Assembly: GCF_902498785.1 (NCBI RefSeq)
Contig: NZ_LR701494.1
Location: forward strand, 1,503,105-1,567,104
DNA: 64,000 bases
Reading direction: 5' to 3'
From: Sphingomonas sp. EC-HK361
GTDB taxonomy: Bacteria; Pseudomonadota; Alphaproteobacteria; Sphingomonadales; Sphingomonadaceae
Shown here: positions 1 through 64,000 of the stretch, piece by piece
Numbering within the stretch: position 1 is the first letter of the stretch
How the letters are laid out: every line of letters begins with the position of its first letter
Translations under genes and position numbers: made by a program
Notes under the pieces: generated by a model
Databases searched by the model: none
What the model saw: the letters and a program-made list of their open reading frames with translations, nothing else
What the model was told of the DNA's origin: nothing

Positions 1-350
1 TCGGCATCCGCGTCTCGCTGTTCATCGAACCCGATGCGCGCCAGATCGATGCCGCGGTGCGCCTCGGCGCGCCCGTCGTCGAACTCCACACCGGCCGCTA
101 TGCCGAACTCGACGGACCAGCGCGGGCCGACGAATTGCGCCGGATTGCCGATGCCGCAGCGCTTGCGACCAAGAACGGCATCGAGGTCCACGCCGGCCAT
201 GGCCTGACCTATGACAATGTCGGCCCGATCGCCGCTATCCCGCAGGTGCGCGAACTGAACATCGGCCATTTCCTGATCGGTGAGGCGATCTTTTCCGGGC
301 TTGGTGACGCGGTGCGCCGGATGCGCGAAGAAATGGACGCGGCGCGGTGA
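1..350 (+). CDS. pdxJ: Pyridoxine 5'-phosphate synthase PdxJ (3' part)
   Basis: C-terminal roughly 115 residues of PdxJ, cut by the window edge; the frame is open from base 3. PdxJ condenses 1-deoxyxylulose 5-phosphate with 3-amino-2-oxopropyl phosphate to make pyridoxine 5'-phosphate in the cytoplasm. Recognisable family stretches are [26 protein letters not shown] and [14 protein letters not shown] near the end. The stop shares bases with the GTG start of acpS (GTGA), so the two genes are probably translationally coupled. The pdxJ-acpS-lepB order is common in alphaproteobacteria. The missing 5' half is outside the window. Confidence 0.96.
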
Positions 351-754
351 TCCTCGGCCTCGGCTCCGATCTGTGCAATATCGAGCGAATTCAGGCGTCT
401 CTCGATCGTTTCGGCGATCGCTTCGAAACCCGCGTCTTCACCGATGTCGAGCGTGCGAAGGCCTCGCGGCGCCCCTTCACCAAGGCGGGCACCCTCGCCA
501 AGCGTTTCGCCGCCAAGGAGGCGTTTTCGAAAGCGGTGGGCACCGGTTTCCGGCGCGGCGTTTTCATGAAGGACATCGGCGTCGTCAACGCGCCCTCCGG
601 CGCGCCGACGCTCGCGCTGACGGGCGGGGCCAAGGCAAGGCTTGACGCCATGATACCGGCGGGCCACGTCGGACGCGTGCATTTGACCATGACCGACGAT
701 CATCCCTGGGCGCAGGCCCTTGTCGTGATCGAGGCGGTCCGTTCCGAAGAGTAG
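347..754 (+). CDS. acpS: Holo-[acyl-carrier-protein] synthase
   Basis: 135-residue AcpS, which transfers 4'-phosphopantetheine from CoA to apo-ACP for fatty acid synthesis. It opens with the family motif [12 protein letters not shown] (D8 is the expected metal ligand) and carries [16 protein letters not shown] with E58 as the second ligand. Length matches the family (120-140). The GTG start overlaps the pdxJ stop as GTGA; no ATG lies near enough to replace it. lepB follows after 3 bases, giving a pdxJ-acpS-lepB operon. Identification is secure. Confidence 0.97.
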
Positions 755-757
755 CCG

Positions 758-1690
758 ATGCCCGAGGAGTTGAGTTTGCGCAGCGAGCGTGCCACCGATC
801 GCACGGTGATGAAGAAGCGCGGCAGCGGTTTCTGGTCGGAGGTGAAGGGGATTTTCTGGCTGCTGCTGGCCGTCCTCGGCTTCCACAGTTTCATCGCCAA
901 GCCCTTCTACATCCCCAGCGAATCGATGCTGCCGGGGCTGGAGGTCGGCGACCGGCTGGTCGTCAGCAAGTTCGCTTATGGCTGGTCGTTCGTCTCGCCG
1001 ACGATCCCCAACCCGGCCGCAATCGTGCGCGACCTGCTGCTCCACGAGCCGCAGGACAGCTGGACGGTGCAGTTCCCCTTCAGCAAGGGGCGCATTTTCG
1101 GGCATATCCCGGTGCGCGGCGATGTCGTCATCGTCACCCCGCCGGGCACCAACAGCGATTACATCAAGCGGGTCATCGGCCTGCCGGGCGATACGCTCGC
1201 GGTGCGCGGGGGCACGGTGTATCTGAACGCGAAGCCAGTGCAACGCGGGGCGCTCCATTACGAGAACCTGCCGATCGATTCGAACGCGACCTGCGATCCC
1301 GATCAATATCCGGGCGCGCGGCTCAGGCTGCCGGGCGGGACGAACGTCTGTCACCTGCCGATCGTTACCGAGACGCTGCCCAATGGCCGGCGCTACGACA
1401 CGGTCGAGCTCGGCTACAGCCAGGGTGACAATTACGGGCCGGTGAAGATCCCCGCGAACCATGTCTTCCTGATGGGCGACAATCGCGATCGGTCGGCGGA
1501 CAGCCGCTTTCCGCTCGGCGGGTTCGACCGCGGCCTCGGCGGCCCGGTGCCGTGGGAGAATCTCGGCGGGCGCGCGGAGTTCATCACCTTCAGCCTTGAC
1601 GGCGATGCGACGTGGAACCCGCTGACCTGGTGGGGATCGCTGCGCTCGGGCCGCGCCGGCACCTCGCTCCATCCTGTAGTCGCGAAGTGA
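758..1690 (+). CDS. lepB: Signal peptidase I
   Basis: 310-residue inner-membrane protease that removes signal peptides from Sec and Tat exports. One hydrophobic anchor lies at about residues 32-47. The catalytic serine is S56 in PSESMLPG and the general-base lysine is K137 in DYIKRVIGLPGD; the closing signature MGDNRDRSADSR is present. The ATG at 758 follows the acpS stop by 3 bases; an internal ATG at 809 (M18) would also keep the anchor, so the true start could be later. The stop TGA shares bases with the GTG of the next gene. rnc and era, often next to lepB, are not here. Confidence 0.97.
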   Translation: MPEELSLRSERATDRTVMKKRGSGFWSEVKGIFWLLLAVLGFHSFIAKPFYIPSESMLPGLEVGDRLVVSKFAYGWSFVSPTIPNPAAIVRDLLLHEPQDSWTVQFPFSKGRIFGHIPVRGDVVIVTPPGTNSDYIKRVIGLPGDTLAVRGGTVYLNAKPVQRGALHYENLPIDSNATCDPDQYPGARLRLPGGTNVCHLPIVTETLPNGRRYDTVELGYSQGDNYGPVKIPANHVFLMGDNRDRSADSRFPLGGFDRGLGGPVPWENLGGRAEFITFSLDGDATWNPLTWWGSLRSGRAGTSLHPVVAK

Positions 1691-2763
1691 GCGATCAACC
1701 CTTGACCGTCGTCGGCGGCGCGAGCCCGCACGAGGTGCGCGACCCTGCGACCCGGCGCGAGATCAAGCGGGCGGCGGTGTGGCTCGGCATGGCCTGCGGC
1801 ATCGCGCTCGTCGTGCTGCTGGTGCAGCCGCTGCTCATCATTTTCGCCGGGCTCGTCTTTGCGGCGATGCTCGACGGCGGGGTGCGCCTGCTCGGGCGGG
1901 TGCTGCCGATCGGGCGGGGATGGCGGCTGCTGATCGTCTGCCTGCTGACGATCATATTCCTCGTCACGACCTTCTACGTCGCTGGCGTCCAGATCACCGA
2001 ACAGGTCATGCAGCTGCGCTCGACCGTCGAGGTGCAGGCGCTGCGCCTGACGACCTGGCTCACCCAGCAGGGGATGATGCCCGGCGCATCGGACCTGAGC
2101 GGGCTGGCGCGTCAGGCGCTGTCCTCGGTCGGGCGGGTCACGTCGTGGGTCGGAACGGCGCTCGGCGCGCTGACGACGATGTTCATGATCCTCGTCATCG
2201 GGCTGTTCGTGGCGATGGACCCCAAGGTCTATGACCGCGGCCTCCAGTGGATGGTCCCGCAGGACAACCGGCGCGAGTTCGCGATCACCGTGCAGCGGAT
2301 GGGCAAGACCCTGCGGCGGCTGCTCGCGGGCCGGCTGATCGGCATGGCGATCGAGGGCGTGTTCGTCGGCATTTCGCTCGCCTTTGCCGGGGTGCCGATG
2401 TCGCTCATCCTCGGCATCCTCACCGGGCTGCTTGCCTTCATCCCGAATATCGGGGCGTTCGTGTCGGGCGCGCTGACCATTGCGGTCGGTTTTTCGGCGG
2501 GGATGCACACCGGCTTCTGGGCGATCGGCATCTATGTCGCGGTCCAGCTGATCGACGGCTATATCGTCATCCCGATGGTCGCCAAGCGCACCGTCGATCT
2601 GCCCCCGGCGCTGACGCTCGGCGCCCAGATCCTCGCCAGCGCGCTCTTCGGCATCCTCGGGCTCGCGCTCGCCGATCCGATGACCGCGATGATCAAGACC
2701 GCGATGGAACGCCGGTCGGAGAATGTGGACGGCGCGGACGAGGCTTTGCCGGACCGCGCATGA
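1687..2763 (+). CDS. AI-2E family transporter (PerM-like membrane protein)
   Basis: About 358 residues, with paired hydrophobic segments near the N-terminus, a soluble middle and a cluster of membrane segments in the second half, the usual pattern of the AI-2E/PerM exporter family. The segment GILTGLLAFIPNIGAFVSG is typical of the family's fifth and sixth helices. I place the start at GTG 1687, overlapping the lepB stop as GTGA like the other junctions in this operon; an upstream GTG at 1612 would run 75 bases into lepB. The substrate is unknown: the family name comes from a claimed autoinducer-2 role that cannot be inferred here. It overlaps maiA by ATGA. Confidence 0.88.
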   Translation: MSDQPLTVVGGASPHEVRDPATRREIKRAAVWLGMACGIALVVLLVQPLLIIFAGLVFAAMLDGGVRLLGRVLPIGRGWRLLIVCLLTIIFLVTTFYVAGVQITEQVMQLRSTVEVQALRLTTWLTQQGMMPGASDLSGLARQALSSVGRVTSWVGTALGALTTMFMILVIGLFVAMDPKVYDRGLQWMVPQDNRREFAITVQRMGKTLRRLLAGRLIGMAIEGVFVGISLAFAGVPMSLILGILTGLLAFIPNIGAFVSGALTIAVGFSAGMHTGFWAIGIYVAVQLIDGYIVIPMVAKRTVDLPPALTLGAQILASALFGILGLALADPMTAMIKTAMERRSENVDGADEALPDRA

Positions 2764-3392
2764 CGGACATCGTTCTCCACGATTACTGGCGCTCGTCCGC
2801 CGCCTACCGCGTCCGCATCGCACTGAATCTCAAGGGCGTCGCCTATCGCAGCGTTCCCGTGAACCTCGTCGCCGGCGAACAGGGCGCCGGTGCGAACCGC
2901 GCCATCAATCCGCAGGGCCTCGTCCCGACGCTCGTCGTCGACGGCGTGCCGCTCACGCAGAGCCTCGCGATCATCGACTGGCTCGACGCCAACTTCCCCG
3001 ATCCGCCGATGGTGTCGAAGGATGCGACGACGCGCAGCCGCCAGCTCGCCCGCGCGCTGGTGATCGCGGCCGATATCCACCCGATCGACAATCTGCGCGT
3101 GCTGAAACGGCTCGAATCGCAGTTCGGCGCGGATCAGGCGGCGAAGGACGACTGGTATCGCCACTGGGTGACCGAGGGCCTCGCTGCGCTCGAGGCGATG
3201 GCGGGCGAGGGGCCGTTTCTGGGTGGCGCCACGCCCGATATCTCCGACGTATGCCTGGTCCCGCAACTCTACAATGCGCGCCGGTTCGAAGTGGACCTTT
3301 CCTCGTATCCGAAGCTGCTGGCGGCGGATGCCGCGGCTGGCGAAATGTCGGCGTTCCGGCGCGCGCGCCCGGACGCCGTGAAACCGGGGTAA
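2760..3392 (+). CDS. maiA: Maleylacetoacetate isomerase (zeta-class glutathione transferase)
   Basis: 210 residues. The N-terminal thioredoxin-like domain has the zeta-class active-site run SSAAYRVRIAL (S12-L22), then NPQGLVPTLVVDG and LTQSLAIIDWLD for glutathione binding, followed by an all-helical C-terminal domain. The enzyme isomerises maleylacetoacetate to fumarylacetoacetate with glutathione as cofactor, in tyrosine/phenylalanine breakdown; phhA, the first step of phenylalanine breakdown, is at 30.7 kb. The ATG overlaps the previous stop (ATGA). Other zeta-class activities cannot be excluded from sequence alone. Confidence 0.92.
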   Translation: MTDIVLHDYWRSSAAYRVRIALNLKGVAYRSVPVNLVAGEQGAGANRAINPQGLVPTLVVDGVPLTQSLAIIDWLDANFPDPPMVSKDATTRSRQLARALVIAADIHPIDNLRVLKRLESQFGADQAAKDDWYRHWVTEGLAALEAMAGEGPFLGGATPDISDVCLVPQLYNARRFEVDLSSYPKLLAADAAAGEMSAFRRARPDAVKPG

Positions 3393-3429
3393 TATCGAAA
3401 AACGATAAACAGCTTTTCGTAATTCGATA
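3393..3429. promoter_or_regulatory. Twin operators for the downstream XRE regulator
   Basis: Two inverted repeats of the same design, TATCG-N5-CGATA at 3393-3407 and TTTCG-N5-CGATA at 3415-3429. Their centres are 22 bp apart, two helical turns, so two dimers would bind the same face. They lie just before the operon encoding the small XRE protein at 3989, which is the likely binder. Autoregulation is inference. Confidence 0.55.
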
Positions 3430-3464
3430 AATGTGCAATCACCCGCTCCTAAGGGAGAAGGGTG

Positions 3465-3989
3465 ATGACGGACGGCGGACGGGTGATCGGAATCGCCGAC
3501 CGGGTCGTGCGAGTCCTCGCGGTCCTCAACATCGTCTGCGCACTTGGCTTCGCGCTCGCCATCGCGGCGACCTTTCCCTTCGCGGCGCAGATCATCGCCC
3601 GGATCGCGGCGAAATATCACGACGCGGTCGATGCGCACCGCGTGCTCTGGGGAATCCGGGGGTTCATGGTGCTCGGCATCATCGTGGCGGTGCCGGCGGC
3701 GGCCATCTTTTCCGCCATGCGCGCCATGCTGGCGACGACGCGGGCGGGCGACCCCTTCGTTGCGGTCAATGGCGAGCGGCTGGCGCGCATCGGCTGGGCG
3801 CTGCTCACGATCCAGCTGCTCGATCTCTGCTTCGGCAGCATCACCTTATGGATCGCGCACCTCGGTGCGGATGTAGGATCTTGGTCGCCGTCGATCGGCG
3901 GCTGGCTGTCGGTCTTCGTCGCATTTGTGCTCGCGCGCATCTTCGCCGTCGGCGCTGCGATGCGCGACGATCTGGCGGGGACGGTCTGA
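3465..3989 (+). CDS. DUF2975 domain-containing membrane protein
   Basis: About 174 residues with four hydrophobic segments (roughly 18-40, 64-84, 105-127 and 138-160) and short loops, typical of DUF2975 proteins of unknown function. ATG 3465 is preferred over GTG 3462 because it sits 8 bases behind AAGGGAGAAGG. The stop overlaps the ATG of the XRE regulator. DUF2975 proteins are nearly always encoded with such a regulator (the YoaS-YozG pair of Bacillus is the reference), so the two probably act together, perhaps as membrane partner and repressor; the signal is unknown. Confidence 0.85.
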   Translation: MTDGGRVIGIADRVVRVLAVLNIVCALGFALAIAATFPFAAQIIARIAAKYHDAVDAHRVLWGIRGFMVLGIIVAVPAAAIFSAMRAMLATTRAGDPFVAVNGERLARIGWALLTIQLLDLCFGSITLWIAHLGADVGSWSPSIGGWLSVFVAFVLARIFAVGAAMRDDLAGTV

Positions 3990-4210
3990 TGCCGGTCCGG
4001 GTGCATCTGGACGATTTGCTCCACGCGCGGCGGATGACGCTGACCGATCTGGCGCAAGCCGTCGATATCACGCTTGCCAACCTGTCGATCCTGAAGACCG
4101 GCAAGGCGAAAGCAATCCGTTTCTCGACGCTGGAGGCGATCTGCCGGGTGCTGGAATGTCAGCCGGGGGATTTGCTGGCGTTCATCGATGAAGAAGGGGG
4201 TGGGGAATGA
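3989..4210 (+). CDS. Small XRE-family transcriptional regulator (YozG type)
   Basis: 73 residues, essentially one Cro/CI helix-turn-helix. The recognition region is LTDLAQAVDITLANLSILKT followed by KAKAIRFSTLEAICRVLEC, and it ends QPGDLLAFID, the typical close of YozG-like regulators. ATG overlaps the DUF2975 stop, and its own stop overlaps the next ATG (ATGA), making a three-gene unit. The twin palindromes at 3393-3429 are its probable operator. Family assignment is firm; target and signal are inferred. Confidence 0.9.
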   Translation: MPVRVHLDDLLHARRMTLTDLAQAVDITLANLSILKTGKAKAIRFSTLEAICRVLECQPGDLLAFIDEEGGGE

Positions 4211-5010
4211 TCAAGGCGTTCTTTGGCAATTGGGGCGGCGCGTTTCGCGATGCGTGGCGCTTCGCCGCTGCGTTGCCGCTCGTGTTCGCGGCGATGATCA
4301 CCATCGAGTTCGCGCAGCACTGCGTCGAGGTGAAGCTCGGTTTCTTCTCGCCCGATAGCGCGGTGCGCAAGGCCGCCGCGATGGAGCCGCTGCGCATGGC
4401 ATTCGGCTGGCCAAAGATGCTGATCGTCTATGCGCTGGGGTTCGTCGCGATCCGGTATTTCGTCACGGGCGATCGTCGCGAGGCGCTGCGTCCGTCGGCG
4501 CATGCGGTCGGGCGCTATGCGTGGGTGGCGGGGTATCAGCTCATCATCGCCGCGATCGTCATCTACGCGGCCCCGATCCTCGGGCTGTTCGGTGTCGGCG
4601 AAAGCGGCGTCATGCCGCTGCGGCTCACGGTATCGTTGATCCAGCAATTGGCCGAGCCGCTGCTGTTCCTGTGGTTCGTCAATGCTGCAATGGGAACGAA
4701 TGCCTACGGGCCGCTGGCATCGGCGCGCGTGACGCGCTGGTTCTATGTCTGGGGGCTGTTGCTGATGTTCGTGGCGCGCTTCCCTTTCGGCGGGGTGCAT
4801 CAGTTGCTCAACCGCTGGCCCGCCGGCAAGCCGTCCACGATCCTGTGGCCGGCGCTCGCGATCGACGCCGTTGTGGTCGCGATCATGGTCACGGTTCTCG
4901 CCGCGATCCAGGTGCGTATCGCGCGGTATATCGCGGATCGGCGCGGGGTGCCGCTGCTGGGAGACGCAGCATCGCGTGACGTGATCGGCGGCACGGTGCG
5001 GGCGGCGTAA
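4207..5010 (+). CDS. Polytopic membrane protein of unknown function
   Basis: 267 residues with about five or six hydrophobic stretches (near 20-36, 75-90, 112-130, 148-165, 178-195 and 215-240) joined by basic loops. I do not recognise a named family. Start ATG overlaps the stop of the XRE gene, so it is the third gene of that operon and may be the gene the regulator controls. It ends just before a bidirectional terminator that separates it from rplL. No signal peptide or catalytic motif is evident. Confidence 0.8.
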   Translation: MIKAFFGNWGGAFRDAWRFAAALPLVFAAMITIEFAQHCVEVKLGFFSPDSAVRKAAAMEPLRMAFGWPKMLIVYALGFVAIRYFVTGDRREALRPSAHAVGRYAWVAGYQLIIAAIVIYAAPILGLFGVGESGVMPLRLTVSLIQQLAEPLLFLWFVNAAMGTNAYGPLASARVTRWFYVWGLLLMFVARFPFGGVHQLLNRWPAGKPSTILWPALAIDAVVVAIMVTVLAAIQVRIARYIADRRGVPLLGDAASRDVIGGTVRAA

Positions 5011-5011
5011 A

Positions 5012-5050
5012 GAAAAAGGGCGGCCCCATCGCCGGGGTCGCCCTTTTCTT
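5012..5050. terminator. Bidirectional intrinsic terminator
   Basis: Long stem AAAAGGGCGGCCCC (5014-5027) pairs with GGGGTCGCCCTTTT (5033-5047). On the plus strand it ends in TTTTCTT; on the minus strand it is followed by TTTTTCTTT. It serves the membrane-protein operon from the left and rplJ-rplL from the right. Confidence 0.88.
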
Positions 5051-5119
5051 GAAGCGGCCGTCATGGGAGTGAATCCCATGACGTGAAACGCGGAAGGAAA
5101 CTTCCGCGTTCGCCGGCCC
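5051..5119 (+). repeat. Structured two-hairpin repeat, family 3 (copy C)
   Basis: Hairpin 1 CATGGGA-gtgaa-TCCCATG (5062-5080), a short linker ACGTGAAA, hairpin 2 AACGCGGAAG-gaaa-CTTCCGCGTT (5087-5110), then GCCGGCC (5112-5118). It shares hairpin-linker-hairpin-GCCGGCC order with the elements at 38883, 61675 and 62636 although the stem sequences differ. Confidence 0.6.
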
Positions 5120-5156
5120 TTCGACTGCCTGCCAAGGCAGGCGCTCAGGACAGGCC
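5115..5156. repeat. REP-like element, family 2 (half copy with extended loop)
   Basis: GGCCCTTCGACT and GCTCAGGACAGGCC flank the internal hairpin GCCTGCC-aa-GGCAGGC. The flanks match the half-repeat found at 29880, 51071, 57175 and 59418, where the middle is short or replaced by another hairpin. Confidence 0.6.
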
Positions 5157-5200
5157 TTGCCGGAGTGCGGGCCAACGTGGCCCGTCTCTCCCGCTGCGGC

Positions 5201-5581
5201 TTACTTCAGCTCGACGGTCGCGCCGGCTTCTTCAAGCTGCTTCTTGACCTTCTCGGCCTCGTCCTTGTTCACGCCTTCCTTGACGGCCTTCGGCGCGCCC
5301 TCGACGAGAGCCTTCGCTTCGGTCAGGCCCAGGCCGGTGATCGCGCGGACTTCCTTGATGACGTTGATCTTCTTGCCGCCGTCGCCGGTCAGGATCACGT
5401 CGAACTCGGTCTTCTCTTCGGCTGCCGGTGCGCCGCCGCCGGCGCCGCCCGCTGCCGGAGCCGCCGCGACCGCTGCTGCGGCCGAAACGCCCCACTTCTC
5501 TTCGAGCATCTTCGAAAGCTCGGCCGCCTCGAGGACGGTCAGTTCGCTCAGGCTGTCAACCAGCGCGTTCAGGTCTGCCAT
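5201..5581 (-). CDS. rplL: 50S ribosomal protein L7/L12
   Basis: 126 residues. N-terminal dimerisation domain (1-32, [20 protein letters not shown]), alanine/glycine-rich hinge (33-55), then the C-terminal factor-binding domain with [19 protein letters not shown] and [17 protein letters not shown]7/L12 dimers bind L10 to form the stalk that recruits translation factors. Gene order is rplJ, 59 bases, rplL, then a strong terminator; rpoB, which usually follows rplL, is absent. Confidence 0.98.
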
Positions 5582-5640
5582 GTGTATTCTCCAGTTTCGG
5601 GCACGCGGCCCGTTATTTCATCGAAAGTAATGCCTGAGGA

Positions 5641-6156
5641 TCAGGCCGCTTCCTTCTCCGCATAGGCGGAAAGGACGCGCGCGATCTGTGCCGCGGGTGC
5701 CTGCGTGATCGTTGCGATCTTCGTGGCGGGTGCCACGAGGAGGCCGACGATCTTGGCGCGCAGTTCATCCAGCGACGGCAGCGTGGCGAGCGCCTTCACG
5801 CCCTCCACGTCGAGCGCGGTTGCGCCCATCGCCCCGCCGACGATCTCGAACTTGTCGGTCGTCTTGGCGAAGTCGACGGCCACCTTGGCGGCCGCGACGG
5901 GGTCGATGGAACTGGCGAGACCGACCGGGCCGGTGAGCATGTCGCCCAGCGAACCATAGTCGGTGCCGTCCAGCGCGATCCTGGCAAGCTTGTTCTTCGA
6001 GACCTTGTACGCCGCTCCGGCCTCGCGCATCTTCGTCCTCAGCTGCGTCGATTGCGCGACGGTGAGACCGAGGTTGCGGGTGACGACCACCACGCCGACC
6101 TCGGAGAAGGTCTGCTTGAGCTCGGCGACGGCTGCGGCCTTCTGACCACGATCCAT
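5641..6156 (-). CDS. rplJ: 50S ribosomal protein L10
   Basis: 171 residues beginning MDRGQKAAAVAELKQTF; the family regions RNLGLTVAQSTQLRTKMREA and GPVGLASSIDPVAAAKVAV are present, with the C-terminal helix that binds L7/L12. ATG at 6156 is placed behind TGGAGA with 7 bases of spacing and agrees with family N-termini; the frame stays open further upstream but that extension is not L10-like. Transcribed with rplL. The long stretch upstream may hold the autoregulatory L10 leader. Confidence 0.97.
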   Translation of the reverse strand: MDRGQKAAAVAELKQTFSEVGVVVVTRNLGLTVAQSTQLRTKMREAGAAYKVSKNKLARIALDGTDYGSLGDMLTGPVGLASSIDPVAAAKVAVDFAKTTDKFEIVGGAMGATALDVEGVKALATLPSLDELRAKIVGLLVAPATKIATITQAPAAQIARVLSAYAEKEAA

Positions 6157-6454
6157 GCCATTCTCCACATTTGAGCGTATCCGCGAACGGACACGCCCGG
6201 TTACAATCCGCCCGGCACTTGCGTGTCGAACAGCTGTCCAGCGATGGGGAATGGGAAAACTGGCGCGTCGTAACGCGACAGACCGGGCGCGGCGCTGGGC
6301 CGAGCCGGAAAATCCGTGTCCCCGTCTCGGCGAGAAATCAAGCACCGCAAATCCGGTGCACTCGCTGTCTCGGACGGTTGCCCGAAAGGCAAGGCCTGTC
6401 GGACGACGGCGTGCCCATAGCGGAATGGGCGCGAAGGTCAACTCCAGTGGCGTT
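6157..6454 (-). other. rplJ upstream region, possible L10 leader
   Basis: About 300 bases without a gene. On the minus strand they precede rplJ and include a clear hairpin (GCACCG-N6-CGGTGC at 6342-6359). L10 commonly represses its own mRNA by binding a structured leader of this size, but I cannot match the leader's consensus fold by eye, so this is a placement argument only. Confidence 0.3.
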
Positions 6455-6509
6455 GTATCCCCGCGAAGGCGGGGATCCAGTCTGGGCTCCCGCCTTCGCG
6501 GGAGCACAC
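6455..6509. repeat. REPIN-like doublet, family 1 (copy a)
   Basis: Hairpin 1 ATCCCCGC-gaag-GCGGGGAT, centre CCAGTCTGGG, hairpin 2 CTCCCGC-cttc-GCGGGAG, ending in CACA. It lies between the divergent rplJ and phoX genes, upstream of the Pho box. Confidence 0.85.
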
Positions 6510-6544
6510 TATCGCGCCGGTGCATCGAGCATCGAGTCCCTGAA

Positions 6545-6573
6545 CCGTAACGCTCCCGTCACGGCTCCGTCCC
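6545..6573 (+). promoter_or_regulatory. Probable Pho box (three direct repeats)
   Basis: Three heptamers CCGTAAC (6545-6551), CCGTCAC (6556-6562) and CCGTCCC (6567-6573) with exact 4-base spacers, an 11-bp period. PhoB sites are direct repeats of CTGTCAT-like heptamers with the same 4-base spacing. The site lies 76 bases before a PhoX-family gene. Each heptamer departs from consensus, chiefly C for T at position 2. Confidence 0.55.
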
Positions 6574-6648
6574 CGAAACGCCATCGCCCCGCAACCTGCC
6601 GAAGCCAAACCCGCGCTCAGCCAATCGGCCATTCCCGGGGGAAAATCC

Positions 6649-9135
6649 ATGAAGACGCCAACCGCACCGACGTGCCTGTTCCACGACGGCGATATCGATA
6701 CCAATCTCAGCAGCAACCCGCACATCTCGGACCTGATTGGTGCGCGCTACTCGCGTCGCCAGACGCTTGGCGGCGGCGTGGGCGCAATGACCGCTGCGGT
6801 GTTCGGCAGCGCGCTGCTCGCCGGCTGCAACGAGGATGGCGGCGGTTCGGGCGCGCAGGTCTTCGTGCCCGCAGGATCGTCGGTCGCGACGACATCCGGC
6901 AAGACGGTCACGCTCAATTCCACCGCGACCAATGCCACCAGCTTTTCCTGGACGCAGATCAGTGGTCCGACGGTGGCGCTCACCGGCGCCAACACCACGA
7001 GCGCGTCGTTCCAGGCGCCGGCGGTCACGTCCGCGCAGACGCTGGTCTTCCAGTTCACCGGCACCGGCGCCGGCGGCAAGACCGGGCAGACCCAGACGAC
7101 GGTCACGGTTTCCCCGGCCACGCTCGACTTCTCGGCAGTATCGAAAAGCCTCGCCGACGTCGTCACGGTACCGTCGGGCTATAACGTGACCGTCCTCTAC
7201 CGGCTCGGCGATCCGATCGCGAACGGCGTCGCCGCCTATGCCAACAACGGCACCGACACGACCTTTTCGAAGCGTGCGGGCGATCACCATGACGGCATGA
7301 GCTATTTCGGCCTCGCCGCGTCGGGCGCCGGCTTCGATGTCACGAACAACACGCGCGGTCTGCTCGTCCTCAACCACGAGAACATCAACCAGCCCTATCT
7401 CCACACGAACGGCGCGACGACGACGGGCGGCGTGCGGCCCGAGGCGGAAGCGTTGAAGGAGATCGAGTGCCACGGCGTCTCGGTGGTCGAGATCAGCAAG
7501 GCGAGCGGCACCTGGGCGTATGCCCAGGCCTCGACCTTCAACCGCCGCATCACCCCGCTCACGCCGATGGCGTTCAGCGGCCCGGTGAAGGGCAACGCCG
7601 CGCTCAAAACGCTCTATTCGACGACCGGCACCGCCGGGCGCGGCACGATCAACAACTGCGCCAACGGCACCATGCCCTGGGGCAGCTACCTGACCAACGA
7701 GGAGAACTGGGCCGGCTATTTCCGCCGTGTCACCGGCGACGTCGCGGCCCGCGGTACCAGCACGACCAAGGCCAATGTCAGCCTCGCGCGCTACGGCATT
7801 CCCGAAAACCGGGCGGGCAATTACGGCTGGGCAACGGTGACCCCCGCCGATGCAAACGACACCAGTTACCGCCGCTGGAACATCAGCGTCGATGCAACCA
7901 AAGCCGCCGATGGCACTGGCGACTTCCGCAACGAGGCGTTCCAGTTCGGCTGGGTGGTGGAGATCGATCCGTTCGACCCTGCTTCGACCCCGCGCAAGCG
8001 CACCGCGCTCGGCCGGATGAACCATGAGGGCTGCCAGTGCGGCCGCACGATCGCGGGGGTGAAGCCCGCCTTCTACATGGGCGACGACGCGCAGAACGAA
8101 TATATCTACAAGTTCGTGTCGAACGTGGCGTGGTCGGCAGCGGATGCCAACCCCTCGAACCGCCTTGCGACCGGCGACAAATATCTCGACGCGGGGACGC
8201 TCTACGTCGCGAAGTTCAACGCCGATGGCTCGGGCCAGTGGCTCCCGCTCGTCTTCGGCCAGGGTCCGCTGACCGCGGCCAACGCGAGCTACGCCTTTGC
8301 GGATCAGGCCGACGTGCTCATCAACGCCCGCCTCGCGGCGGACGCGCTCGGCGCGACGCGGATGGACCGGCCTGAATGGACCGCCGTCAACCCGGTTACC
8401 GGCGAGATGTATTGCACGCTCACCAACAACTCCTCGCGCACTCCGATCGGTGGCGCGAACCCCACCGACACCGCGAACCCGCGTGCCTATGTCGATGCCA
8501 AGGTGACCAGCGGATCGACGAGCGGCAACGCCAACGGCCACATCATCCGCCTGCGTGAAGCGGGCGACACGACCGAGGCAACCGCCTTCACCTGGGACAT
8601 CTACGCCTTCGGTGCACGCTCGACCGCGAATGCCACCAACGTCAACCTGTCAGGCCTCGACGCGACGAACGACTTCTCGTCGCCCGATGGCCTGTGGTTC
8701 GGCATTCCGAGCAACACCACCGGCAACGGCACGCCCGTCCTGTGGATCGAGACCGACGACGGCGCCTATACCGATGTCACCAACTGTATGCTGCTGGCGG
8801 CGATTCCCGGCAATGTCGGCGACGGCGGCACGAAGACGGTGACCAACACGATCGGCGCGCTCAGTGGCTCGCAGTCCACCCGCGTCGGCAAGGCACCCGG
8901 CGCGTCGCTCAAGCGCTTCCTCGTCGGGCCGAAGGAGTGCGAGATCACCGGCATCACGACGACCCCGGACGGCACCGCGCTGTTCGTCAACATCCAGCAT
9001 CCGGGCGAGAACGGCAATCCGGCGAACATCACCTCGAACTGGCCCGACAGCCAGACGAGCACCACCGCGAAAGCCCGCCCGCGCTCGGCGACGATCGTGA
9101 TTACCAAGGCGGACGGCGGGATCGTGGGGATTTGA
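6649..9135 (+). CDS. PhoX-family phosphatase, Tat-exported lipoprotein with an extra Ig/PKD-like domain
   Basis: 828 residues. A long N-terminus carries a twin-arginine motif (S35-RRQTLGGG) followed by lipobox L57-A-G-C60, so the product is probably exported folded and lipid-anchored. Residues about 70-165 look like an Ig/PKD-type beta domain (SGKTVTLNSTAT…FSWTQISGP), then the PhoX (DUF839) region from about 170, with LVLNHENINQPY, WGSYLTNEENWAGYF and RMNHEGCQCGRTIAG. PhoX enzymes are calcium/iron phosphomonoesterases of the envelope. The length exceeds a plain PhoX because of the extra domain. The Pho-box-like repeats upstream support phosphate regulation. Confidence 0.88.
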   Translation: MKTPTAPTCLFHDGDIDTNLSSNPHISDLIGARYSRRQTLGGGVGAMTAAVFGSALLAGCNEDGGGSGAQVFVPAGSSVATTSGKTVTLNSTATNATSFSWTQISGPTVALTGANTTSASFQAPAVTSAQTLVFQFTGTGAGGKTGQTQTTVTVSPATLDFSAVSKSLADVVTVPSGYNVTVLYRLGDPIANGVAAYANNGTDTTFSKRAGDHHDGMSYFGLAASGAGFDVTNNTRGLLVLNHENINQPYLHTNGATTTGGVRPEAEALKEIECHGVSVVEISKASGTWAYAQASTFNRRITPLTPMAFSGPVKGNAALKTLYSTTGTAGRGTINNCANGTMPWGSYLTNEENWAGYFRRVTGDVAARGTSTTKANVSLARYGIPENRAGNYGWATVTPADANDTSYRRWNISVDATKAADGTGDFRNEAFQFGWVVEIDPFDPASTPRKRTALGRMNHEGCQCGRTIAGVKPAFYMGDDAQNEYIYKFVSNVAWSAADANPSNRLATGDKYLDAGTLYVAKFNADGSGQWLPLVFGQGPLTAANASYAFADQADVLINARLAADALGATRMDRPEWTAVNPVTGEMYCTLTNNSSRTPIGGANPTDTANPRAYVDAKVTSGSTSGNANGHIIRLREAGDTTEATAFTWDIYAFGARSTANATNVNLSGLDATNDFSSPDGLWFGIPSNTTGNGTPVLWIETDDGAYTDVTNCMLLAAIPGNVGDGGTKTVTNTIGALSGSQSTRVGKAPGASLKRFLVGPKECEITGITTTPDGTALFVNIQHPGENGNPANITSNWPDSQTSTTAKARPRSATIVITKADGGIVGI

Positions 9136-9144
9136 TCCGCTAGA

Positions 9145-9270
9145 ATCCTCCCCTGAAAGGGGAGGGGGACCATGCGAAGCATGGTGGAGGGGGCTTTCCT
9201 CAAACGCTGCGCTATCGGAAGGCCCCCTCCGTCAGTCCTTCGGACTGCCACCTCCCCGTGCCGGGGAGGA
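9145..9270. repeat. Long imperfect inverted repeat between convergent genes
   Basis: Outer arms ATCCTCCCCTG (left) and CGGGGAGGAT (right), inner arms GGAGGGGGCTTTCC and GGAAGGCCCCCTCC, plus small hairpins CCATGC-gaa-GCATGG and TCC-ttc-GGA. It fills the gap between phoX and the YaiI gene and could act as a transcription block. It belongs to none of the three repeat families described elsewhere in the window. Confidence 0.7.
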
Positions 9271-9738
9271 TCACTTTCGCCGCAACCGCACCAGCGCACC
9301 ATCCAGCGCCGAAAGAAACGCCGAGCGATCCGTCTTCGTGAACGGAGGAGGACCGCCGATCTGCTCCCCACCCGCGCGCAAGTCCGCCATGATCGCCCGC
9401 GTCGCGATCTGCGCGCCGATCGAACTCGTGGTGAATGCGCGGCCGGTAGGCGCAAGGACGGTCGCGCCCGCCTTGAGGCAGCGATCGGCGAGCAGGATGT
9501 CGGCGGTGATGACTACGGCCTTCGCGTCCGCCGCTTCCGCGATCCAGTCGTCCGCGGCATCGAACGCATCGCTCACCACCACGCGGTCGATCAGCGGGTG
9601 ATCCGGCACGCGCAGATGGCTGTTGCTGACGATGGTGACGGGCACCGCGAGCCGCCACGCCACGCGGTAGACCTCGTCCTTCACCGGGCAGGCATCGGCA
9701 TCGACGAGGATGCGGACGACGGGCGGCGCGGCGCTCAA
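9271..9738 (-). CDS. YaiI/YqxD family protein (UPF0178, DUF188)
   Basis: 155 residues starting at TTG 9738, which overlaps the helicase stop as TTGA. Family signatures: [19 protein letters not shown] near the N-terminus, [37 protein letters not shown] and a C-terminal [16 protein letters not shown]. The fold is NYN/PIN-like, suggesting a nucleic-acid-acting enzyme, but no activity is established for the family. Coupling to the helicase hints at RNA metabolism; that is inference. Confidence 0.92.
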
Positions 9739-11516
9739 CGCGGGCGCTGCGTCCTGTTGGGCGCGCGGCCGCCGGTCGCTCGCGGGCCGTTGCTGCGCGG
9801 GCTGTTGCTGCGCGCCGCACCCGATTGAGGACCACGCCGCGGCGCACCGCCCCCGTTGCCGCCGCCACCCGGCCGCCGCTCCAGCGTCGGGCGCGCGGGC
9901 GCTGCATTACGGGCCGGCGCGCCATCGACCGCCTCGATCGCGACGCCGCTTTCGTCCTCGCCGTCCGCGCTCGCGGTCTTGGCGACGGCGGCAGCGAAGC
10001 GCTGTGCGATCGCGCGCGGCACCTGAAACTGCGTCTCCATCGCGCCGATGCGGATCGCGCCGATCTCGGATTTCGTCACATGGCCGCGTCGGCAGAGCAG
10101 CGGCAGGATCCAGCGCGGGTCGGCATTCTGGCGCCGGCCGATGTTCATGCGGAACCACACCGTGTCGTCGAAGCCCGCGCGGTGCCCGCGCTGCTCCGGC
10201 GTCGCGGCGCCGCGGTCGATCAGCTCCTCGGGCGCGGGCATCGCGGCGCGGTGCGCGGCGACGAGCGCGGCGGCGATATCTTCGGGCGACTTCTGCGCCA
10301 TCAGCTCGGCGGCGAGCGCGGCGTCGTCCTCGTCGATCTCGACCGGGGCGAGGAGCGCGGTCAACAGCCGCTCGCGATCCTGCTTGCGGATGTCCTCGGG
10401 CGTCGGCGCGTCGCCCCACGTCGCCGGAATCCGCGCCTGACGCAGCATCATGTCGACCCGCTTGCGCCGCGGATAGGGCACGATCAGAACCGCGGTGCCC
10501 TTTTTCCCCGCGCGGCCGGTGCGGCCCGAGCGGTGCTGCAGCGTCTCGGCATCGCGCGGCAGCTCGACATGGACGACGAGGCTCAGTGTCGGCAGGTCGA
10601 TGCCGCGCGCCGCAACGTCGGTCGCGACGCAGACGCGGGCGCGGCGATCGCGCAACGCCTGCAACGCATGGTTACGTTCGGACTGGCTGTGCTCGCCCGA
10701 CAGCGCCACGGCGGCAAACCCGCGCTCGACCAGGCTGGCGTGCAGATGCCGCACATTGTCGCGCGTCGCGCAGAACAGCATCGCCGTCTCCGCCTCGTAG
10801 AAGCGCAGCAGGTTGATGACCGCGTGCTCGATATCGGACGGCGCGACCGTGATCGCGCGGTATTCGATATCGCCGTGCCCGCGGTCCTCGCCCACCGTCG
10901 AGATGCGCAGCGCGTCGCGCTGATACGTCTTGGCGAGGTGGACGATCGGCTTGGGGATCGTCGCCGAAAACAGCAGCGTCCGCCGCTCCTTGGGGGACGC
11001 GTCGAGCAGCGTCTGCAGGTCGTCGCGAAAGCCCATGTCGAGCATCTCGTCCGCTTCGTCGAGGACGGCCGCGCGCAGGCCCGACAGGTCGAGCGCGCCC
11101 CGCTCGAGGTGATCGCGCAGCCGGCCGGGCGTGCCGACGACGACGTGGGTGCCGTGGCTCAGCGCGCGGCGCTCGCGGCTGGCATCCATCCCGCCGACAC
11201 AGGTCGCGATGCGCAGGCCCGCGGCCTTGTACAGCCACGACAGCTCCTTCGCGACCTGCAGCGCAAGTTCGCGCGTCGGCGCGATGACGAGTGCGCGGGG
11301 CAGGCCGGCAGCGGGGGCGTGGCCCTCGTCGAGCAGCGTGTCCGCGATGGCGAGCCCGAAGGCGACGGTCTTGCCCGATCCGGTCTGGGCGGAGACGAGA
11401 AGATCGCGTCCCGCGGCATCGGGTTCGACCACGGCGGCCTGAACGGGGGTGAGGGCGGTATACCCGCGCGCGACGAGCGCGTCCGCGAGGACGGGGGGAA
11501 GGGTGCTGAAGGGCAT
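9735..11516 (-). CDS. DEAD-box RNA helicase (DeaD/DbpA-like)
   Basis: 593 residues. Core motifs in order: Q motif LTPVQ, Walker [58 protein letters not shown] and [10 protein letters not shown]. After the core comes an acidic linker and a DbpA-type RNA-binding domain ([22 protein letters not shown]), then a C-terminal tail rich in Arg, Gly, Asn and Pro. Such proteins remodel structured RNA in ribosome assembly, cold response and mRNA decay. The next gene (YaiI) starts on its stop codon. Confidence 0.95.
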
Positions 11517-11610
11517 GAGCCAATTCGAATGGGAGGATTAAACGCCGCTCATGCGCTTTTCAGCGCGAAAACGCAAATTCACGCGAGGCGCCGGCGGAGG
11601 CCGGTCGCGC

Positions 11611-11645
11611 AAAAAAAAAGGGGCGGCTCCGGGTGGAGCCGCCCC
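11611..11645 (-). terminator. Intrinsic terminator of the TonB-receptor gene
   Basis: Perfect 11-bp stem GGGGCGGCTCC (11620-11630) with GGAGCCGCCCC (11635-11645). On the minus strand it is followed by nine T residues (A run 11611-11619), placed about 55 bases after the receptor stop. Confidence 0.93.
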
Positions 11646-11697
11646 AAGGAACCGGTGGGGCCTCAGATATCGAGGGAGTTCGAGGCCCTTCGTCCGA

Positions 11698-14600
11698 TCA
11701 GTATTTAAACGTCGCGCCCGCGCGGAACTGGCGCCCGATCAGGCCGGCATAGTGCCAGGTCGTCAGGAAGTTCGGCGCGCTGGCATAGGCCGCCGGCGCG
11801 ATCGGCGCGCGGGCGTCGAACAGGTTCTTCACGTTGAAGAAGAAGGTGAAGTTGTCCGCCACGCGCGTCGTGAAGTTCAGGTCGGTCGTGATGAACGGGC
11901 GGACGTAGCAGAACGCGTCGCCGTTCGAACCGGCCGGCTTGTAGAGGTTCGCCGAGCAGTCCGTCGTGAACGGCGCAGACTGCTGGTCGGTCGAAACCTC
12001 CTTGATCCGGCCGACATAATAGGCGGTCAGGCTGAGCGAGTAGGGACCCGCATCCAGCGTGTTCTGCCAGTTGCCGCGCCAGTCCGGCGTGCCGTTGCCC
12101 GACGACAGGTCGTACGGCCCAAGCGTCCCCGCATAACGCTGAACACCTGCGGTGGTGTGCAGATCATATTTGAAGATGTGGGTCGCCTCGACACGGCTGG
12201 TGAAAGTCACGTCGTTGCCGAGCGGGATCGTCGCCGTCGCCGCCAGATCGATGCCAGAGGTGATTGCATAGTTGGCGTTCACATACGGCACGTCGATGAT
12301 GAGCACACGCGGCAGCGCGTTCGAATAGCGCGGATCGGGATCCGGCGCATCGACCGTGTTGACGGCATAGCCCGGGCCGACGGCCGCGACCGCCGCCTGC
12401 GCCGCAGCGAGGTTCGCCGCGCCGTAATAGGCACTGACAGCCTTGCCGATGTCAGGGCCGGCAACGATCAGGTCCGACTTCTTCACGTTGTAATAGTCGG
12501 CGGTCAGGCTCAGCCACTTGACCGGCTGGAAGATCGCGCCGGCGGTGAAGCTGCGCGAGGTTTCCGGCTTCAGGTCCGGGTTGCCACGAACGCCGCGACC
12601 CAGCGAGTAAGCGAGGTTGTACGGGTTTCCGCCATTGGTGCAGCCGGTGCCGCTGACGGCGCCGCCGTGCGCGATCTGGAAGTTGCACGGCGGGGTCGTG
12701 GTGACGAAGCCGGCATATTGGCTGCGCGGGCCCGATTCCGCGAAGGTCGGGGCGCGGAAGCCCTGCGAGTAGGTGCCGCGCAGCGCGAACTCGCGGAAGG
12801 GCGTGAACTTCACGCCGACCTTGGGCGAGAAGTGGCTGAACCCTTCCGAATAGTGATCGTACCGGCCCGACACGTTGACGTCGAGCTGGGTGACGATCGG
12901 CGCGTCGAGCTCGAAATACGCCGCCGACACGGTGTGCTGGCCGAACGCCGAGGCGGTCGTCAGGCCATAGGTGTCGAGCGCCGCGTTCTGGTTGTTGTTC
13001 TCCAGCTTCTCGCGGCGAACCTGGCCGCCGACCGCGACCTGCAGCGGGCCGCCCGGCAGCGTGCCGAGCACCTTCGTCACCGACGCGTCGATGCCGTACA
13101 TTTCCGAATAGGACGGCGTCGTCTTGTCGGGCGCGAGTGCCTGGCGGACAGCCGTGCTGTTCGTCTGCGGATTGACGAAATTGTACGAGCCCGTGTTGAT
13201 CGCGCTGCGCAGCGCCGCGATGTTGATCAGGCCGTGCTGGGTGATGCTCAGATTGTCGCGGGCATACACGCCCTCGACCCGCCAGTTCCAGTCACCGTCG
13301 AAGCTGCCGTTGAGACCGCCGGTGAAGCGGTAGACCTCGTTGGTGCGATCGCTGCCCGCCGGGATGTCGCCGAACAGATAATAGATACGCGCCGCACCCT
13401 GGTTCGGCGTCAGTGCGTTCGCTGCCGCGAAGGGATTGTTCGGGTTGAGGCGGCGGTTGGCGAGGTCGGTCGCGCAGTTGTTGCCGCTTGCGCAGATATA
13501 CACGGGCAGGACGATGCCGGGGTTCGACGACGCCGTCGAAGGCGCCGCACCGAATGGCTGGGTCGCGCGGATCGCCGACGGGATGCCCTGAATGCTGACA
13601 TAGCTGCGGCTGTAGCTGCCGGTCAGATACCCCTCGATATTGTCCGACAGACGCAGGCTTGCGCGGCCGTTGACCGAATAGCGCTCCTGCAGCGGCTGAA
13701 GCTGGCGATACAGGTCGGTCAGGTCGTATTTGCAGCCCGTTCCCTGCGCGGTACCGGTCGCGACGGTGTAGGTTCCGCGGGCGCAGTTTCCGAGGCCAAG
13801 CGCCTGATACTGGTTGGTCAGCGGCGCACCGGCCTGCCCGCTGAGCGGGTTGTTCAGGTCGGTCTGGTTGACGCGCGTGACATAGGCGGTCGGGGTGTTG
13901 ATCGTCAGCGACTGGTCGGCCGAATTGTTGTCGATGCCGCCGATCCGCGTCAGGTCCTGCGTGTTGTAGGGGAAGCCGCGGCTGTGGCTCGTGACGCGGC
14001 CGTCGCGCTGATATTCGCCGTTGATGTAGACGTTGAAGCCGCTCGCTTCATAATCGCCGTAGCCGAGCGTCAGGTTCGCGCGCTGGTGGCTCGCATCGCC
14101 CTTTTCGGCGACGCCGCCTTCGACCAGGCCGTCAATGCCGACGAACTGCTTCTTCAGCTTGATGTTGACCACGCCGCCGATCGCGTCGGCGCCGTAGGTC
14201 GAGGATGCGCCGTCCTTCAGGACTTCGATCCTGTCGACCAGGCTGAAGGGGATCGAGTTCAGGTCGACATAGGCGTTGTGCCCGTCGTCGTTGATCGGGA
14301 AGTTGGTCGAGCGCAGGCCGTCCACAAGGACGAGCGTGGACGACACGCCGAGGCCGCGCAGCGACACGGCCGAGCCGCCGGCCGAGAAGCCGGTCTGGAA
14401 GCCGGTGCCGATCGAACCGGCGCTGTCGGCGGAGATCGAGCGGATCGCGTCCGACGCGGTCGTGATGCCGGCCTTCGACAGCGTGTCCGACGTCAGCACG
14501 GTGACGGGCGAGGGGGTTTCGGTATCGGTGCGACGGAACAGCGATCCGGTGACGACGATGTCCTTGTCCGCGCCGGTATCAGCCTGCGCGTCGGCCGTGG

Positions 14601-14736
14601 TCGCAGCAGTCGTGCTCGGCACCGTCTGATCCGCCACCTGCGCGTGCGCGGGGCTGGTCGACATGGCGATGGCGAACGCAAGCGGCGCGACACCGTCGCG
14701 CAGACGCAGCGCATGGCTGCGGCAAGAAAACTTCAT
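11698..14736 (-). CDS. TonB-dependent outer-membrane receptor
   Basis: 1012 residues. Signal peptide 1-32 ending AHA|Q, an N-terminal spacer, then the plug domain (DIVVTGSLFRRTD as TonB-box region; SLRGLGVSSTLVLVDGLRS; RIEVLKDGASSTYGADAIGG) and a 22-strand barrel ending in a C-terminal aromatic residue (FRAGATFKY). It brings a bound ligand through the outer membrane using TonB-ExbBD energy. The ligand is unknown: no helper genes adjoin it, so siderophore, vitamin or oligosaccharide cannot be separated. It is a single-gene transcript with its own terminator; a 22-base hairpin lies in its 5' leader. Confidence 0.95.
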   Translation of the reverse strand: MKFSCRSHALRLRDGVAPLAFAIAMSTSPAHAQVADQTVPSTTAATTADAQADTGADKDIVVTGSLFRRTDTETPSPVTVLTSDTLSKAGITTASDAIRSISADSAGSIGTGFQTGFSAGGSAVSLRGLGVSSTLVLVDGLRSTNFPINDDGHNAYVDLNSIPFSLVDRIEVLKDGASSTYGADAIGGVVNIKLKKQFVGIDGLVEGGVAEKGDASHQRANLTLGYGDYEASGFNVYINGEYQRDGRVTSHSRGFPYNTQDLTRIGGIDNNSADQSLTINTPTAYVTRVNQTDLNNPLSGQAGAPLTNQYQALGLGNCARGTYTVATGTAQGTGCKYDLTDLYRQLQPLQERYSVNGRASLRLSDNIEGYLTGSYSRSYVSIQGIPSAIRATQPFGAAPSTASSNPGIVLPVYICASGNNCATDLANRRLNPNNPFAAANALTPNQGAARIYYLFGDIPAGSDRTNEVYRFTGGLNGSFDGDWNWRVEGVYARDNLSITQHGLINIAALRSAINTGSYNFVNPQTNSTAVRQALAPDKTTPSYSEMYGIDASVTKVLGTLPGGPLQVAVGGQVRREKLENNNQNAALDTYGLTTASAFGQHTVSAAYFELDAPIVTQLDVNVSGRYDHYSEGFSHFSPKVGVKFTPFREFALRGTYSQGFRAPTFAESGPRSQYAGFVTTTPPCNFQIAHGGAVSGTGCTNGGNPYNLAYSLGRGVRGNPDLKPETSRSFTAGAIFQPVKWLSLTADYYNVKKSDLIVAGPDIGKAVSAYYGAANLAAAQAAVAAVGPGYAVNTVDAPDPDPRYSNALPRVLIIDVPYVNANYAITSGIDLAATATIPLGNDVTFTSRVEATHIFKYDLHTTAGVQRYAGTLGPYDLSSGNGTPDWRGNWQNTLDAGPYSLSLTAYYVGRIKEVSTDQQSAPFTTDCSANLYKPAGSNGDAFCYVRPFITTDLNFTTRVADNFTFFFNVKNLFDARAPIAPAAYASAPNFLTTWHYAGLIGRQFRAGATFKY

Positions 14737-15041
14737 GTATGAAAACTCCCCATACGCATCCAGCCGGCGAACGCCGGCTGGAAGGAGGCTTTATGTCCCC
14801 CCGGACACCTCCATCGCGCAACGCTGCATCGCCACGAAAACTTTGTAAATGGCCGATGCGGATATTTCTGAATTGTGTCACGCCTGCATCAATCAGGTCG
14901 TATTGCTGACGTTATTGTTGAGAACTTACTGCTACGACCCCCGGCAAAGACTTGGTTCGATCAGGATTCCGGTTGGAAGCAGTCCGCCGCCACGATCCGT
15001 TAACCACCTTCGGTCCATGAAGCGCATCGAACGGGGTGGGC
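14737..15041. other. Divergent intergenic region
   Basis: About 300 bases between the TonB receptor (left, minus) and the PAP2 gene (right, plus). A perfect 10-bp inverted repeat CCAGCCGGCG-aa-CGCCGGCTGG (14760-14781) falls in the receptor's leader, about 25 bases before its start, and could pair in the mRNA. The middle (14840-14940) is more AT-rich and should contain both promoters, but I see no convincing -35/-10 pair. Confidence 0.45.
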
Positions 15042-15968
15042 ATGGTTACGGCAACGCGTGGGCATCTGTGGGGTCTGGTGATCGGCGGATCGCTTCTGGT
15101 CGCGATCGGTTTTCGCATGACCGGCCTGTCGGTCGCCCGGTCTACCGGCGCGCCCTATCTCGCGATGATCGGACTGATCGCTGGTGTCGCCGCGTTGCGG
15201 GGCCGGCTGACCGACGCGCGCCAGTTGCGGCTGGCGGACCTCATCGAACTGCTCGGCCTGTTCTGCTGGGTGAGCGCGCTTGGCGGGCTTGGCAGCTACG
15301 CCGTCGCCGCGGCGAGCCACGGCTTTCACGACGCGGCACTGGCAAACATCGATAGCGCGATGGGTTTCGACTGGCTGGCCACGTACCGCTTCTTCGCGGG
15401 CCATTCCTGGCTGACCGCCGTCACCGCTCCGGCATATCGGACAATTTTCGCGACTCCGCTTGTTGTCATCGCCGCCCTGACGATGACCGGAAGGGCGGAG
15501 CGCGCTCGCACGTTCGTTGCCGTCTTTGGCGTCGCACTTTGCGTGTGCCTGTTCTCGTTCTATTTTCTTCCTGCGCGCTCGGCGCTCGCCTATCACGTCG
15601 GTATGGCGCCGGGTTACATGCCCGCTACTGGGCTTGACCATGTGGCGATCATCGAAGCGTTGCGTGGCGGCGCGGTTCATGTCGTCGATCCGGCACGGAT
15701 CGTGGGCCTGATTACGTTTCCCAGCTTCCACGCGGTGTGCGCGGTTTTGTTCACATGGTCAGGTTGGCCCGTCGCGCGCCTGCGCATGCCCCTGCTGCTG
15801 GTGAACGGTATGATGTTGGCGGCGACACCAGTCGAGGGCACGCATTACCTGATCGATGTCATCGCCGGCCTCGCCCTTGCAGCAGCTCTGATCGGGGTGG
15901 CGCACAGGCGAAATCTGCCAGCGTCGGCAGCTGCCCGTCACCGTGACCGGACGCTTTCGCCTGCGTGA
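15042..15968 (+). CDS. PAP2-superfamily membrane phosphatase/transferase
   Basis: About 308 residues with at least six hydrophobic segments. It carries PAP2-type motifs FPSFHAVCAVLF (SxH motif) and TPVEGTHYLIDVIAG (catalytic His plus Asp), in the arrangement seen in inositol-phosphorylceramide-synthase-like PAP2 proteins. Sphingomonads make glycosphingolipids, so a role in lipid head-group exchange or lipid phosphate removal is plausible but not shown. ATG 15042 is chosen over GTG 15036 for its GGGGTGG at normal spacing. The next gene begins 26 bases before its stop. Confidence 0.82.
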   Translation: MVTATRGHLWGLVIGGSLLVAIGFRMTGLSVARSTGAPYLAMIGLIAGVAALRGRLTDARQLRLADLIELLGLFCWVSALGGLGSYAVAAASHGFHDAALANIDSAMGFDWLATYRFFAGHSWLTAVTAPAYRTIFATPLVVIAALTMTGRAERARTFVAVFGVALCVCLFSFYFLPARSALAYHVGMAPGYMPATGLDHVAIIEALRGGAVHVVDPARIVGLITFPSFHAVCAVLFTWSGWPVARLRMPLLLVNGMMLAATPVEGTHYLIDVIAGLALAAALIGVAHRRNLPASAAARHRDRTLSPA

Positions 15969-17484
15969 TCGAAACGCCTCTGGCTGGTGGTCCGACAAGC
16001 GTTTCCTCTTTGCGCTGGTCCTGCTCTGCGCGGTGCCGCTTGCCTGGCCGTCGCTGCCGCCGCTCACCGACGCGCTCGGTCATCTGGCGCGTTATCATAT
16101 CGAGACCACGATCGATCGGTCGCCCGCGCTTCAGCGTTATTATGCGTTCCATTGGACGCTGATCGGCAATCTCGGGGTCGATGTCCTCATCATCCCGCTT
16201 GCCAAGCTGCTGGGCGTGGAAGCGGCGACGAAGCTGGTCGCGCTGGCGATCCCGCCACTGACCGCCGCCGGCCTTATCCTGATCGCGGTCGAGGTGCATG
16301 GCCGCGCACCCCCGACGCTCGCCTTTGCGCTGCCGCTTGCCTATGGCTATCCCTTCCAGTTCGGGTTCCTCAATTTCTCGCTCGCGATGGCGCTGGCGCT
16401 GTTGGCCTTTGCGCTGTGGTTGCGGCTGGGCAGGACCGGGCGGCCCGCGCTGCGCGCGACGATCTTCGTTCCCCTCGGCGTCCTGCTATGGACCTGTCAC
16501 GTCTTCGGCTGGGCGCTGCTCGCGACGATGGCGGCGGCGGCGGAGGCGGTCGTGCTGGTCCGGGGCAGGGCGGACGGCTGGCGGGCCGCGCGGCGCTTCG
16601 TGCTGGCGCTGCTGCCGCTTGCGCCGCCGCTGTTGCTGATGGCGCTGTGGCGCTCGGGCGAGGTGGCGGGCGAAACCGGCGACTGGTTCAACCTCCCGGT
16701 CAAGCTCACCTGGCTCATCGCTGTGCTGCGCGACCGGTGGGAGGTTCTCGATCGCGTATCGGCGGCGATCCTGCTGTTCCTCGCGGTGGCCGGCGCGGTC
16801 GAGCGCAAGCTCGGCTATGCGACGGTGCTGGCGGCGGCCAGCGCGGCGCTGGCGCTGGTCTTCATCGCATTGCCAAGAATCCTGCTGGGGTCCGCCTATG
16901 CCGACATGCGGCTGGCGCCGTATCTGCTGGCGATCGCGATCGTCGCGATCCGCACCCCGTCGAGTCCCCGGCTACAACGGGCTCTGGCGCTTGGCGCGCT
17001 CGCGTTCTTCTTCGTCCGGATCGGCGCATCGACGGCGAGCTACGCGATGTTCGACCAGGGATATCGCCGCCAGCTCGCCGCGATCGATCACATCCCCTAC
17101 GGCGCGCGCGTGATCGCGTTCGTCGGCACCGCCTGCCAGCGCGACTGGTCGGGCGCGCGGATGGAGCATCTCGGCGGCCTCGCTACCGTGCGCCGCGATG
17201 CCTTCGTCAACGACTCCTGGGCCTTGTCCGGCGCGCAGCTCTTGAAGGTGCGCTACCCCGCGGCGGGCGCCTTCGCGACCGATCCCAGCCAGATCGTGCG
17301 CCCTGCCGGCTGCCGTCAGCCCGGTGAGCCGGCGCGGGCCGGGTTGCTGAAGCGCCTCCCGCACACGGCATTCGATTATCTGTGGATCATCAACATGCCG
17401 GGCGCGGGCGACTTGCGCGACGATCGCTTCGCGCGCGTCTGGTCCATAACTGACGGCGCGCTCTACCGGATCAGGCGCGACTAG
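15943..17484 (+). CDS. Polytopic membrane protein, glycosyltransferase-C-like architecture
   Basis: 513 residues. About ten hydrophobic segments from residue 22 to 370, then a soluble C-terminal domain of about 130 residues. The shape, with a first loop containing LTDALGHLARYHIE and a periplasmic tail, resembles lipid-linked glycosyltransferases of the GT-C fold, but I cannot name a family. GTG 15943 overlaps the PAP2 gene, so the two are likely coupled and may both act on envelope lipids. No Shine-Dalgarno sequence is obvious. It ends at a terminator shared with rplA. Confidence 0.78.
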   Translation: MTGRFRLRDRNASGWWSDKRFLFALVLLCAVPLAWPSLPPLTDALGHLARYHIETTIDRSPALQRYYAFHWTLIGNLGVDVLIIPLAKLLGVEAATKLVALAIPPLTAAGLILIAVEVHGRAPPTLAFALPLAYGYPFQFGFLNFSLAMALALLAFALWLRLGRTGRPALRATIFVPLGVLLWTCHVFGWALLATMAAAAEAVVLVRGRADGWRAARRFVLALLPLAPPLLLMALWRSGEVAGETGDWFNLPVKLTWLIAVLRDRWEVLDRVSAAILLFLAVAGAVERKLGYATVLAAASAALALVFIALPRILLGSAYADMRLAPYLLAIAIVAIRTPSSPRLQRALALGALAFFFVRIGASTASYAMFDQGYRRQLAAIDHIPYGARVIAFVGTACQRDWSGARMEHLGGLATVRRDAFVNDSWALSGAQLLKVRYPAAGAFATDPSQIVRPAGCRQPGEPARAGLLKRLPHTAFDYLWIINMPGAGDLRDDRFARVWSITDGALYRIRRD

Positions 17485-17487
17485 CGA

Positions 17488-17526
17488 CAAAAAAAGGGCC
17501 GGGAGATCGCTCTACCGGCCCTTTCT
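17488..17526. terminator. Bidirectional intrinsic terminator
   Basis: Perfect stem AAAGGGCCGG (17493-17502) with CCGGCCCTTT (17515-17524), preceded by an A run and followed by TTTCTC. It lies between the convergent membrane-protein gene and rplA and would stop both. Confidence 0.85.
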
Positions 17527-17557
17527 CATTGGTCTGCAACGGACAGAGGTCGGTGCC

Positions 17558-18250
17558 TCAGGCTCCGGCGACTTCCGTCGTGTCCACCTTGATGCCCGCG
17601 CCCATGGTCGACGATATCGCGACCTTGCGGACATACTTGCCCTTGGCGCCCGACGGCTTTGCCTTCACGATCGCGTCGAGCAGCGCGTCGAAGTTCGCGC
17701 GCAGGTCTTCCGCCGGGAAGCTGGCCTTGCCGATCCCCGAATGGATGATCCCCGCCTTCTCGACGCGGTATTCGATCTGGCCGCCCTTGGCGTCCTTGAC
17801 CGCCTGCGCGACGTTCATCGTGACCGTGCCCAGCTTCGGGTTCGGCATCAGGCCCTTGGGGCCGAGCACCTTGCCGAGGCGACCGACGACGCCCATCATG
17901 TCCGGGGTCGCGATGCAGCGATCGAAATCGATCGTGCCGCCCTGGACGATCTCCATGAGATCTTCCGCACCGACCACGTCGGCGCCCGCTTCACGCGCCT
18001 CGTCCGCCTTCGCGCCCTTGGCGAACACGCCGACGCGCACCGTCTTGCCGGTGCCCTTGGGCAGCGTGACGACGCCACGGACCATCTGGTCGGCGTGCCG
18101 CGGATCGACGCCCAGGTTCAGCGCGACTTCGATCGTCTCGTCGAACTTGCTCGTCGCGCCGGTCTTGGCGAGGCCGATCGCCTCGTCAACGCCGTGCAGC
18201 TTCTCGCGGTCGATGGTGATGGCCTTTGCCTTCTTGCTCACGAATGCCAT
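17558..18250 (-). CDS. rplA: 50S ribosomal protein L1
   Basis: 230 residues with L1 signatures [43 protein letters not shown] and the C-terminal [21 protein letters not shown]1 binds 23S rRNA at the exit-site stalk and usually represses its own rplK-rplA mRNA. The ATG lies 4 bases after the rplK stop. The operon is only rplK-rplA here; rplJ-rplL sits 11 kb away. Confidence 0.98.
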
Positions 18251-18254
18251 GATC

Positions 18255-18686
18255 TCAGCCCTCCACCACTTCGAGGCCCATCGCGCGGGCGGAGCCTTCG
18301 ATGATGCGGGTTGCCGCTTCGATATCGTTGGCGTTCAGGTCCTTCATCTTCGCTTCGGCGACGGCGGTCAGCGCCGAGCGCTTGATCTTGCCCGCAGACA
18401 CCTTGCCCGGCTCCTTCGAGCCCGACTTCAGGTTCGCCGCCTTCTTGATGAGGTAGGTCGCAGGCGCGGTCTTCGTCTCGAACGAGAACGAACGGTCGGC
18501 ATAGACGGTGATGACGGTGGGAAGGGGGGTGCCCTTTTCCTGGTCGCCGGTCTGCGCGTTGAACGCCTTGCAGAATTCCATGATGTTCACGCCGCGCTGG
18601 CCCAGCGCCGGGCCGATCGGCGGCGACGGGTTCGCAGCGCCCGCGGGCACCTGCAGCTTGATATAGCCGGTAATCTTCTTTGCCAT
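18255..18686 (-). CDS. rplK: 50S ribosomal protein L11
   Basis: 143 residues: N-terminal domain [32 protein letters not shown], the proline-rich switch that binds the GTPase centre, and a C-terminal rRNA-binding domain. L11 is the substrate of PrmA, encoded at 31.6-32.6 kb. First gene of rplK-rplA; secE-nusG, often upstream, are not present. Confidence 0.98.
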
Positions 18687-19013
18687 GTCTCACTCTCTAG
18701 TGGGCGAAAGGCCCGTTCAAGTTTAGCGGTCCAGACGGGCGCTCGAAGCACCCTCCCGCAACGTTTTCCCTCGCTGTCACGCTGGAAGCCGTGGCCCCTA
18801 GCGGAAGGTGTCCGCGTTTGCAATGTGCATGGTATATCCCGAAAGCCGTATCCGGGCGCCAGCGGGAGAAAGAGAGGTTCGCGCGGAGAACGCGGAGTTA
18901 CGTCCACGAGATGGCGGAGTCGATTTTCCCTTCCTGCTCGGAAAAGGAGGAAAGACGGTCCACCCGATCGCTGTCCCTCCGCGATCTCCGCGCCTCCGCG
19001 TGAACCCTTTATT
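18687..19013. other. Intergenic region upstream of rplK with inverted repeat
   Basis: 327 bases without a credible gene. The half near rplK must hold its promoter, but no clear hexamers are seen. The distal half has imperfect inverted arms, GTTCGCGCGGAGAACGCGGAG (from about 18880) against CTCCGCGCCTCCGCGTGAAC (ending about 19004), around a less ordered centre. Confidence 0.5.
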
Positions 19014-20147
19014 CTACTTCACGCGCCGATACCGATGCGCCAGGAAATCGAACACCGGCAGCGCGTCGGTGCGCTCGTAGTCGAACCACGCCGCATTCTC
19101 CCAGTCGGATCCGTTGCCCCACCGCGTGCCGCATTTGGTGGAGACCCAGTTCGGCTCCCAGTAGACGACGCCGATCCCGCCCGCGTCGATCACATCCTGG
19201 GTGATCGCGACCATGAAGTCGCGCTGGCCCCTGGGGCTTGCGGGAAACCCCGGGACGAGCGCGTCGGCGCCGAGCAGGTTGGTCGCGCTGTCCTTGCCGG
19301 CCAGCGTGAAGGGATAGCCCGTCTCCACCACGATCACGTCGGCGCCGAACCTTGCCTTCGCCGCCGCGACGGTCGTCTTCAGCTGGTCCGGCGTGAATTT
19401 CGACCATTTGCGATAATAGCTGATGCCGATGACGTCGTAGTCGGCGACTCCCGCCGCCTTCGCCGCATCGAACCACGGCAGGACGTTCTCGGGCTGCGCG
19501 ATGTGGAGCATGACGCGCGGATTGATCGATGCCGTCCGCCCGACCGCGCGCACCGCAGCGATCCCGGCGTTGAACAGCGTCGCATTGCGCGTCCAGTCGA
19601 TCGCCACCCCCTTCCTGCCGCCGAGCAACTCCTGATTCGTCTCGTTGCCCACCTGCACCATCTCCGGCATCGCGCCGTCGCGGTTGAGGCGGGTGAGGAT
19701 GTCGACGGTATAGTCGTGCAGCGCCTTCGCCTGCGCTTCGGTGCCGAGCTTCTCCCAGGCCTTGGGCGTCAGTTGCTTGTCGCCGTCCGCCCAGTCGTCC
19801 GAATAATGGAAGTCGAGCAGCACCTGCATCCCCGCGGCCTTGGCGCGGCGGATCGTCTTCAGCACATCGGCATAGTTGCTGTATCTGGTCCACGTCGCAT
19901 CGTTCCACAGCCGGACGCGGACGAGGTTGCCGCCCTTGCGCGCGAGCAGCCGGAACGGGTCGACCCTCTTCCCACGGTCGCGGTAGATCGCCCCGCAATC
20001 CTCCATCTCGTTGACGTAGGACAGGTCGCCGCCAAGGTAGAGCCCGCCTTTGGGCGGCGCCGGCAGGGCGCGCGGCTTTGAGGATTGTCCGATCGCCGGA
20101 CCTGTCAGCGCGGCCGCGAGCGCCAGCATCAGGAAGACATGTCGCAT
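19014..20147 (-). CDS. Glycoside hydrolase family 53 endo-beta-1,4-galactanase
   Basis: 377 residues with a signal peptide (about 1-20, AIG|Q). GH53 landmarks: GGDLSYVNEMED at 39-50, VRVRLWND, LLDFHYSDDWADG, the acid/base E169 in QVGNETNQ and the nucleophile E275 in VVETGYP, within a TIM barrel. The enzyme cuts beta-1,4-galactan side chains of pectin or arabinogalactan. No other polysaccharide genes adjoin it, so it appears to be a lone secreted enzyme, perhaps for plant-associated growth. Confidence 0.93.
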   Translation of the reverse strand: MRHVFLMLALAAALTGPAIGQSSKPRALPAPPKGGLYLGGDLSYVNEMEDCGAIYRDRGKRVDPFRLLARKGGNLVRVRLWNDATWTRYSNYADVLKTIRRAKAAGMQVLLDFHYSDDWADGDKQLTPKAWEKLGTEAQAKALHDYTVDILTRLNRDGAMPEMVQVGNETNQELLGGRKGVAIDWTRNATLFNAGIAAVRAVGRTASINPRVMLHIAQPENVLPWFDAAKAAGVADYDVIGISYYRKWSKFTPDQLKTTVAAAKARFGADVIVVETGYPFTLAGKDSATNLLGADALVPGFPASPRGQRDFMVAITQDVIDAGGIGVVYWEPNWVSTKCGTRWGNGSDWENAAWFDYERTDALPVFDFLAHRYRRVK

Positions 20148-20228
20148 CGCCTAGCTCCCGGGTCGCGCAGTATGGAAGCCACGCGCCCATGAAGCGCTAC
20201 GCATTTATCTTATAATTGCCAAGTCCGA

Positions 20229-21143
20229 TCAGATCGCCCCGGAAAACGTGTCGCACTGCGCCGGGTCGCCGCTGTCCAGCCCGCGCTTCAGCCAAGCCAT
20301 GCGCTGCGCCGAGGTGCCGTGGGTGAAGCTGTCGGGCATCACCCGGCCTTGCGATTCCTTCTGGAGCGTGTCGTCGCCGATCGCCTGCGCGGCGGTCATC
20401 CCCTCCTGGATGTCGCCCGGTTCCAGCCGGTCCCTGTTCTGCGCGGCCCAGACGCCGGCATAGCAATCGGCCTGCAGCTCGAGCCGGACGGAGATGGCGT
20501 TTCCCTCGGCCTCGCTCGCCCGCGCCTGCGCACGCTGGACCTGATCGGAGGTGCCGAGCAGGTTCTGGATGTGATGGCCGAATTCGTGCGCGATCACGTA
20601 ATCCTGCGCGAAATCGCCCTTCGCGCCGAAGCGGTTGGCGAGTTCGTTGAAGAAGCTCGTGTCGAGGTAGATTCCCTGGTCGGTCGGGCAGTAGAACGGC
20701 CCCATCGCCGACTGCGCCGCGCCGCAGCCCGACCGGCCGTTCCCGCTGTAGAATTGCAGCGACGGCTGCCGGAATTGCTGGCCGGATTTGGCGAAGATCG
20801 CCTCCCAGGTCTTGTCGGCCGAGGAATAGGCGTTGCAGGCCGCACGACTTTCCGCGTCGACCGTGCACGCTTTCGTCGCCTCGGTCGTGCCGGCGGGGGC
20901 GGAGCGTGTGGTCGGCGCAGAGCTGCCGCCGCCGCCCATGCCGATCATGCTGCCGAGATTGCCGAGCCCGCCGAACACCGCGAGCAGGATCAGCGCAACG
21001 ACGATGCCGCCGCAGCCGAAGCGGCTGCCGATCAGCGGCAGCAGGCCGAGCAGCATCCCGCCGCCGCCGCCGCCGCCGAAACCGCCGCCTTGCCCGCGCT
21101 GGTCGCCGACATTGATGTTGGGATCGAAATCGTCGAGCCGCAT
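20229..21143 (-). CDS. YpfJ-type neutral zinc metallopeptidase (PF04228)
   Basis: 304 residues. Short N-terminus with a Gly-rich run (18-29) and one hydrophobic anchor (about 31-62), then a periplasmic domain with zinc motif H186-EFG-H190 and the family context DYVIAHEFGHHIQNLLG, YCPTDQGIYLD and ELQADCYAGVWA. The family is membrane-anchored and conserved, with unknown substrate. Monocistronic by layout; it diverges from the patatin gene across about 105 bases. Confidence 0.93.
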   Translation of the reverse strand: MRLDDFDPNINVGDQRGQGGGFGGGGGGGMLLGLLPLIGSRFGCGGIVVALILLAVFGGLGNLGSMIGMGGGGSSAPTTRSAPAGTTEATKACTVDAESRAACNAYSSADKTWEAIFAKSGQQFRQPSLQFYSGNGRSGCGAAQSAMGPFYCPTDQGIYLDTSFFNELANRFGAKGDFAQDYVIAHEFGHHIQNLLGTSDQVQRAQARASEAEGNAISVRLELQADCYAGVWAAQNRDRLEPGDIQEGMTAAQAIGDDTLQKESQGRVMPDSFTHGTSAQRMAWLKRGLDSGDPAQCDTFSGAI

Positions 21144-21248
21144 TACGGATGCCCCTCTTTGCTACGCGCAGCAGAATGCGCCGGATGCCCCGCCGGTTGC
21201 AATGCCCGCGCTTGAAGATGCGCGTCGAGGCGCGCATGAGGCGCGCCG

Positions 21249-22406
21249 ATGGCCGATATCGAACCGCAACCCGCCCGGACGTCGATGGGCCGGCGCAGCG
21301 CCCGCGCGATGCCGCTGCCGGAACAGGTCGCGCTGGTGCTGCAGGGCGGCGGCGCGCTCGGCAGCTATCAGGCGGGGGTCTTCGAGGCGCTGTCGGAGGC
21401 AGCGGTGCCGATCGACTGGGTGGCGGGCATCTCGATCGGCGCGATCAACGCCGCGCTGATCGCCGGCAACCCGCCCGAACGCCGCGTGGCGGCGCTGCGC
21501 ACCTTCTGGGACACGGTGACGAGCGCGCTCCCCAGCTTCCCGCTCTACCCCGACGATCACCTGCGTGAGGCGGTGCATGAATGGTCCGCGGGCTTCGTCG
21601 CGATGGCGGGCGTGCCGGGCTTCTTCGGCCCGCGTTTCGTGCCGCCGGTGCTCGCGACGCCGGGGTCGTGCGGCGCGCTCAGCTTCTACGATCCCGCGCC
21701 GCTTGCGAAGACCCTCGACGACCTCATCGACTGGGACCTCGTCAATGACGGCCCGGTGCGCCTGTCGGTCGGCGCGGTGGATATCGAAAGCGGCAATTTC
21801 CGCTATTTCGACAGCACGACCGAGCGCCTCGATGCGCGCCACGTCATGGCATCGGGCGCGTTGCCGCCGGGGCTGCCCCCGGTCGAGATCGACGGCAGAT
21901 ATTGGTGGGACGGCGGTCTCGTCTCGAACACCCCGCTCCAGCATGTGCTCGATCACCAGACCGACAGCCTGCTCGTGTTCCAGGTCGATCTGTTTTCGGC
22001 CGCCGCGGATCGCCCGCGCACGATCATGGACGTGATGGCGCGCGAAAAGGAAATCCGCTTCTCCAGCCGCACCCGGCAGGTCACCGACGAGCTCATCCGC
22101 CTGCGCAAGGAGCGCGAGCTGATCCGCAAGGTCCTTGCCAAGCTGCCGGCCGACCTGCGCGCCGATGGCGATGTCGCGGCGCTGACGGCGCTGGCGAAGG
22201 AGCAGCCGGTCAGCCTTGTCCATCTCATCTACCGCGCCAATGCCTGGGAGGGCGGGAGCCGCGACTTCGAGTTTTCGGCGCGCACCATGGCCGAGCATTG
22301 GGCGGCGGGGCAGGCGGCGGTCGATGCGACGATGGCGAATGCCGAAATCCTCGCCGAAAACGTGCTCACCGGGCGCACCGCCGCCTTCGACCTCAACCCC
22401 CGCTAG
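21249..22406 (+). CDS. Patatin-like phospholipase
   Basis: 385 residues. Oxyanion loop LQGGGALGSYQAG, nucleophile S62 in GISIG, and catalytic D221 in the DGG motif WWDGGLVSNTPL form the Ser-Asp dyad; a C-terminal region after 260 is of the DUF3734 type. bdhA starts 16 bases downstream. Such patatin genes beside 3-hydroxybutyrate dehydrogenase are commonly linked to polyhydroxybutyrate turnover, so a granule-associated esterase is a good guess. No signal peptide. Confidence 0.9.
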   Translation: MADIEPQPARTSMGRRSARAMPLPEQVALVLQGGGALGSYQAGVFEALSEAAVPIDWVAGISIGAINAALIAGNPPERRVAALRTFWDTVTSALPSFPLYPDDHLREAVHEWSAGFVAMAGVPGFFGPRFVPPVLATPGSCGALSFYDPAPLAKTLDDLIDWDLVNDGPVRLSVGAVDIESGNFRYFDSTTERLDARHVMASGALPPGLPPVEIDGRYWWDGGLVSNTPLQHVLDHQTDSLLVFQVDLFSAAADRPRTIMDVMAREKEIRFSSRTRQVTDELIRLRKERELIRKVLAKLPADLRADGDVAALTALAKEQPVSLVHLIYRANAWEGGSRDFEFSARTMAEHWAAGQAAVDATMANAEILAENVLTGRTAAFDLNPR

Positions 22407-22422
22407 ATCATCAGGAGACACC

Positions 22423-23208
22423 ATGTTCCTCAAGGGCAAGACCGCGATCGTCACCGGCTCCACCTCAGGCATCGGGCTTGCCTATGCCAGGGCGTTCGCG
22501 GCCGAAGGCGCGGCGGTCGTCATCAACGGCTTCGGTGACGCAGCCGCGATCGAGACGGAGCGCGCTGGGCTCGCCGAAACGAGCGGTGCCGTAGCGCTCT
22601 ACGACGCGGCAGACATGACGAAGCCGGGTCAGATCGCGGCGATGGTGGCGCGCGCGGCGAAGGAGACCGGCTCGGTCGATATCGTCGTCAACAATGCCGG
22701 CATCCAGCACGTGTCGCCGATCACCGAGTTTCCCGACGACAAGTGGGACGCGATCATCGCGATCAACCTGACATCGGCGTTCCACATGATGAAGGCCGCG
22801 ATCCCGCACATGAAGGCGAGGAAATGGGGCCGCGTCATTTCCACCGCGTCGGCGCACAGCCTCGTCGCGAGCCCCAACAAGTCGGCCTATGTCGCCGCCA
22901 AGCACGGCCTTGCCGGGCTGACCAAGACCGCGGCGCTGGAAGTCGCGACCGACGGCATCACCGTCAACTGCATCTCGCCGGGCTATGTCTGGACGCCGCT
23001 GGTCGAGAACCAGATCCCCGATACGATGAAGGCGCGCGGGCTGACGCGCGAGCAGGTGATGAACGACGTGCTGCTGTCCGCCCAGCCGACGAAGCAGTTC
23101 GTGACGCCGGAGCAGGTCGCCGCCTTCGCGCTGTTCCTGTGCCGCGATGAAGCGGCGTCGATCACCGGCGCCAATCTTTCGATGGACGGCGGCTGGACCG
23201 CGGCGTGA
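22423..23208 (+). CDS. bdhA: 3-hydroxybutyrate dehydrogenase
   Basis: 261-residue short-chain dehydrogenase. Cofactor loop TGSTSGIGLAYARAF, NNAGIQHVSPITEFP, catalytic Y156-xxx-K160 in SAYVAAKHGLAG, and the substrate-lobe sequence ISPGYVWTPLVENQIPD, typical of D-3-hydroxybutyrate dehydrogenases. It oxidises 3-hydroxybutyrate to acetoacetate with NAD. ATG 22423 lies 8 bases behind CAGGAG. It follows the patatin gene, forming a likely polyhydroxybutyrate breakdown unit. Confidence 0.93.
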   Translation: MFLKGKTAIVTGSTSGIGLAYARAFAAEGAAVVINGFGDAAAIETERAGLAETSGAVALYDAADMTKPGQIAAMVARAAKETGSVDIVVNNAGIQHVSPITEFPDDKWDAIIAINLTSAFHMMKAAIPHMKARKWGRVISTASAHSLVASPNKSAYVAAKHGLAGLTKTAALEVATDGITVNCISPGYVWTPLVENQIPDTMKARGLTREQVMNDVLLSAQPTKQFVTPEQVAAFALFLCRDEAASITGANLSMDGGWTAA

Positions 23209-23248
23209 TCGCTCCCTAGCCTCGCAGGCCGGAGAAGAGGATGGTCGC

Positions 23249-23905
23249 GTGGGTGTGAAGGGTTTCGGTGCTGGCGCGCTGTGTGCAGCGTTCCTGGTGG
23301 CTGGCTGCGCGGGGCGGGGCGCCGCTCCGCCCGGGGGACCTTCCGCCCCGGCCTTGCCATCCATCGCGGAGGCGGATTGGCGGGCGCATGTGACGACCGC
23401 GGACCGGATCCGGCTGCGCGGATGGCGATCCGCCTGGATGACCGCGCTCGATCAGGCGCGCACCGCCGGACATGGCGGCGATCTCGCGGCCGACGCGGCG
23501 CTGTTCGATCCTGACCGGATGCTCGCCGATCCGCTGCCCCCGGCGGGCGACTATCGCTGCCGCGTCGTGAAGCTGGGATCGAGGGCCGGGGTCGGCCTCG
23601 GCTATGTCGCCTATCCCGCGTTTCGCTGCCGGATCGACAGCGAGGACGGCGCGCTGCACTTCGCCAAGCTCACCGGATCGCAGCGTCCGGTCGGCACGAT
23701 CTACACGTCCGAGCCAACGCGCGGGGTGTTTCTCGGCACCGTCGTCCTCGGCGATGAGAGCCGCACAATCGATTACGGCCGGGACACGACCCGCGACATG
23801 GCGGGCTTTGTCGAACGGATCGGCACGCGGCGCTGGCGGATGGTCCTGCCTTACCCGGCGTTCGAATCGACCCTCGACGTCATTGAGCTCGTGCCGGCTG
23901 GGTGA
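23249..23905 (+). CDS. DUF4893 domain lipoprotein
   Basis: About 218 residues from GTG 23249 behind AGAGGA. Lipobox LVAGC in a short signal sequence, then a domain with RLRGWRSAWMTALDQA, DYRCRVVKLG, PAFRCRIDSEDG and GTRRWRMVLPYPAFESTLDVIELVP, matching DUF4893 of unknown function. Two conserved cysteines in the core may pair. Its last 26 bases overlap the convergent gene. GTG 23255 is an alternative start. Confidence 0.82.
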   Translation: MGVKGFGAGALCAAFLVAGCAGRGAAPPGGPSAPALPSIAEADWRAHVTTADRIRLRGWRSAWMTALDQARTAGHGGDLAADAALFDPDRMLADPLPPAGDYRCRVVKLGSRAGVGLGYVAYPAFRCRIDSEDGALHFAKLTGSQRPVGTIYTSEPTRGVFLGTVVLGDESRTIDYGRDTTRDMAGFVERIGTRRWRMVLPYPAFESTLDVIELVPAG

Positions 23906-24491
23906 CTGCCGTGCCAAGCGACACGCTCGGCGGCGTGATCGGGGCGAGGGTCGCCATATAGGCCTTGCCGTGCTGTTTTACGATCACGACCCGCCCGACA
24001 TTCGCGGCGGCGACTGCCTGAAGGAAGGAGCGGGGCTTCTTCATCAGCTTTGGCTGATCGACCCCCGACAGCCCCGCGCGCCGCGCCGCCTCGCGCGCGA
24101 ACGTCACGCAGTTGCGGGTATTGAGGTTGTAGGTCGGGTCGCCGCGCTCGCTCCATTCCTCGACCAGCGCCAGGATCGAATCATATTGCGCGTCGCTCAG
24201 CACCAGTGAGAATTGCGCATCGCTGCCGCGCATGTAGCCCGGCTTCGCGATGTCGAGCCGCCCCTTAACATTGCCGAACAGCATCGCCGGGCTGATCGAC
24301 ACCGGCGTGAACCCGTAATTCGCATCGACCGGCGCGCCGCCGCGATCGGGAATACCGCGCAGCGTGAAGAACGCATGCGGAAAGGAATTGCCGAGCTCGT
24401 GGCTCCAGAAGGTGATCGTCACCGCCGCCTGCGCCGGGATCGCGGCGAGAAACAAGGTAAGCGACAGCAGGATACGGGCGAATACGCGCAT
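23880..24491 (-). CDS. Secreted protein of unknown function
   Basis: About 203 residues starting MRVFARILLSLTLFLAAIPAQA, a clean signal peptide (cleavage near AQA|A). The frame stays open 15 codons further up, but that extension lacks signal-peptide character. A motif YNLNTRNCVTFAREAARRAG near residue 125 looks like the Asn-Cys segment of papain-like secreted proteins, but a full catalytic set cannot be assigned. It overlaps the convergent DUF4893 gene by 26 bases and follows the zinc-peptidase gene by 8. Confidence 0.7.
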   Translation of the reverse strand: MRVFARILLSLTLFLAAIPAQAAVTITFWSHELGNSFPHAFFTLRGIPDRGGAPVDANYGFTPVSISPAMLFGNVKGRLDIAKPGYMRGSDAQFSLVLSDAQYDSILALVEEWSERGDPTYNLNTRNCVTFAREAARRAGLSGVDQPKLMKKPRSFLQAVAAANVGRVVIVKQHGKAYMATLAPITPPSVSLGTAVTQPARAQ

Positions 24492-24499
24492 AATTTCCC

Positions 24500-25075
24500 T
24501 CACGACAGGCGAAGGCCGAACGTGTCGACGATCCACCTGTATAGATCGGGCGTGCGATTGGCGACCTCTGCGCGCGTATACGGGGGGCGGGCCGCGCGGC
24601 CATAAAGCACGACGCTCGCCGTCATCGCCAGAAATTCCGAGATATTCTCATACATATAGGCCCGCCGCGGCCAGTGCGGATGCGCGCGCTCGGCCTCGAA
24701 AAGCCTGCGCAGGGGCTGAACACGGGGCGTATCGGCCAAGGTGGCGAAATGCCAGCGGTGGATCAGTTCGTGGAGCAGGACGGGGTTGTCGTCGGGAAAC
24801 GCATCGCGCGTGAAATAGACGACCGGATCGGTGTTGACGTGGCTACCCTCGCCGGGTCCGGTCAGGACGCGGATCGGCTGCCGCGCGAAAAAGGCGAGGA
24901 TTTCGGGTCGGATCGGCAGCGCCTTTACAATCGCGATCTGCCGCGCAAGGCGCGCCGCCACAGCCGGATCGACCGTGCCGCCCTGCCAGTCGATCGCGTA
25001 GTCGGCGGCGAAGGCCGGCGAGGGCAGCGCAAGGATCGCGGCGGTGCCGGCCAGAAACTGGCGTCGGTTCGTCAC
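24500..25075 (-). CDS. Exported zinc-peptidase-like protein (HELIH)
   Basis: 191 residues from GTG 25075, which overlaps the CDF transporter stop as GTGA. The N-terminus TNRRQFLAGTAAILALPSPAFA is a probable Tat signal. A gluzincin-type motif H102-ELI-H106 and a downstream glutamate helix (YENISEFLA, 142-150) fit zinc ligands. I cannot place the protein in a named peptidase family. Coupling to a metal transporter may mean shared metal physiology; that is inference. Confidence 0.7.
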   Translation of the reverse strand: MTNRRQFLAGTAAILALPSPAFAADYAIDWQGGTVDPAVAARLARQIAIVKALPIRPEILAFFARQPIRVLTGPGEGSHVNTDPVVYFTRDAFPDDNPVLLHELIHRWHFATLADTPRVQPLRRLFEAERAHPHWPRRAYMYENISEFLAMTASVVLYGRAARPPYTRAEVANRTPDLYRWIVDTFGLRLS

Positions 25076-26025
25076 GACCGGTCTTTTACGGGAGGCGCCA
25101 CCGCCGCATCCTCGCGCCGTTCGGGGCGGATGTAAATCGACGACAGCATCGGTTCGGCCGCGCGCAGCTTGTCCTCGAGGTCCTCGATCAGCCGCTCGCC
25201 TTCGCCCATCGTCACCGAATCGCGGAAGTCGGCGCTGATCGCGACGAAGATGCTCTTCGGGCCGGTATGGATGGTGCGGACATGATTGACCGCATCGACG
25301 CTTGGCGAAGCCTCGACGATCGCGCGGACCCGCGCGACAATCCGCGGGTCGGCGCGCTCGCCGATCAGCAGCCCTTTGGATTCGCGCGCCAGGATCACCG
25401 CGACGAGGCCGAGCACGCAGCCGATGACGATCGACGCGACGCCGTCGATCCGCGGATCGCCGAGCGTGTGGCTCAGGAAGACGCCGATGCCCGCGACGAC
25501 GAGCCCGACGAGTGCGGCCGAATCCTCGAACAGGATGATGAAGCCCGACGGGTCCTTCGACACGCGGATAGCGTGCCACCAGCTGTCATCGCCCTTGGCC
25601 TTCGCGAAGGCGCGCATCGCGATCAGCCACGAACTGCCCTCCATCGCGAAGGCGATGGCGAGCACGATGTAGTTGATGACCGGGCTCTGCAGCGGCTCCG
25701 GATCGAGGATGTGGAGGTAGCCCTCGTAGATCGACACGCCCGCCCCGACCGCGAAGATCAGGATCGCGACGACAAACGCCCAGAAATACAGCTCACGCGC
25801 ATAGCCGAAGGGGTGGACCTCGTCGGGCGGCCGATCCGCGCGCTTCTGGCCGTAGAGGAGGAGTACCTGGTTGAGGCTGTCGACGACCGAATGGACGCCC
25901 TCGGTCAGCATCGAGGACGACCCCGAAATCCCGGCCGCGATGAACTTGGCAACCGCGATGCCGAGGTTCGCGGCGAGCGCGGCGAAGATGACGATGTTCG
26001 ATTCGCCCTCGGCAGCCTTGGCCAA
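25072..26025 (-). CDS. Cation diffusion facilitator (CDF) transporter
   Basis: 317 residues with six membrane segments; helix 2 has EGVHSVVDSLNQ and helix 5 FEDSAALVGLVVAG, the family's metal-site helices, followed by a cytoplasmic domain (VDAVNHVRTIHTGPKSIFVAISADF). CDF proteins export Zn, Co, Fe or Mn by proton antiport. The helix-2 site has Glu/His/Asp rather than the usual Asp-Ser-xx-His-xxx-Asp, so the metal is uncertain. First gene of a unit with the exported peptidase-like gene. Confidence 0.9.
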   Translation of the reverse strand: MAKAAEGESNIVIFAALAANLGIAVAKFIAAGISGSSSMLTEGVHSVVDSLNQVLLLYGQKRADRPPDEVHPFGYARELYFWAFVVAILIFAVGAGVSIYEGYLHILDPEPLQSPVINYIVLAIAFAMEGSSWLIAMRAFAKAKGDDSWWHAIRVSKDPSGFIILFEDSAALVGLVVAGIGVFLSHTLGDPRIDGVASIVIGCVLGLVAVILARESKGLLIGERADPRIVARVRAIVEASPSVDAVNHVRTIHTGPKSIFVAISADFRDSVTMGEGERLIEDLEDKLRAAEPMLSSIYIRPERREDAAVAPPVKDRS

Positions 26026-26060
26026 GCCCTGTCCCCTTTGCCGCAGAACGCGCGCCCGCG

Positions 26061-26095
26061 TTGAAGGATGCGAGCCGGCGTGTTATAACACCTGT
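26061..26095 (+). promoter_or_regulatory. Toxin-antitoxin promoter with palindromic operator
   Basis: -35 TTGAAG (26061-26066), 17-bp spacer, -10 TATAAC (26084-26089). A perfect 12-bp palindrome GTGTTATAACAC (26080-26091) covers the -10. The start site should fall at about 26095-26097, on the antitoxin ATG at 26096, so the mRNA would be leaderless. Repression by the antitoxin is the expected design. Confidence 0.65.
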
Positions 26096-26323
26096 ATGCA
26101 CATGCCGCTCAAGATCGTGAAGGTCGGAAATTCGCTGGGATTGGTTCTTCCCAAGGACATGCTCGCGAAGCTGCGGGTGGGTCTGGGAGATCAGGTCTTC
26201 GTCACCGAACAGCCGGACGGCTTCTCGGTCAAGCCTCACGATCCGGCTTTTGTCGAAGCGATGGGCGCTGCAGAAAATATCATGCGCGAGGATCGCGATA
26301 TTCTGGCCGTGCTGGCACGATGA
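26096..26323 (+). CDS. AbrB/MazE-type antitoxin
   Basis: 75 residues. Swapped-hairpin AbrB DNA-binding domain MPLKIVKVGNSLGLVLPKDML followed by LRVGLGDQVFVTEQPDGF, then an acidic tail (ENIMREDRDILAVLAR) that should bind and neutralise the toxin. Start ATG 26096, or ATG 26102 two codons later. The stop overlaps the toxin start as ATGA. Partner of the Doc toxin; AbrB-Doc pairs are an alternative to the classic Phd-Doc. Confidence 0.9.
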   Translation: MHMPLKIVKVGNSLGLVLPKDMLAKLRVGLGDQVFVTEQPDGFSVKPHDPAFVEAMGAAENIMREDRDILAVLAR

Positions 26324-26715
26324 ATGCCGTTCCAGTGCCGCGCTTTCTAAGTGCGGAAATCGCGATGGCGGTGCATGATCGGCAGTTGGCTGAACATGGC
26401 GGGCTCGCGGGGGTCAAGGATGCGGGCCTGCTCGAATCGGCGATCGCTCGGCCGCTGAACAAGCACGGCTATGGCGAAACCGATCTTTGCGCCCTTGCCG
26501 CGAGTTATGCTTTCGGGATCGCGCGCAATCACCCGTTTGCCGACGGTAACAAGCGGACGGCGTGGGTGATGGCTCGTCTCTTCCTCAAGCTCAATGCCAT
26601 CGAACTGTCTTTCGACAAGGCCGATGCAACGCGCACCATGATCGCGCTGGCCGCCGGCAACCTGAGCGAGGAACACCTCGCCGCGTGGTTCCGCGCGCGC
26701 GTCGTGGCCGCCTGA
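26320..26715 (+). CDS. doc: Death-on-curing (Doc) Fic-domain toxin
   Basis: 131 residues, single Fic/Doc domain. The active loop H71-PFADGNKR79 follows the Fic signature with catalytic His, and N-terminal Doc features (RFLSAEIAMAVHDRQLAEHGG, DAGLLESAIARP) are present. Doc phosphorylates EF-Tu and halts translation. The frame is intact and the active loop complete, so the toxin is probably functional. Translationally coupled to the antitoxin. Confidence 0.93.
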   Translation: MNAVPVPRFLSAEIAMAVHDRQLAEHGGLAGVKDAGLLESAIARPLNKHGYGETDLCALAASYAFGIARNHPFADGNKRTAWVMARLFLKLNAIELSFDKADATRTMIALAAGNLSEEHLAAWFRARVVAA

Positions 26716-26722
26716 CACGAAA

Positions 26723-26751
26723 TGCCCGCCGGTGGTTTCCCACCGACGGAC
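26723..26751. terminator. Hairpin between convergent genes
   Basis: Stem CCGCCGGTGG with CCACCGACGG around TTTC, one internal mismatch, and no T tract on either strand. It lies between doc and the small gene after aceA; a weak terminator or barrier. Confidence 0.4.
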
Positions 26752-26779
26752 ATCTTCCTCCCCAGGAAGTCGTGGAGCG

Positions 26780-26962
26780 TCAGGCCAGGCGCCCGATGCG
26801 GTGATAGAGCGCGGCGAGGCGGTTGAGGCGTTTGTCTTCCGGATCGAGGCGACCGATGAAATCGCCAACCGCGTCCTTCAACAGCGCGAAGTCGGTGGAG
26901 GCGAAGACCGCGCGGGTCGGCGCCGGTTCGATGCCGCGGGGCGTGGTTTGCAGGGTGGTCAT
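26780..26962 (-). CDS. Small protein coupled to isocitrate lyase
   Basis: 60 residues. ATG shares one base with the aceA stop (TGATG), a strong sign of coupling. It is charged, with DFALLKDAVGDFIGRLDPEDKRLNRLAALYHRIGRLA, predicted helical, without membrane or signal segments. I do not recognise a family. The position suggests an accessory to the glyoxylate shunt or simply a conserved short ORF; the coupling and non-random composition argue that it is real. Confidence 0.65.
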   Translation of the reverse strand: MTTLQTTPRGIEPAPTRAVFASTDFALLKDAVGDFIGRLDPEDKRLNRLAALYHRIGRLA

Positions 26963-28245
26963 CACGCAGCCTCCTTGGTGAATTGCGCGGCCTCGGTCGA
27001 TTCGGCGAGCGCGGTGGTGGAACTGGCGCCGCCGGCAACCGCCTGGGCGACGAGATCGAAATAGCCGGTGCCGACCTCGCGCTGATGGCGGGTCGCGGTA
27101 TAGCCCCTTGCCTCGCTCGCGAACTCGGCCTGCTGCAGCTCCGAATAGGCCGCCATGCCGCGGTCGCGGTAGCCGCTGGCAAGCTCGAACATGCCGTGGT
27201 TCAGCTGGTGGAAGCCCGCGAGCGTGACGAACTGGTATTTATATCCCATCGCGCCGATCTCGCGCTGGAACCGGGCGATGTCGTCCCGGTCGAGGTTCGC
27301 CTCCCAGTTGAAGCTGGGCGAGCAGTTATAGGCCAGCATCTTGTCCGGATATTCGCGCTTGATCGCCTCGGCGAAGCGCCGCGCGTCGGCCATGTTGGGC
27401 TTCGATGTTTCCCACCATAGCAGGTCGGCGTGCGCGGCGAACGACAGCCCGCGCTTGATGCAGTGATCGACGCCGGTGCCGTTTTTCAGGCGGAAGAAGC
27501 CCTCGGGCGTGCGCTCGCCGGTCAGGAATTCATGGTCGCGCTCGTCCACATCGCTGGTGATCAGCTTCGCGCTCTCCGCATCGGTCCGCGCGCAGATCAC
27601 GGTCGGCACGCCGCACACGTCCGCCGCAAGCCGCGCCGCGTCGAGGTTGCGGATGTGCGCCTGGGTCGGGATCAGGACCTTCCCGCCGAGATGCCCGCAC
27701 TTCTTCTCGGATGCGAGCTGGTCCTCGTAATGCACGCCGGCGGCGCCGGCGGCGATATAGGCCTTCATGATCTCGAAGCAGTTGAGCGGCCCGCCGAAGC
27801 CGGCCTCGGCATCCGCGACGATCGGCGCGAACCAGTCGCGCGTCGCGCCGCCTTCGCTATGCTCGATCTGGTCGGCGCGCTGGAGGGCGTTGTTGATCCG
27901 CTTGCACAGTTCCGGCCCGGCATTGGCCGGGTAGAGCGACTGGTCGGGATACATCGCGCCCGCGGTGTTGGCGTCGGCGGCGACCTGCCACCCAGACAGA
28001 TAGATCGCCTTCAGCCCCGCGCGGACCTGTTGCATCGCCTGATTGCCGGTCATCGCGCCGAGCGAATGGACGTAATCTTCGGTCTTGAGCAGTTCCCACA
28101 GCTTCAGCGCGCCCTTGCGGGCCAGCGTGTGCTCGATGGCGATCGACCCGCGGAGTTTGGCGACGTCGTCCGCGCTGTACGGGCGCTCGATCCCGTCGAA
28201 ACGGCCGGCCGGCGCCGGAATCAGGTCTTCGAACGTCGTCGCCAC
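26962..28245 (-). CDS. aceA: Isocitrate lyase
   Basis: 427 residues from GTG 28245 behind AAAGGA (spacing 8), matching the family length of about 430. Catalytic loop KKCGHLGGK with C183, substrate-binding VICARTDAE and CSPSFNWE are present. It cleaves isocitrate to glyoxylate and succinate, allowing growth on acetate or fatty acids. Divergent from an ScfR-type regulator, a layout in which that regulator usually controls aceA. Upstream frame beyond the GTG is not family-like. Confidence 0.97.
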
Positions 28246-28459
28246 TGTCTTGTCCTTTACAAATTGTCGTATCGTGCAAGTCTTTGTGACAGGCCGCGCC
28301 CGCGTTCGGATAGGGTCGCAACCAGGATGGCGGGGTCGCGCTGTCGAGCTGACGCTCCCGTAGCCTGTCATGCTGTAAAGGATTGACATGTTCGCGCGAA
28401 TGACGAGCATGGCGTCATGATCCGGCCTCCCGCACTCCCACCGCCTCCGGGCGCAGTCC
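28246..28459. promoter_or_regulatory. Divergent aceA / scfR-type control region
   Basis: 214 bases between the two starts. Near aceA there is an AT-rich stretch with TTTACAAATTGT (about 28256-28267) and GTGCAAG-tctTTGTGAC (28276-28292), candidates for regulator half-sites. On the regulator side a perfect -35 TTGACA (28383-28388) has no convincing -10 at 16-18 bases. Confidence 0.35.
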
Positions 28460-29848
28460 TTGGCTGAACGCAAGATCATCGCCGGCCACGCGGTGCGCCG
28501 GGTGCGCCGGCAGGCGGGACTCAGCCAGGCGGCGATGGCCGAGGCGCTGGATATCAGCCCCAGCTATCTCAACCTCATCGAACGCAACCAGCGGCCCTTG
28601 TCGGCGACGCTGCTGGTGCGGCTGGCGGAGCGGTTCGATTTCGACGCGCGCGCGCTCGCGGCGGGCGAGCCGGCCGGCGGCGCCGATGCGCTCAGGCGAC
28701 GCCTCGCCGATCCGATGTTCGCCGATCTGGAGATCGACCGGCACGAGGTCGCCGAGTGGCTGGCGGCGGCGCCGGGCGGGGCGGAGGCGTTCGCGCGCGT
28801 CTTCGACCGGCTGGGGGCGGGCGGCGGCGCTGGCGTCCCCACGGCAGACGATCCGGTCGCGCCGGTGCGCCGCGAGATCGAGCGGTGGCGCAACCATTTC
28901 GCCGATCTCGACGCGGCGGCGGAGGGACTCGCGGACGAGTTGCGGCTCGGCGCGGGCGACCTATACGGCGCGATCGCGGAGCGGCTGCGCGTGCGGCACA
29001 GCCTGACGATCCGCATCCTGCCTATCGATGTGCTGCCCGATGTGCTCCGCCGGCTCGATCTTCACGCGCGCCAGTTGCAGCTGTCGGAACTGCTTGATCC
29101 CGCCAGTCGCACCTTCGCCGCCGCCTTCCAGCTCGCGCAGATCGAGGCACGCGGCGAGATCGATGCGCTCGTCGGCGGCGCCGGCTTTGCAGACCGCGCA
29201 GCGGAGCGGCTGTACCGGCGCCATCTCGCCAGCTATTTCGGCGCCGCGGTGATGATGCCCTATGCCCGTTTCCTGCGCGCGTGCGAGGCGACCGGCTATG
29301 ATATCGAGCTGCTTCAGCGCCGCTTCGGGGCGGGGTTCGAACAGGCCGCGCACCGGCTCACCACGCTCCAGCGGGTCGGCGCGCGGGGCCTGCCCTTCTT
29401 CATGATCCGGGTCGACCGCGCGGGGCAGGCGTCGAAGCGCTATGCCGGCGCCAGCGGCGCGTCGCTCGTCGAAAGCGACGGCCGCTGCCCGCTGTGGCGG
29501 CTCCACGCCGCGTTCGATCGCCCCGGCTCGCTCACCGTCGATCTGGTCGAGGCGGAGGATGCGACGCGCTGGCTGACGATGGCGCGCACCGTCGCGCCGC
29601 AGGGGCACCGCGCCGGCGCGATCTCCGCGGAATTCGTCGTCGGGCTGGGGGTGGAGGCGCGTCTGGCGGGCACGCTCGCCGCGGCACGCGGGCTTGATCT
29701 GGCGGGGGCGGCGATGCCGATCGGGCTGGGGTGCCGGGCCTGCTTCCGCCCCGATTGCCCGCAGCGCTCGCTCGCTCCTGCCGGCCGCGCGCTCACGATC
29801 AACGAGCGCGAACGCCGCCTGACCGCGCTGACCTTTGCGGGCGATTAG
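28460..29848 (+). CDS. ScfR/RamB-type short-chain fatty acyl-CoA regulator
   Basis: 462 residues. N-terminal XRE helix-turn-helix ([33 protein letters not shown]), a central IrrE-like region around 165-240, and a C-terminal domain with clustered cysteines [12 protein letters not shown] typical of the ScfR family. These proteins sense acyl-CoA levels and control acetate/propionate genes such as aceA, which diverges from it. The start must be TTG 28460: an in-frame stop lies at 28418 and the next ATG is inside the HTH. Confidence 0.88.
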
Positions 29849-29879
29849 GGCATTTGCGGCTGGGCTCAGTCGCTCCTTC

Positions 29880-29957
29880 CCACCCGTTTGTGCTGAGCGA
29901 AGTCGAAGCACTTGAGGCGCATGCCCTTCGACTTCGCTCAGGGCGAACGGAGGTGGG
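29880..29957. repeat. REP-like doublet, family 2 (full copy)
   Basis: Arms CCGTTTGTGCTGAGCGAAG and CTTCGCTCAGGGCGAACGG face each other around a short centre, with outer CCACC/GGTGG. Same family as the copies inside uvrA (57175) and lpd (51071). Here it sits between two convergent genes, ending at the stop of the next one. Confidence 0.8.
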
Positions 29958-30659
29958 TTAATCTCCGGACTGCGGCGCCTCGAACCACCCCATCACCGTC
30001 ACCGGAAACGGCGTCCACCGCCCGACCCGGACACCCGCGACCCTCAACGCTTCGCCTGTCCACGCATTGCAGGTGGTGACCGCGCTGTAATGCCCCCGCG
30101 CGTCGTAAAAGGCATCGTAGCGGTCATAGCCGGGATAGCGCCGCCCGCCCGGCGCCAGGCTGGCACGCACGAAGGCTGCCAGTCGCCGATACTCCTCGGC
30201 CCGCAAAACGATACGGCGAACGCTGGCCGAGGCCATGGGGCGCGGGATATGCTCGACGTGCACCAGCACCGCATCGCTGCCGATCGCGGCGTGCAGGATC
30301 GTGCGCGGCGACACGTCAGCCCAGGTCGGCGTGCCGAGATAGAAGTTCCGCTCGCCCCATCCGACCGCGATGTGATCCCATGCGACGAAGCGTGGATCAC
30401 GCAGGTCGCCGGGCTGCGACAGATTGCTCAGGTCGACCCCGGCTGCACGCTTGGGCAGCACGATCCCGGTATGGATGCCGTTGTCCTCGACGAAGATCTC
30501 GATCCCGTCCGCCGGCGCGCGCCATCCCGCATTGGCAGGGATCGCACCGCCGATCAGCCCGGCGGTAGCGTAAGCCGTCACGATCACGGTCAGAGCGGTC
30601 ATCGCTTGAACGGCGACCCGCCACGCCTTTGCTGCAATTCCCCAAGCCACCGCGTTCAT
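29958..30659 (-). CDS. TIGR02117 / DUF2459 family protein
   Basis: 233 residues, one N-terminal hydrophobic segment (about 16-40), then a periplasmic-type domain. Family features: IEIFVEDNGIHTGIVLP, AVGWGERNFYLGTPTWAD and the Cys-containing YSAVTTCNAWTGEALR. Its function is unknown; the conserved His/Cys arrangement suggests a papain-like fold. It diverges from phhA with only 14 bases between the two ATGs; an internal ATG (M20, 30602) could be the true start and would leave more room for promoters. Confidence 0.85.
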   Translation of the reverse strand: MNAVAWGIAAKAWRVAVQAMTALTVIVTAYATAGLIGGAIPANAGWRAPADGIEIFVEDNGIHTGIVLPKRAAGVDLSNLSQPGDLRDPRFVAWDHIAVGWGERNFYLGTPTWADVSPRTILHAAIGSDAVLVHVEHIPRPMASASVRRIVLRAEEYRRLAAFVRASLAPGGRRYPGYDRYDAFYDARGHYSAVTTCNAWTGEALRVAGVRVGRWTPFPVTVMGWFEAPQSGD

Positions 30660-30673
30660 GCTAGGGCAAGTTC

Positions 30674-31540
30674 ATGATCGAAGATACGCATGTGATGGAC
30701 GCCCCGCCCGAAGGCGCCGGCGCCGACTGGACGGTGCCGCAGGACTGGGCGCACTACACGCCGCAAGACCACGCGACATGGAACACGCTTTTCGCACGCC
30801 AGGCGAAGCTGCTCCCCGGCCGCGCCTCCGACGCCTATCTGCGCGGGCTCGACGTGCTGAAGCTGTCGAAGCCCGGCATTCCCGATTTCGAGGAACTGTC
30901 CGAACGGCTGATGACGCTCACCGGGTGGCAGGTCGTGGCCGTGCCCGGGCTTGTCCCCGACGACGTGTTCTTCGACCATATGGCCAACCGCCGCTTCGTC
31001 GCGGGCAATTTCATCCGCCGCCCCGATCAGCTCGACTATCTGCAGGAGCCGGACGTCTTCCACGATGTCTTCGGCCACGTGCCGATGCTCGCCGATCCGG
31101 TCTTCGCCGATTATCTGGAAGCCTATGGCCGCGGCGGGCAGCGCGCGCTTGGGCTCGACGCGCTCAAATATCTCGGCCGGCTCTATTGGTACACCGTCGA
31201 GTTCGGGCTGATCGCGGAGCCCGAGGGGCTGCGCATCTACGGTTCGGGCATCGTCTCCAGCTATGCCGAAAGCCGCTTCGCGCTCGACGATCCGTCGCCC
31301 AACCGCATCGCCTTCGATCTCGCCCGCGTCATGCGCACCGAATACCGGATCGACGATTTCCAGCAGAATTATTTCGTCATCCCGAGCTTCGACGAGCTGC
31401 TGCGCGTGACCGTGGAAACCGATTTCGCGCCGCTCTACGAACAGCTGAAGGCGAAGCCGGACGTGCCGGTCGCGGAAATTCTTCCCGAAGACGAGGTGCT
31501 GACCCGCGGCACGCAGGACTATGCGCGGGCAAAGGCGTAA
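30674..31540 (+). CDS. phhA: Phenylalanine 4-monooxygenase
   Basis: 288 residues, the monomeric bacterial form. Iron ligands H130 and H135 in DVFHDVFGHVP and E176 in WYTVEFGL, plus the pterin-pocket region FFDHMANRRFVAGNFIR. It hydroxylates phenylalanine to tyrosine with tetrahydrobiopterin, feeding the homogentisate route in which maiA (2.8 kb) acts. ATG 30674, or ATG 30695 in frame. No pterin dehydratase gene is next to it. Confidence 0.96.
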   Translation: MIEDTHVMDAPPEGAGADWTVPQDWAHYTPQDHATWNTLFARQAKLLPGRASDAYLRGLDVLKLSKPGIPDFEELSERLMTLTGWQVVAVPGLVPDDVFFDHMANRRFVAGNFIRRPDQLDYLQEPDVFHDVFGHVPMLADPVFADYLEAYGRGGQRALGLDALKYLGRLYWYTVEFGLIAEPEGLRIYGSGIVSSYAESRFALDDPSPNRIAFDLARVMRTEYRIDDFQQNYFVIPSFDELLRVTVETDFAPLYEQLKAKPDVPVAEILPEDEVLTRGTQDYARAKA

Positions 31541-31544
31541 AACT

Positions 31545-31599
31545 GTATCCCCGCGCAGGCGGGGATCCAGACTGGGCTCCCGCCTTCGCGGGAGCACAA
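31545..31599. repeat. REPIN-like doublet, family 1 (copy b)
   Basis: Hairpin 1 ATCCCCGC-gcag-GCGGGGAT, centre CCAGACTGGG, hairpin 2 CTCCCGC-cttc-GCGGGAG, end CACAA. It begins 4 bases after the phhA stop and separates it from the convergent prmA. Confidence 0.88.
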
Positions 31600-31615
31600 C
31601 GCCGAGACTTTTGGG

Positions 31616-32569
31616 CTAAAGATCCAGCGCCCACCCATCGCGCCCCTTGGGATCGAACGGCGCACCCGGCACATAACGCTCGGCCCCCGCGCGCAGCCGC
31701 AGCACGCTCCAGTCGCCGCGCCGATCGACCGCCTCCAGCGAGCACCCGCACGCCGCATAGGCCGCGACGACGCCCTCTCGCTGCGTCTCCAGCAGCCCCG
31801 CCAGAACGATCGTCGCATGCGCATCGGCGATCGCCGCCAGCTCCGGCGCCATCGACACCAGCGGCCCGGCAAGGATGTTCGCGATTACGAAGTCATAGGG
31901 CGCCCGCGCCGTGATCGTATCGTCCAGCGCGCCGTCGGCTACCACCAGCTCGACGCCCCCCACATCGTTCACCACCGCATTCTCACGCGTCACCTCGATC
32001 GCCACCGGGTCGATATCGGTCGCGACGATCGCGGCATCCGGCCACAGCGCCCGCGCCGCAAAGGCGAGCAACCCGGTGCCGGTGCCGACATCGATCACCC
32101 GGCGCACCCCTTCGCCCGCCATCGCATCGAGCATCGCGAGGCACCCGCTCGTCGTCTCGTGATGCCCCGTGCCGAAGGCGCGCCCCGCCTCGATCAGGAA
32201 CGCGCGCGCGCCCTCGGGCGGCGGCGCGTCATGCGCGGAGGTGTGAACGTAGAAGCGCCCGACATGCAGCGGCGCGAGGCCCGACTGGCTCATCGTCACC
32301 CAGTCCGCGTCCGCCAGCCGCTCGATCGCCGGCGAGACACCCGCCGCGCTCGGCACCAGCGCCCGGATCGCCGCGATCGCGTCCGCGCCGGGTTCGCCCT
32401 CGAAATAGGCGTCGAGCCGCCAGTGCTCGCGGTCGTCCTCATACAGCTCGGTCGTCATCAGCACCGCCTCGACCGCCACGTCCTCGGCCGCATCGATCGC
32501 CTCCGCCTCGTCACGCGTGCAGGGCAGGGTGAGCTTCCAGGATTCAGCGGACCCCGTATCAGCGGACAT
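31616..32569 (-). CDS. prmA: Ribosomal protein L11 methyltransferase
   Basis: 317 residues. N-terminal substrate-recognition domain, then a class I methyltransferase fold: AFGTGHHETTSGCLAML, IDVGTGTGLLAFAA (SAM motif I), ATDIDPVAIEVTRENA and NILAGPLVSMAPEL. It trimethylates L11 (rplK, 18.3 kb). The start overlaps the preceding short-chain dehydrogenase by 11 bases, so they are co-transcribed. Confidence 0.95.
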   Translation of the reverse strand: MSADTGSAESWKLTLPCTRDEAEAIDAAEDVAVEAVLMTTELYEDDREHWRLDAYFEGEPGADAIAAIRALVPSAAGVSPAIERLADADWVTMSQSGLAPLHVGRFYVHTSAHDAPPPEGARAFLIEAGRAFGTGHHETTSGCLAMLDAMAGEGVRRVIDVGTGTGLLAFAARALWPDAAIVATDIDPVAIEVTRENAVVNDVGGVELVVADGALDDTITARAPYDFVIANILAGPLVSMAPELAAIADAHATIVLAGLLETQREGVVAAYAACGCSLEAVDRRGDWSVLRLRAGAERYVPGAPFDPKGRDGWALDL

Positions 32570-33254
32570 AGCTCGCCCCGTTCACGTCGATCACCGCGCC
32601 CGTCATCGATGCCGGCGCCTCGAGCGCGAGGTAGCGCGCGACGGACGCCACTTCCGCCGGCTCCGCGACCCGCCCGAGCGGGATGTCGGCGAGGAGCTTG
32701 TCGCCGCCGCGGCTCGCCAGATAGTCGTCGGCCATCCCGGTCATCGTGAAGCCGGGGCAGATCGCGAAGGCCAGGATGCCCTCGCGCGCATAGCCTCTCG
32801 CGATCGTCTTCGTCACCGCGACCATGCCCGCCTTGGACGCGGCATAGTGCCAGTGGGCGGGGCTGTCGCCGCGATAGGCGGCGCGGCTCGCCACGTTGAC
32901 GATCCGGCCCCTGCGTCCTTCGCGCTGCCACGCGAGGACCGCGCGGCGGCAGAGTTCGGCCGACGCGGTCAGGTTCACCTGCAGCGTGCGCGCCCAGCCG
33001 GCCGACCAGTCCGCATCGTCGCCGTCGAGCGGGTTCGCCTCGAAGATGCCGGCATTGTTGATGAGCACATCGACCCCGCCGAGCTGATGGACCGCGGCGT
33101 CCCACAGTCGCGCGGGGGCGTCTGCCTCGGCCAGATCGAAGGCGAGGCCCTGACGCGTGGCGTGGCTGGCGACCGAGATGCCGGGCTGGTCGAGTGTTGC
33201 GACGATGGCGGCGCCGATGCCGCGGCTCGCGCCGGTGACGAGGATTCGTGTCAT
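32559..33254 (-). CDS. Short-chain dehydrogenase/reductase
   Basis: 231 residues. Cofactor loop TGASRGIGAAI, NNAGIFEANP, catalytic Ser region VNVASRAAYRG and Y-AAS-K in HYAASKAGMVAV, then CPGFTMTGMADD. Classical SDR of the FabG-like type, probably NADP-dependent; substrate not identifiable. Genes co-transcribed: SDR then prmA, overlapping by 11 bases. Confidence 0.9.
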   Translation of the reverse strand: MTRILVTGASRGIGAAIVATLDQPGISVASHATRQGLAFDLAEADAPARLWDAAVHQLGGVDVLINNAGIFEANPLDGDDADWSAGWARTLQVNLTASAELCRRAVLAWQREGRRGRIVNVASRAAYRGDSPAHWHYAASKAGMVAVTKTIARGYAREGILAFAICPGFTMTGMADDYLASRGGDKLLADIPLGRVAEPAEVASVARYLALEAPASMTGAVIDVNGASYVR

Positions 33255-33318
33255 AGGCCGAGGGCGTAGCGTGCCCGCGGGTCAGGTCAATCGGCGCTGT
33301 TGGCTGTTACGGGCGCCG

Positions 33319-34689
33319 TCACGCGACGTTGCGCGAAAAGCTTTCGGCCGAGGCCTTCAATGTGCCGAGTTCCGCGCCGATCGCATCGAATTGCGTCCCG
33401 ACATGGTCGATATCGCCCTGCAACCGGGTCACGTCTTCGACGATCGCGGCGATCGTGCCCGACATCGAATCGGCGGCGAGCGCGGTTTCGTCGACTGCCG
33501 CGGTGATCGCGGTGACGGTCTGTGCCTGCGCCTCCATCGCATGGCGGATGCGTTCGGCCGAGCCCTGCACCTCGGAGACGGTCGTGCGGATCGAGGCGTT
33601 GGTCTCGACCGTGGATTTGGTCGCGGCCTGGATAGCGGCGATCTTCGCGGCGATATCGTCAGTCGCACGCGCGGTCTGGTTGGCGAGGGACTTCACTTCC
33701 TGCGCCACCACCGCAAATCCCCGACCGGCATCGCCCGCCCGCGCCGCTTCGATCGTCGCGTTCAGCGCAAGCAGGTTCGTCTGCCCGGCAATGTCGCGGA
33801 TGAGGCCAAGGATCGATTCGATCGATTTCGCGTGATCCGACAGCAATTCGCTCATTCCGACGGCTTCGCCCGCTTGCCCGGAAGCGCGAGTCGCGATCTC
33901 GGCCGCAGCCTCCACCTCGACCCGCGCATCCTCGATCGCACGGATCAGCCCCGCCGCGGTCGATGCCGCGTCGCGCATCGCCATCGCCGACTGCTCGGCG
34001 GCGGCGGCGACTTCGCTCGCCTTGCCAAGCACGCCGCGCGCCGACGCGCTGGCGCCGGCCGCATCGCCCTGGATCTGCTCGCCCATCGCAGCGGCGCCGT
34101 CGATGACCGCGCCGATCCGGTCGTTGAAATCGGTGGTGCGGCTCACGCGGGCGGTATGCGCGGCTTCCGCGTCGCTCTGGCCGAGGTGCGACGCCATCAC
34201 GTCGGCTTCGACGAGCGCGAGGCGCTGCACCGCGTCGCCCAGCCGCCGCATCCGCGCCACATCCGCCCCCACGCGCCGCTCGACGATATCGAGCGTGCGG
34301 GCGTGCGCGAAGGCGAGGGCGGCGAGCAGCGTCGGCAGCGGAACCCCGGACGCGTTCGACTGCTCGGCGTGACGCACCGCCGAGACGCGCCATTCGTCGC
34401 TGAACGGAGCGGCGTATTTCAGCCGGGTATAGTGCGCGCTGCGCGCGATCTGCTTGGCGAGATACGCGTCGTCGATCAGCGGGCGAAGATGCGCCGCGGC
34501 CGGAAGCGACAGATAATGGCTCCAGAAGCTCGACGCGACCGTGGTCCAGTCGTCGTCGACCATCATCGCGCAGATATCGGCGCAGGCCGGCGCGACGGCG
34601 CCGTCCCAGTCGTAATCGCCGACATGATCGGCGATCCGCCGGTCGGCCCCACTCCAGCTGCCGAGCATCGCGCTGCGATCACTGGCCAT
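33319..34689 (-). CDS. Soluble methyl-accepting chemotaxis protein, globin-like sensor (paralog 1)
   Basis: 456 residues, no membrane segment. Residues 1-170 are helical and align by pattern with globin-coupled sensors ([44 protein letters not shown]), but where such sensors place the heme-binding histidine I read a serine, so heme binding is doubtful. The C-terminal half is a receptor signalling domain with the hairpin tip [20 protein letters not shown]. That half is nearly identical to the neighbour's while the sensor halves differ. It would signal through CheA/CheW in the cytoplasm. Confidence 0.85.
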
Positions 34690-34734
34690 CCCGTCCCCTC
34701 CTGCCTTCTTATCGCGCCTGCCTCTCGTGGCGGG

Positions 34735-36099
34735 TCAGGCTGCGACCTTGCCGGCGAACTCCCCGGCGCTCGTCTTCAGCCCGCCGAGAATGCCGTCGAG
34801 CGAATCGAAGCCCGCACCGACGCGGTCGATCTCGGTCGCGACATTTTCGGTATCCTCGCGGATCGCGGCGATCGTGCCCGACATCGAATCGGCGGCGAGC
34901 GCGGTTTCGTCGACTGCCGCCGTGATCGCAGTGACGGTCTGCGCCTGCGCTTCCATCGCGTGGCGGATGCGTTCGGCGGAGCTCTGCACTTCCGACACGG
35001 TCGTGCGGATCGAGGCGTTGGTCTCGACCGTGGATTTGGTCGCGGCCTGGATCGCAGCGATCTTCGCGGCGATATCGTCAGTCGCGCGCGCGGTCTGGTT
35101 GGCGAGGGACTTCACCTCCTGCGCCACGACCGCGAAGCCACGACCGGCATCGCCCGCGCGTGCGGCCTCGATCGTCGCGTTCAGCGCCAGCAGGTTCGTC
35201 TGCCCGGCGATATCGCGGATCAGACCCAGGATCGATTCGATCGACTTCGCGTGATCGGAGAGCAATTCGCTCATGCCGACCGCTTCGCCCGCTTGCCCTG
35301 AAGCCCGCGTCGCGATTTCGGCGGCGGCTTCCACCTCGACCCGCGCATCCTCGATCGCGCGGATCAGCCCCGCGGCGGTCGATGCCGCCTCGCGCATCGC
35401 GACCGCGGACTGCTCCGCCGCCGCGGCGACTTCGCTTGCCTTGCCCAGCACGCCGCGCGCCGACGCACTCGCGCCCGCGGCCTGCTCGCGCAGCGTCTCG
35501 CCGTCGCGGGTCGCATCCTCGACGGTCGCGGTGATGCCGTTGCGGAAATCGGCGGCCAGCCGGTCGCGCGCGACCTGCGCTGCGTGGCGGCGATATTCGG
35601 TATAGGTCGCGACCGTGATCTCGCCTTCCAGCGCGGACAGCCGCATCAGCGTATCGATCAGCAGCGTGAGGCGCTCGTCGCTCCGGTCGACCCGCGCCAT
35701 CAACACATCGAGTGCCGACCGGTCGGATGCGTTGATCATCGACAGCAGCGCCATCGGCGACACATCCGCCACATAGGCCGCGGCGACCGAGCGCTCGACC
35801 GATTCGACCCAGGCGCGGCCCGACGTGTCGAGGAAGCGCCGTTCCAGGAAGGTCACGCCCAGGTCGATCATCTTCGCGGTTTCGTGCGGCGCCCAGATGC
35901 GCTCGTCTGCGAAGCAGCGCAGCCACTGGTTCCAATAGGCTTCGGAAACGCTGCGGATATCGGGCTTGATGATGTCCCACACCTCGCGCGACGCGCTCGC
36001 GAGCGATCCGTCGAAATCGAAGACGCGCAACCGTGCGGCGAGATCGACCGCGGCTGCGATCGAACCGGGCGCTGGCAGGTCATTGGCTTGCGTGGACAA
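34735..36099 (-). CDS. Soluble methyl-accepting chemotaxis protein, globin-like sensor (paralog 2)
   Basis: 454 residues, no membrane segment. The N-terminal helical domain ([62 protein letters not shown]) has globin-coupled-sensor spacing, again without a clear proximal histidine. From about residue 210 the sequence matches paralog 1 almost residue for residue, including [20 protein letters not shown]. Encoded 45 bases before paralog 1 on the same strand. Tandem duplication followed by sensor divergence or gene conversion is likely. Confidence 0.85.
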
Positions 36100-36204
36100 G
36101 GGGCGGGCTCCGAAATGGAAATAGGCGTTGGTGCGGGTGCTAGCGCGCCAATGGTTAAGCCGGGGTTAGGAGTGGGGCAGGCGCACGCGCGCACGATCAC
36201 CGCC

Positions 36205-36232
36205 TTGCATCGCCTGCCTGTCGGTCTAATAG
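36205..36232 (+). promoter_or_regulatory. Probable sdhC promoter
   Basis: -35 TTGCAT (36205-36210), 16-bp spacer, -10 TAATAG (36227-36232), giving a start near 36239 and a leader of about 35 bases before sdhC. It is the best hexamer pair between the chemoreceptor gene and sdhC. Confidence 0.5.
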
Positions 36233-36273
36233 GTCGCGACGACTTGAACGGCTTACCGCCAGAGGACAAAGAT

Positions 36274-36687
36274 TTGGCAACCGCCCGCAACCCCGCCCGG
36301 CCGCTTTCCCCGCACCTTCAGGTGTATAAATGGGGGCCGCACATGCTGGTCTCGATCCTCCACCGCGCGACCGGCGACGGCATGGCGACGATCGGCACCG
36401 GGCTGTTCGTCTGGTGGCTGGCCGCGCTCGCCTCGGGCGAGAAGGCGTATGCGACCTTTCTCGATACCTTCACGCTCTCAGGCGGCGGTCTCAACATCCT
36501 CGGCTGGATCGTCGGCGTCGGCCTGACGCTCAGCGTCTTCCAGCACATGATGAGCGGCATCCGCCACCTCGTCATGGACACCGGCGCCGCGTTCGAGCTG
36601 AAGCGCAACAGGACCTTCGCGCTGATGACGATGGTCTGCTCGGTGGCGTTCACCGCGATCTTCTGGCTTTATCTGGGGACGAAATGA
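36274..36687 (+). CDS. sdhC: Succinate dehydrogenase cytochrome b556 subunit
   Basis: 137 residues from TTG 36274 with GAGGA 7 bases upstream; the N-terminus MATARNPARPLSPHLQVYKW then fits SdhC. Three membrane helices; quinone-site SILHRATG and heme-ligand segment SGIRHLVMDTG. It anchors SdhAB and passes electrons to ubiquinone. The stop overlaps sdhD ATG (ATGA). An ATG-only search would miss this start. Confidence 0.94.
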   Translation: MATARNPARPLSPHLQVYKWGPHMLVSILHRATGDGMATIGTGLFVWWLAALASGEKAYATFLDTFTLSGGGLNILGWIVGVGLTLSVFQHMMSGIRHLVMDTGAAFELKRNRTFALMTMVCSVAFTAIFWLYLGTK

Positions 36688-37082
36688 TGGCGCACGGCAC
36701 ACCCCTCGGCCGCGTCCGCGGGCTCGGCTCGGCACATGAAGGCGTCCACCACTGGTGGCACCAGAAGCTCACCGCGGGGACCAACCTGCTCCTCGTCCTG
36801 TGGCTGATCTTCTCGATCGCACGGCTGCCCGCCTATGACTATGCGACCGTCCGCAACTGGGCGCAGTCGGCGTGGGTCGCGATCCCGCTGATCCTGTTCG
36901 TCGCCTCGATCTTCTACCACTTCCGCCTCGGGCTGCAGGTGCTGATCGAGGATTACCAGACCGGCGAGCGCCGCGTCGTCGCGATGGTCCTCCTCAACAT
37001 CTTCACCGCAGCCGTCGCGGGGATCGCGATCTTCTCGATCCTGCGCATCGCGCTCACCGTCACGCCCGGAGTGGCCTCCTGA
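36684..37082 (+). CDS. sdhD: Succinate dehydrogenase membrane anchor subunit
   Basis: 132 residues. N-terminal [24 protein letters not shown], then three membrane helices, with [15 protein letters not shown] carrying the second heme/quinone side. ATG 36684 overlaps sdhC; ATG 36687 is next to it. The stop shares a base with the sdhA start. Completes the complex II anchor. Confidence 0.94.
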
Positions 37083-38884
37083 TGCCCCAAGCCTACAAGA
37101 TCATCGATCACACCTATGACGCCGTCGTGGTGGGCGCCGGCGGATCGGGCCTGCGCGCGACGATGGGGATCGCGGAAAGCGGCCTGAAGACCGCGTGCAT
37201 CACCAAGGTCTTCCCGACGCGCAGCCACACCGTTGCCGCGCAGGGCGGGATCGCGGCGAGCCTCGGCAACAATTCGCCCGATCACTGGACCTGGCACATG
37301 TACGATACCGTCAAGGGATCGGACTGGCTCGGCGATCAGGACGCGATCGAGTATATGGTCCGCGAGGCGCCCGCCGCGGTTTACGAGCTGGAGCACGCCG
37401 GCGTGCCCTTCAGCCGCAACGACAACGGCACCATCTACCAGCGCCCGTTCGGCGGCCACATGCAGAACATGGGCGAGGGGCCGCCCGTCCAGCGCACCTG
37501 CGCCGCGGCCGACCGCACCGGCCACGCGATGCTCCACGCGCTCTACCAGCAGAGCCTGAAATACGACGCGGACTTCTACATCGAATATTTCGCGCTCGAT
37601 CTCATCATGGAGAACGGCGCCTGCCGCGGCGTCATCGCGCTCTGCATGGAGGACGGATCGATCCACCGTTTCCGCGCGCACAACGTCGTGCTCGCGACCG
37701 GCGGATACGGCCGCACCTATTTCTCCGCGACCTCGGCGCACACCTGCACCGGCGACGGCAACGCGATGGTGCTCCGCGCCGGGCTCCCACTGCAGGACAT
37801 GGAGTTCGTCCAGTTCCACCCGACCGGCATCTACGGCGCCGGCGTCCTCATCACCGAAGGCGCGCGCGGCGAGGGCGGCTACCTGACCAACTCCGAGGGC
37901 GAGCGGTTCATGGAGCGCTATGCCCCGTCGGCCAAGGACCTTGCCAGCCGCGATGTCGTCTCCCGCTCGATGGCGATGGAAATGCGCGAAGGCCGCGGTG
38001 TCGGCGAGCACAAGGACCATATCTGGCTCCACCTCGACCATATCGATCCCAAGGTGCTCCACGAGCGCCTGCCCGGCATCACCGAAACCGGCAAGATCTT
38101 CGCCGGCGTCGATCTCACCCGCCAGCCGCTCCCCGTCACTCCGACGGTCCACTATAATATGGGCGGCATCCCGACCAATTATCACGGCGAGGTCGTGCGC
38201 CTGAAGGACGGCGACCCCGACAGCGTCGTCCCCGGCCTGTTCGCGGTGGGCGAGGCGGCGTGCGTCTCGGTCCACGGCGCCAACCGGCTCGGCTCGAACA
38301 GCCTTATCGATCTCGTCGTCTTCGGCCGCGCGACGGGTCTGCGGATCAAGGAGATTTCGAAGCCCAACGCGCCGCATAACCCGCTGCCCAAGGGTTCGGA
38401 GGAGATGGCCGTCACCCGCCTCGACACGTTCCGCAACGCCGACGGCGCGTCGAAGACCGCCGACATCCGCCTCGACATGCAGCGCACCATGCAGAAGCAC
38501 TGCGCCGTCTTCCGCGACAACGCCCTGCTATCCGAAGGCCAGCAGAAGATCGCCGCGATCAACAAGCGGATGGCCGACGTGAAGATCACCGACCGCTCGA
38601 TGATCTGGAACACCGACCTCGTCGAGACGCTGGAGCTCGACAACCTCATCGCGCAGGCTGTCGTGACGATGGAATCCGCCGCGAACCGCAAGGAATCGCG
38701 CGGCGCCCACGTCAACGAGGATTATCCCGACCGCGACGACGCGAACTGGATGAAGCACACCATCGCCACCTTCGACGGCTGGGGCGGGAAGGGCGGCGCC
38801 GTCGCGATCGACTACCGCCCGGTCCACGACTACACGCTCACCGACGACGCGGAGTATATCAAGCCGAAGAAGCGGGTTTACTGA
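37082..38884 (+). CDS. sdhA: Succinate dehydrogenase flavoprotein subunit
   Basis: 600 residues. FAD-binding [17 protein letters not shown], covalent-FAD His49 in [13 protein letters not shown], the substrate region [21 protein letters not shown] and [15 protein letters not shown], and the C-terminal [18 protein letters not shown]. It oxidises succinate to fumarate. ATG overlaps the sdhD stop by one base. sdhB does not follow directly: 940 bases with repeats and a ClpP-like gene intervene. Confidence 0.98.
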
Positions 38885-38993
38885 GGCGCCGGGCAAGGCG
38901 GAGCGAAGCTTCGCCAAGCCTCAAGGCGCCTCCGGCCGGCGCGGCCAAAGCCGCGACCGACGGCATGGGCTTCGCCCATGCCCACTTTTCCTC
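38883..38993 (-). repeat. Structured multi-hairpin repeat, family 3 (copy A)
   Basis: On the minus strand: hairpin 1 GGCATGGGC-gaa-GCCCATGCC (38962-38982), linker GTCGGTC, hairpin 2 GCGGC-tttg-GCCGC (38941-38954), GCCGGCCGG (38932-38940), then GAGGCGCC/GGCGCCTC pairing around an inner hairpin. It starts at the sdhA stop. Same layout as the copy at 62636. Confidence 0.65.
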
Positions 38994-39010
38994 CATCCCT
39001 ATCAGATATT

Positions 39011-39094
39011 CCGTGCTCCCGCGCAGGCGGGAGCCCAGAGCCAATCAGGATACCGCGCGTTGCTCGGGGCTCCCGCCTGCGCGGGAGCACGGCA
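39011..39094. repeat. REPIN-like doublet, family 1 (copy c, long spacer)
   Basis: Hairpin 1 GCTCCCGC-gcag-GCGGGAGC, a 34-base spacer, hairpin 2 GCTCCCGC-ctgc-GCGGGAGC, outer CCGTG/CACGG. The loop change GAAG to GCAG is matched by CTTC to CTGC in the second hairpin. Lies between sdhA and the ClpP-like gene. Confidence 0.85.
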
Positions 39095-39154
39095 AGTGCA
39101 ACGACTTCGTATGCCGATCCGGAACCCTCCATCCCCATCACCGGTTGCGCGGCC

Positions 39155-39721
39155 ATGACCTCCGATCCCAACCGCTACCCGCTGCTCGCGCAGCCCCACA
39201 TCCGCCTCGTCGGCCCGATCACCGACCAGACCTACGCCACTTGGCGCACCCAGCTTACCGCCTGCCCCCCTGACGGCCCGATCGTCGTCACTCTTACGAC
39301 GCTCGGCGGCGATCCTGAGATTGCGCGGACGATGGCTGACGAAGTGCGCCTGCTGTGCGATTATCACGGCCGCGAGATGCTGTTCCTCGGCAAGGTCGCG
39401 GTGTATTCGGCGGGGGCGACCTTCATGTCCGCCTTCCCGGTCGAGCGCCGCTTTCTCACCCGGCGCACCCGGCTGATGCTCCACGAGCGCCAGATCTCGA
39501 AGAAGATCACCCTCGACGGGCCGCTTCGCATGGTCGTGTCGTCGATCAAGGCGGCCCTCCACGAGATCGAGCATTCGGTGATGATCGAGGAGGAGGGCTT
39601 TCGCGATCTCGTCGCGGGGAGCCGGGTGAGCTTCGAGCAGCTTCGCGAAAGGGCGCCGTCCAACTGGTATATCGAGGCCGAGGAGGCGCGCGATCTCGGG
39701 CTGGTGCTCGACGTCATCTGA
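39155..39721 (+). CDS. ClpP-like serine protease (S14 family-like)
   Basis: 188 residues with a crotonase/ClpP fold: [21 protein letters not shown] (ClpP 'N-S-P-G-G' loop region), nucleophile Ser in [14 protein letters not shown], His in [12 protein letters not shown]. It is shorter and more divergent than housekeeping ClpP, and partner ATPase sites cannot be judged. It lies between sdhA and sdhB, preceded by two repeat elements and followed by 106 bases, which suggests insertion into the sdh operon. Its substrate is unknown. Confidence 0.8.
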
Positions 39722-39827
39722 TCCGCCGCCGGGTGCGGGTAGTGTTTGCGGCCACCCGCCACCTTATGTATCTGGCACGCGAACCGCGCGACACCGCGAC
39801 CGATCCGATCACACGGGACATGTCAGA

Positions 39828-40610
39828 ATGGCCGAATTCTCCCTGCCGAAGAACAGCGTCGTCAAGAAGGGCAAGGCCCACAAGGCGGCGCAGCCGGGCG
39901 GGCGGATGAAGAAATTCAAGATTTACCGCTACGATCCCGATTCCGGCGAAAACCCGCGCTACGACGATTTCGAGATCAATCTCGACGAATGCGGCCCGAT
40001 GGTGCTCGACGCGCTCATCAAGATGAAGGCCGAGCAGGATTCCTCGCTCACCTTCCGCCGCTCGTGCCGCGAGGGCATTTGCGGCTCGTGTTCGATGAAC
40101 ATCGACGGCAAGAACGGCCTCGCCTGCACCACCGCGATCGAGGACGTGAAGGGCGAGGTGAAGATCACGCCGCTCCCCGCAATGGACGTCATCAAGGACC
40201 TCGTTCCCGACTTCACCCATTTCTACGCGCAATATGCCTCGATCAAGCCGTGGCTGCAGACCGTCACCCCGCCGCCCGCCGGCAAGGAGCGCCTCCAGTC
40301 GCCCGACGAACGCGCGAAGCTCGACGGCCTCTACGAATGCATCCTGTGCGCCTGCTGCTCGACCTCGTGCCCGAGCTACTGGTGGAACAGTGACAAGTTC
40401 CTGGGGCCGGCGATCCTGCTGCAAGCCTATCGCTGGCTCGCCGACAGCCGCGACGAGATGACCGGCGAGCGGCTCGACAGCCTCGAGGACCCGTTCCGCC
40501 TCTACCGCTGCCACACCATCATGAACTGTGCCAACGCCTGCCCCAAGGGCCTCAATCCGGCGAAGGCGATCGCCGAGATCAAGAAGATGGAAGCCGAGCG
40601 AGTTCTTTAG
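39828..40610 (+). CDS. sdhB: Succinate dehydrogenase iron-sulfur subunit
   Basis: 260 residues. [2Fe-2S] ligands in [16 protein letters not shown] and LACTT; [4Fe-4S]/[3Fe-4S] ligands in [16 protein letters not shown] and [17 protein letters not shown]. It carries electrons from SdhA to the membrane quinone. The start ATG fits family N-termini. Separated from sdhA by the ClpP-like gene, so its transcription may depend on the ClpP-like segment or on a promoter in the 106-base gap. Confidence 0.97.
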
Positions 40611-40612
40611 GA

Positions 40613-40697
40613 GCACCGTGCTCCCGCGCAGGCGGGAGCCCAGAGCCACGGGGGACGGCGCTTGTGGCTCTGGACCCCCGCCTTCGCGGGGGTACTG
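40613..40697. repeat. REPIN-like doublet, family 1 (copy d)
   Basis: Hairpin 1 GCTCCCGC-gcag-GCGGGAGC, a spacer that itself pairs (CCAGAGCCAC with GTGGCTCTGG), hairpin 2 ACCCCCGC-cttc-GCGGGGGT. It begins 3 bases after the sdhB stop and ends 2 bases before the thioesterase ATG, whose only G-rich ribosome-binding sequence lies inside hairpin 2. Confidence 0.88.
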
Positions 40698-40698
40698 C

Positions 40699-41154
40699 AT
40701 GACCGACCAACCCAGACCCGACTTCCTCTACGAAGAGCACCCTGACCACCCCGGCTGGATGGCCTGGGGCTTCCGCGATCCGACCCGCTACAACGCGTTC
40801 CTCGGCCCGATGCTCGTCCGCCGCGAGGACGGCATCGCCCGCGTCCGCATGACCCCCGGTCGCGAGCACTCCAACCTCGCCGATCGCGTCCACGGCGGCG
40901 CGCTCCTCGGCTTCATCGACGTGGCGCTTTTCGCCGCCAGCCGCAGCTTCGGGCTGATCTCCGCCGGCACCGCGGTGACGCTCGACCTCTCCACCCAGTT
41001 CATCGGCGGCGGTCGCCTCGGCGAGCCGCTGGAAGCACAGGTCGAGCTCCTGAAGGAAACCGGCCGCCTGCTGTTCCTGCGCGGCCTCGTGGTGCAGGGC
41101 GACGACAAGGTCGCGAGCTTCAGCGGCACGATCCGCAAGCCGACGGCGCGATGA
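40699..41154 (+). CDS. PaaI-family hotdog thioesterase
   Basis: 151 residues. Hotdog-fold signature REHSNLADRVHGGALLGFIDVALFAAS (helix with HGG), then VTLDLSTQFIGGGRLGEPLEAQVELLKETGRL. Members hydrolyse acyl- or aryl-CoA thioesters; substrate unknown. Start ATG 40699 immediately follows a REPIN element, and GGGGG at 40687-40692 is the only Shine-Dalgarno candidate. Confidence 0.9.
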   Translation: MTDQPRPDFLYEEHPDHPGWMAWGFRDPTRYNAFLGPMLVRREDGIARVRMTPGREHSNLADRVHGGALLGFIDVALFAASRSFGLISAGTAVTLDLSTQFIGGGRLGEPLEAQVELLKETGRLLFLRGLVVQGDDKVASFSGTIRKPTAR

Positions 41155-41165
41155 AATACGATCCG

Positions 41166-41243
41166 TATTCCCGCGAAGGCGGGAATCCAGAGCCACAAGC
41201 GCTGTCCTTCGACGCACTGGACCCCCGCCTCCGCGGGGGTGCT
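41166..41243. repeat. REPIN-like doublet, family 1 (copy e)
   Basis: Hairpin 1 ATTCCCGC-gaag-GCGGGAAT, spacer CCAGAGCC…CACTGG, hairpin 2 ACCCCCGC-ctcc-GCGGGGGT. It lies between the thioesterase and zapE. The stem-1 pair ATT/AAT replaces ATC/GAT of other copies, keeping pairing. Confidence 0.85.
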
Positions 41244-41254
41244 GGCAGCCGCCC

Positions 41255-42364
41255 ATGACCACCGTCCTCACCCGCTACGCCGCCCTCATCGCCACGGGCG
41301 AACTCCGCCCCGACCCGGAGCAGCAAGCCGCCGCCCGCCACCTCGACGCGCTCGCCACCGCGCTCGAAGCGGTGCCGACCAGGGGCAGCATCCTCTGGCG
41401 CCTCACCCGCGCCAAGCCCGTCCCACCACGCGGTCTCTACCTCTGGGGCGGGGTTGGGCGTGGCAAATCCATGCTCATGGACCTCTTCTTCGACCAGCTG
41501 GACATCCGCCGCAAACGCCGTGTCCACTTCGCCGAGTTCATGCTGGAGGTCCACCAGCGCATCGCCGAGGAACGCCGCAAGGAAGCCGGCGACCCGATTC
41601 TCCCCGTTGCTACCGCGCTCGCCGACGAGGTGCGCCTGCTCGCCTTCGACGAGATGATGGTGACGAATTCCCCCGACGCGATGATCCTCTCGCGCCTCTT
41701 CACCGCGCTCCTCGAAGCCGGCGTCACGGTCGTCGCCACCTCGAACCGCGCGCCCGACGATCTCTACAGGAACGGCCTCAACCGCGAGCATTTCCTGCCC
41801 TTCATCGCGCTGCTCAAGGACCGTCTCGACGTCGTCGCACTCAACGGCCCCGTCGACTACCGCCGCGACCGCCTTGGCCGCATCGACACCTGGCTCGTCC
41901 CCAACGGCGCGCAAGCGACCGCCACGCTATCCGGCGACTTCTTCCGCCTCACCGACTTCCCGGTCGAGGACCGCGCCCACGTCCCCACCGCCGACATCCC
42001 CGTCCAGGGCGGCCGCACGCTCCATGTGCCGAAAGCGCTGAAAGGCGTCGCCGTCTTCAGCTTCAGGAAGCTGTGCGGCGAAGCGAAGGGCGCCGCGGAC
42101 TATCTCGCCATCGCCCGCCGCTTCCACACCGTCATCCTCGTCGGCATCCCCAAGCTCGGCCCCGAAAACCGCAACGAGGCCGCGCGCTTCGTCGCGCTCA
42201 TCGACGCGCTCTACGAACATAAGGTCAAGCTGCTCGCCGCCGCCGACGCGGAACCCGCGGCGCTCTATGAAAAGGGCGATGGCGCCTTCGAATTCGAACG
42301 CACCGTCAGCCGGCTGGAAGAGATGCGCTCGGAAGAGTATCTCGCCCAGAGCCACGGCGGCTGA
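41255..42364 (+). CDS. zapE: AFG1-family ATPase ZapE
   Basis: 369 residues. Walker A GGVGRGKSMLMDLFF, Walker B LLAFDEMMV, sensor VVATSNRAPDDLY and the family region LNREHFLPFIALLKDRLDVV. ZapE/AFG1 ATPases act in division and in handling respiratory-chain proteins, consistent with the neighbouring sdh genes. The final 59 bases overlap the convergent acyltransferase gene. Confidence 0.95.
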   Translation: MTTVLTRYAALIATGELRPDPEQQAAARHLDALATALEAVPTRGSILWRLTRAKPVPPRGLYLWGGVGRGKSMLMDLFFDQLDIRRKRRVHFAEFMLEVHQRIAEERRKEAGDPILPVATALADEVRLLAFDEMMVTNSPDAMILSRLFTALLEAGVTVVATSNRAPDDLYRNGLNREHFLPFIALLKDRLDVVALNGPVDYRRDRLGRIDTWLVPNGAQATATLSGDFFRLTDFPVEDRAHVPTADIPVQGGRTLHVPKALKGVAVFSFRKLCGEAKGAADYLAIARRFHTVILVGIPKLGPENRNEAARFVALIDALYEHKVKLLAAADAEPAALYEKGDGAFEFERTVSRLEEMRSEEYLAQSHGG

Positions 42365-43433
42365 GCGCGTCGATCCGCGCCGCGAGCCAGCGGCGCAGCG
42401 GCGGCTCCGCCCAGCGCACGATGGCAATCGCCACGCACAGCGCGAGCGCGGCGGTCCCCAGCATCGCTAAATGCCCCTCGACGCCGTGCTGCGTCAGCCA
42501 GAGGATGACGACGAACCCCGCCTGCTGATGGATCAGATAGAGCGGGTAGGTCGCCAGACCAGCGATCTTCAACGGACCGCTGCCGATCCATCGGGCCAGC
42601 GGTGCCTGCAAGGCGCCCGCCGCCGCGATCGCGCACACGCCCGCTGCGAAAATGCCGAGCGGCAGCGCGGGGCCGGCGGGCAGCGTCAGGCCTGTGGCCA
42701 TGAAATGCGCCTGGCTCACGATCTCGATCGTGCCGGCGACCAGCCCCACTCCGAGCGTCAGCATGCGCAGCGGCGTGATCCCGGCGCGGATCGTCCAAAG
42801 CGCGATCCCGATCGCGAAGAAGGCGCCGTGCGTCACCAGCAACAGGTCGAGCATCTTGGATTCGACCGCCGGCACGAGTCCTGTCGCGCGCGACAGCCAC
42901 CAGACGGCGCTGATGATCGCCAGTCCCGCGCCGATCGCCTCGACCGCACGGCGCCGGCCGCCGCAATACAGCGCCAGCGCCACCAGGCCGTAGAAGCTGA
43001 CTTCGATGCCGAGCGTCCAACTCGACGGATCGGCCTGCTTTACGAACGGGTCGAACACGATGCTCGCGCTCCACCGCGCCAGCACGACCGGCCAGGCGAA
43101 GATGCCCGCCGCGAGCGCGACCACGCTGGTGATCGACGCGCAGAGCCATGCCGCCGGCACCAGCCGCAACGCGCGCCGGCGCAGGAAACTGCCAGCCGCA
43201 CCCTGCTCGGCCGAAATGGCGATGACATAGCCCGAGACGACGAAGAACAGCTCCACGCCGATCCATCCGGCCCAGCTCCATCCCGCCCAGTCGCGCGGCA
43301 AAGCGACCTCGCCCGCCCACATCGGCGCCACGATCGGTAGCATCGCCGCATAATGATGCGCGACGACCAGCAGAGCGCAAAGGAAGCGCACCGCGTCGAT
43401 GGCAAGGATCTGGTCGGATCGGGGCTGGCTCAC
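42306..43433 (-). CDS. Acyltransferase 3 (OafA/YrhL-like) membrane protein
   Basis: 375 residues with about ten membrane segments. N-terminal family features AIDAVRFLCALLVVAHHYAAML (catalytic His) and GVELFFVVSGYVIAIS, then LRRRALRLVPAAW. Such proteins O-acylate envelope polysaccharides or lipids; the acceptor is unknown. The 3' end overlaps zapE by 59 bases. Diverges from mdh over 176 bases. Confidence 0.92.
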   Translation of the reverse strand: MSQPRSDQILAIDAVRFLCALLVVAHHYAAMLPIVAPMWAGEVALPRDWAGWSWAGWIGVELFFVVSGYVIAISAEQGAAGSFLRRRALRLVPAAWLCASITSVVALAAGIFAWPVVLARWSASIVFDPFVKQADPSSWTLGIEVSFYGLVALALYCGGRRRAVEAIGAGLAIISAVWWLSRATGLVPAVESKMLDLLLVTHGAFFAIGIALWTIRAGITPLRMLTLGVGLVAGTIEIVSQAHFMATGLTLPAGPALPLGIFAAGVCAIAAAGALQAPLARWIGSGPLKIAGLATYPLYLIHQQAGFVVILWLTQHGVEGHLAMLGTAALALCVAIAIVRWAEPPLRRWLAARIDALSRRGSGRDTLPSASLPAG

Positions 43434-44572
<1,139 letters not shown>

Positions 44573-44580
44573 GGGGGCTT

Positions 44581-44635
44581 GTATCCCCGCGGAGGCGGGG
44601 ATCCAGACTGGGCTCCCGCCTTCGCGGGAGCACAA
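44581..44635. repeat. REPIN-like doublet, family 1 (copy f, left flank of the nuclease gene)
   Basis: ATCCCCGC-ggag-GCGGGGAT, CCAGACTGGG, CTCCCGC-cttc-GCGGGAG, CACAA. Read as its reverse complement it closely matches copy g at 44950, so the two copies are in inverted orientation around the GIY-YIG gene. It starts 8 bases after the mdh stop. Confidence 0.9.
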
Positions 44636-44644
44636 GGGAGCGCA

Positions 44645-44941
44645 ATGCTGATGAACAAGCCCGGCTTCGCCTACATCATGGCAAGCGGGCGAAACGGCAC
44701 GGTTTACATCGGAGTGACCAGCGATCTCGCCGCGCGGGCGTATCAGCATCGTAACGGCCTGGTCGAGGGTTTCACCAAGAAATACGGCTGCAAATATCTC
44801 GTCTGGTACGAGGCACATGACGATCTGGAAGGCGCGCGATATCGCGAGCTCCAGATGAAGAAATGGAACCGGCAGTGGAAGCTGACGGAGATTGAACGAA
44901 TGAACCCCGGCTGGGACGATCTGTTCGAGTTATTGTTTTGA
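44645..44941 (+). CDS. Single-domain GIY-YIG endonuclease
   Basis: 98 residues, one complete GIY-YIG domain. FAYIMAS (8-14, GIY strand), [16 protein letters not shown] (20-35) with catalytic R31 and H35, the metal-binding E68 in YRELQMKKW, and the family ending NPGWDDLF. Similar small nucleases (UPF0213/YhbQ-like) are common; activity on single-copy targets is poorly known. The gene is bracketed by two inverted REPIN copies inside the mdh-suc operon. ATG 44645 has AGGGAG 5 bases upstream; ATG 44651 is an alternative. It appears intact. Confidence 0.92.
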
Positions 44942-44949
44942 AGCTTCCT

Positions 44950-45005
44950 TGTGCTCCCGCGAAGGCGGGAGCCCAGACTGGGTCCCCGCCTTCGCGGGGA
45001 CACAA
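44950..45005. repeat. REPIN-like doublet, family 1 (copy g, right flank of the nuclease gene)
   Basis: GCTCCCGC-gaag-GCGGGAGC, CCAGACTGG, GTCCCCGC-cttc-GCGGGGAC, with outer TTGT/ACAA. Orientation is opposite to copy f. It starts about 9 bases after the GIY-YIG stop and ends 19 bases before sucD. Confidence 0.9.
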
Positions 45006-45023
45006 GGTAGAGATGGAGACAGA

Positions 45024-45908
45024 ATGAGCATCCTCGTCGACAAGAACACCAGGGTCATCACCCAAGGGATGACCGGCGAAACCGGCAGCTTCCACACGAA
45101 GGCGGCGCTGGACTACGGCACGCAGATGGTCGCCGGCGTCACGCCGGGGAAGGGCGGCACGACCCATCTCGACCTGCCCGTCTACGACACCGTCGCCGAG
45201 GCCGTGGCGAAGACCGGCGCGACCGCGAGCGTGATCTACGTCCCGCCCCCCTTCGCCGCGGATTCGATCCTCGAGGCGATCGATGCCGAGGTGCCGCTGA
45301 TCGTCACCATCACCGAGGGCATTCCCGTGCTCGACATGGTGAAGGTGAAGCGGGCGCTCTCGGGCTCGAAATCGCGCCTCATCGGCCCGAATTGCCCCGG
45401 CGTGCTGACGCCGGGCGAGTGCAAGATCGGCATCATGCCGGGCAGCATCTTCAAACAAGGTTCGGTCGGCGTCGTCAGCCGCTCGGGCACGCTCACCTAT
45501 GAGGCGGTGTTCCAGACGACGAACGCCGGCCTCGGCCAGACGACCGCGGTCGGCATCGGCGGCGATCCGGTCAACGGCACCAACTTCATCGACGTGCTCG
45601 AACTGTTCCTCGCCGACGACGCGACGACCTCGATCATCATGATCGGTGAGATCGGCGGTTCGGCTGAAGAGGAAGCCGCGCAGTTCCTCCGCGACGAGGC
45701 GAAGCGCGGGCGCAAGAAGCCGATGGCGGGCTTCATCGCCGGCCGCACCGCACCTCCGGGCAGGCGGATGGGCCATGCCGGCGCGATCGTCTCAGGTGGC
45801 CAGGGCGGAGCGGAAGACAAGATCGCGGCGATGGAAGCGGCCGGGATCAAGGTGGCGGCGTCGCCCAGCGAGCTGGGGTCGACGCTGCTGGAAGTACTCA
45901 AGGGATAA
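45024..45908 (+). CDS. sucD: Succinyl-CoA synthetase alpha subunit
   Basis: 294 residues. CoA-binding fold with [49 protein letters not shown], and the phosphorylated H251 in [13 protein letters not shown]. With SucC it converts succinyl-CoA to succinate with NTP formation. sucC is absent: mdh, the nuclease gene and then sucD occupy the place where sucC often lies, so the beta subunit must be encoded elsewhere. Confidence 0.97.
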
Positions 45909-45915
45909 CCCTCAT

Positions 45916-45971
45916 TGTACCCCCGCGAAGGCGGGGGTCCAGTCTGGGTCCCCGCCTTCGCGGGGACACAA
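45916..45971. repeat. REPIN-like doublet, family 1 (copy h)
   Basis: ACCCCCGC-gaag-GCGGGGGT, CCAGTCTGG, GTCCCCGC-cttc-GCGGGGAC, outer TTGT/ACAA. Lies 7 bases after the sucD stop and 12 before sucA. Stem 1 carries C-G where other copies have T-A. Confidence 0.9.
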
Positions 45972-45983
45972 AGGACCCGGGAC

Positions 45984-48917
45984 ATGGGCTACGAAGGTCA
46001 GGATTTCAGCGACATCGCCGCCGGCGTCAGCCCGGCGTTCGTCGAGGCGCTGTATGCGCGGTTCAAGGCGTCGCCCGACACGGTCGAGCCCGGCTGGCGC
46101 GGCTTTTTCGAGGGGCTGGAAGGCTCCGCGCAGGGGCCGAGCTGGGCCAACATCGCCTGGCCGCTCAAGACGACGGACGATCTGACCGCCGCGCTCGACC
46201 CCACCCAGATGGAGCCCGCGCCCAGGCCCGCAAAGCCCGGCGCCAAGCCTGCAGCGCCCGCCGCCGACGCTGCTCCCAAGGTCGACGTCACCAAGGCCGC
46301 GGCCGACGCCATCCGCGTCCAGATGCTCATCCGCACCTACCGCGTGCGCGGGCACCTCGCCGCCAATCTCGATCCCCTCGGCATGGCGCGGCAGGAGCTT
46401 CCGGCCGATCTCAGCCCCGCCTATCACGGTTTCTCGGACGCCGATCTCGATCGCCCGGTCTATCTCGGCGGCACCCTCGGCCTGCAATGGTCGAGCGTTC
46501 GCGAGGTCGTCGCGATCCTCCAGCGCAACTATTGCGGCTCGGTCGGCCTCGAATACATGCACATCGCTGATGTCGAGGAACGCGTGTTCCTCCAGGACCG
46601 CATGGAGGGCAAGGACAAGGCGATCGAGTTCACGCCAGAGGGCAAGAAGGCGATCCTCACCAAGGTGATCGAAGGCGAGCAGTGGGAGAAATTCCTCGGC
46701 CGCAAATATGTCGGCACCAAGCGCTTCGGCCTCGACGGCGGCGAAAGCATGATCCCCGCGCTCGAAAGCGTCATCAAATATGGCGGCGCGATGGGGGTGA
46801 ACGAGATTGTGTTCGGCATGGCCCACCGCGGCCGGCTGAACGTCCTCGCCAACGTCATGGCGAAGCCGCTGCGGGTGATCTTCCATGAATTCGCCGGCGG
46901 CTCCGCTAACCCCGACGACATCGGCGGATCGGGCGACGTGAAATACCATCTCGGGACCAGCACCGACCGTCAGTTCGACGGGATCAAGGTCCATATGTCG
47001 CTCGTCGCCAACCCGAGCCACCTCGAGGCGGCGGACCCCGTCGTCCTCGGCAAGACGCGCGCGATCCAGACGATCGCGGACGATCTGGAGCATCACTGCA
47101 AGTCGCTTCCCGTCCTCATCCACGGCGACGCGGCGTTCGCGGGACAGGGGATCGTGTGGGAATGCCTCGGCTTCTCCGGGGTGCGCGGCTACAACACCGG
47201 CGGCTGCATCCACTTCGTCATCAACAACCAGATCGGGTTCACGACGAGCCCGCAGTTCGCGCGCTCCTCGCCTTATCCGAGCGACGTGGCGAAGGGCGTC
47301 CAGGCGCCGATCTTCCACGTCAACGGCGACGATCCCGAGGCGGTGACCTTCGCCTGTAAGATGGCGATCGAGTTCCGCCAGAAATTCCACCGCGACATCG
47401 TCATCGACATGTGGTGCTACCGCCGCTTCGGCCATAACGAGGGCGACGAGCCGAGCTTCACCCAGCCGCTGATGTACGATCGTATCCGCCAGCACCCGCC
47501 GGTGAGCAGCATCTACGCAAAGCGATTGGTCGAGGAAAAGGTCGTCGACCAGGCCTGGGTGGACGAGAACGTCAAGCAGTTCACTACGCTGCTGGAGGGC
47601 GAGTTCGAGGCGGGCGCCGCGTACAAACCCAACAAGGCCGACTGGTTCGGCGGGCGGTGGTCCGGCCTCGGCGCCCCCGCCGACCCCGAAACCGCGCGCC
47701 GCAATATCGAAACCGGCGTCGAGAAGAAGCTGTTCGATGCGCTCGGCCGCACGCTGACGACCGTTCCCGAAGACCTTGCGATCCACAAGACGCTTGGCCG
47801 CGTCCTTGATGCCAAGCGGGCGATGTTCACCAGCGGCGCCAATTTCGACTGGGCGACCGGCGAAGCGCTGGCCTTCGGCTCGCTGCTCTCCGAAGGCTAC
47901 GGCGTCCGCCTGTCGGGGCAGGATTCGGGCCGCGGCACCTTCTCGCAGCGCCACGCCGTCTGGGTCGATCAGACCGACGAGCACAAGTTCGTCCCGCTTT
48001 CGACCGTCGAGCACGGCCGTTTCGAGGTGCTGGACAGCACGCTCAGCGAATATGGCGTGCTCGGCTTCGAATATGGCTATGCGCTCGCCGACCCCAAGAC
48101 GCTGGTATTGTGGGAAGCGCAGTTCGGCGATTTCGCCAACGGCGCGCAGATCATGATCGATCAGTTCATCGCGAGCGGCGAAGCCAAGTGGCTGCGCGCC
48201 AACGGCCTCGTCATGCTGCTGCCCCACGGCTATGAAGGGCAGGGGCCGGAGCATAGCTCGGCGCGCCCCGAGCGCTTCCTGCAACTGTGCGCGGGCGACA
48301 ACATGCAGGTCGCTAACTGCACCACCCCGGCCAATTATTTCCACCTGCTGCGCCGGCAGATGCACCGCACCTTCCGCAAGCCGCTGGTCATCATGACGCC
48401 GAAGTCGCTGCTGCGTCACAAGCTCGCGGTCAGCCAGGCGAGCGACTTCATCGGCGATACGCACTTCAAACGCATCCTCTCCGACACCAACGGCGCGGCG
48501 GACACCGAGACGAAGCGCGTCGTGCTGTGCACCGGCAAGGTCGCCTACGACCTGATCGAGGCACGCGACGCGGCGGGTGATGCGAACACCCAGATCATCC
48601 GCATCGAGCAGCTCTATCCTTTCCCGGGCGAGCCGCTCGCCGCGCGCCTGAAGAAGATGCCCAACCTCGAAGAGGTCGTGTGGGCGCAGGAAGAGCCGAA
48701 GAACAACGGCTACTGGTTCTTCGTCGAACCCTTTATCGAGGCGTGCCTGGCGGACGCCGGCAGCAAGGTGGCCCGCGCCCGCTATGCCGGCCGCACCCCC
48801 TCGGCCTCGCCCGCGACGGGGCTGATGAAGCGCCATCAGGCCGAACAGGGCGCGCTGGTCGCCGACGCGCTCGGCCACAATGTCCGCGAGGAAATCCGGC
48901 GCACGCGCAAGACTTGA
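45984..48917 (+). CDS. sucA: 2-oxoglutarate dehydrogenase E1 component
   Basis: 977 residues. N-terminal segment with [15 protein letters not shown], thiamine-diphosphate domain [32 protein letters not shown] and [19 protein letters not shown], and the C-terminal transketolase-like domain with [13 protein letters not shown] and [23 protein letters not shown]. It decarboxylates 2-oxoglutarate and passes succinyl to the lipoyl group of SucB. A REPIN copy lies in each gap on either side. Confidence 0.98.
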
Positions 48918-48925
48918 TCCTATCT

Positions 48926-48981
48926 TGTATCCCCGCGAAGGCGGGGATCCAGCCTGGGCTCCCGCCTTCGCGGGAGCACAT
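48926..48981. repeat. REPIN-like doublet, family 1 (copy i)
   Basis: ATCCCCGC-gaag-GCGGGGAT, CCAGCCTGGG, CTCCCGC-cttc-GCGGGAG, CACA. Between sucA and sucB, 8 bases after the sucA stop. Confidence 0.9.
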
Positions 48982-48997
48982 TGAAACGGAAGCGAAC

Positions 48998-50236
48998 ATG
49001 GCAACCGAAGTCACCGTCCCCACGCTCGGCGAATCGATCACCGAGGCAACGCTCGGCGAATGGCTCAAGCAGCCCGGCGATCCGGTGCAGGCCGACGAGC
49101 CTATCGCGAGCCTGGAAACCGACAAGGTCTCGGTCGAGGTGCCATCGCCGGTCGCGGGCGTCATGGGCGCCCACGCGGTCCAGGTCGGCGATACCGTCCA
49201 GGTCGGCGCGATGATCGCCACGGTCGAGGCCGGTGGCGGCGCTCCCGCGCAGGCCGCCGCACCTGCGCCGGCAGCCAGCGCGCCTGCCGAGGCCGTACCC
49301 GCCGCAACCGCCGGGCAGCAGGCTCCCGCCGAACCCGCCGGCGACACCCCTGCCGCGCTCAGCCCCTCGGTCCGCCGCGCCGTCCTCGAACACGGCGTCG
49401 ACCCCGCGACGATCCAGGGCACCGGCAAGGACGGCCGCCTGACCAAGGAAGACATCGCCGCCGCCGCCTCGTCCAAACCCGCCCCCACACCGACGCCCGC
49501 GGCGCCAGCCACCCCGTCGGTCATCGCCTCCACCGGCCGCAAGGAAGAGCGCGTCCGCATGACGCGCCTGCGCCAAACGATCGCCAAGCGCCTGAAGGAA
49601 GCGCAGAACACCGCCGCGATGCTCACGACGTTCAACGACGTCGACATGACCGCGGTCATCGCCGCGCGTGCCAAATACAAGGACCTGTTCGAAAAGAAGC
49701 ACGGCGTCCGACTCGGCTTCATGGGCTTCTTCGTGAAGGCCGCGTGCATGGCGCTGAAGGACATTCCGTCGGTCAACGCCTCGATCGACCGCGACGACAT
49801 CGTCTATCACGATTATGCCGACATCTCGGTCGCGGTGTCCTCGCCCGGCGGCCTCGTCGTCCCCGTCATCCGCGACGCCGACCAGATGTCGGTCGCGACC
49901 GTGGAAAAGACGATCGGCGACTTCGGCAAGCGCGCCAAGGACGGCACGCTCAAAATGGACGAGATGAAGGGCGGCACCTTCACCATCTCGAACGGCGGCG
50001 TCTTCGGCTCGCTGATGAGCACCCCGATCATCAACCCGCCCCAGTCGGCGGTGCTGGGCCTCCACCGCATCGAAGACCGCGCGGTGGTGGTGAACGGCCA
50101 GGTCGTCGTCCGCCCGATGATGTATCTCGCACTCAGCTACGACCACCGCCTGATCGATGGCCGCGAGGCGGTGACGTTCCTGGTGGCGCTCAAGAACGCG
50201 ATCGAGGACCCGACGCGGATTCTGATCGATTTGTAA
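48998..50236 (+). CDS. sucB: 2-oxoglutarate dehydrogenase E2 (dihydrolipoyl succinyltransferase)
   Basis: 412 residues. Lipoyl domain with lipoylated K43 in [10 protein letters not shown], Ala/Pro-rich linker (about 80-120), E1/E3-binding domain [21 protein letters not shown], a second linker, and the catalytic domain with [16 protein letters not shown] (catalytic His and Asp). It is the core of the complex, transferring succinyl to CoA. ATG 48998 follows CGGAAG. Confidence 0.98.
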
Positions 50237-50241
50237 TTCCA

Positions 50242-50296
50242 TGTATCCCCGCGAAGGCGGGGATCCAGACTGGGCTCCCGCCTTCGCGGGAGCACA
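50242..50296. repeat. REPIN-like doublet, family 1 (copy j)
   Basis: ATCCCCGC-gaag-GCGGGGAT, CCAGACTGGG, CTCCCGC-cttc-GCGGGAG, CACA. Between sucB and lpd, 5 bases after the sucB stop. Nearly identical to copies f and i. Confidence 0.9.
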
Positions 50297-50311
50297 TCAA
50301 GGTGACACGAA

Positions 50312-51721
<1,410 letters not shown>

Positions 51722-51730
51722 GCCTTAGGG

Positions 51731-52726
51731 ATGACGATTGCCGGCCACCCCGTTGCCAGATCATCGACGGGGCTGACCGCGGCGGGCATCGTCGGCGGCA
51801 CCGAGGCGCCGGACATCGATTCCCGCGTCTTCGCGATGGGGCCGGGCATGGCCATCCGCTACGATCGCCCGGCCGACGAAATCGCGGGGTCGATCACCGG
51901 CTACCACCTCTACGCCGCGCACGGGCCGCAGGTGATGGGGCAGAAGGACTGGTTCCTTCCCGGCACCGCCAATGTCCGCATCACGCTCGGTGCTGGCCCC
52001 GTCTCGGTCCGCATCGGCAACCGCCATTTCGATCCGATTCCCCAGGTCTCGCTCTTCGGCCCGACGAGCCGCGTTCTGGAGGCGGTCACGCATGGCGGCG
52101 TGATGATCGGCTTCGGCATCAACGCGCTAGGCTGGTCCCGCCTGTTCCGCCGCTCTGCGCAGGATTTCCACAACCGCATCGTGCCCTTCGATGCGATCGC
52201 CGGCGAAGCGCTCTCGCGCCGCCTGGTCCATGAACTCTCCGCCGCGCCCGACGAGCACGCGGTCAAGCCGATCCTCGACGCCATCCTCTCGCCGCTGCTC
52301 GGCCCGGAGCCCGACGACGCGGCGCTGATCCGCCATCTCATGGCGCTCGTCGTCGATCGCGAGATGGCCGGCCTTACCCAGCTTGCCGAGGCGACCGGCG
52401 TCCCCGGCAGCAAGCTGCGCCGCGTCGCGCACCGCAATTTCGGCATGACGCCCAAGCTGCTGCTACGCCGCACGCGGTTCCTGCGGTCGTTCCTCGCGAT
52501 GTTCCAGACCGGCGACGCGACCGACTATGCGCTGGTCGAGGATGCCTATTTCGACGCCTCGCATTTCCTGCGCGATGCCAACACCTTTCTCGGCACCACG
52601 CCCCGCCGCTTCATGGCGCGCGAGACGCATTTCCTGAACGCCAGCGTCCGCGCGCGGGGCGCCGTCCTCGGCACGCCGACCCAGGCGCTGCATGTGGTCG
52701 AGGCGAACCGGTCGCGACCCGCTTGA
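51731..52726 (+). CDS. AraC-type transcriptional regulator (paralog 1)
   Basis: 331 residues. N-terminal sensor-like region (ITGYHLYAAHGPQ, VRITLGAGPVSVRIGNRHFDP), then a C-terminal HTH region with QLAEATGVPGSKLRRVAHRNFGMTPKLLLRRTRFLRSFLAM and FDASHFLRDANTFLGTTPRRFMA, the double-HTH layout of AraC proteins. The second HTH is divergent. Starts 9 bases after lpd, so it may be read through from the TCA operon. The ligand is unknown. Confidence 0.82.
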   Translation: MTIAGHPVARSSTGLTAAGIVGGTEAPDIDSRVFAMGPGMAIRYDRPADEIAGSITGYHLYAAHGPQVMGQKDWFLPGTANVRITLGAGPVSVRIGNRHFDPIPQVSLFGPTSRVLEAVTHGGVMIGFGINALGWSRLFRRSAQDFHNRIVPFDAIAGEALSRRLVHELSAAPDEHAVKPILDAILSPLLGPEPDDAALIRHLMALVVDREMAGLTQLAEATGVPGSKLRRVAHRNFGMTPKLLLRRTRFLRSFLAMFQTGDATDYALVEDAYFDASHFLRDANTFLGTTPRRFMARETHFLNASVRARGAVLGTPTQALHVVEANRSRPA

Positions 52727-52778
52727 AATTACCGGGAATTGCGCGATAGCAGCGCGGTATCGAAGCGGCGGGGGCGCA

Positions 52779-53708
52779 GTGGACCGTAACATCCTGATCG
52801 CAGGCACCGCCGGCGACGCCGCACAGCCGGGCATGCCCGCGGGCACCCGCGTGTCCTATTTCCAGCCGGCGCCCGACTTGCGCACCGCGATCACCGGCTA
52901 CAACGCCTATGCTGCGCTGTCGGACGAACCGCGCGTCGATCGTTTCCTGCCTGCGCCCGCGATGCTCTGCGTCAGCGTCGATGCCGGGCCGGTCACGGTA
53001 GAGATCGGCCGCCACCGGTTCGATCCCGTCGCCACCGCCAGCCTCTATGGCCCGACCACGCGGCCGATGCGGATCACCTCGCGCGGCGGTGGCATGATCG
53101 GCATCGGCATCTCGCCGATCGGCTGGGCGCGACTAACCCGGCGCGCCGCGACCGATATCCAGAACCGCGTCGTCCCGGTCACCGCCTTGCTCGGCGAACG
53201 GCTCGCCGACCGGCTGGCGCGCGATCTCGCCGCGACGAAGGTCGTTGCCGATATCGCCCCGACGCTCGACGCGGTCCTTGCGCCCCTGCTCGCCAAGCCA
53301 TACCCGGAAGAGCCGCTGATCGCCGCGCTCGCCGCCGTCATCGTCGCGGATGGCGATCCCGACATCGGCACGGTCGCCGCGATGCTCGGCGTCCCCACCG
53401 CGAAGCTCCGGCGCACCGCGATGCGTTATTTCGGGATGACCCCCAAGCTGCTGCTGCGCCGCGCCCGCTTCCTGCGATCGTTCCTGCGCGACAACGGGCT
53501 GGACGGCACCGGGCGAAAGGGCGAGATCGACCGCAGCTATTTCGATCAGTCCCACTATCTGCGCGACGCGCAGACCTTCCTCAACACCACCCCCCGCCGC
53601 TTCCTGATGGAGGAGCATGTGTTCCTCATGGGCAGCCTCCACGCCCGCGCCGCCGCGCTGGGGGCGCCGACCCAGGCGCTGCACGCGGTCGAACGCGACG
53701 CGGCCTGA
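52779..53708 (+). CDS. AraC-type transcriptional regulator (paralog 2)
   Basis: 309 residues from GTG 52779, next to paralog 1 and clearly related along its whole length (ITGYNAYAALSDEP, AMRYFGMTPKLLLRRARFLRSFL, FDQSHYLRDAQTFLNTTPRRFL, APTQALHAVE at the end). The pair arose by tandem duplication. The start is uncertain because the frame is open for 29 codons upstream, but that extension has no paralog match. Confidence 0.8.
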   Translation: MDRNILIAGTAGDAAQPGMPAGTRVSYFQPAPDLRTAITGYNAYAALSDEPRVDRFLPAPAMLCVSVDAGPVTVEIGRHRFDPVATASLYGPTTRPMRITSRGGGMIGIGISPIGWARLTRRAATDIQNRVVPVTALLGERLADRLARDLAATKVVADIAPTLDAVLAPLLAKPYPEEPLIAALAAVIVADGDPDIGTVAAMLGVPTAKLRRTAMRYFGMTPKLLLRRARFLRSFLRDNGLDGTGRKGEIDRSYFDQSHYLRDAQTFLNTTPRRFLMEEHVFLMGSLHARAAALGAPTQALHAVERDAA

Positions 53709-53714
53709 CGGCAC

Positions 53715-54956
53715 TTACAACGCCCAGTTGACCTCCAACCACAGCTTGTCGGTATCCGTCGCGAACTGCTCCGCACGATACCGGGCATAGCGCGCCTGCA
53801 CCGTCGTGCGCCCGCGCTTCACGCTGGCAAGCAAGTCCCACTCGCTGCCATAGCGCTGGTCCAGCCGGTCGCTGCGGAACCGGTGATATGTCGCCGACAG
53901 CCCCGCGCCGCTGAACGGCCCCAGCCTCTTCCACGCGAGGCCTGCGGTGCCATACAGATCGCGCACGCCATCGGGCGGCGTGGTCGTGAACTTGTCGGCC
54001 CAGCCCTGGAACTTGAACAGCGCGGAGAGCGGCGCCTGCACGCTCGTCAGCGCGCGGCCGTCGTCGGCGCCGAGCACTTCATGCCCCGCGGTGAGCGAGA
54101 CGATGCCGAGACTCGCGGTCGCCTCGACAAGCCAATAGTCGGCGGTGAAATCCAGCGGATTGCGGTGCCAGTCGCTCTGCCGTGCCCAACTGGCGGCATA
54201 GGCGATTGCGGCGTTCGGCCCCAGCGCCCGCGTGCCCGCAAGGCGAACACCATAGGTCTGGCTGGACAGGCGGAATCCCTGCACCGCCGGGTCGTCCTGA
54301 TCGACCAGATAGCCGAAGCCCGTCAGCGTGCCGACCGGTGTCTGTAGTCCCGCGAGCGCGAACAGATTGTCTCCACCGATCGCCTGCGGTCGCGCACCGC
54401 GCCCGTCGATCCCGTTGGTCGTCCGGTCGGACCATGCATAGGTCACGTCGGTGAACAGGCGCTTCGGATCGCCCCACTGGGCGCGCGCAGCATCGAAGGT
54501 TCGCTGATTCTGGCGGAAGGCGCCCGATCCGACAAAGCGCTGGTCGGCGAGCTCGATCACCTGCCGCCCCACCGTCGCGGTATAGTCACCACCCCGATAG
54601 CGAAGCTGCGCCCGGTTGAGTTCGATATTCTGCGGATCGGCGACGATAGGATAGCGGGTGAGGCCGTTAGTGTTGCTATCGTAGCGCTCGACGATGGCAA
54701 GCGTCGCTTCGGTCTCGACCAGTGCCTGAAAATGCCCGGCATCCGCGCGAATGCCGGAACGGATGCGGGCGGTCGCTGCTTCCGCCCGGTCGGCAATCCC
54801 GGCCTGCTCGACCTGTCCATAGCGCAGCCGGACATCAAGCAGCGGCGAGAGGCGGATGTCCTGCGCCGACGCCGCGCTGCCAAGCAATGCCGCCGCCGTG
54901 AAGGTGACCCCGCGGATGACCGGCCGGACAGGTTCGTGCCTCATCGCTCGTCGCAT
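53715..54956 (-). CDS. Outer-membrane barrel, alginate-export-like
   Basis: About 413 residues. Signal peptide ending SAASAQ|D (the codons before 54941/54956 are ambiguous: ATG 54941 gives MRHEPVRPV, ATG 54956 MRRAMRHEP). Alternating hydrophobic pattern, many aromatic turns (LRYRGGDYTATVGRQ, FGYLVDQDDPAVQGF) and a C-terminal LWLEVNWAL beta-signal. It resembles the alginate-export/OprD-like barrel family; no alginate genes are nearby, so the substrate is unknown. It ends 6 bases after the convergent AraC gene. Confidence 0.75.
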   Translation of the reverse strand: MRRAMRHEPVRPVIRGVTFTAAALLGSAASAQDIRLSPLLDVRLRYGQVEQAGIADRAEAATARIRSGIRADAGHFQALVETEATLAIVERYDSNTNGLTRYPIVADPQNIELNRAQLRYRGGDYTATVGRQVIELADQRFVGSGAFRQNQRTFDAARAQWGDPKRLFTDVTYAWSDRTTNGIDGRGARPQAIGGDNLFALAGLQTPVGTLTGFGYLVDQDDPAVQGFRLSSQTYGVRLAGTRALGPNAAIAYAASWARQSDWHRNPLDFTADYWLVEATASLGIVSLTAGHEVLGADDGRALTSVQAPLSALFKFQGWADKFTTTPPDGVRDLYGTAGLAWKRLGPFSGAGLSATYHRFRSDRLDQRYGSEWDLLASVKRGRTTVQARYARYRAEQFATDTDKLWLEVNWAL

Positions 54957-55050
54957 AACCGGACACGACCCGGCGCGACAGTCCCGCACCGCTCGCGGCA
55001 CGTCCCGCAAGAACGGCCCAAGGCCTCGAAAGAAGTCGACCTGCCACCCA

Positions 55051-55143
55051 CCGTCATTCCCGCGAAGGCGGGAATCCAGACGGGCTGGCTGTGGTCAAGT
55101 CTCACCTCCACCAGCGGCTATGGATTCCCGCACTTGCGATTAT
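55051..55143. repeat. REPIN-like doublet, family 1 (decayed copy k)
   Basis: Intact left hairpin ATTCCCGC-gaag-GCGGGAAT; the right half (GGATTCCCGCACTTGCG) has lost most pairing. It lies between the barrel gene and the small secreted protein gene. Confidence 0.7.
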
Positions 55144-55179
55144 GAGGGGCTGGATGCCTCGGCCTGCGTTCAGCGGGCT

Positions 55180-55404
55180 TTAGTCAGGCGTGCACTGGCC
55201 GTCCTGGCAGGCCGGTGGATCATAGGTCCAGCCGCCATCGACGAGGCGGCAGTCATACACCGTCTCGCCGGCCTTGGTCGCGACCTTCGCCGCTGCCCTG
55301 CATTCCGACCACGTTCCGTACAGATGCGTGTAATGGGCGGCGAACGCAGCGGACGAGCCGGCCATGCCGGCTAACGCCACTGCTGCAATCATCAGCTTTT
55401 TCAT
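55180..55404 (-). CDS. Small secreted protein with four cysteines
   Basis: 74 residues. Signal peptide MKKLMIAAVALAGMAGSSAAFA (about 1-22), mature part of about 50 residues with cysteines in SECRAAA, YDCRLV, PACQDGQC. Probably periplasmic with two disulfides. No family recognised. It has good coding character and a proper signal peptide, so I regard it as real. Confidence 0.72.
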   Translation of the reverse strand: MKKLMIAAVALAGMAGSSAAFAAHYTHLYGTWSECRAAAKVATKAGETVYDCRLVDGGWTYDPPACQDGQCTPD

Positions 55405-55552
55405 GGTGCTATCCTCTCCTCGCTCCCCGGTGAGCAGTGAGAGATATACCCGATTCGGCCGTTATATGCGCCGACCCTACGGCCGATGCACCCCCACGCA
55501 AACGAAGTAGTTCGTTATCGCCGTGCCGGCCGGGCGACGGCTTACGTTGCCA

Positions 55553-55927
55553 TCATCCCTTGCGGTCGCGCAGCCGCTGCAGGAATGCGTTCGCAGCGGC
55601 ACTGACCGCATCGACCACCTGATCGACATTGGCGTCGATCCCCGCGCGGCCCGGCGTCGCCGCTTCCGGCGGACGAGGGGGTTCGGGCGGGCGAGGGGGC
55701 TCTGGCGGATGATGCGGCTTGGCGTGATCGGCATGCGCCTTGGTCGCCTTCGCCGCTGCTGCGGTCGCGACCGCGGCCAGCCCCATCGCGAGCATCTCCC
55801 GCCCCTTGGGCGAATTGGCCGCATCGATCGCGCCGCCGATCAGCGTCTCGCCCTTGCGGCGAAGCTCCTTGGGAATCTTCACGCCGCCGACGGACTTGGG
55901 CAGCTTTACCTTCTTCGTCTTCGCCAT
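55553..55927 (-). CDS. Hypothetical protein with Pro-rich repeats
   Basis: 124 residues. Basic N-terminus (KTKKVKLPKSVGGVKIPKELRRKG), an alanine-rich helical middle (47-66), a histidine/proline part with PPEPPR repeated three times (18-bp DNA repeats), then a helical C-terminus with LQRLRDRKG. No signal peptide. Function unknown. Confidence 0.7.
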   Translation of the reverse strand: MAKTKKVKLPKSVGGVKIPKELRRKGETLIGGAIDAANSPKGREMLAMGLAAVATAAAAKATKAHADHAKPHHPPEPPRPPEPPRPPEAATPGRAGIDANVDQVVDAVSAAANAFLQRLRDRKG

Positions 55928-56070
55928 GATAACTCTCGCGCTTGTGTGTCACGAAGATAATACACGCACGCCCCCGCGCAAGGCCCATGACGTAAATGTC
56001 ACCCGCCGCTCATCGCTCCGCCACGCTGGCGGGTCGATGGTGGCGCATCACCGACCAATGGAGAATTTCT

Positions 56071-56289
56071 ATGCGCAAGGCCTCCGTATTCCTGACCGCC
56101 GCCGCCGCCCTCCTGCTCGCCGCGGGTCCCGCCGATGCCAAAGGCTGCCTGAAGGGTGCCGCGGTCGGCGGCGTCGGCGGGCATTTCGTCGGGCACGGCC
56201 ATGCCGTTGCGGGCGCCGCGATCGGCTGCGCGGTCGGTCATCACCGCGCCAAGGTCGCCGCGCGCAACGCCGCTCCCGCAAAGCACTGA
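56071..56289 (+). CDS. Small exported glycine-zipper protein
   Basis: 72 residues. ATG 56071 behind GGAGA (7 bases) begins MRKASVFLTAAAALLLAAG with cleavage near ADA|K. The mature part is a Gly/Ala zipper with histidines (GVGGHFVGHGHAVAGAAIGCAVGHH), like glycine-zipper envelope proteins. Upstream frame is open but lacks signal character. Confidence 0.75.
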   Translation: MRKASVFLTAAAALLLAAGPADAKGCLKGAAVGGVGGHFVGHGHAVAGAAIGCAVGHHRAKVAARNAAPAKH

Positions 56290-56375
56290 TCGATCCGCCG
56301 TCCAGCCGGGCGTGGCGCGTCCCGGCTGGCAAAATAAGCGCGGCGTTCCCATCTCCTGCTCTGGCCTCCCGCTCA

Positions 56376-56390
56376 GAACAGAAGTAGAAC
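56376..56390. promoter_or_regulatory. LexA (SOS) box upstream of uvrA
   Basis: GAAC-N7-GAAC (56376-56390), the reverse complement of GTTC-N7-GTTC, the alphaproteobacterial LexA consensus. It lies 43 bases before the uvrA ATG at 56433, a normal place for a repressor site of a DNA-repair gene. Confidence 0.72.
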
Positions 56391-56432
56391 CAGCCGCATG
56401 CTGACTCACATTACGAAGCATCGGTGTTCCGA

Positions 56433-59441
<3,009 letters not shown>

Positions 59442-59449
59442 GCGGCGGC

Positions 59450-59547
59450 GTAGTCGAAGGGCCGGAAGCGGTCGCGAAGGGGCCGCGGAGCTTTACCGGG
59501 CGCTATCGGGCGCCGTTGTTGGGAAAGCGGGAGGCTGTGGCAGCGGA
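59450..59547 (+). repeat. Untranslated second copy of the uvrA 3' end
   Basis: Bases about 59460-59530 repeat the preceding 59340-59400 at roughly three-quarters identity: in another frame they encode [20 protein letters not shown], against [20 protein letters not shown] in uvrA. The copy lies past the uvrA stop and out of its frame, so it looks like the displaced original C-terminus. Confidence 0.6.
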
Positions 59548-60099
59548 GTGAAACCCTGGCGATCGGAATTCGAAGCCGCACTGCGCATGTTTGCGCGGGC
59601 AAGCGGTGCGATGAAGGAGCGGGCATTCGAGGCCCCGATCCTGGTCGGCGGCGCCGCAGCCGAGCTCTACTCCGGCAGCGCCATCAACACCGGCGACTTC
59701 GACGTGGTGACGAGCCGGCAGGACGCATTCGAGGACGCTCTTGTCGCGCTGGGTTTCGAGCGACCGATCGGCAAGGGCCACACCTTTACGGGAATGTTGC
59801 ATCCGGCGTTGAAGCTGGGTTTCGAGGTCGTGTCGAGCGTCCTGCTCGATGGCGCGGCGGATCGCGAGCGCGTCCGCATCTTCACGCTTGGCAAAGACGG
59901 GATCGTGGCGGTGATTGCGCTCGAAGACATGATCGCGGACAGGCTCGGCCAATATGCGTCGGGAACAGCGCCCGAGATGCTTCAGCAGGCACGGCTGCTG
60001 TTCGCGCTTTCAGATCGGCTCGACCTCGCCTATTTGGAATGTCGCATTCACCAAGAAACGGTTGGCGATTATGGCCTCGCAGCGCTCAAAGACTCCTGA
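59548..60099 (+). CDS. Nucleotidyltransferase-fold protein (AbiEii/DUF6036-like)
   Basis: 183 residues from GTG 59548. Helical N-terminus, then ILVGGAAAELYSGSAINTGDFDVV, a Gly-Gly plus D50-x-D52 pattern of nucleotidyltransferases, and FGLGYV-like strands (VVSSVLLDG, VRIFTLGKDGIVAVI, LEDMIADRL). Related proteins act as toxins or as phage-defence components with a small partner. A 48-residue gene follows after 4 bases. Without its partner family identified the role stays open. Confidence 0.75.
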   Translation: MKPWRSEFEAALRMFARASGAMKERAFEAPILVGGAAAELYSGSAINTGDFDVVTSRQDAFEDALVALGFERPIGKGHTFTGMLHPALKLGFEVVSSVLLDGAADRERVRIFTLGKDGIVAVIALEDMIADRLGQYASGTAPEMLQQARLLFALSDRLDLAYLECRIHQETVGDYGLAALKDS

Positions 60100-60103
60100 T
60101 ACC

Positions 60104-60250
60104 ATGTCATTGGAAACGTTCGGTCGTGGTCTCGCCCGCCGTCGCGCCGAACTGGGCAATCCGGAGCTGCCCCGAAATGCGGGCAATCGGCGCACATCCG
60201 CCAAGCGCACGCTGCTGAAGGCGATCGAGGAGGCGGGCGGGAATTGGTGA
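60104..60250 (+). CDS. Small basic protein, possible partner of the nucleotidyltransferase
   Basis: 48 residues from ATG 60104, starting 4 bases after the preceding stop. Sequence is basic (GRGLARRRAELGNPELPRNAGNRRTSAKRTLLKAIEEAGGNW), probably a DNA- or RNA-binding segment or antitoxin-like tail. No family recognised. Support is position and composition only. Confidence 0.5.
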   Translation: MSLETFGRGLARRRAELGNPELPRNAGNRRTSAKRTLLKAIEEAGGNW

Positions 60251-60336
60251 TGATCTCACTTCTCCCGCAATCCATCTTGGCAATGGGTGGATGACGACGA
60301 GCATTCAGATCGGCAGACACGTTGTATCGTATTTGA

Positions 60337-60705
60337 TTAATCCTTCGGCCTGTTCAGCCGCAATGTCCGTTTTGTGAGCCGCCTTACTTCGACACCCTGC
60401 ATCGCGCGGTTCAACCGCTGAGCGATTTGCTCCGGCGTCTTCTTGGTCCTTGGCCTTGCGTCCAGTTTTTTATGATGCTTCTCGACCACAGCACCTGCCG
60501 CTAGCTTCGCGGCTAACTTCTTTTGTTTCCTTTCAGCCTTAACGGCAAGACGCGCCTTCCGTTCTGCTTTCTCCTGCGTGATGCGGTCTGCGAGGGCATG
60601 CTGCTGTGCCTCACGGTTCGCGGCACCGCGCCGATGACCGGAGAACCATCCACTCGACCATGGCCCGATGATGGTTGACCCGCCATTGTAGCCACCTCGC
60701 CCCAT
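60337..60705 (-). CDS. Lysine/arginine-rich hypothetical protein
   Basis: 122 residues from ATG 60705. It starts MGRGGYNGGSTIIGPWSSGWFS, then a strongly charged helical region rich in Lys/Arg/Glu/Ala (EKAERKARLAVKAERKQKKLAAKLAAG, likely coiled coil), and ends with PRTKKTPEQIAQRLNRAM. The DNA here is visibly less GC-rich than its neighbours, suggesting transfer. Function unknown; nucleic-acid binding is plausible. Confidence 0.65.
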   Translation of the reverse strand: MGRGGYNGGSTIIGPWSSGWFSGHRRGAANREAQQHALADRITQEKAERKARLAVKAERKQKKLAAKLAAGAVVEKHHKKLDARPRTKKTPEQIAQRLNRAMQGVEVRRLTKRTLRLNRPKD

Positions 60706-60831
60706 GGAATCACCCTTTGTCGCTCGGCCGTCGCGCGCCGGAAACGTCTTCGACGTGCAATCACACCACGGCCATGACATTCCTTGGCGCGGCGCTGCTC
60801 AGTCCCTTCGGCCTGCCCGTCCCCGCTGAAA

Positions 60832-61656
60832 TCAGTGCCCAACGTTCGTGACGGACGTTTGAAAGAAAGAATCAATCTCGACCTTCGCTGCTGCGCTTGG
60901 GGCAGTGACGCGGCCCTCAAACGCCTCGTGCGCAGCCGCAAACTCATCGGCAACGAATGTCGCGATGAGGTTGGGCAGCGGTCCCTGTCCCAACTCACGG
61001 GTCTGTGCCTTGCGAGCGATCAGATCGTCCGTCATCGCCATGACGTCGCTTGGCGGATCGCACTCGGCCATCAGCGTCGGAAAGTGCATCGGTGGGATTG
61101 CTGCGTCAGGATGCAGCCGAAGCCAGCGCAACGCCGCGGCAGGGCGAAGCGCATAGAACAGCTTCTTGGTCGCCACGCTCTTGCCGTCGCCGAAGTAGGT
61201 GCGGCGCTGCCGCTCGCCTAAGTGAAGATAGTGGCGACCGATCGCTTGGCGATCGACGTGTCGAGATGCCAGGTCGAGCAGGGCGTCACGAAATGTTGGC
61301 TCGCCACGATAAATCAGCGGGGACCGTAGCCACCCTAGAACGACTGCGTTGCCCTTCAGCATTAGCCGCAGCGCTTTCGCCAAATCCCATCCATTCACGT
61401 CGAGATCGCCGATCAGTGGCGTTTCGATAACGTCCCGCTGCGGCCAAATCGAAAGATATGCAGGTTCGCGCCGCACGTAGATGAAACGGCAATCGTAATC
61501 GCTGTCTGGTGATGGGAAACCCCAGGCGCGGCTCCCGCTCTCGATTGCCCAAGGAATTCGCACGGTTTCGTCTCGGACGATCGCGTCAAGTGTCGCGTCG
61601 ATTTCAGCGACGGTGTTTGGAGCGAATTCTGGCGGGATCGTGCGCATCATCAGCAC
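60832..61656 (-). CDS. RlaP-type nucleotidyltransferase (PF10127)
   Basis: 274 residues. The active-site signature IESGSRAWGFPSPDSDYDCRFIYV carries GSR (41-43) and the two metal-binding aspartates D53 and D55; then LDVNGWDLAKALRLMLKGNAVVLGWL and KKLFYALRPAAALRWL. RlaP proteins are linked to RNA-repair pathways and often accompany defence islands. The sequence is complete. ATG 61656 or ATG 61647 may be the start. Gene stands alone on its strand. Confidence 0.85.
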   Translation of the reverse strand: MLMMRTIPPEFAPNTVAEIDATLDAIVRDETVRIPWAIESGSRAWGFPSPDSDYDCRFIYVRREPAYLSIWPQRDVIETPLIGDLDVNGWDLAKALRLMLKGNAVVLGWLRSPLIYRGEPTFRDALLDLASRHVDRQAIGRHYLHLGERQRRTYFGDGKSVATKKLFYALRPAAALRWLRLHPDAAIPPMHFPTLMAECDPPSDVMAMTDDLIARKAQTRELGQGPLPNLIATFVADEFAAAHEAFEGRVTAPSAAAKVEIDSFFQTSVTNVGH

Positions 61657-61854
61657 ATAGCCTAGAGGCCCCGCCGCGGGAGTAAATCCCGCGTCGTCGG
61701 ACGGGTCGGCTGCGCCGCCCGCCGGCCGGGCTTGCCCGCGCCGTTGCGCGGCGCTCGATTTAGCATTCGCTAAATCTTCGCGTTTGCGCGCCGTGTCCTA
61801 CACGCGCTTTCTGCGATAAATAGTCACCCCGTTTACACATGGGGGAGGGGTCGG
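61657..61854. other. Hairpin-rich intergenic region
   Basis: 198 bases between the divergent RlaP-type gene and the HTH gene. Besides the family-3 element at 61675, it has GATTTAGC-attc-GCTAAATC (61757-61776) and CGCG-ttTG-CGCG (about 61779-61790). A G-rich stretch GGGGGAGGGG sits just before the next start. Confidence 0.6.
61675..61730 (+). repeat. Structured two-hairpin repeat, family 3 (copy D)
   Basis: Hairpin 1 CGCGGGA-gtaaa-TCCCGCG (61675-61693), linker TCGTCGGAC, hairpin 2 in GGGTCGGCTGCGCCGCCC (bulged), then GCCGGCCGGG (61721-61730). Same order as copies A, B and C. Confidence 0.65.
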
Positions 61855-62610
61855 TTGAGGGGACGGTTCACGCCGCTGACGCGCGAGGAGCATGAAGCGG
61901 CCATGGCGCGCCACGCGCGGCTGGCGCGATCGACCGACGCAGCGCTCAACGCGGGCATCGATGCGATCCAGAAGGGCGGCGACGTTGCGGCCGCGATGCG
62001 CGAGGCGACGCGCGCGGTGCTGCCGCCCGACGAGTTCCGGCAATGCTATCCCGACGAAGAGCCGGAGGGCCGCACCTTCGACGCCGCCACCGCCGGTCGC
62101 CCGCGCCTCGCCGCACCCGGCTGGACCGTGGATCGCCAGCGCGCCTTCCTCGTCGCGCTCGCCGAAAGCGGGTCGGTGCGCCATGCCTGCGCCGCGGTCG
62201 GAATCTCGCGCCAGGCCGCCTATGCGCTGCGCCGGCGCGAGCCCCATTCGGTCTTCGCGATCGCGTGGGACACCGCGATCCAGATGGCGCGCCAGGCGCT
62301 GCTCGACGAAGCGACCGAGCGCGCGCTCTCGGGCCGCGAGGAGCCGGTGTGGTTTCGCGGCGAGCAGGTCGGCACGCGCACCGTCCACAACGACCGGCTG
62401 CTGATGTTCCTCCTCGCCCACAAGCCGGAACCCGCGCACCCCGTCCTCTCCGCGCGTGAGTTGACCCAGCTCTGGCCCGCGATGCTGGAAGGGGTCGATC
62501 GGGTCTTGCCGCCGCCGCTTTCGCCCGATCGGCTGGCGGAACTCGATCCCGCGGGCGGGGGCACAACATCTGGGGGAAGGGGAGGGGTGACGCTACCGTG
62601 GGTGGTGTAA
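61855..62610 (+). CDS. Helix-turn-helix protein of unknown function
   Basis: 251 residues from TTG 61855, with GGGGGAGGGG at ideal spacing; an in-frame ATG at 61903 is the alternative. Middle of the protein (about 95-130) has a clear HTH: RQRAFLVALAESGSVRHACAAVGISRQAAYALRRRE. This type resembles the DNA-binding domain of phage terminase small subunits, but no phage genes adjoin it. Pro-rich C-terminal tail. Function unknown. Confidence 0.7.
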   Translation: MRGRFTPLTREEHEAAMARHARLARSTDAALNAGIDAIQKGGDVAAAMREATRAVLPPDEFRQCYPDEEPEGRTFDAATAGRPRLAAPGWTVDRQRAFLVALAESGSVRHACAAVGISRQAAYALRRREPHSVFAIAWDTAIQMARQALLDEATERALSGREEPVWFRGEQVGTRTVHNDRLLMFLLAHKPEPAHPVLSARELTQLWPAMLEGVDRVLPPPLSPDRLAELDPAGGGTTSGGRGGVTLPWVV

Positions 62611-62635
62611 AGCGTGTCAACTTGGGGGTGGCCGA

Positions 62636-62745
62636 CTTGGGCAAAGCCCAAGCCGTCGGTCGGCGCTTTGGCGCCGCCGGCCGGTCGAGGGGATGCAGCG
62701 TGCCTGCGGCCGCTGCATCGGCGCATTGCGCCTTCCCCTCGACAT
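62636..62745 (+). repeat. Structured multi-hairpin repeat, family 3 (copy B)
   Basis: Hairpin 1 CTTGGGC-aaa-GCCCAAG (62636-62652), linker CCGTCGGTC, hairpin 2 GGCGC-tttg-GCGCC (62662-62675), GCCGGCCGG, then a long stem GTCGAGGGG/CCCCTCGAC enclosing two further hairpins (GATGCAGC/GCTGCATC and GGCGCATTGCGCC). Located just before the ahcY operator. Confidence 0.65.
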
Positions 62746-62763
62746 ATAAAGATATCTTTATAT
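62744..62763. promoter_or_regulatory. 20-bp perfect palindrome upstream of ahcY (SahR-like operator)
   Basis: ATATAAAGATATCTTTATAT is a perfect 10+10 palindrome abutting the candidate -35. From memory it resembles operators of SahR-type, S-adenosylhomocysteine-sensing ArsR regulators of methionine-cycle genes in proteobacteria; that match needs checking. Its perfection and AT content in a GC-rich genome make it a strong regulator site in any case. Confidence 0.7.
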
Positions 62764-62792
62764 TTGATCTGTTGCCTGCGAGCCGCTATCTG
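62764..62792 (+). promoter_or_regulatory. Probable ahcY promoter
   Basis: -35 TTGATC (62764-62769), 17-bp spacer, -10 TATCTG (62787-62792), start near 62799 and a leader of about 56 bases. The palindromic operator ends at base 62763, directly before the -35. Confidence 0.5.
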
Positions 62793-62854
62793 CGCGGGCA
62801 TGTCGATCGGCGGTAAGGCGCCTTGGTCGGCCCAATCAACCTGGAGAATACCCC

Positions 62855-64000
62855 GTGGCAACCGTGCTCGACCGCACCACGAACGACTATGTCATCAAGG
62901 ACATAGACCTCGCCGATTTCGGCCGCGCCGAGATCAACATCGCCGAAACCGAGATGCCGGGCCTGATGAGCCTGCGCAGCGAATTCGGCGCATCGCAGCC
63001 ATTGAAGGGCGCCCGGATCACCGGCTCGCTCCACATGACGATCCAGACCGCGGTGCTGATCGAGACGCTGACCGCGCTCGGCGCCGACGTCCGCTGGGCG
63101 ACGTGCAACATCTTCTCGACGCAGGACCACGCCGCCGCCGCCATCGCCGCGACCGGCGTCCCCGTCTTCGCGGTGAAGGGCGAGAGCCTGGCCGACTACT
63201 GGAACTATGTCGGCGACATCTTCAGCTGGGACGGCGATGTGGACGGCCAGACCGCGAACATCATCCTGGACGACGGCGGCGACGCGACGATGTTCGCGCT
63301 GTGGGGCGCCAAGCTCGAAGCCGGCCACACCATGCCCGAACCCGAGAATGAGGAAGAGGTCGAGATGCAGCGCGCGCTCAAGGCGTTCGTCGCGAAGAAG
63401 CCCGGCTATCTGACGCAGACGGTCAAGAACCTGAAGGGCGTGTCGGAAGAAACCACCACCGGCGTCCACCGCCTTTACGAGATCGCCAAGAAGGGCGAGC
63501 TGCCCTTCCCCGCGATCAACGTCAACGACAGCGTCACCAAGTCGAAGTTCGACAATCTCTACGGCTGCAAGGAATCGCTGGTCGACGCGATCCGCCGCGC
63601 GACCGACGTGATGCTCGCCGGCAAGGTCGCCTGCGTCGCCGGATTCGGCGACGTCGGCAAGGGCTCGGCGCAGTCGCTGCGCAACGGCGGCGCCCGCGTG
63701 ATGGTGACCGAGGTCGATCCGATCTGCGCGCTGCAGGCGGCGATGGAAGGCTTCGAGGTCGTGACGATGGAGGAAGCGGTGACCCGCGCCGACATCTTCT
63801 GCACCGCGACCGGCAACGCCGACGTCATCACCGCCGATCACATGAAGGCGATGAAGCCGATGGCGATCGTCTGCAACATCGGCCATTTCGACAGCGAGAT
63901 CCAGATCGCCGCGCTGTCGAACTACATCTGGACCGAGGTGAAGCCTGGCACCGACCTCGTCGAGTTCCCGGACGGCAAGCAGATCATCGTGCTGGCCAAG
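62855..64000 (+). CDS. ahcY: Adenosylhomocysteinase (5' part)
   Basis: First 382 codons, open through the window end. GTG 62855 follows GGAG with 9 bases of spacing. Family landmarks: [42 protein letters not shown] split by region, [17 protein letters not shown], and the NAD-binding [21 protein letters not shown]. It hydrolyses S-adenosylhomocysteine to adenosine and homocysteine. The C-terminus lies outside. Regulated, by sequence, from a palindromic operator. Confidence 0.96.

What the first reader, a model, noticed from the sequence alone, without database searches (positions are those of the whole stretch)
44581..45005. GIY-YIG nuclease gene bracketed by inverted REPIN copies inside the TCA operon
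The 98-residue nuclease gene lies between two family-1 elements whose orientations are opposite: copy g (44950) is close to the reverse complement of copy f (44581). Removing the gene and one copy would leave mdh-REPIN-sucD, the same form as every other gap of the operon. REP doublets in other bacteria are mobilised by RAYT transposases; none is visible here. A nuclease-linked repeat system, in which the GIY-YIG protein nicks or copies the palindromes, would be a different mechanism. What is seen: the inverted flanks, the intact active site, and the many copies nearby. The mobilisation role is inference.
Basis: partly seen in the sequence, partly recalled or inferred. Interest (0 to 1): 0.85.

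Follow-up and report, generated by a model that had tools for sequence, protein, structure and literature searches.

The report
Nuclease gene paired with palindromic repeats
A small DNA-cutting enzyme gene, found from Sphingomonas to Patescibacteria, often sits between two copies of a short palindromic repeat that is scattered through its host genome, which makes it a strong candidate for the missing enzyme behind a large, so far orphan, class of bacterial repeats.

Summary
The window has a 98-aa GIY-YIG nuclease gene (44645-44941) between two REPINs whose inner halves form a perfect 30-bp inverted repeat. Of 80 homologous loci fetched by protein similarity alone, 42 of 78 testable genes have a REP hairpin within 200 nt on both sides, against 7 of 485 other ORFs; outside Sphingomonadales 28 of 52 against 3 of 306. 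In 90 genomes of one genus sample, those with an intact nuclease at mdh-sucD carry a median of 70 REPs, the others 5 (p=3e-10). At that site nuclease and REP types change together (Mantel r 0.54-0.61) while sucD does not track REP type. Y1 transposases (RAYT type) are in 12 of 121 genomes, with no REP in their 20 loci. Di Nocera 2013 split REPs into GTAG (with RAYT) and CGTC ('apparently lack a dedicated transposase'); these are CGTC-type or close variants. Best reading: this nuclease is the cognate enzyme of CGTC-type REPs, the gene with its REPs being the driver form and REPINs the gene-less form. Cleavage and movement are inferred, not shown.

The parts
44645..44941 (+). GIY-YIG nuclease gene, 98 aa; Y10, Y21, G23, R31, H35, E68, N87 invariant in 27 aligned homologs
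   Evidence: AlphaFold2 model mean pLDDT 95
44579..44635 (+). REPIN f (REP plus inverted REP)
44949..45005 (-). REPIN g, close to the reverse complement of f
44608..44637 (+). left arm of the perfect 30-bp inverted repeat around the gene
44947..44976 (-). right arm of the perfect 30-bp inverted repeat
45915..45971 (+). REPIN in the sucD-odhA gap
48925..48981 (+). REPIN in the odhA-odhB gap
50242..50296 (+). REPIN in the odhB-lpd gap
6460..6502 (+). REPIN (cores only), short-spacer type
31550..31592 (+). REPIN (cores only), short-spacer type
39011..39094 (+). REPIN with a longer spacer (84-nt type)
40616..40699 (+). REPIN with a longer spacer (84-nt type)
41163..41246 (+). REPIN with a longer spacer (84-nt type)
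55059..55079 (+). single REP core; with the bases before it it reads CGTCATTCCCGCGAAGGCGGGAATCCAG, the canonical CGTC form
43610..44572 (+). mdh, malate dehydrogenase (host gene upstream)
45024..45908 (+). sucD, succinate-CoA ligase alpha subunit (host gene downstream)

Best explanation
The GIY-YIG protein is the dedicated (cognate) nuclease of CGTC-type REP hairpins. A REP - nuclease gene - inverted REP unit of about 350-450 bp is the driver form. REPINs (REP plus inverted REP with no gene) are its gene-less form, amplified in trans, in the way RAYT is thought to serve GTAG REPs but with an unrelated enzyme. Shown here: the linkage across phyla, the inverted architecture, the co-variation of nuclease and REP type at one orthologous site, the correlation with genome-wide REP number, the lack of correlation with Y1 transposases, and purifying selection on the nuclease. 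Inferred: the protein cuts the hairpin (extruded cruciform, or hairpin on single-stranded template) near the foot of the stem, and repair or replication from another copy then spreads REPINs and, more rarely, the gene-bearing unit. In the window the gene is an intact copy at a site, mdh-sucD, that is long occupied in the genus.
For: 80 loci from a protein-only scan: REP on both sides in 42 of 78, against 7 of 485 control ORFs of the same loci. Outside Sphingomonadales 28 of 52 against 3 of 306, p 4e-24; REP density 4.40 per kb within 200 nt of the gene against 0.184 elsewhere. The commonest layout is REP+ gene REP-, tag outside and CCA tail toward the gene (24 of 78). In G279 the only two pattern matches in 3.2 Mb lie 447 nt apart in opposite orientation, and L033 from that genome shows REPs flanking the nuclease; in G302 all five in 5.8 Mb lie within 580 bp, and L077 from that genome has REPs on both sides of the nuclease. 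Orthologous mdh-sucD site, 46 intact genes including the window: REP core found upstream in 44, downstream in 39, both in 37; nuclease-REP Mantel r 0.54 (n 44) and 0.61 (n 39), p 0.0002, partial given sucD 0.56 and 0.65; sucD-REP r -0.04 and -0.05. Perfect inverted match of 20 nt or more between the flanks in 23 of 46, direct in 0. Genome-wide REPs (two stem patterns summed): median 70 with an intact site (n 45) against 5 without (n 45), p 3e-10; nuclease anywhere 32 (n 107) against 0.5 (n 14), p 0.0003. Family sample: 2 or more REPs in 78 of 97 nuclease-positive against 14 of 52 negative genomes, p 1.9e-10; Y1_Tnp 19 of 26 against 73 of 123, p 0.27. Genome-wide share of the CCCGC-stem REP: 0.76 where the site carries that class (n 9) against 0.33 (n 35), p 0.0017. 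Median dN/dS 0.22 over the 445 pairs with dS 0.05-1.2, none at 1 or above. In Neisseria gonorrhoeae the homolog lies among 16 CGTC-form hairpins within 3.3 kb, and Di Nocera 2013 equates Neisseria CGTC-1 with dRS3. Fold neighbours include Slx1, in entries titled as processing branched DNA.
Against: No cleavage, binding or movement was observed. No clean recent insertion with a nucleotide-level empty site was found, and target-site duplications were not searched for; in G143 four copies 87-93% alike lie inside longer repeats. Co-variation at one site can come from physical linkage alone. Exceptions: REP-rich genomes without a nuclease hit (G056, G070, G139; G213 with 103 REPs) and 19 nuclease-positive genomes with 0-1 match to the REP pattern. 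13 of 78 loci have no strict REP on either side; Rhizobium K1/93 has none upstream and the nearest 184 nt downstream. Genome-wide REP type is mixed: 2 of 9 genomes with the CCCGC class at the site have more of the other type, and 10 of 35 with the CCGGC class have more CCCGC type. Genome correlations are not corrected for phylogeny.
Confidence: 0.62

Rival explanations
1. Homing reading: the nuclease gene is a homing-type gene that cuts REPINs and copies itself into the cut by recombination between REP arms. REPINs arose by some other route and are its target, not its product.
For: The commonest layout, REP+ gene REP-, is what a REPIN split in its middle would give. GIY-YIG homing endonucleases are known (titles). 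The gene occupies three different gaps of the same operon in different genomes (mdh-sucD, sucD-odhA, odhB-lpd), gaps that hold REPINs in the window. In G249 the REPs flanking the gene have the same core as its gene-less REPINs.
Against: It does not explain why genomes that keep the nuclease hold so many more REPs, unless cutting also spreads REPINs. The window and some relatives carry whole REPINs on a side, not half-REPINs.
Confidence: 0.2
2. Passenger reading: the nuclease has a host or repair role, and the REPs beside it are hitch-hikers or RNA-stabilising hairpins that travel with it by linkage.
For: Small COG2827 genes of Caulobacter were proposed to act in repair and one has an SOS box (PMC1839093, passages; that the window's gene is COG2827 is my recall). 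Linkage alone could give the Mantel result. The nuclease is under purifying selection.
Against: REPs on both sides of other ORFs of the same loci are rare (7 of 485). In two genomes all REP matches sit around this gene. Genome-wide REP number follows nuclease presence.
Confidence: 0.13
3. RAYT or another IS200/IS605 transposase moves these REPs in trans; the nuclease is incidental.
For: GTAG REPs are hypothesised to be mobilised by RAYTs (PMC3733652 abstract and passages).
Against: Y1_Tnp is in 26 of 149 and 12 of 121 genomes and unrelated to REP count in the family sample; the 12 positive genus genomes have median 4.5 REPs, maximum 81, and no strict REP lies in any of the 20 Y1_Tnp loci. Di Nocera 2013 found no RAYT flanked by CGTC repeats.
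Confidence: 0.04

Closest known systems
REPIN-RAYT systems (GTAG REPs with REP-associated tyrosine transposase, REPtrons)
   Same: A short hairpin repeat in high copy, inverted dimers, and a nuclease gene flanked by the repeat.
   Different: GIY-YIG fold instead of HUH/Y1; CGTC-type or variant hairpins with CCA tail instead of GTAG; no REP in the Y1_Tnp loci examined.
CGTC-tagged REP superfamily (Di Nocera 2013; includes Neisseria dRS3 and Rickettsia RPE-4/RPE-6)
   Same: 8-9 bp stem, 4-5 nt loop, CCA tail, mainly inverted dimers, several phyla (definition).
   Different: That paper says they apparently lack a dedicated transposase and does not contain the term GIY-YIG. The window's f and g carry TTGT-type tags; the single REP at 55059 has a canonical CGTC tag.
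GIY-YIG homing endonucleases (I-TevI type; details recalled)
   Same: Catalytic fold and motif; the gene can be mobile.
   Different: 98 aa, catalytic domain only; in the window it lies in an intergenic gap of an operon and is flanked by palindromic repeats.
UPF0213 / Slx1 / UvrC N-terminal GIY-YIG domains
   Same: Closest solved folds.
   Different: 16-24% identity in the structural matches; I know of no REP link for them (recall, not searched).
MITEs with TIR-flanked parent insertion sequences
   Same: Gene-less short form and gene-bearing long form that share terminal inverted repeats.
   Different: The terminal repeat is itself a hairpin; no DDE-type transposase is in the unit; target-site duplication not tested.

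Membership tests
GIY-YIG nuclease superfamily (PF01541) | Profile match above the curated cut-off and conserved catalytic residues | tested here: met
   47.6 bits against cut-off 22.6; Y10, Y21, G23, R31, E68, N87 invariant in 27 sequences (which of them are catalytic is recalled); model matches UPF0213, Slx1, UvrC
CGTC REP superfamily | Stem of 8-9 bp, loop 4-5 nt, CCA tail, inverted dimers | tested here: met
   Window f and g: 8-bp stem, 4-nt loop, CCAG tail, inverted dimers (definition)
CGTC REP superfamily | Terminal CGTC (or TGTC/CCTC) tag | tested here: inconclusive
   Many flanking REPs outside Sphingomonadales have CGTC or TGTC; the window's f and g have TTGT; the single REP at 55059 has CGTC
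REPIN-RAYT system | HUH/Y1 transposase (PF01797) flanked by the REP | tested here: not met
   The nuclease is GIY-YIG; 0 of 20 Y1_Tnp loci of the genus sample hold a strict REP
REPIN-RAYT system | Nuclease gene flanked by REPs, and REP number linked to the gene | tested here: met
   (for the GIY-YIG gene)
REPIN-RAYT system | Enzyme cleaves its REP | not testable with these tools
   needs biochemistry
Insertion sequence with TIRs | Terminal inverted repeats around the gene | tested here: met
   Perfect inverted match of 20 nt or more in 23 of 46 intact site copies
Insertion sequence with TIRs | Target-site duplication and exact empty site | not tested
   No search for target-site duplication was made; gaps with REPIN only exist but not between near-identical genomes
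GIY-YIG homing endonuclease | Cuts the unoccupied target and copies itself into it | not testable with these tools
   the layout is compatible

The most novel reading that the evidence does not exclude
A distinct class of minimal bacterial mobile element, found in many phyla: two REP hairpins around one GIY-YIG nuclease gene, about 350-450 bp, with CGTC REPs, REPINs, dRS3 and Rickettsia RPEs as its gene-less derivatives, propagated by structure-specific nicking and not by any known transposase chemistry.
Probability: 0.45. Interest if true: 0.93.

Novelty: new variant of a known kind. Interest (0 to 1): 0.86.

Why it matters
REPs are among the commonest bacterial repeats. One of the two superfamilies defined in 2013 was said to lack a dedicated transposase (PMC3733652), and I found no later paper that supplies one (ten searches, listed under Tried and rejected). 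This points to a specific, small protein that can be tested in one biochemical assay. It would also give a candidate enzyme for the Neisseria dRS3 elements and, if the nuclease is found there, the Rickettsia palindromic elements, and a second, chemically unrelated solution to the same lifestyle as RAYT-REPIN.

Tried and rejected
Cross-phylum tree of the nuclease: 96 columns are too few to argue transfer; 51 of 77 inner branches open. G143 multi-copy test: copies 87-93% alike but embedded in longer repeats, so element ends could not be read. Family-level operon comparison (80 regions): useful for gap states, but odhA was queried there in a wrong frame (17 stops), as, so gap lengths next to odhA are rough. 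REPIN spacers against gene-adjacent sequence in G249: no firm match by eye, so derivation of REPINs from the gene-bearing unit by deletion is not claimed as shown. Two decayed remnants between REPs, read by eye (L171, L263), suggest loss by internal deletion. Rhizobium plasmid flanks for an empty site: of 32 records, 24 were only 60-80% alike over the upstream stretch, and the 8 close ones are the same eight records that carry the nuclease, so no empty site. A genus search around G082 held only 2 genomes. Literature: ten searches listed no paper that links GIY-YIG nucleases with REPs; listings were capped, the library holds no preprints and few subscription papers, so prior description elsewhere cannot be excluded. 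Papers: PMC3733652 parts 1-2 of 8 and passages; PMC12306157, PMC6006769, PMC1839093 and PMC8049555 passages; the others listing only.

Full report
OBSERVATION. The window carries a 98-aa GIY-YIG gene at 44645-44941 between mdh and sucD. REPIN f (44579-44635) and REPIN g (44949-45005) flank it. Their inner halves form a perfect 30-bp inverted repeat (44608-44637 and 44947-44976), while the longest direct match is 14 nt. The window has 21 REP cores (at most 1 mismatch) against 0 in 100 shuffles.

IS THE LINK GENERAL? A scan of genome contigs (one genome for each of 84,980 species) with the protein alone gave 463 relatives among 487 candidate stretches, of which the best 80 were kept. A strict hairpin rule was used: perfect stem of 7 or more, loop 3-6, CCA within 1 nt, within 200 nt of the gene. 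It found REPs on both sides of 42 of 78 genes (2 of 80 skipped for short flank), on at least one side of 65, on neither side of 13. The same rule on 485 other ORFs of at least 100 aa in the same loci gave 7 with both sides. Split by my reading of the record titles: Sphingomonadales 14 of 26 against 4 of 179; others 28 of 52 against 3 of 306. The others with both sides include bins titled Nitrospirae, Omnitrophota, Patescibacteria, Chloroflexota and Deltaproteobacteria, and the cyanobacterium Leptolyngbya. In 15 loci all strict REPs of the fetched stretch are those next to the gene.

WHOLE GENOMES. In 30 diverse nuclease-bearing genomes that I chose, a REP pattern occurs in 29. G279 has exactly two matches in 3.2 Mb, 447 nt apart and in opposite orientation; the place of the nuclease in L033, turned to contig coordinates, lies between them. 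G302 (Leptolyngbya PCC 6406) has five, all within 580 bp, and the nuclease of L077 lies among them. In a family sample of 149 genomes the nuclease is in 97, the REP pattern in 101, Y1_Tnp in 26; the reversed control pattern gave 1 hit in all. REPs of 2 or more: 78 of 97 against 14 of 52, p 1.9e-10; for Y1_Tnp 19 of 26 against 73 of 123, p 0.27. Exceptions are G056, G070, G139 (110, 98 and 120 REPs, no nuclease hit) and 19 genomes with nuclease but 0-1 REP of this pattern. In a genus sample of 121 genomes the nuclease is in 107; median REP count 32 against 0.5, with G213 (103 REPs, no hit) the main exception. REP counts in the genus are the sum of two stem patterns; other stems were not counted.

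ONE SITE, MANY VERSIONS. The mdh-sucD gap was read in 90 of the 121 genus genomes, nearly all of them the closest by mdh, plus the window: 46 intact nuclease genes (45 of 90 plus the window), 2 broken, 24 short gaps without it (10 without hairpin, 12 with one, 2 with two), 19 longer gaps with other content. In the 45 relatives with an intact gene the host proteins stay similar to the window's (mdh, in part only fetched, 80-96%; sucD 90-96%) while the nuclease is 53-81% identical to the window's. REP type follows the nuclease and not sucD: Mantel r 0.54 upstream (n 44, 2 rows without a REP core dropped) and 0.61 downstream (n 39, 7 dropped), p 0.0002; partial given sucD 0.56 and 0.65; sucD against REP -0.04 and -0.05. 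Stem base C occurs in 10 copies with nuclease 62-100% identical to the window's; stem base G in 36 copies at 53-70%. L320 has one type on each side. Genomes with an intact gene at this site have median 70 REPs against 5 (p 3e-10). Their genome-wide REP type leans to that of the site class (0.76 against 0.33 CCCGC type, p 0.0017), but 2 of 9 and 10 of 35 genomes lean the other way. Purifying selection: median dN/dS 0.22 over the 445 pairs with dS between 0.05 and 1.2. Decayed copies between two REPs were seen by eye in L171 and L263. REPIN-only gaps were seen in L160, L161, L207. In other genomes of the family sample the nuclease sits in the sucD-odhA or odhB-lpd gap of the same operon, and L183 has two.

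RAYT. In the genus sample Y1_Tnp is in 12 of 121 genomes (11 over the curated cut-off); their median REP count is 4.5, maximum 81; no strict REP lies in any of the 20 fetched Y1_Tnp loci of about 2-3.4 kb. The window's own genome was not available.

NAMED EXAMPLES. Neisseria gonorrhoeae NZ_CP119140.1 (a chromosome-sized record in the plasmid collection): a 59% homolog lies among 16 CGTC-form hairpins within 3.3 kb, one starting 2 nt after the stop codon; Di Nocera 2013 equates Neisseria CGTC-1 with dRS3. Rhizobium CIAT894: 5-nt-loop CGTC hairpins in inverted orientation on both sides. Rhizobium K1/93: none upstream and the nearest 184 nt downstream, a weak case. Caulobacter has three COG2827 genes, one UvrC-like gene with an SOS box, and is on the CGTC list.

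PROTEIN. 27 homologs share the invariant residues Y10, Y21, G23, R31, H35, E68, N87 and others; I take Y, Y, R, E, N as the catalytic set from memory. AlphaFold2 model mean pLDDT 95; nearest solved folds are UPF0213, Slx1 and UvrC. Slx1 processes branched DNA (entry title), which fits a hairpin or cruciform substrate (inference).

MECHANISM. Shown: linkage, inverted layout, co-variation, correlation with genome REP load, no correlation with Y1 transposases, selection on the gene. Inferred: hairpin recognition and nicking, REPIN spread in trans, rare spread of the gene-bearing unit. Linkage could by itself give the site co-variation, so the genome-wide results carry more weight for recognition; they are not phylogeny-corrected.

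KNOWN OR NEW. Di Nocera 2013 defined the CGTC superfamily, stated it apparently lacks a dedicated transposase, and found no RAYT flanked by it. No paper listed in ten searches links GIY-YIG to REPs; preprints were not searchable. The kind of system (repeat plus dedicated nuclease) is known from RAYT; the enzyme and the repeat class are different, hence 'new variant of a known kind'.

Noticed in passing
window 55055-55080: A single REP with canonical CGTC tag, unlike the TTGT-tagged f and g copies.
   Followed up: no
window 39011-41246: Three REPINs with a longer spacer (84-nt type) cluster here, next to the 57-nt type in the TCA operon: two REPIN sizes coexist.
   Followed up: no
window 44579-44941, 44949-45908, 45915-48917: Open frames run back through the REPINs from the nuclease, sucD and odhA starts (TTG starts), so automatic annotation could add REP-encoded N-termini (such as ...PAFAGTQG...).
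   Followed up: no
L183 (G127): Two different nuclease genes in two gaps of the same TCA operon (sucD-odhA 62%, odhB-lpd 67% identical to the window's).
   Followed up: partly
L216-L219 (G143): Four nuclease copies 87-93% alike, three of them with a stop codon, each inside a longer dispersed repeat.
   Followed up: partly
window 43610-45908: sucC is not next to sucD here; the nuclease lies between mdh and sucD. Some relatives have mdh-sucD gaps of about 1.1 kb whose content I did not identify.
   Followed up: no
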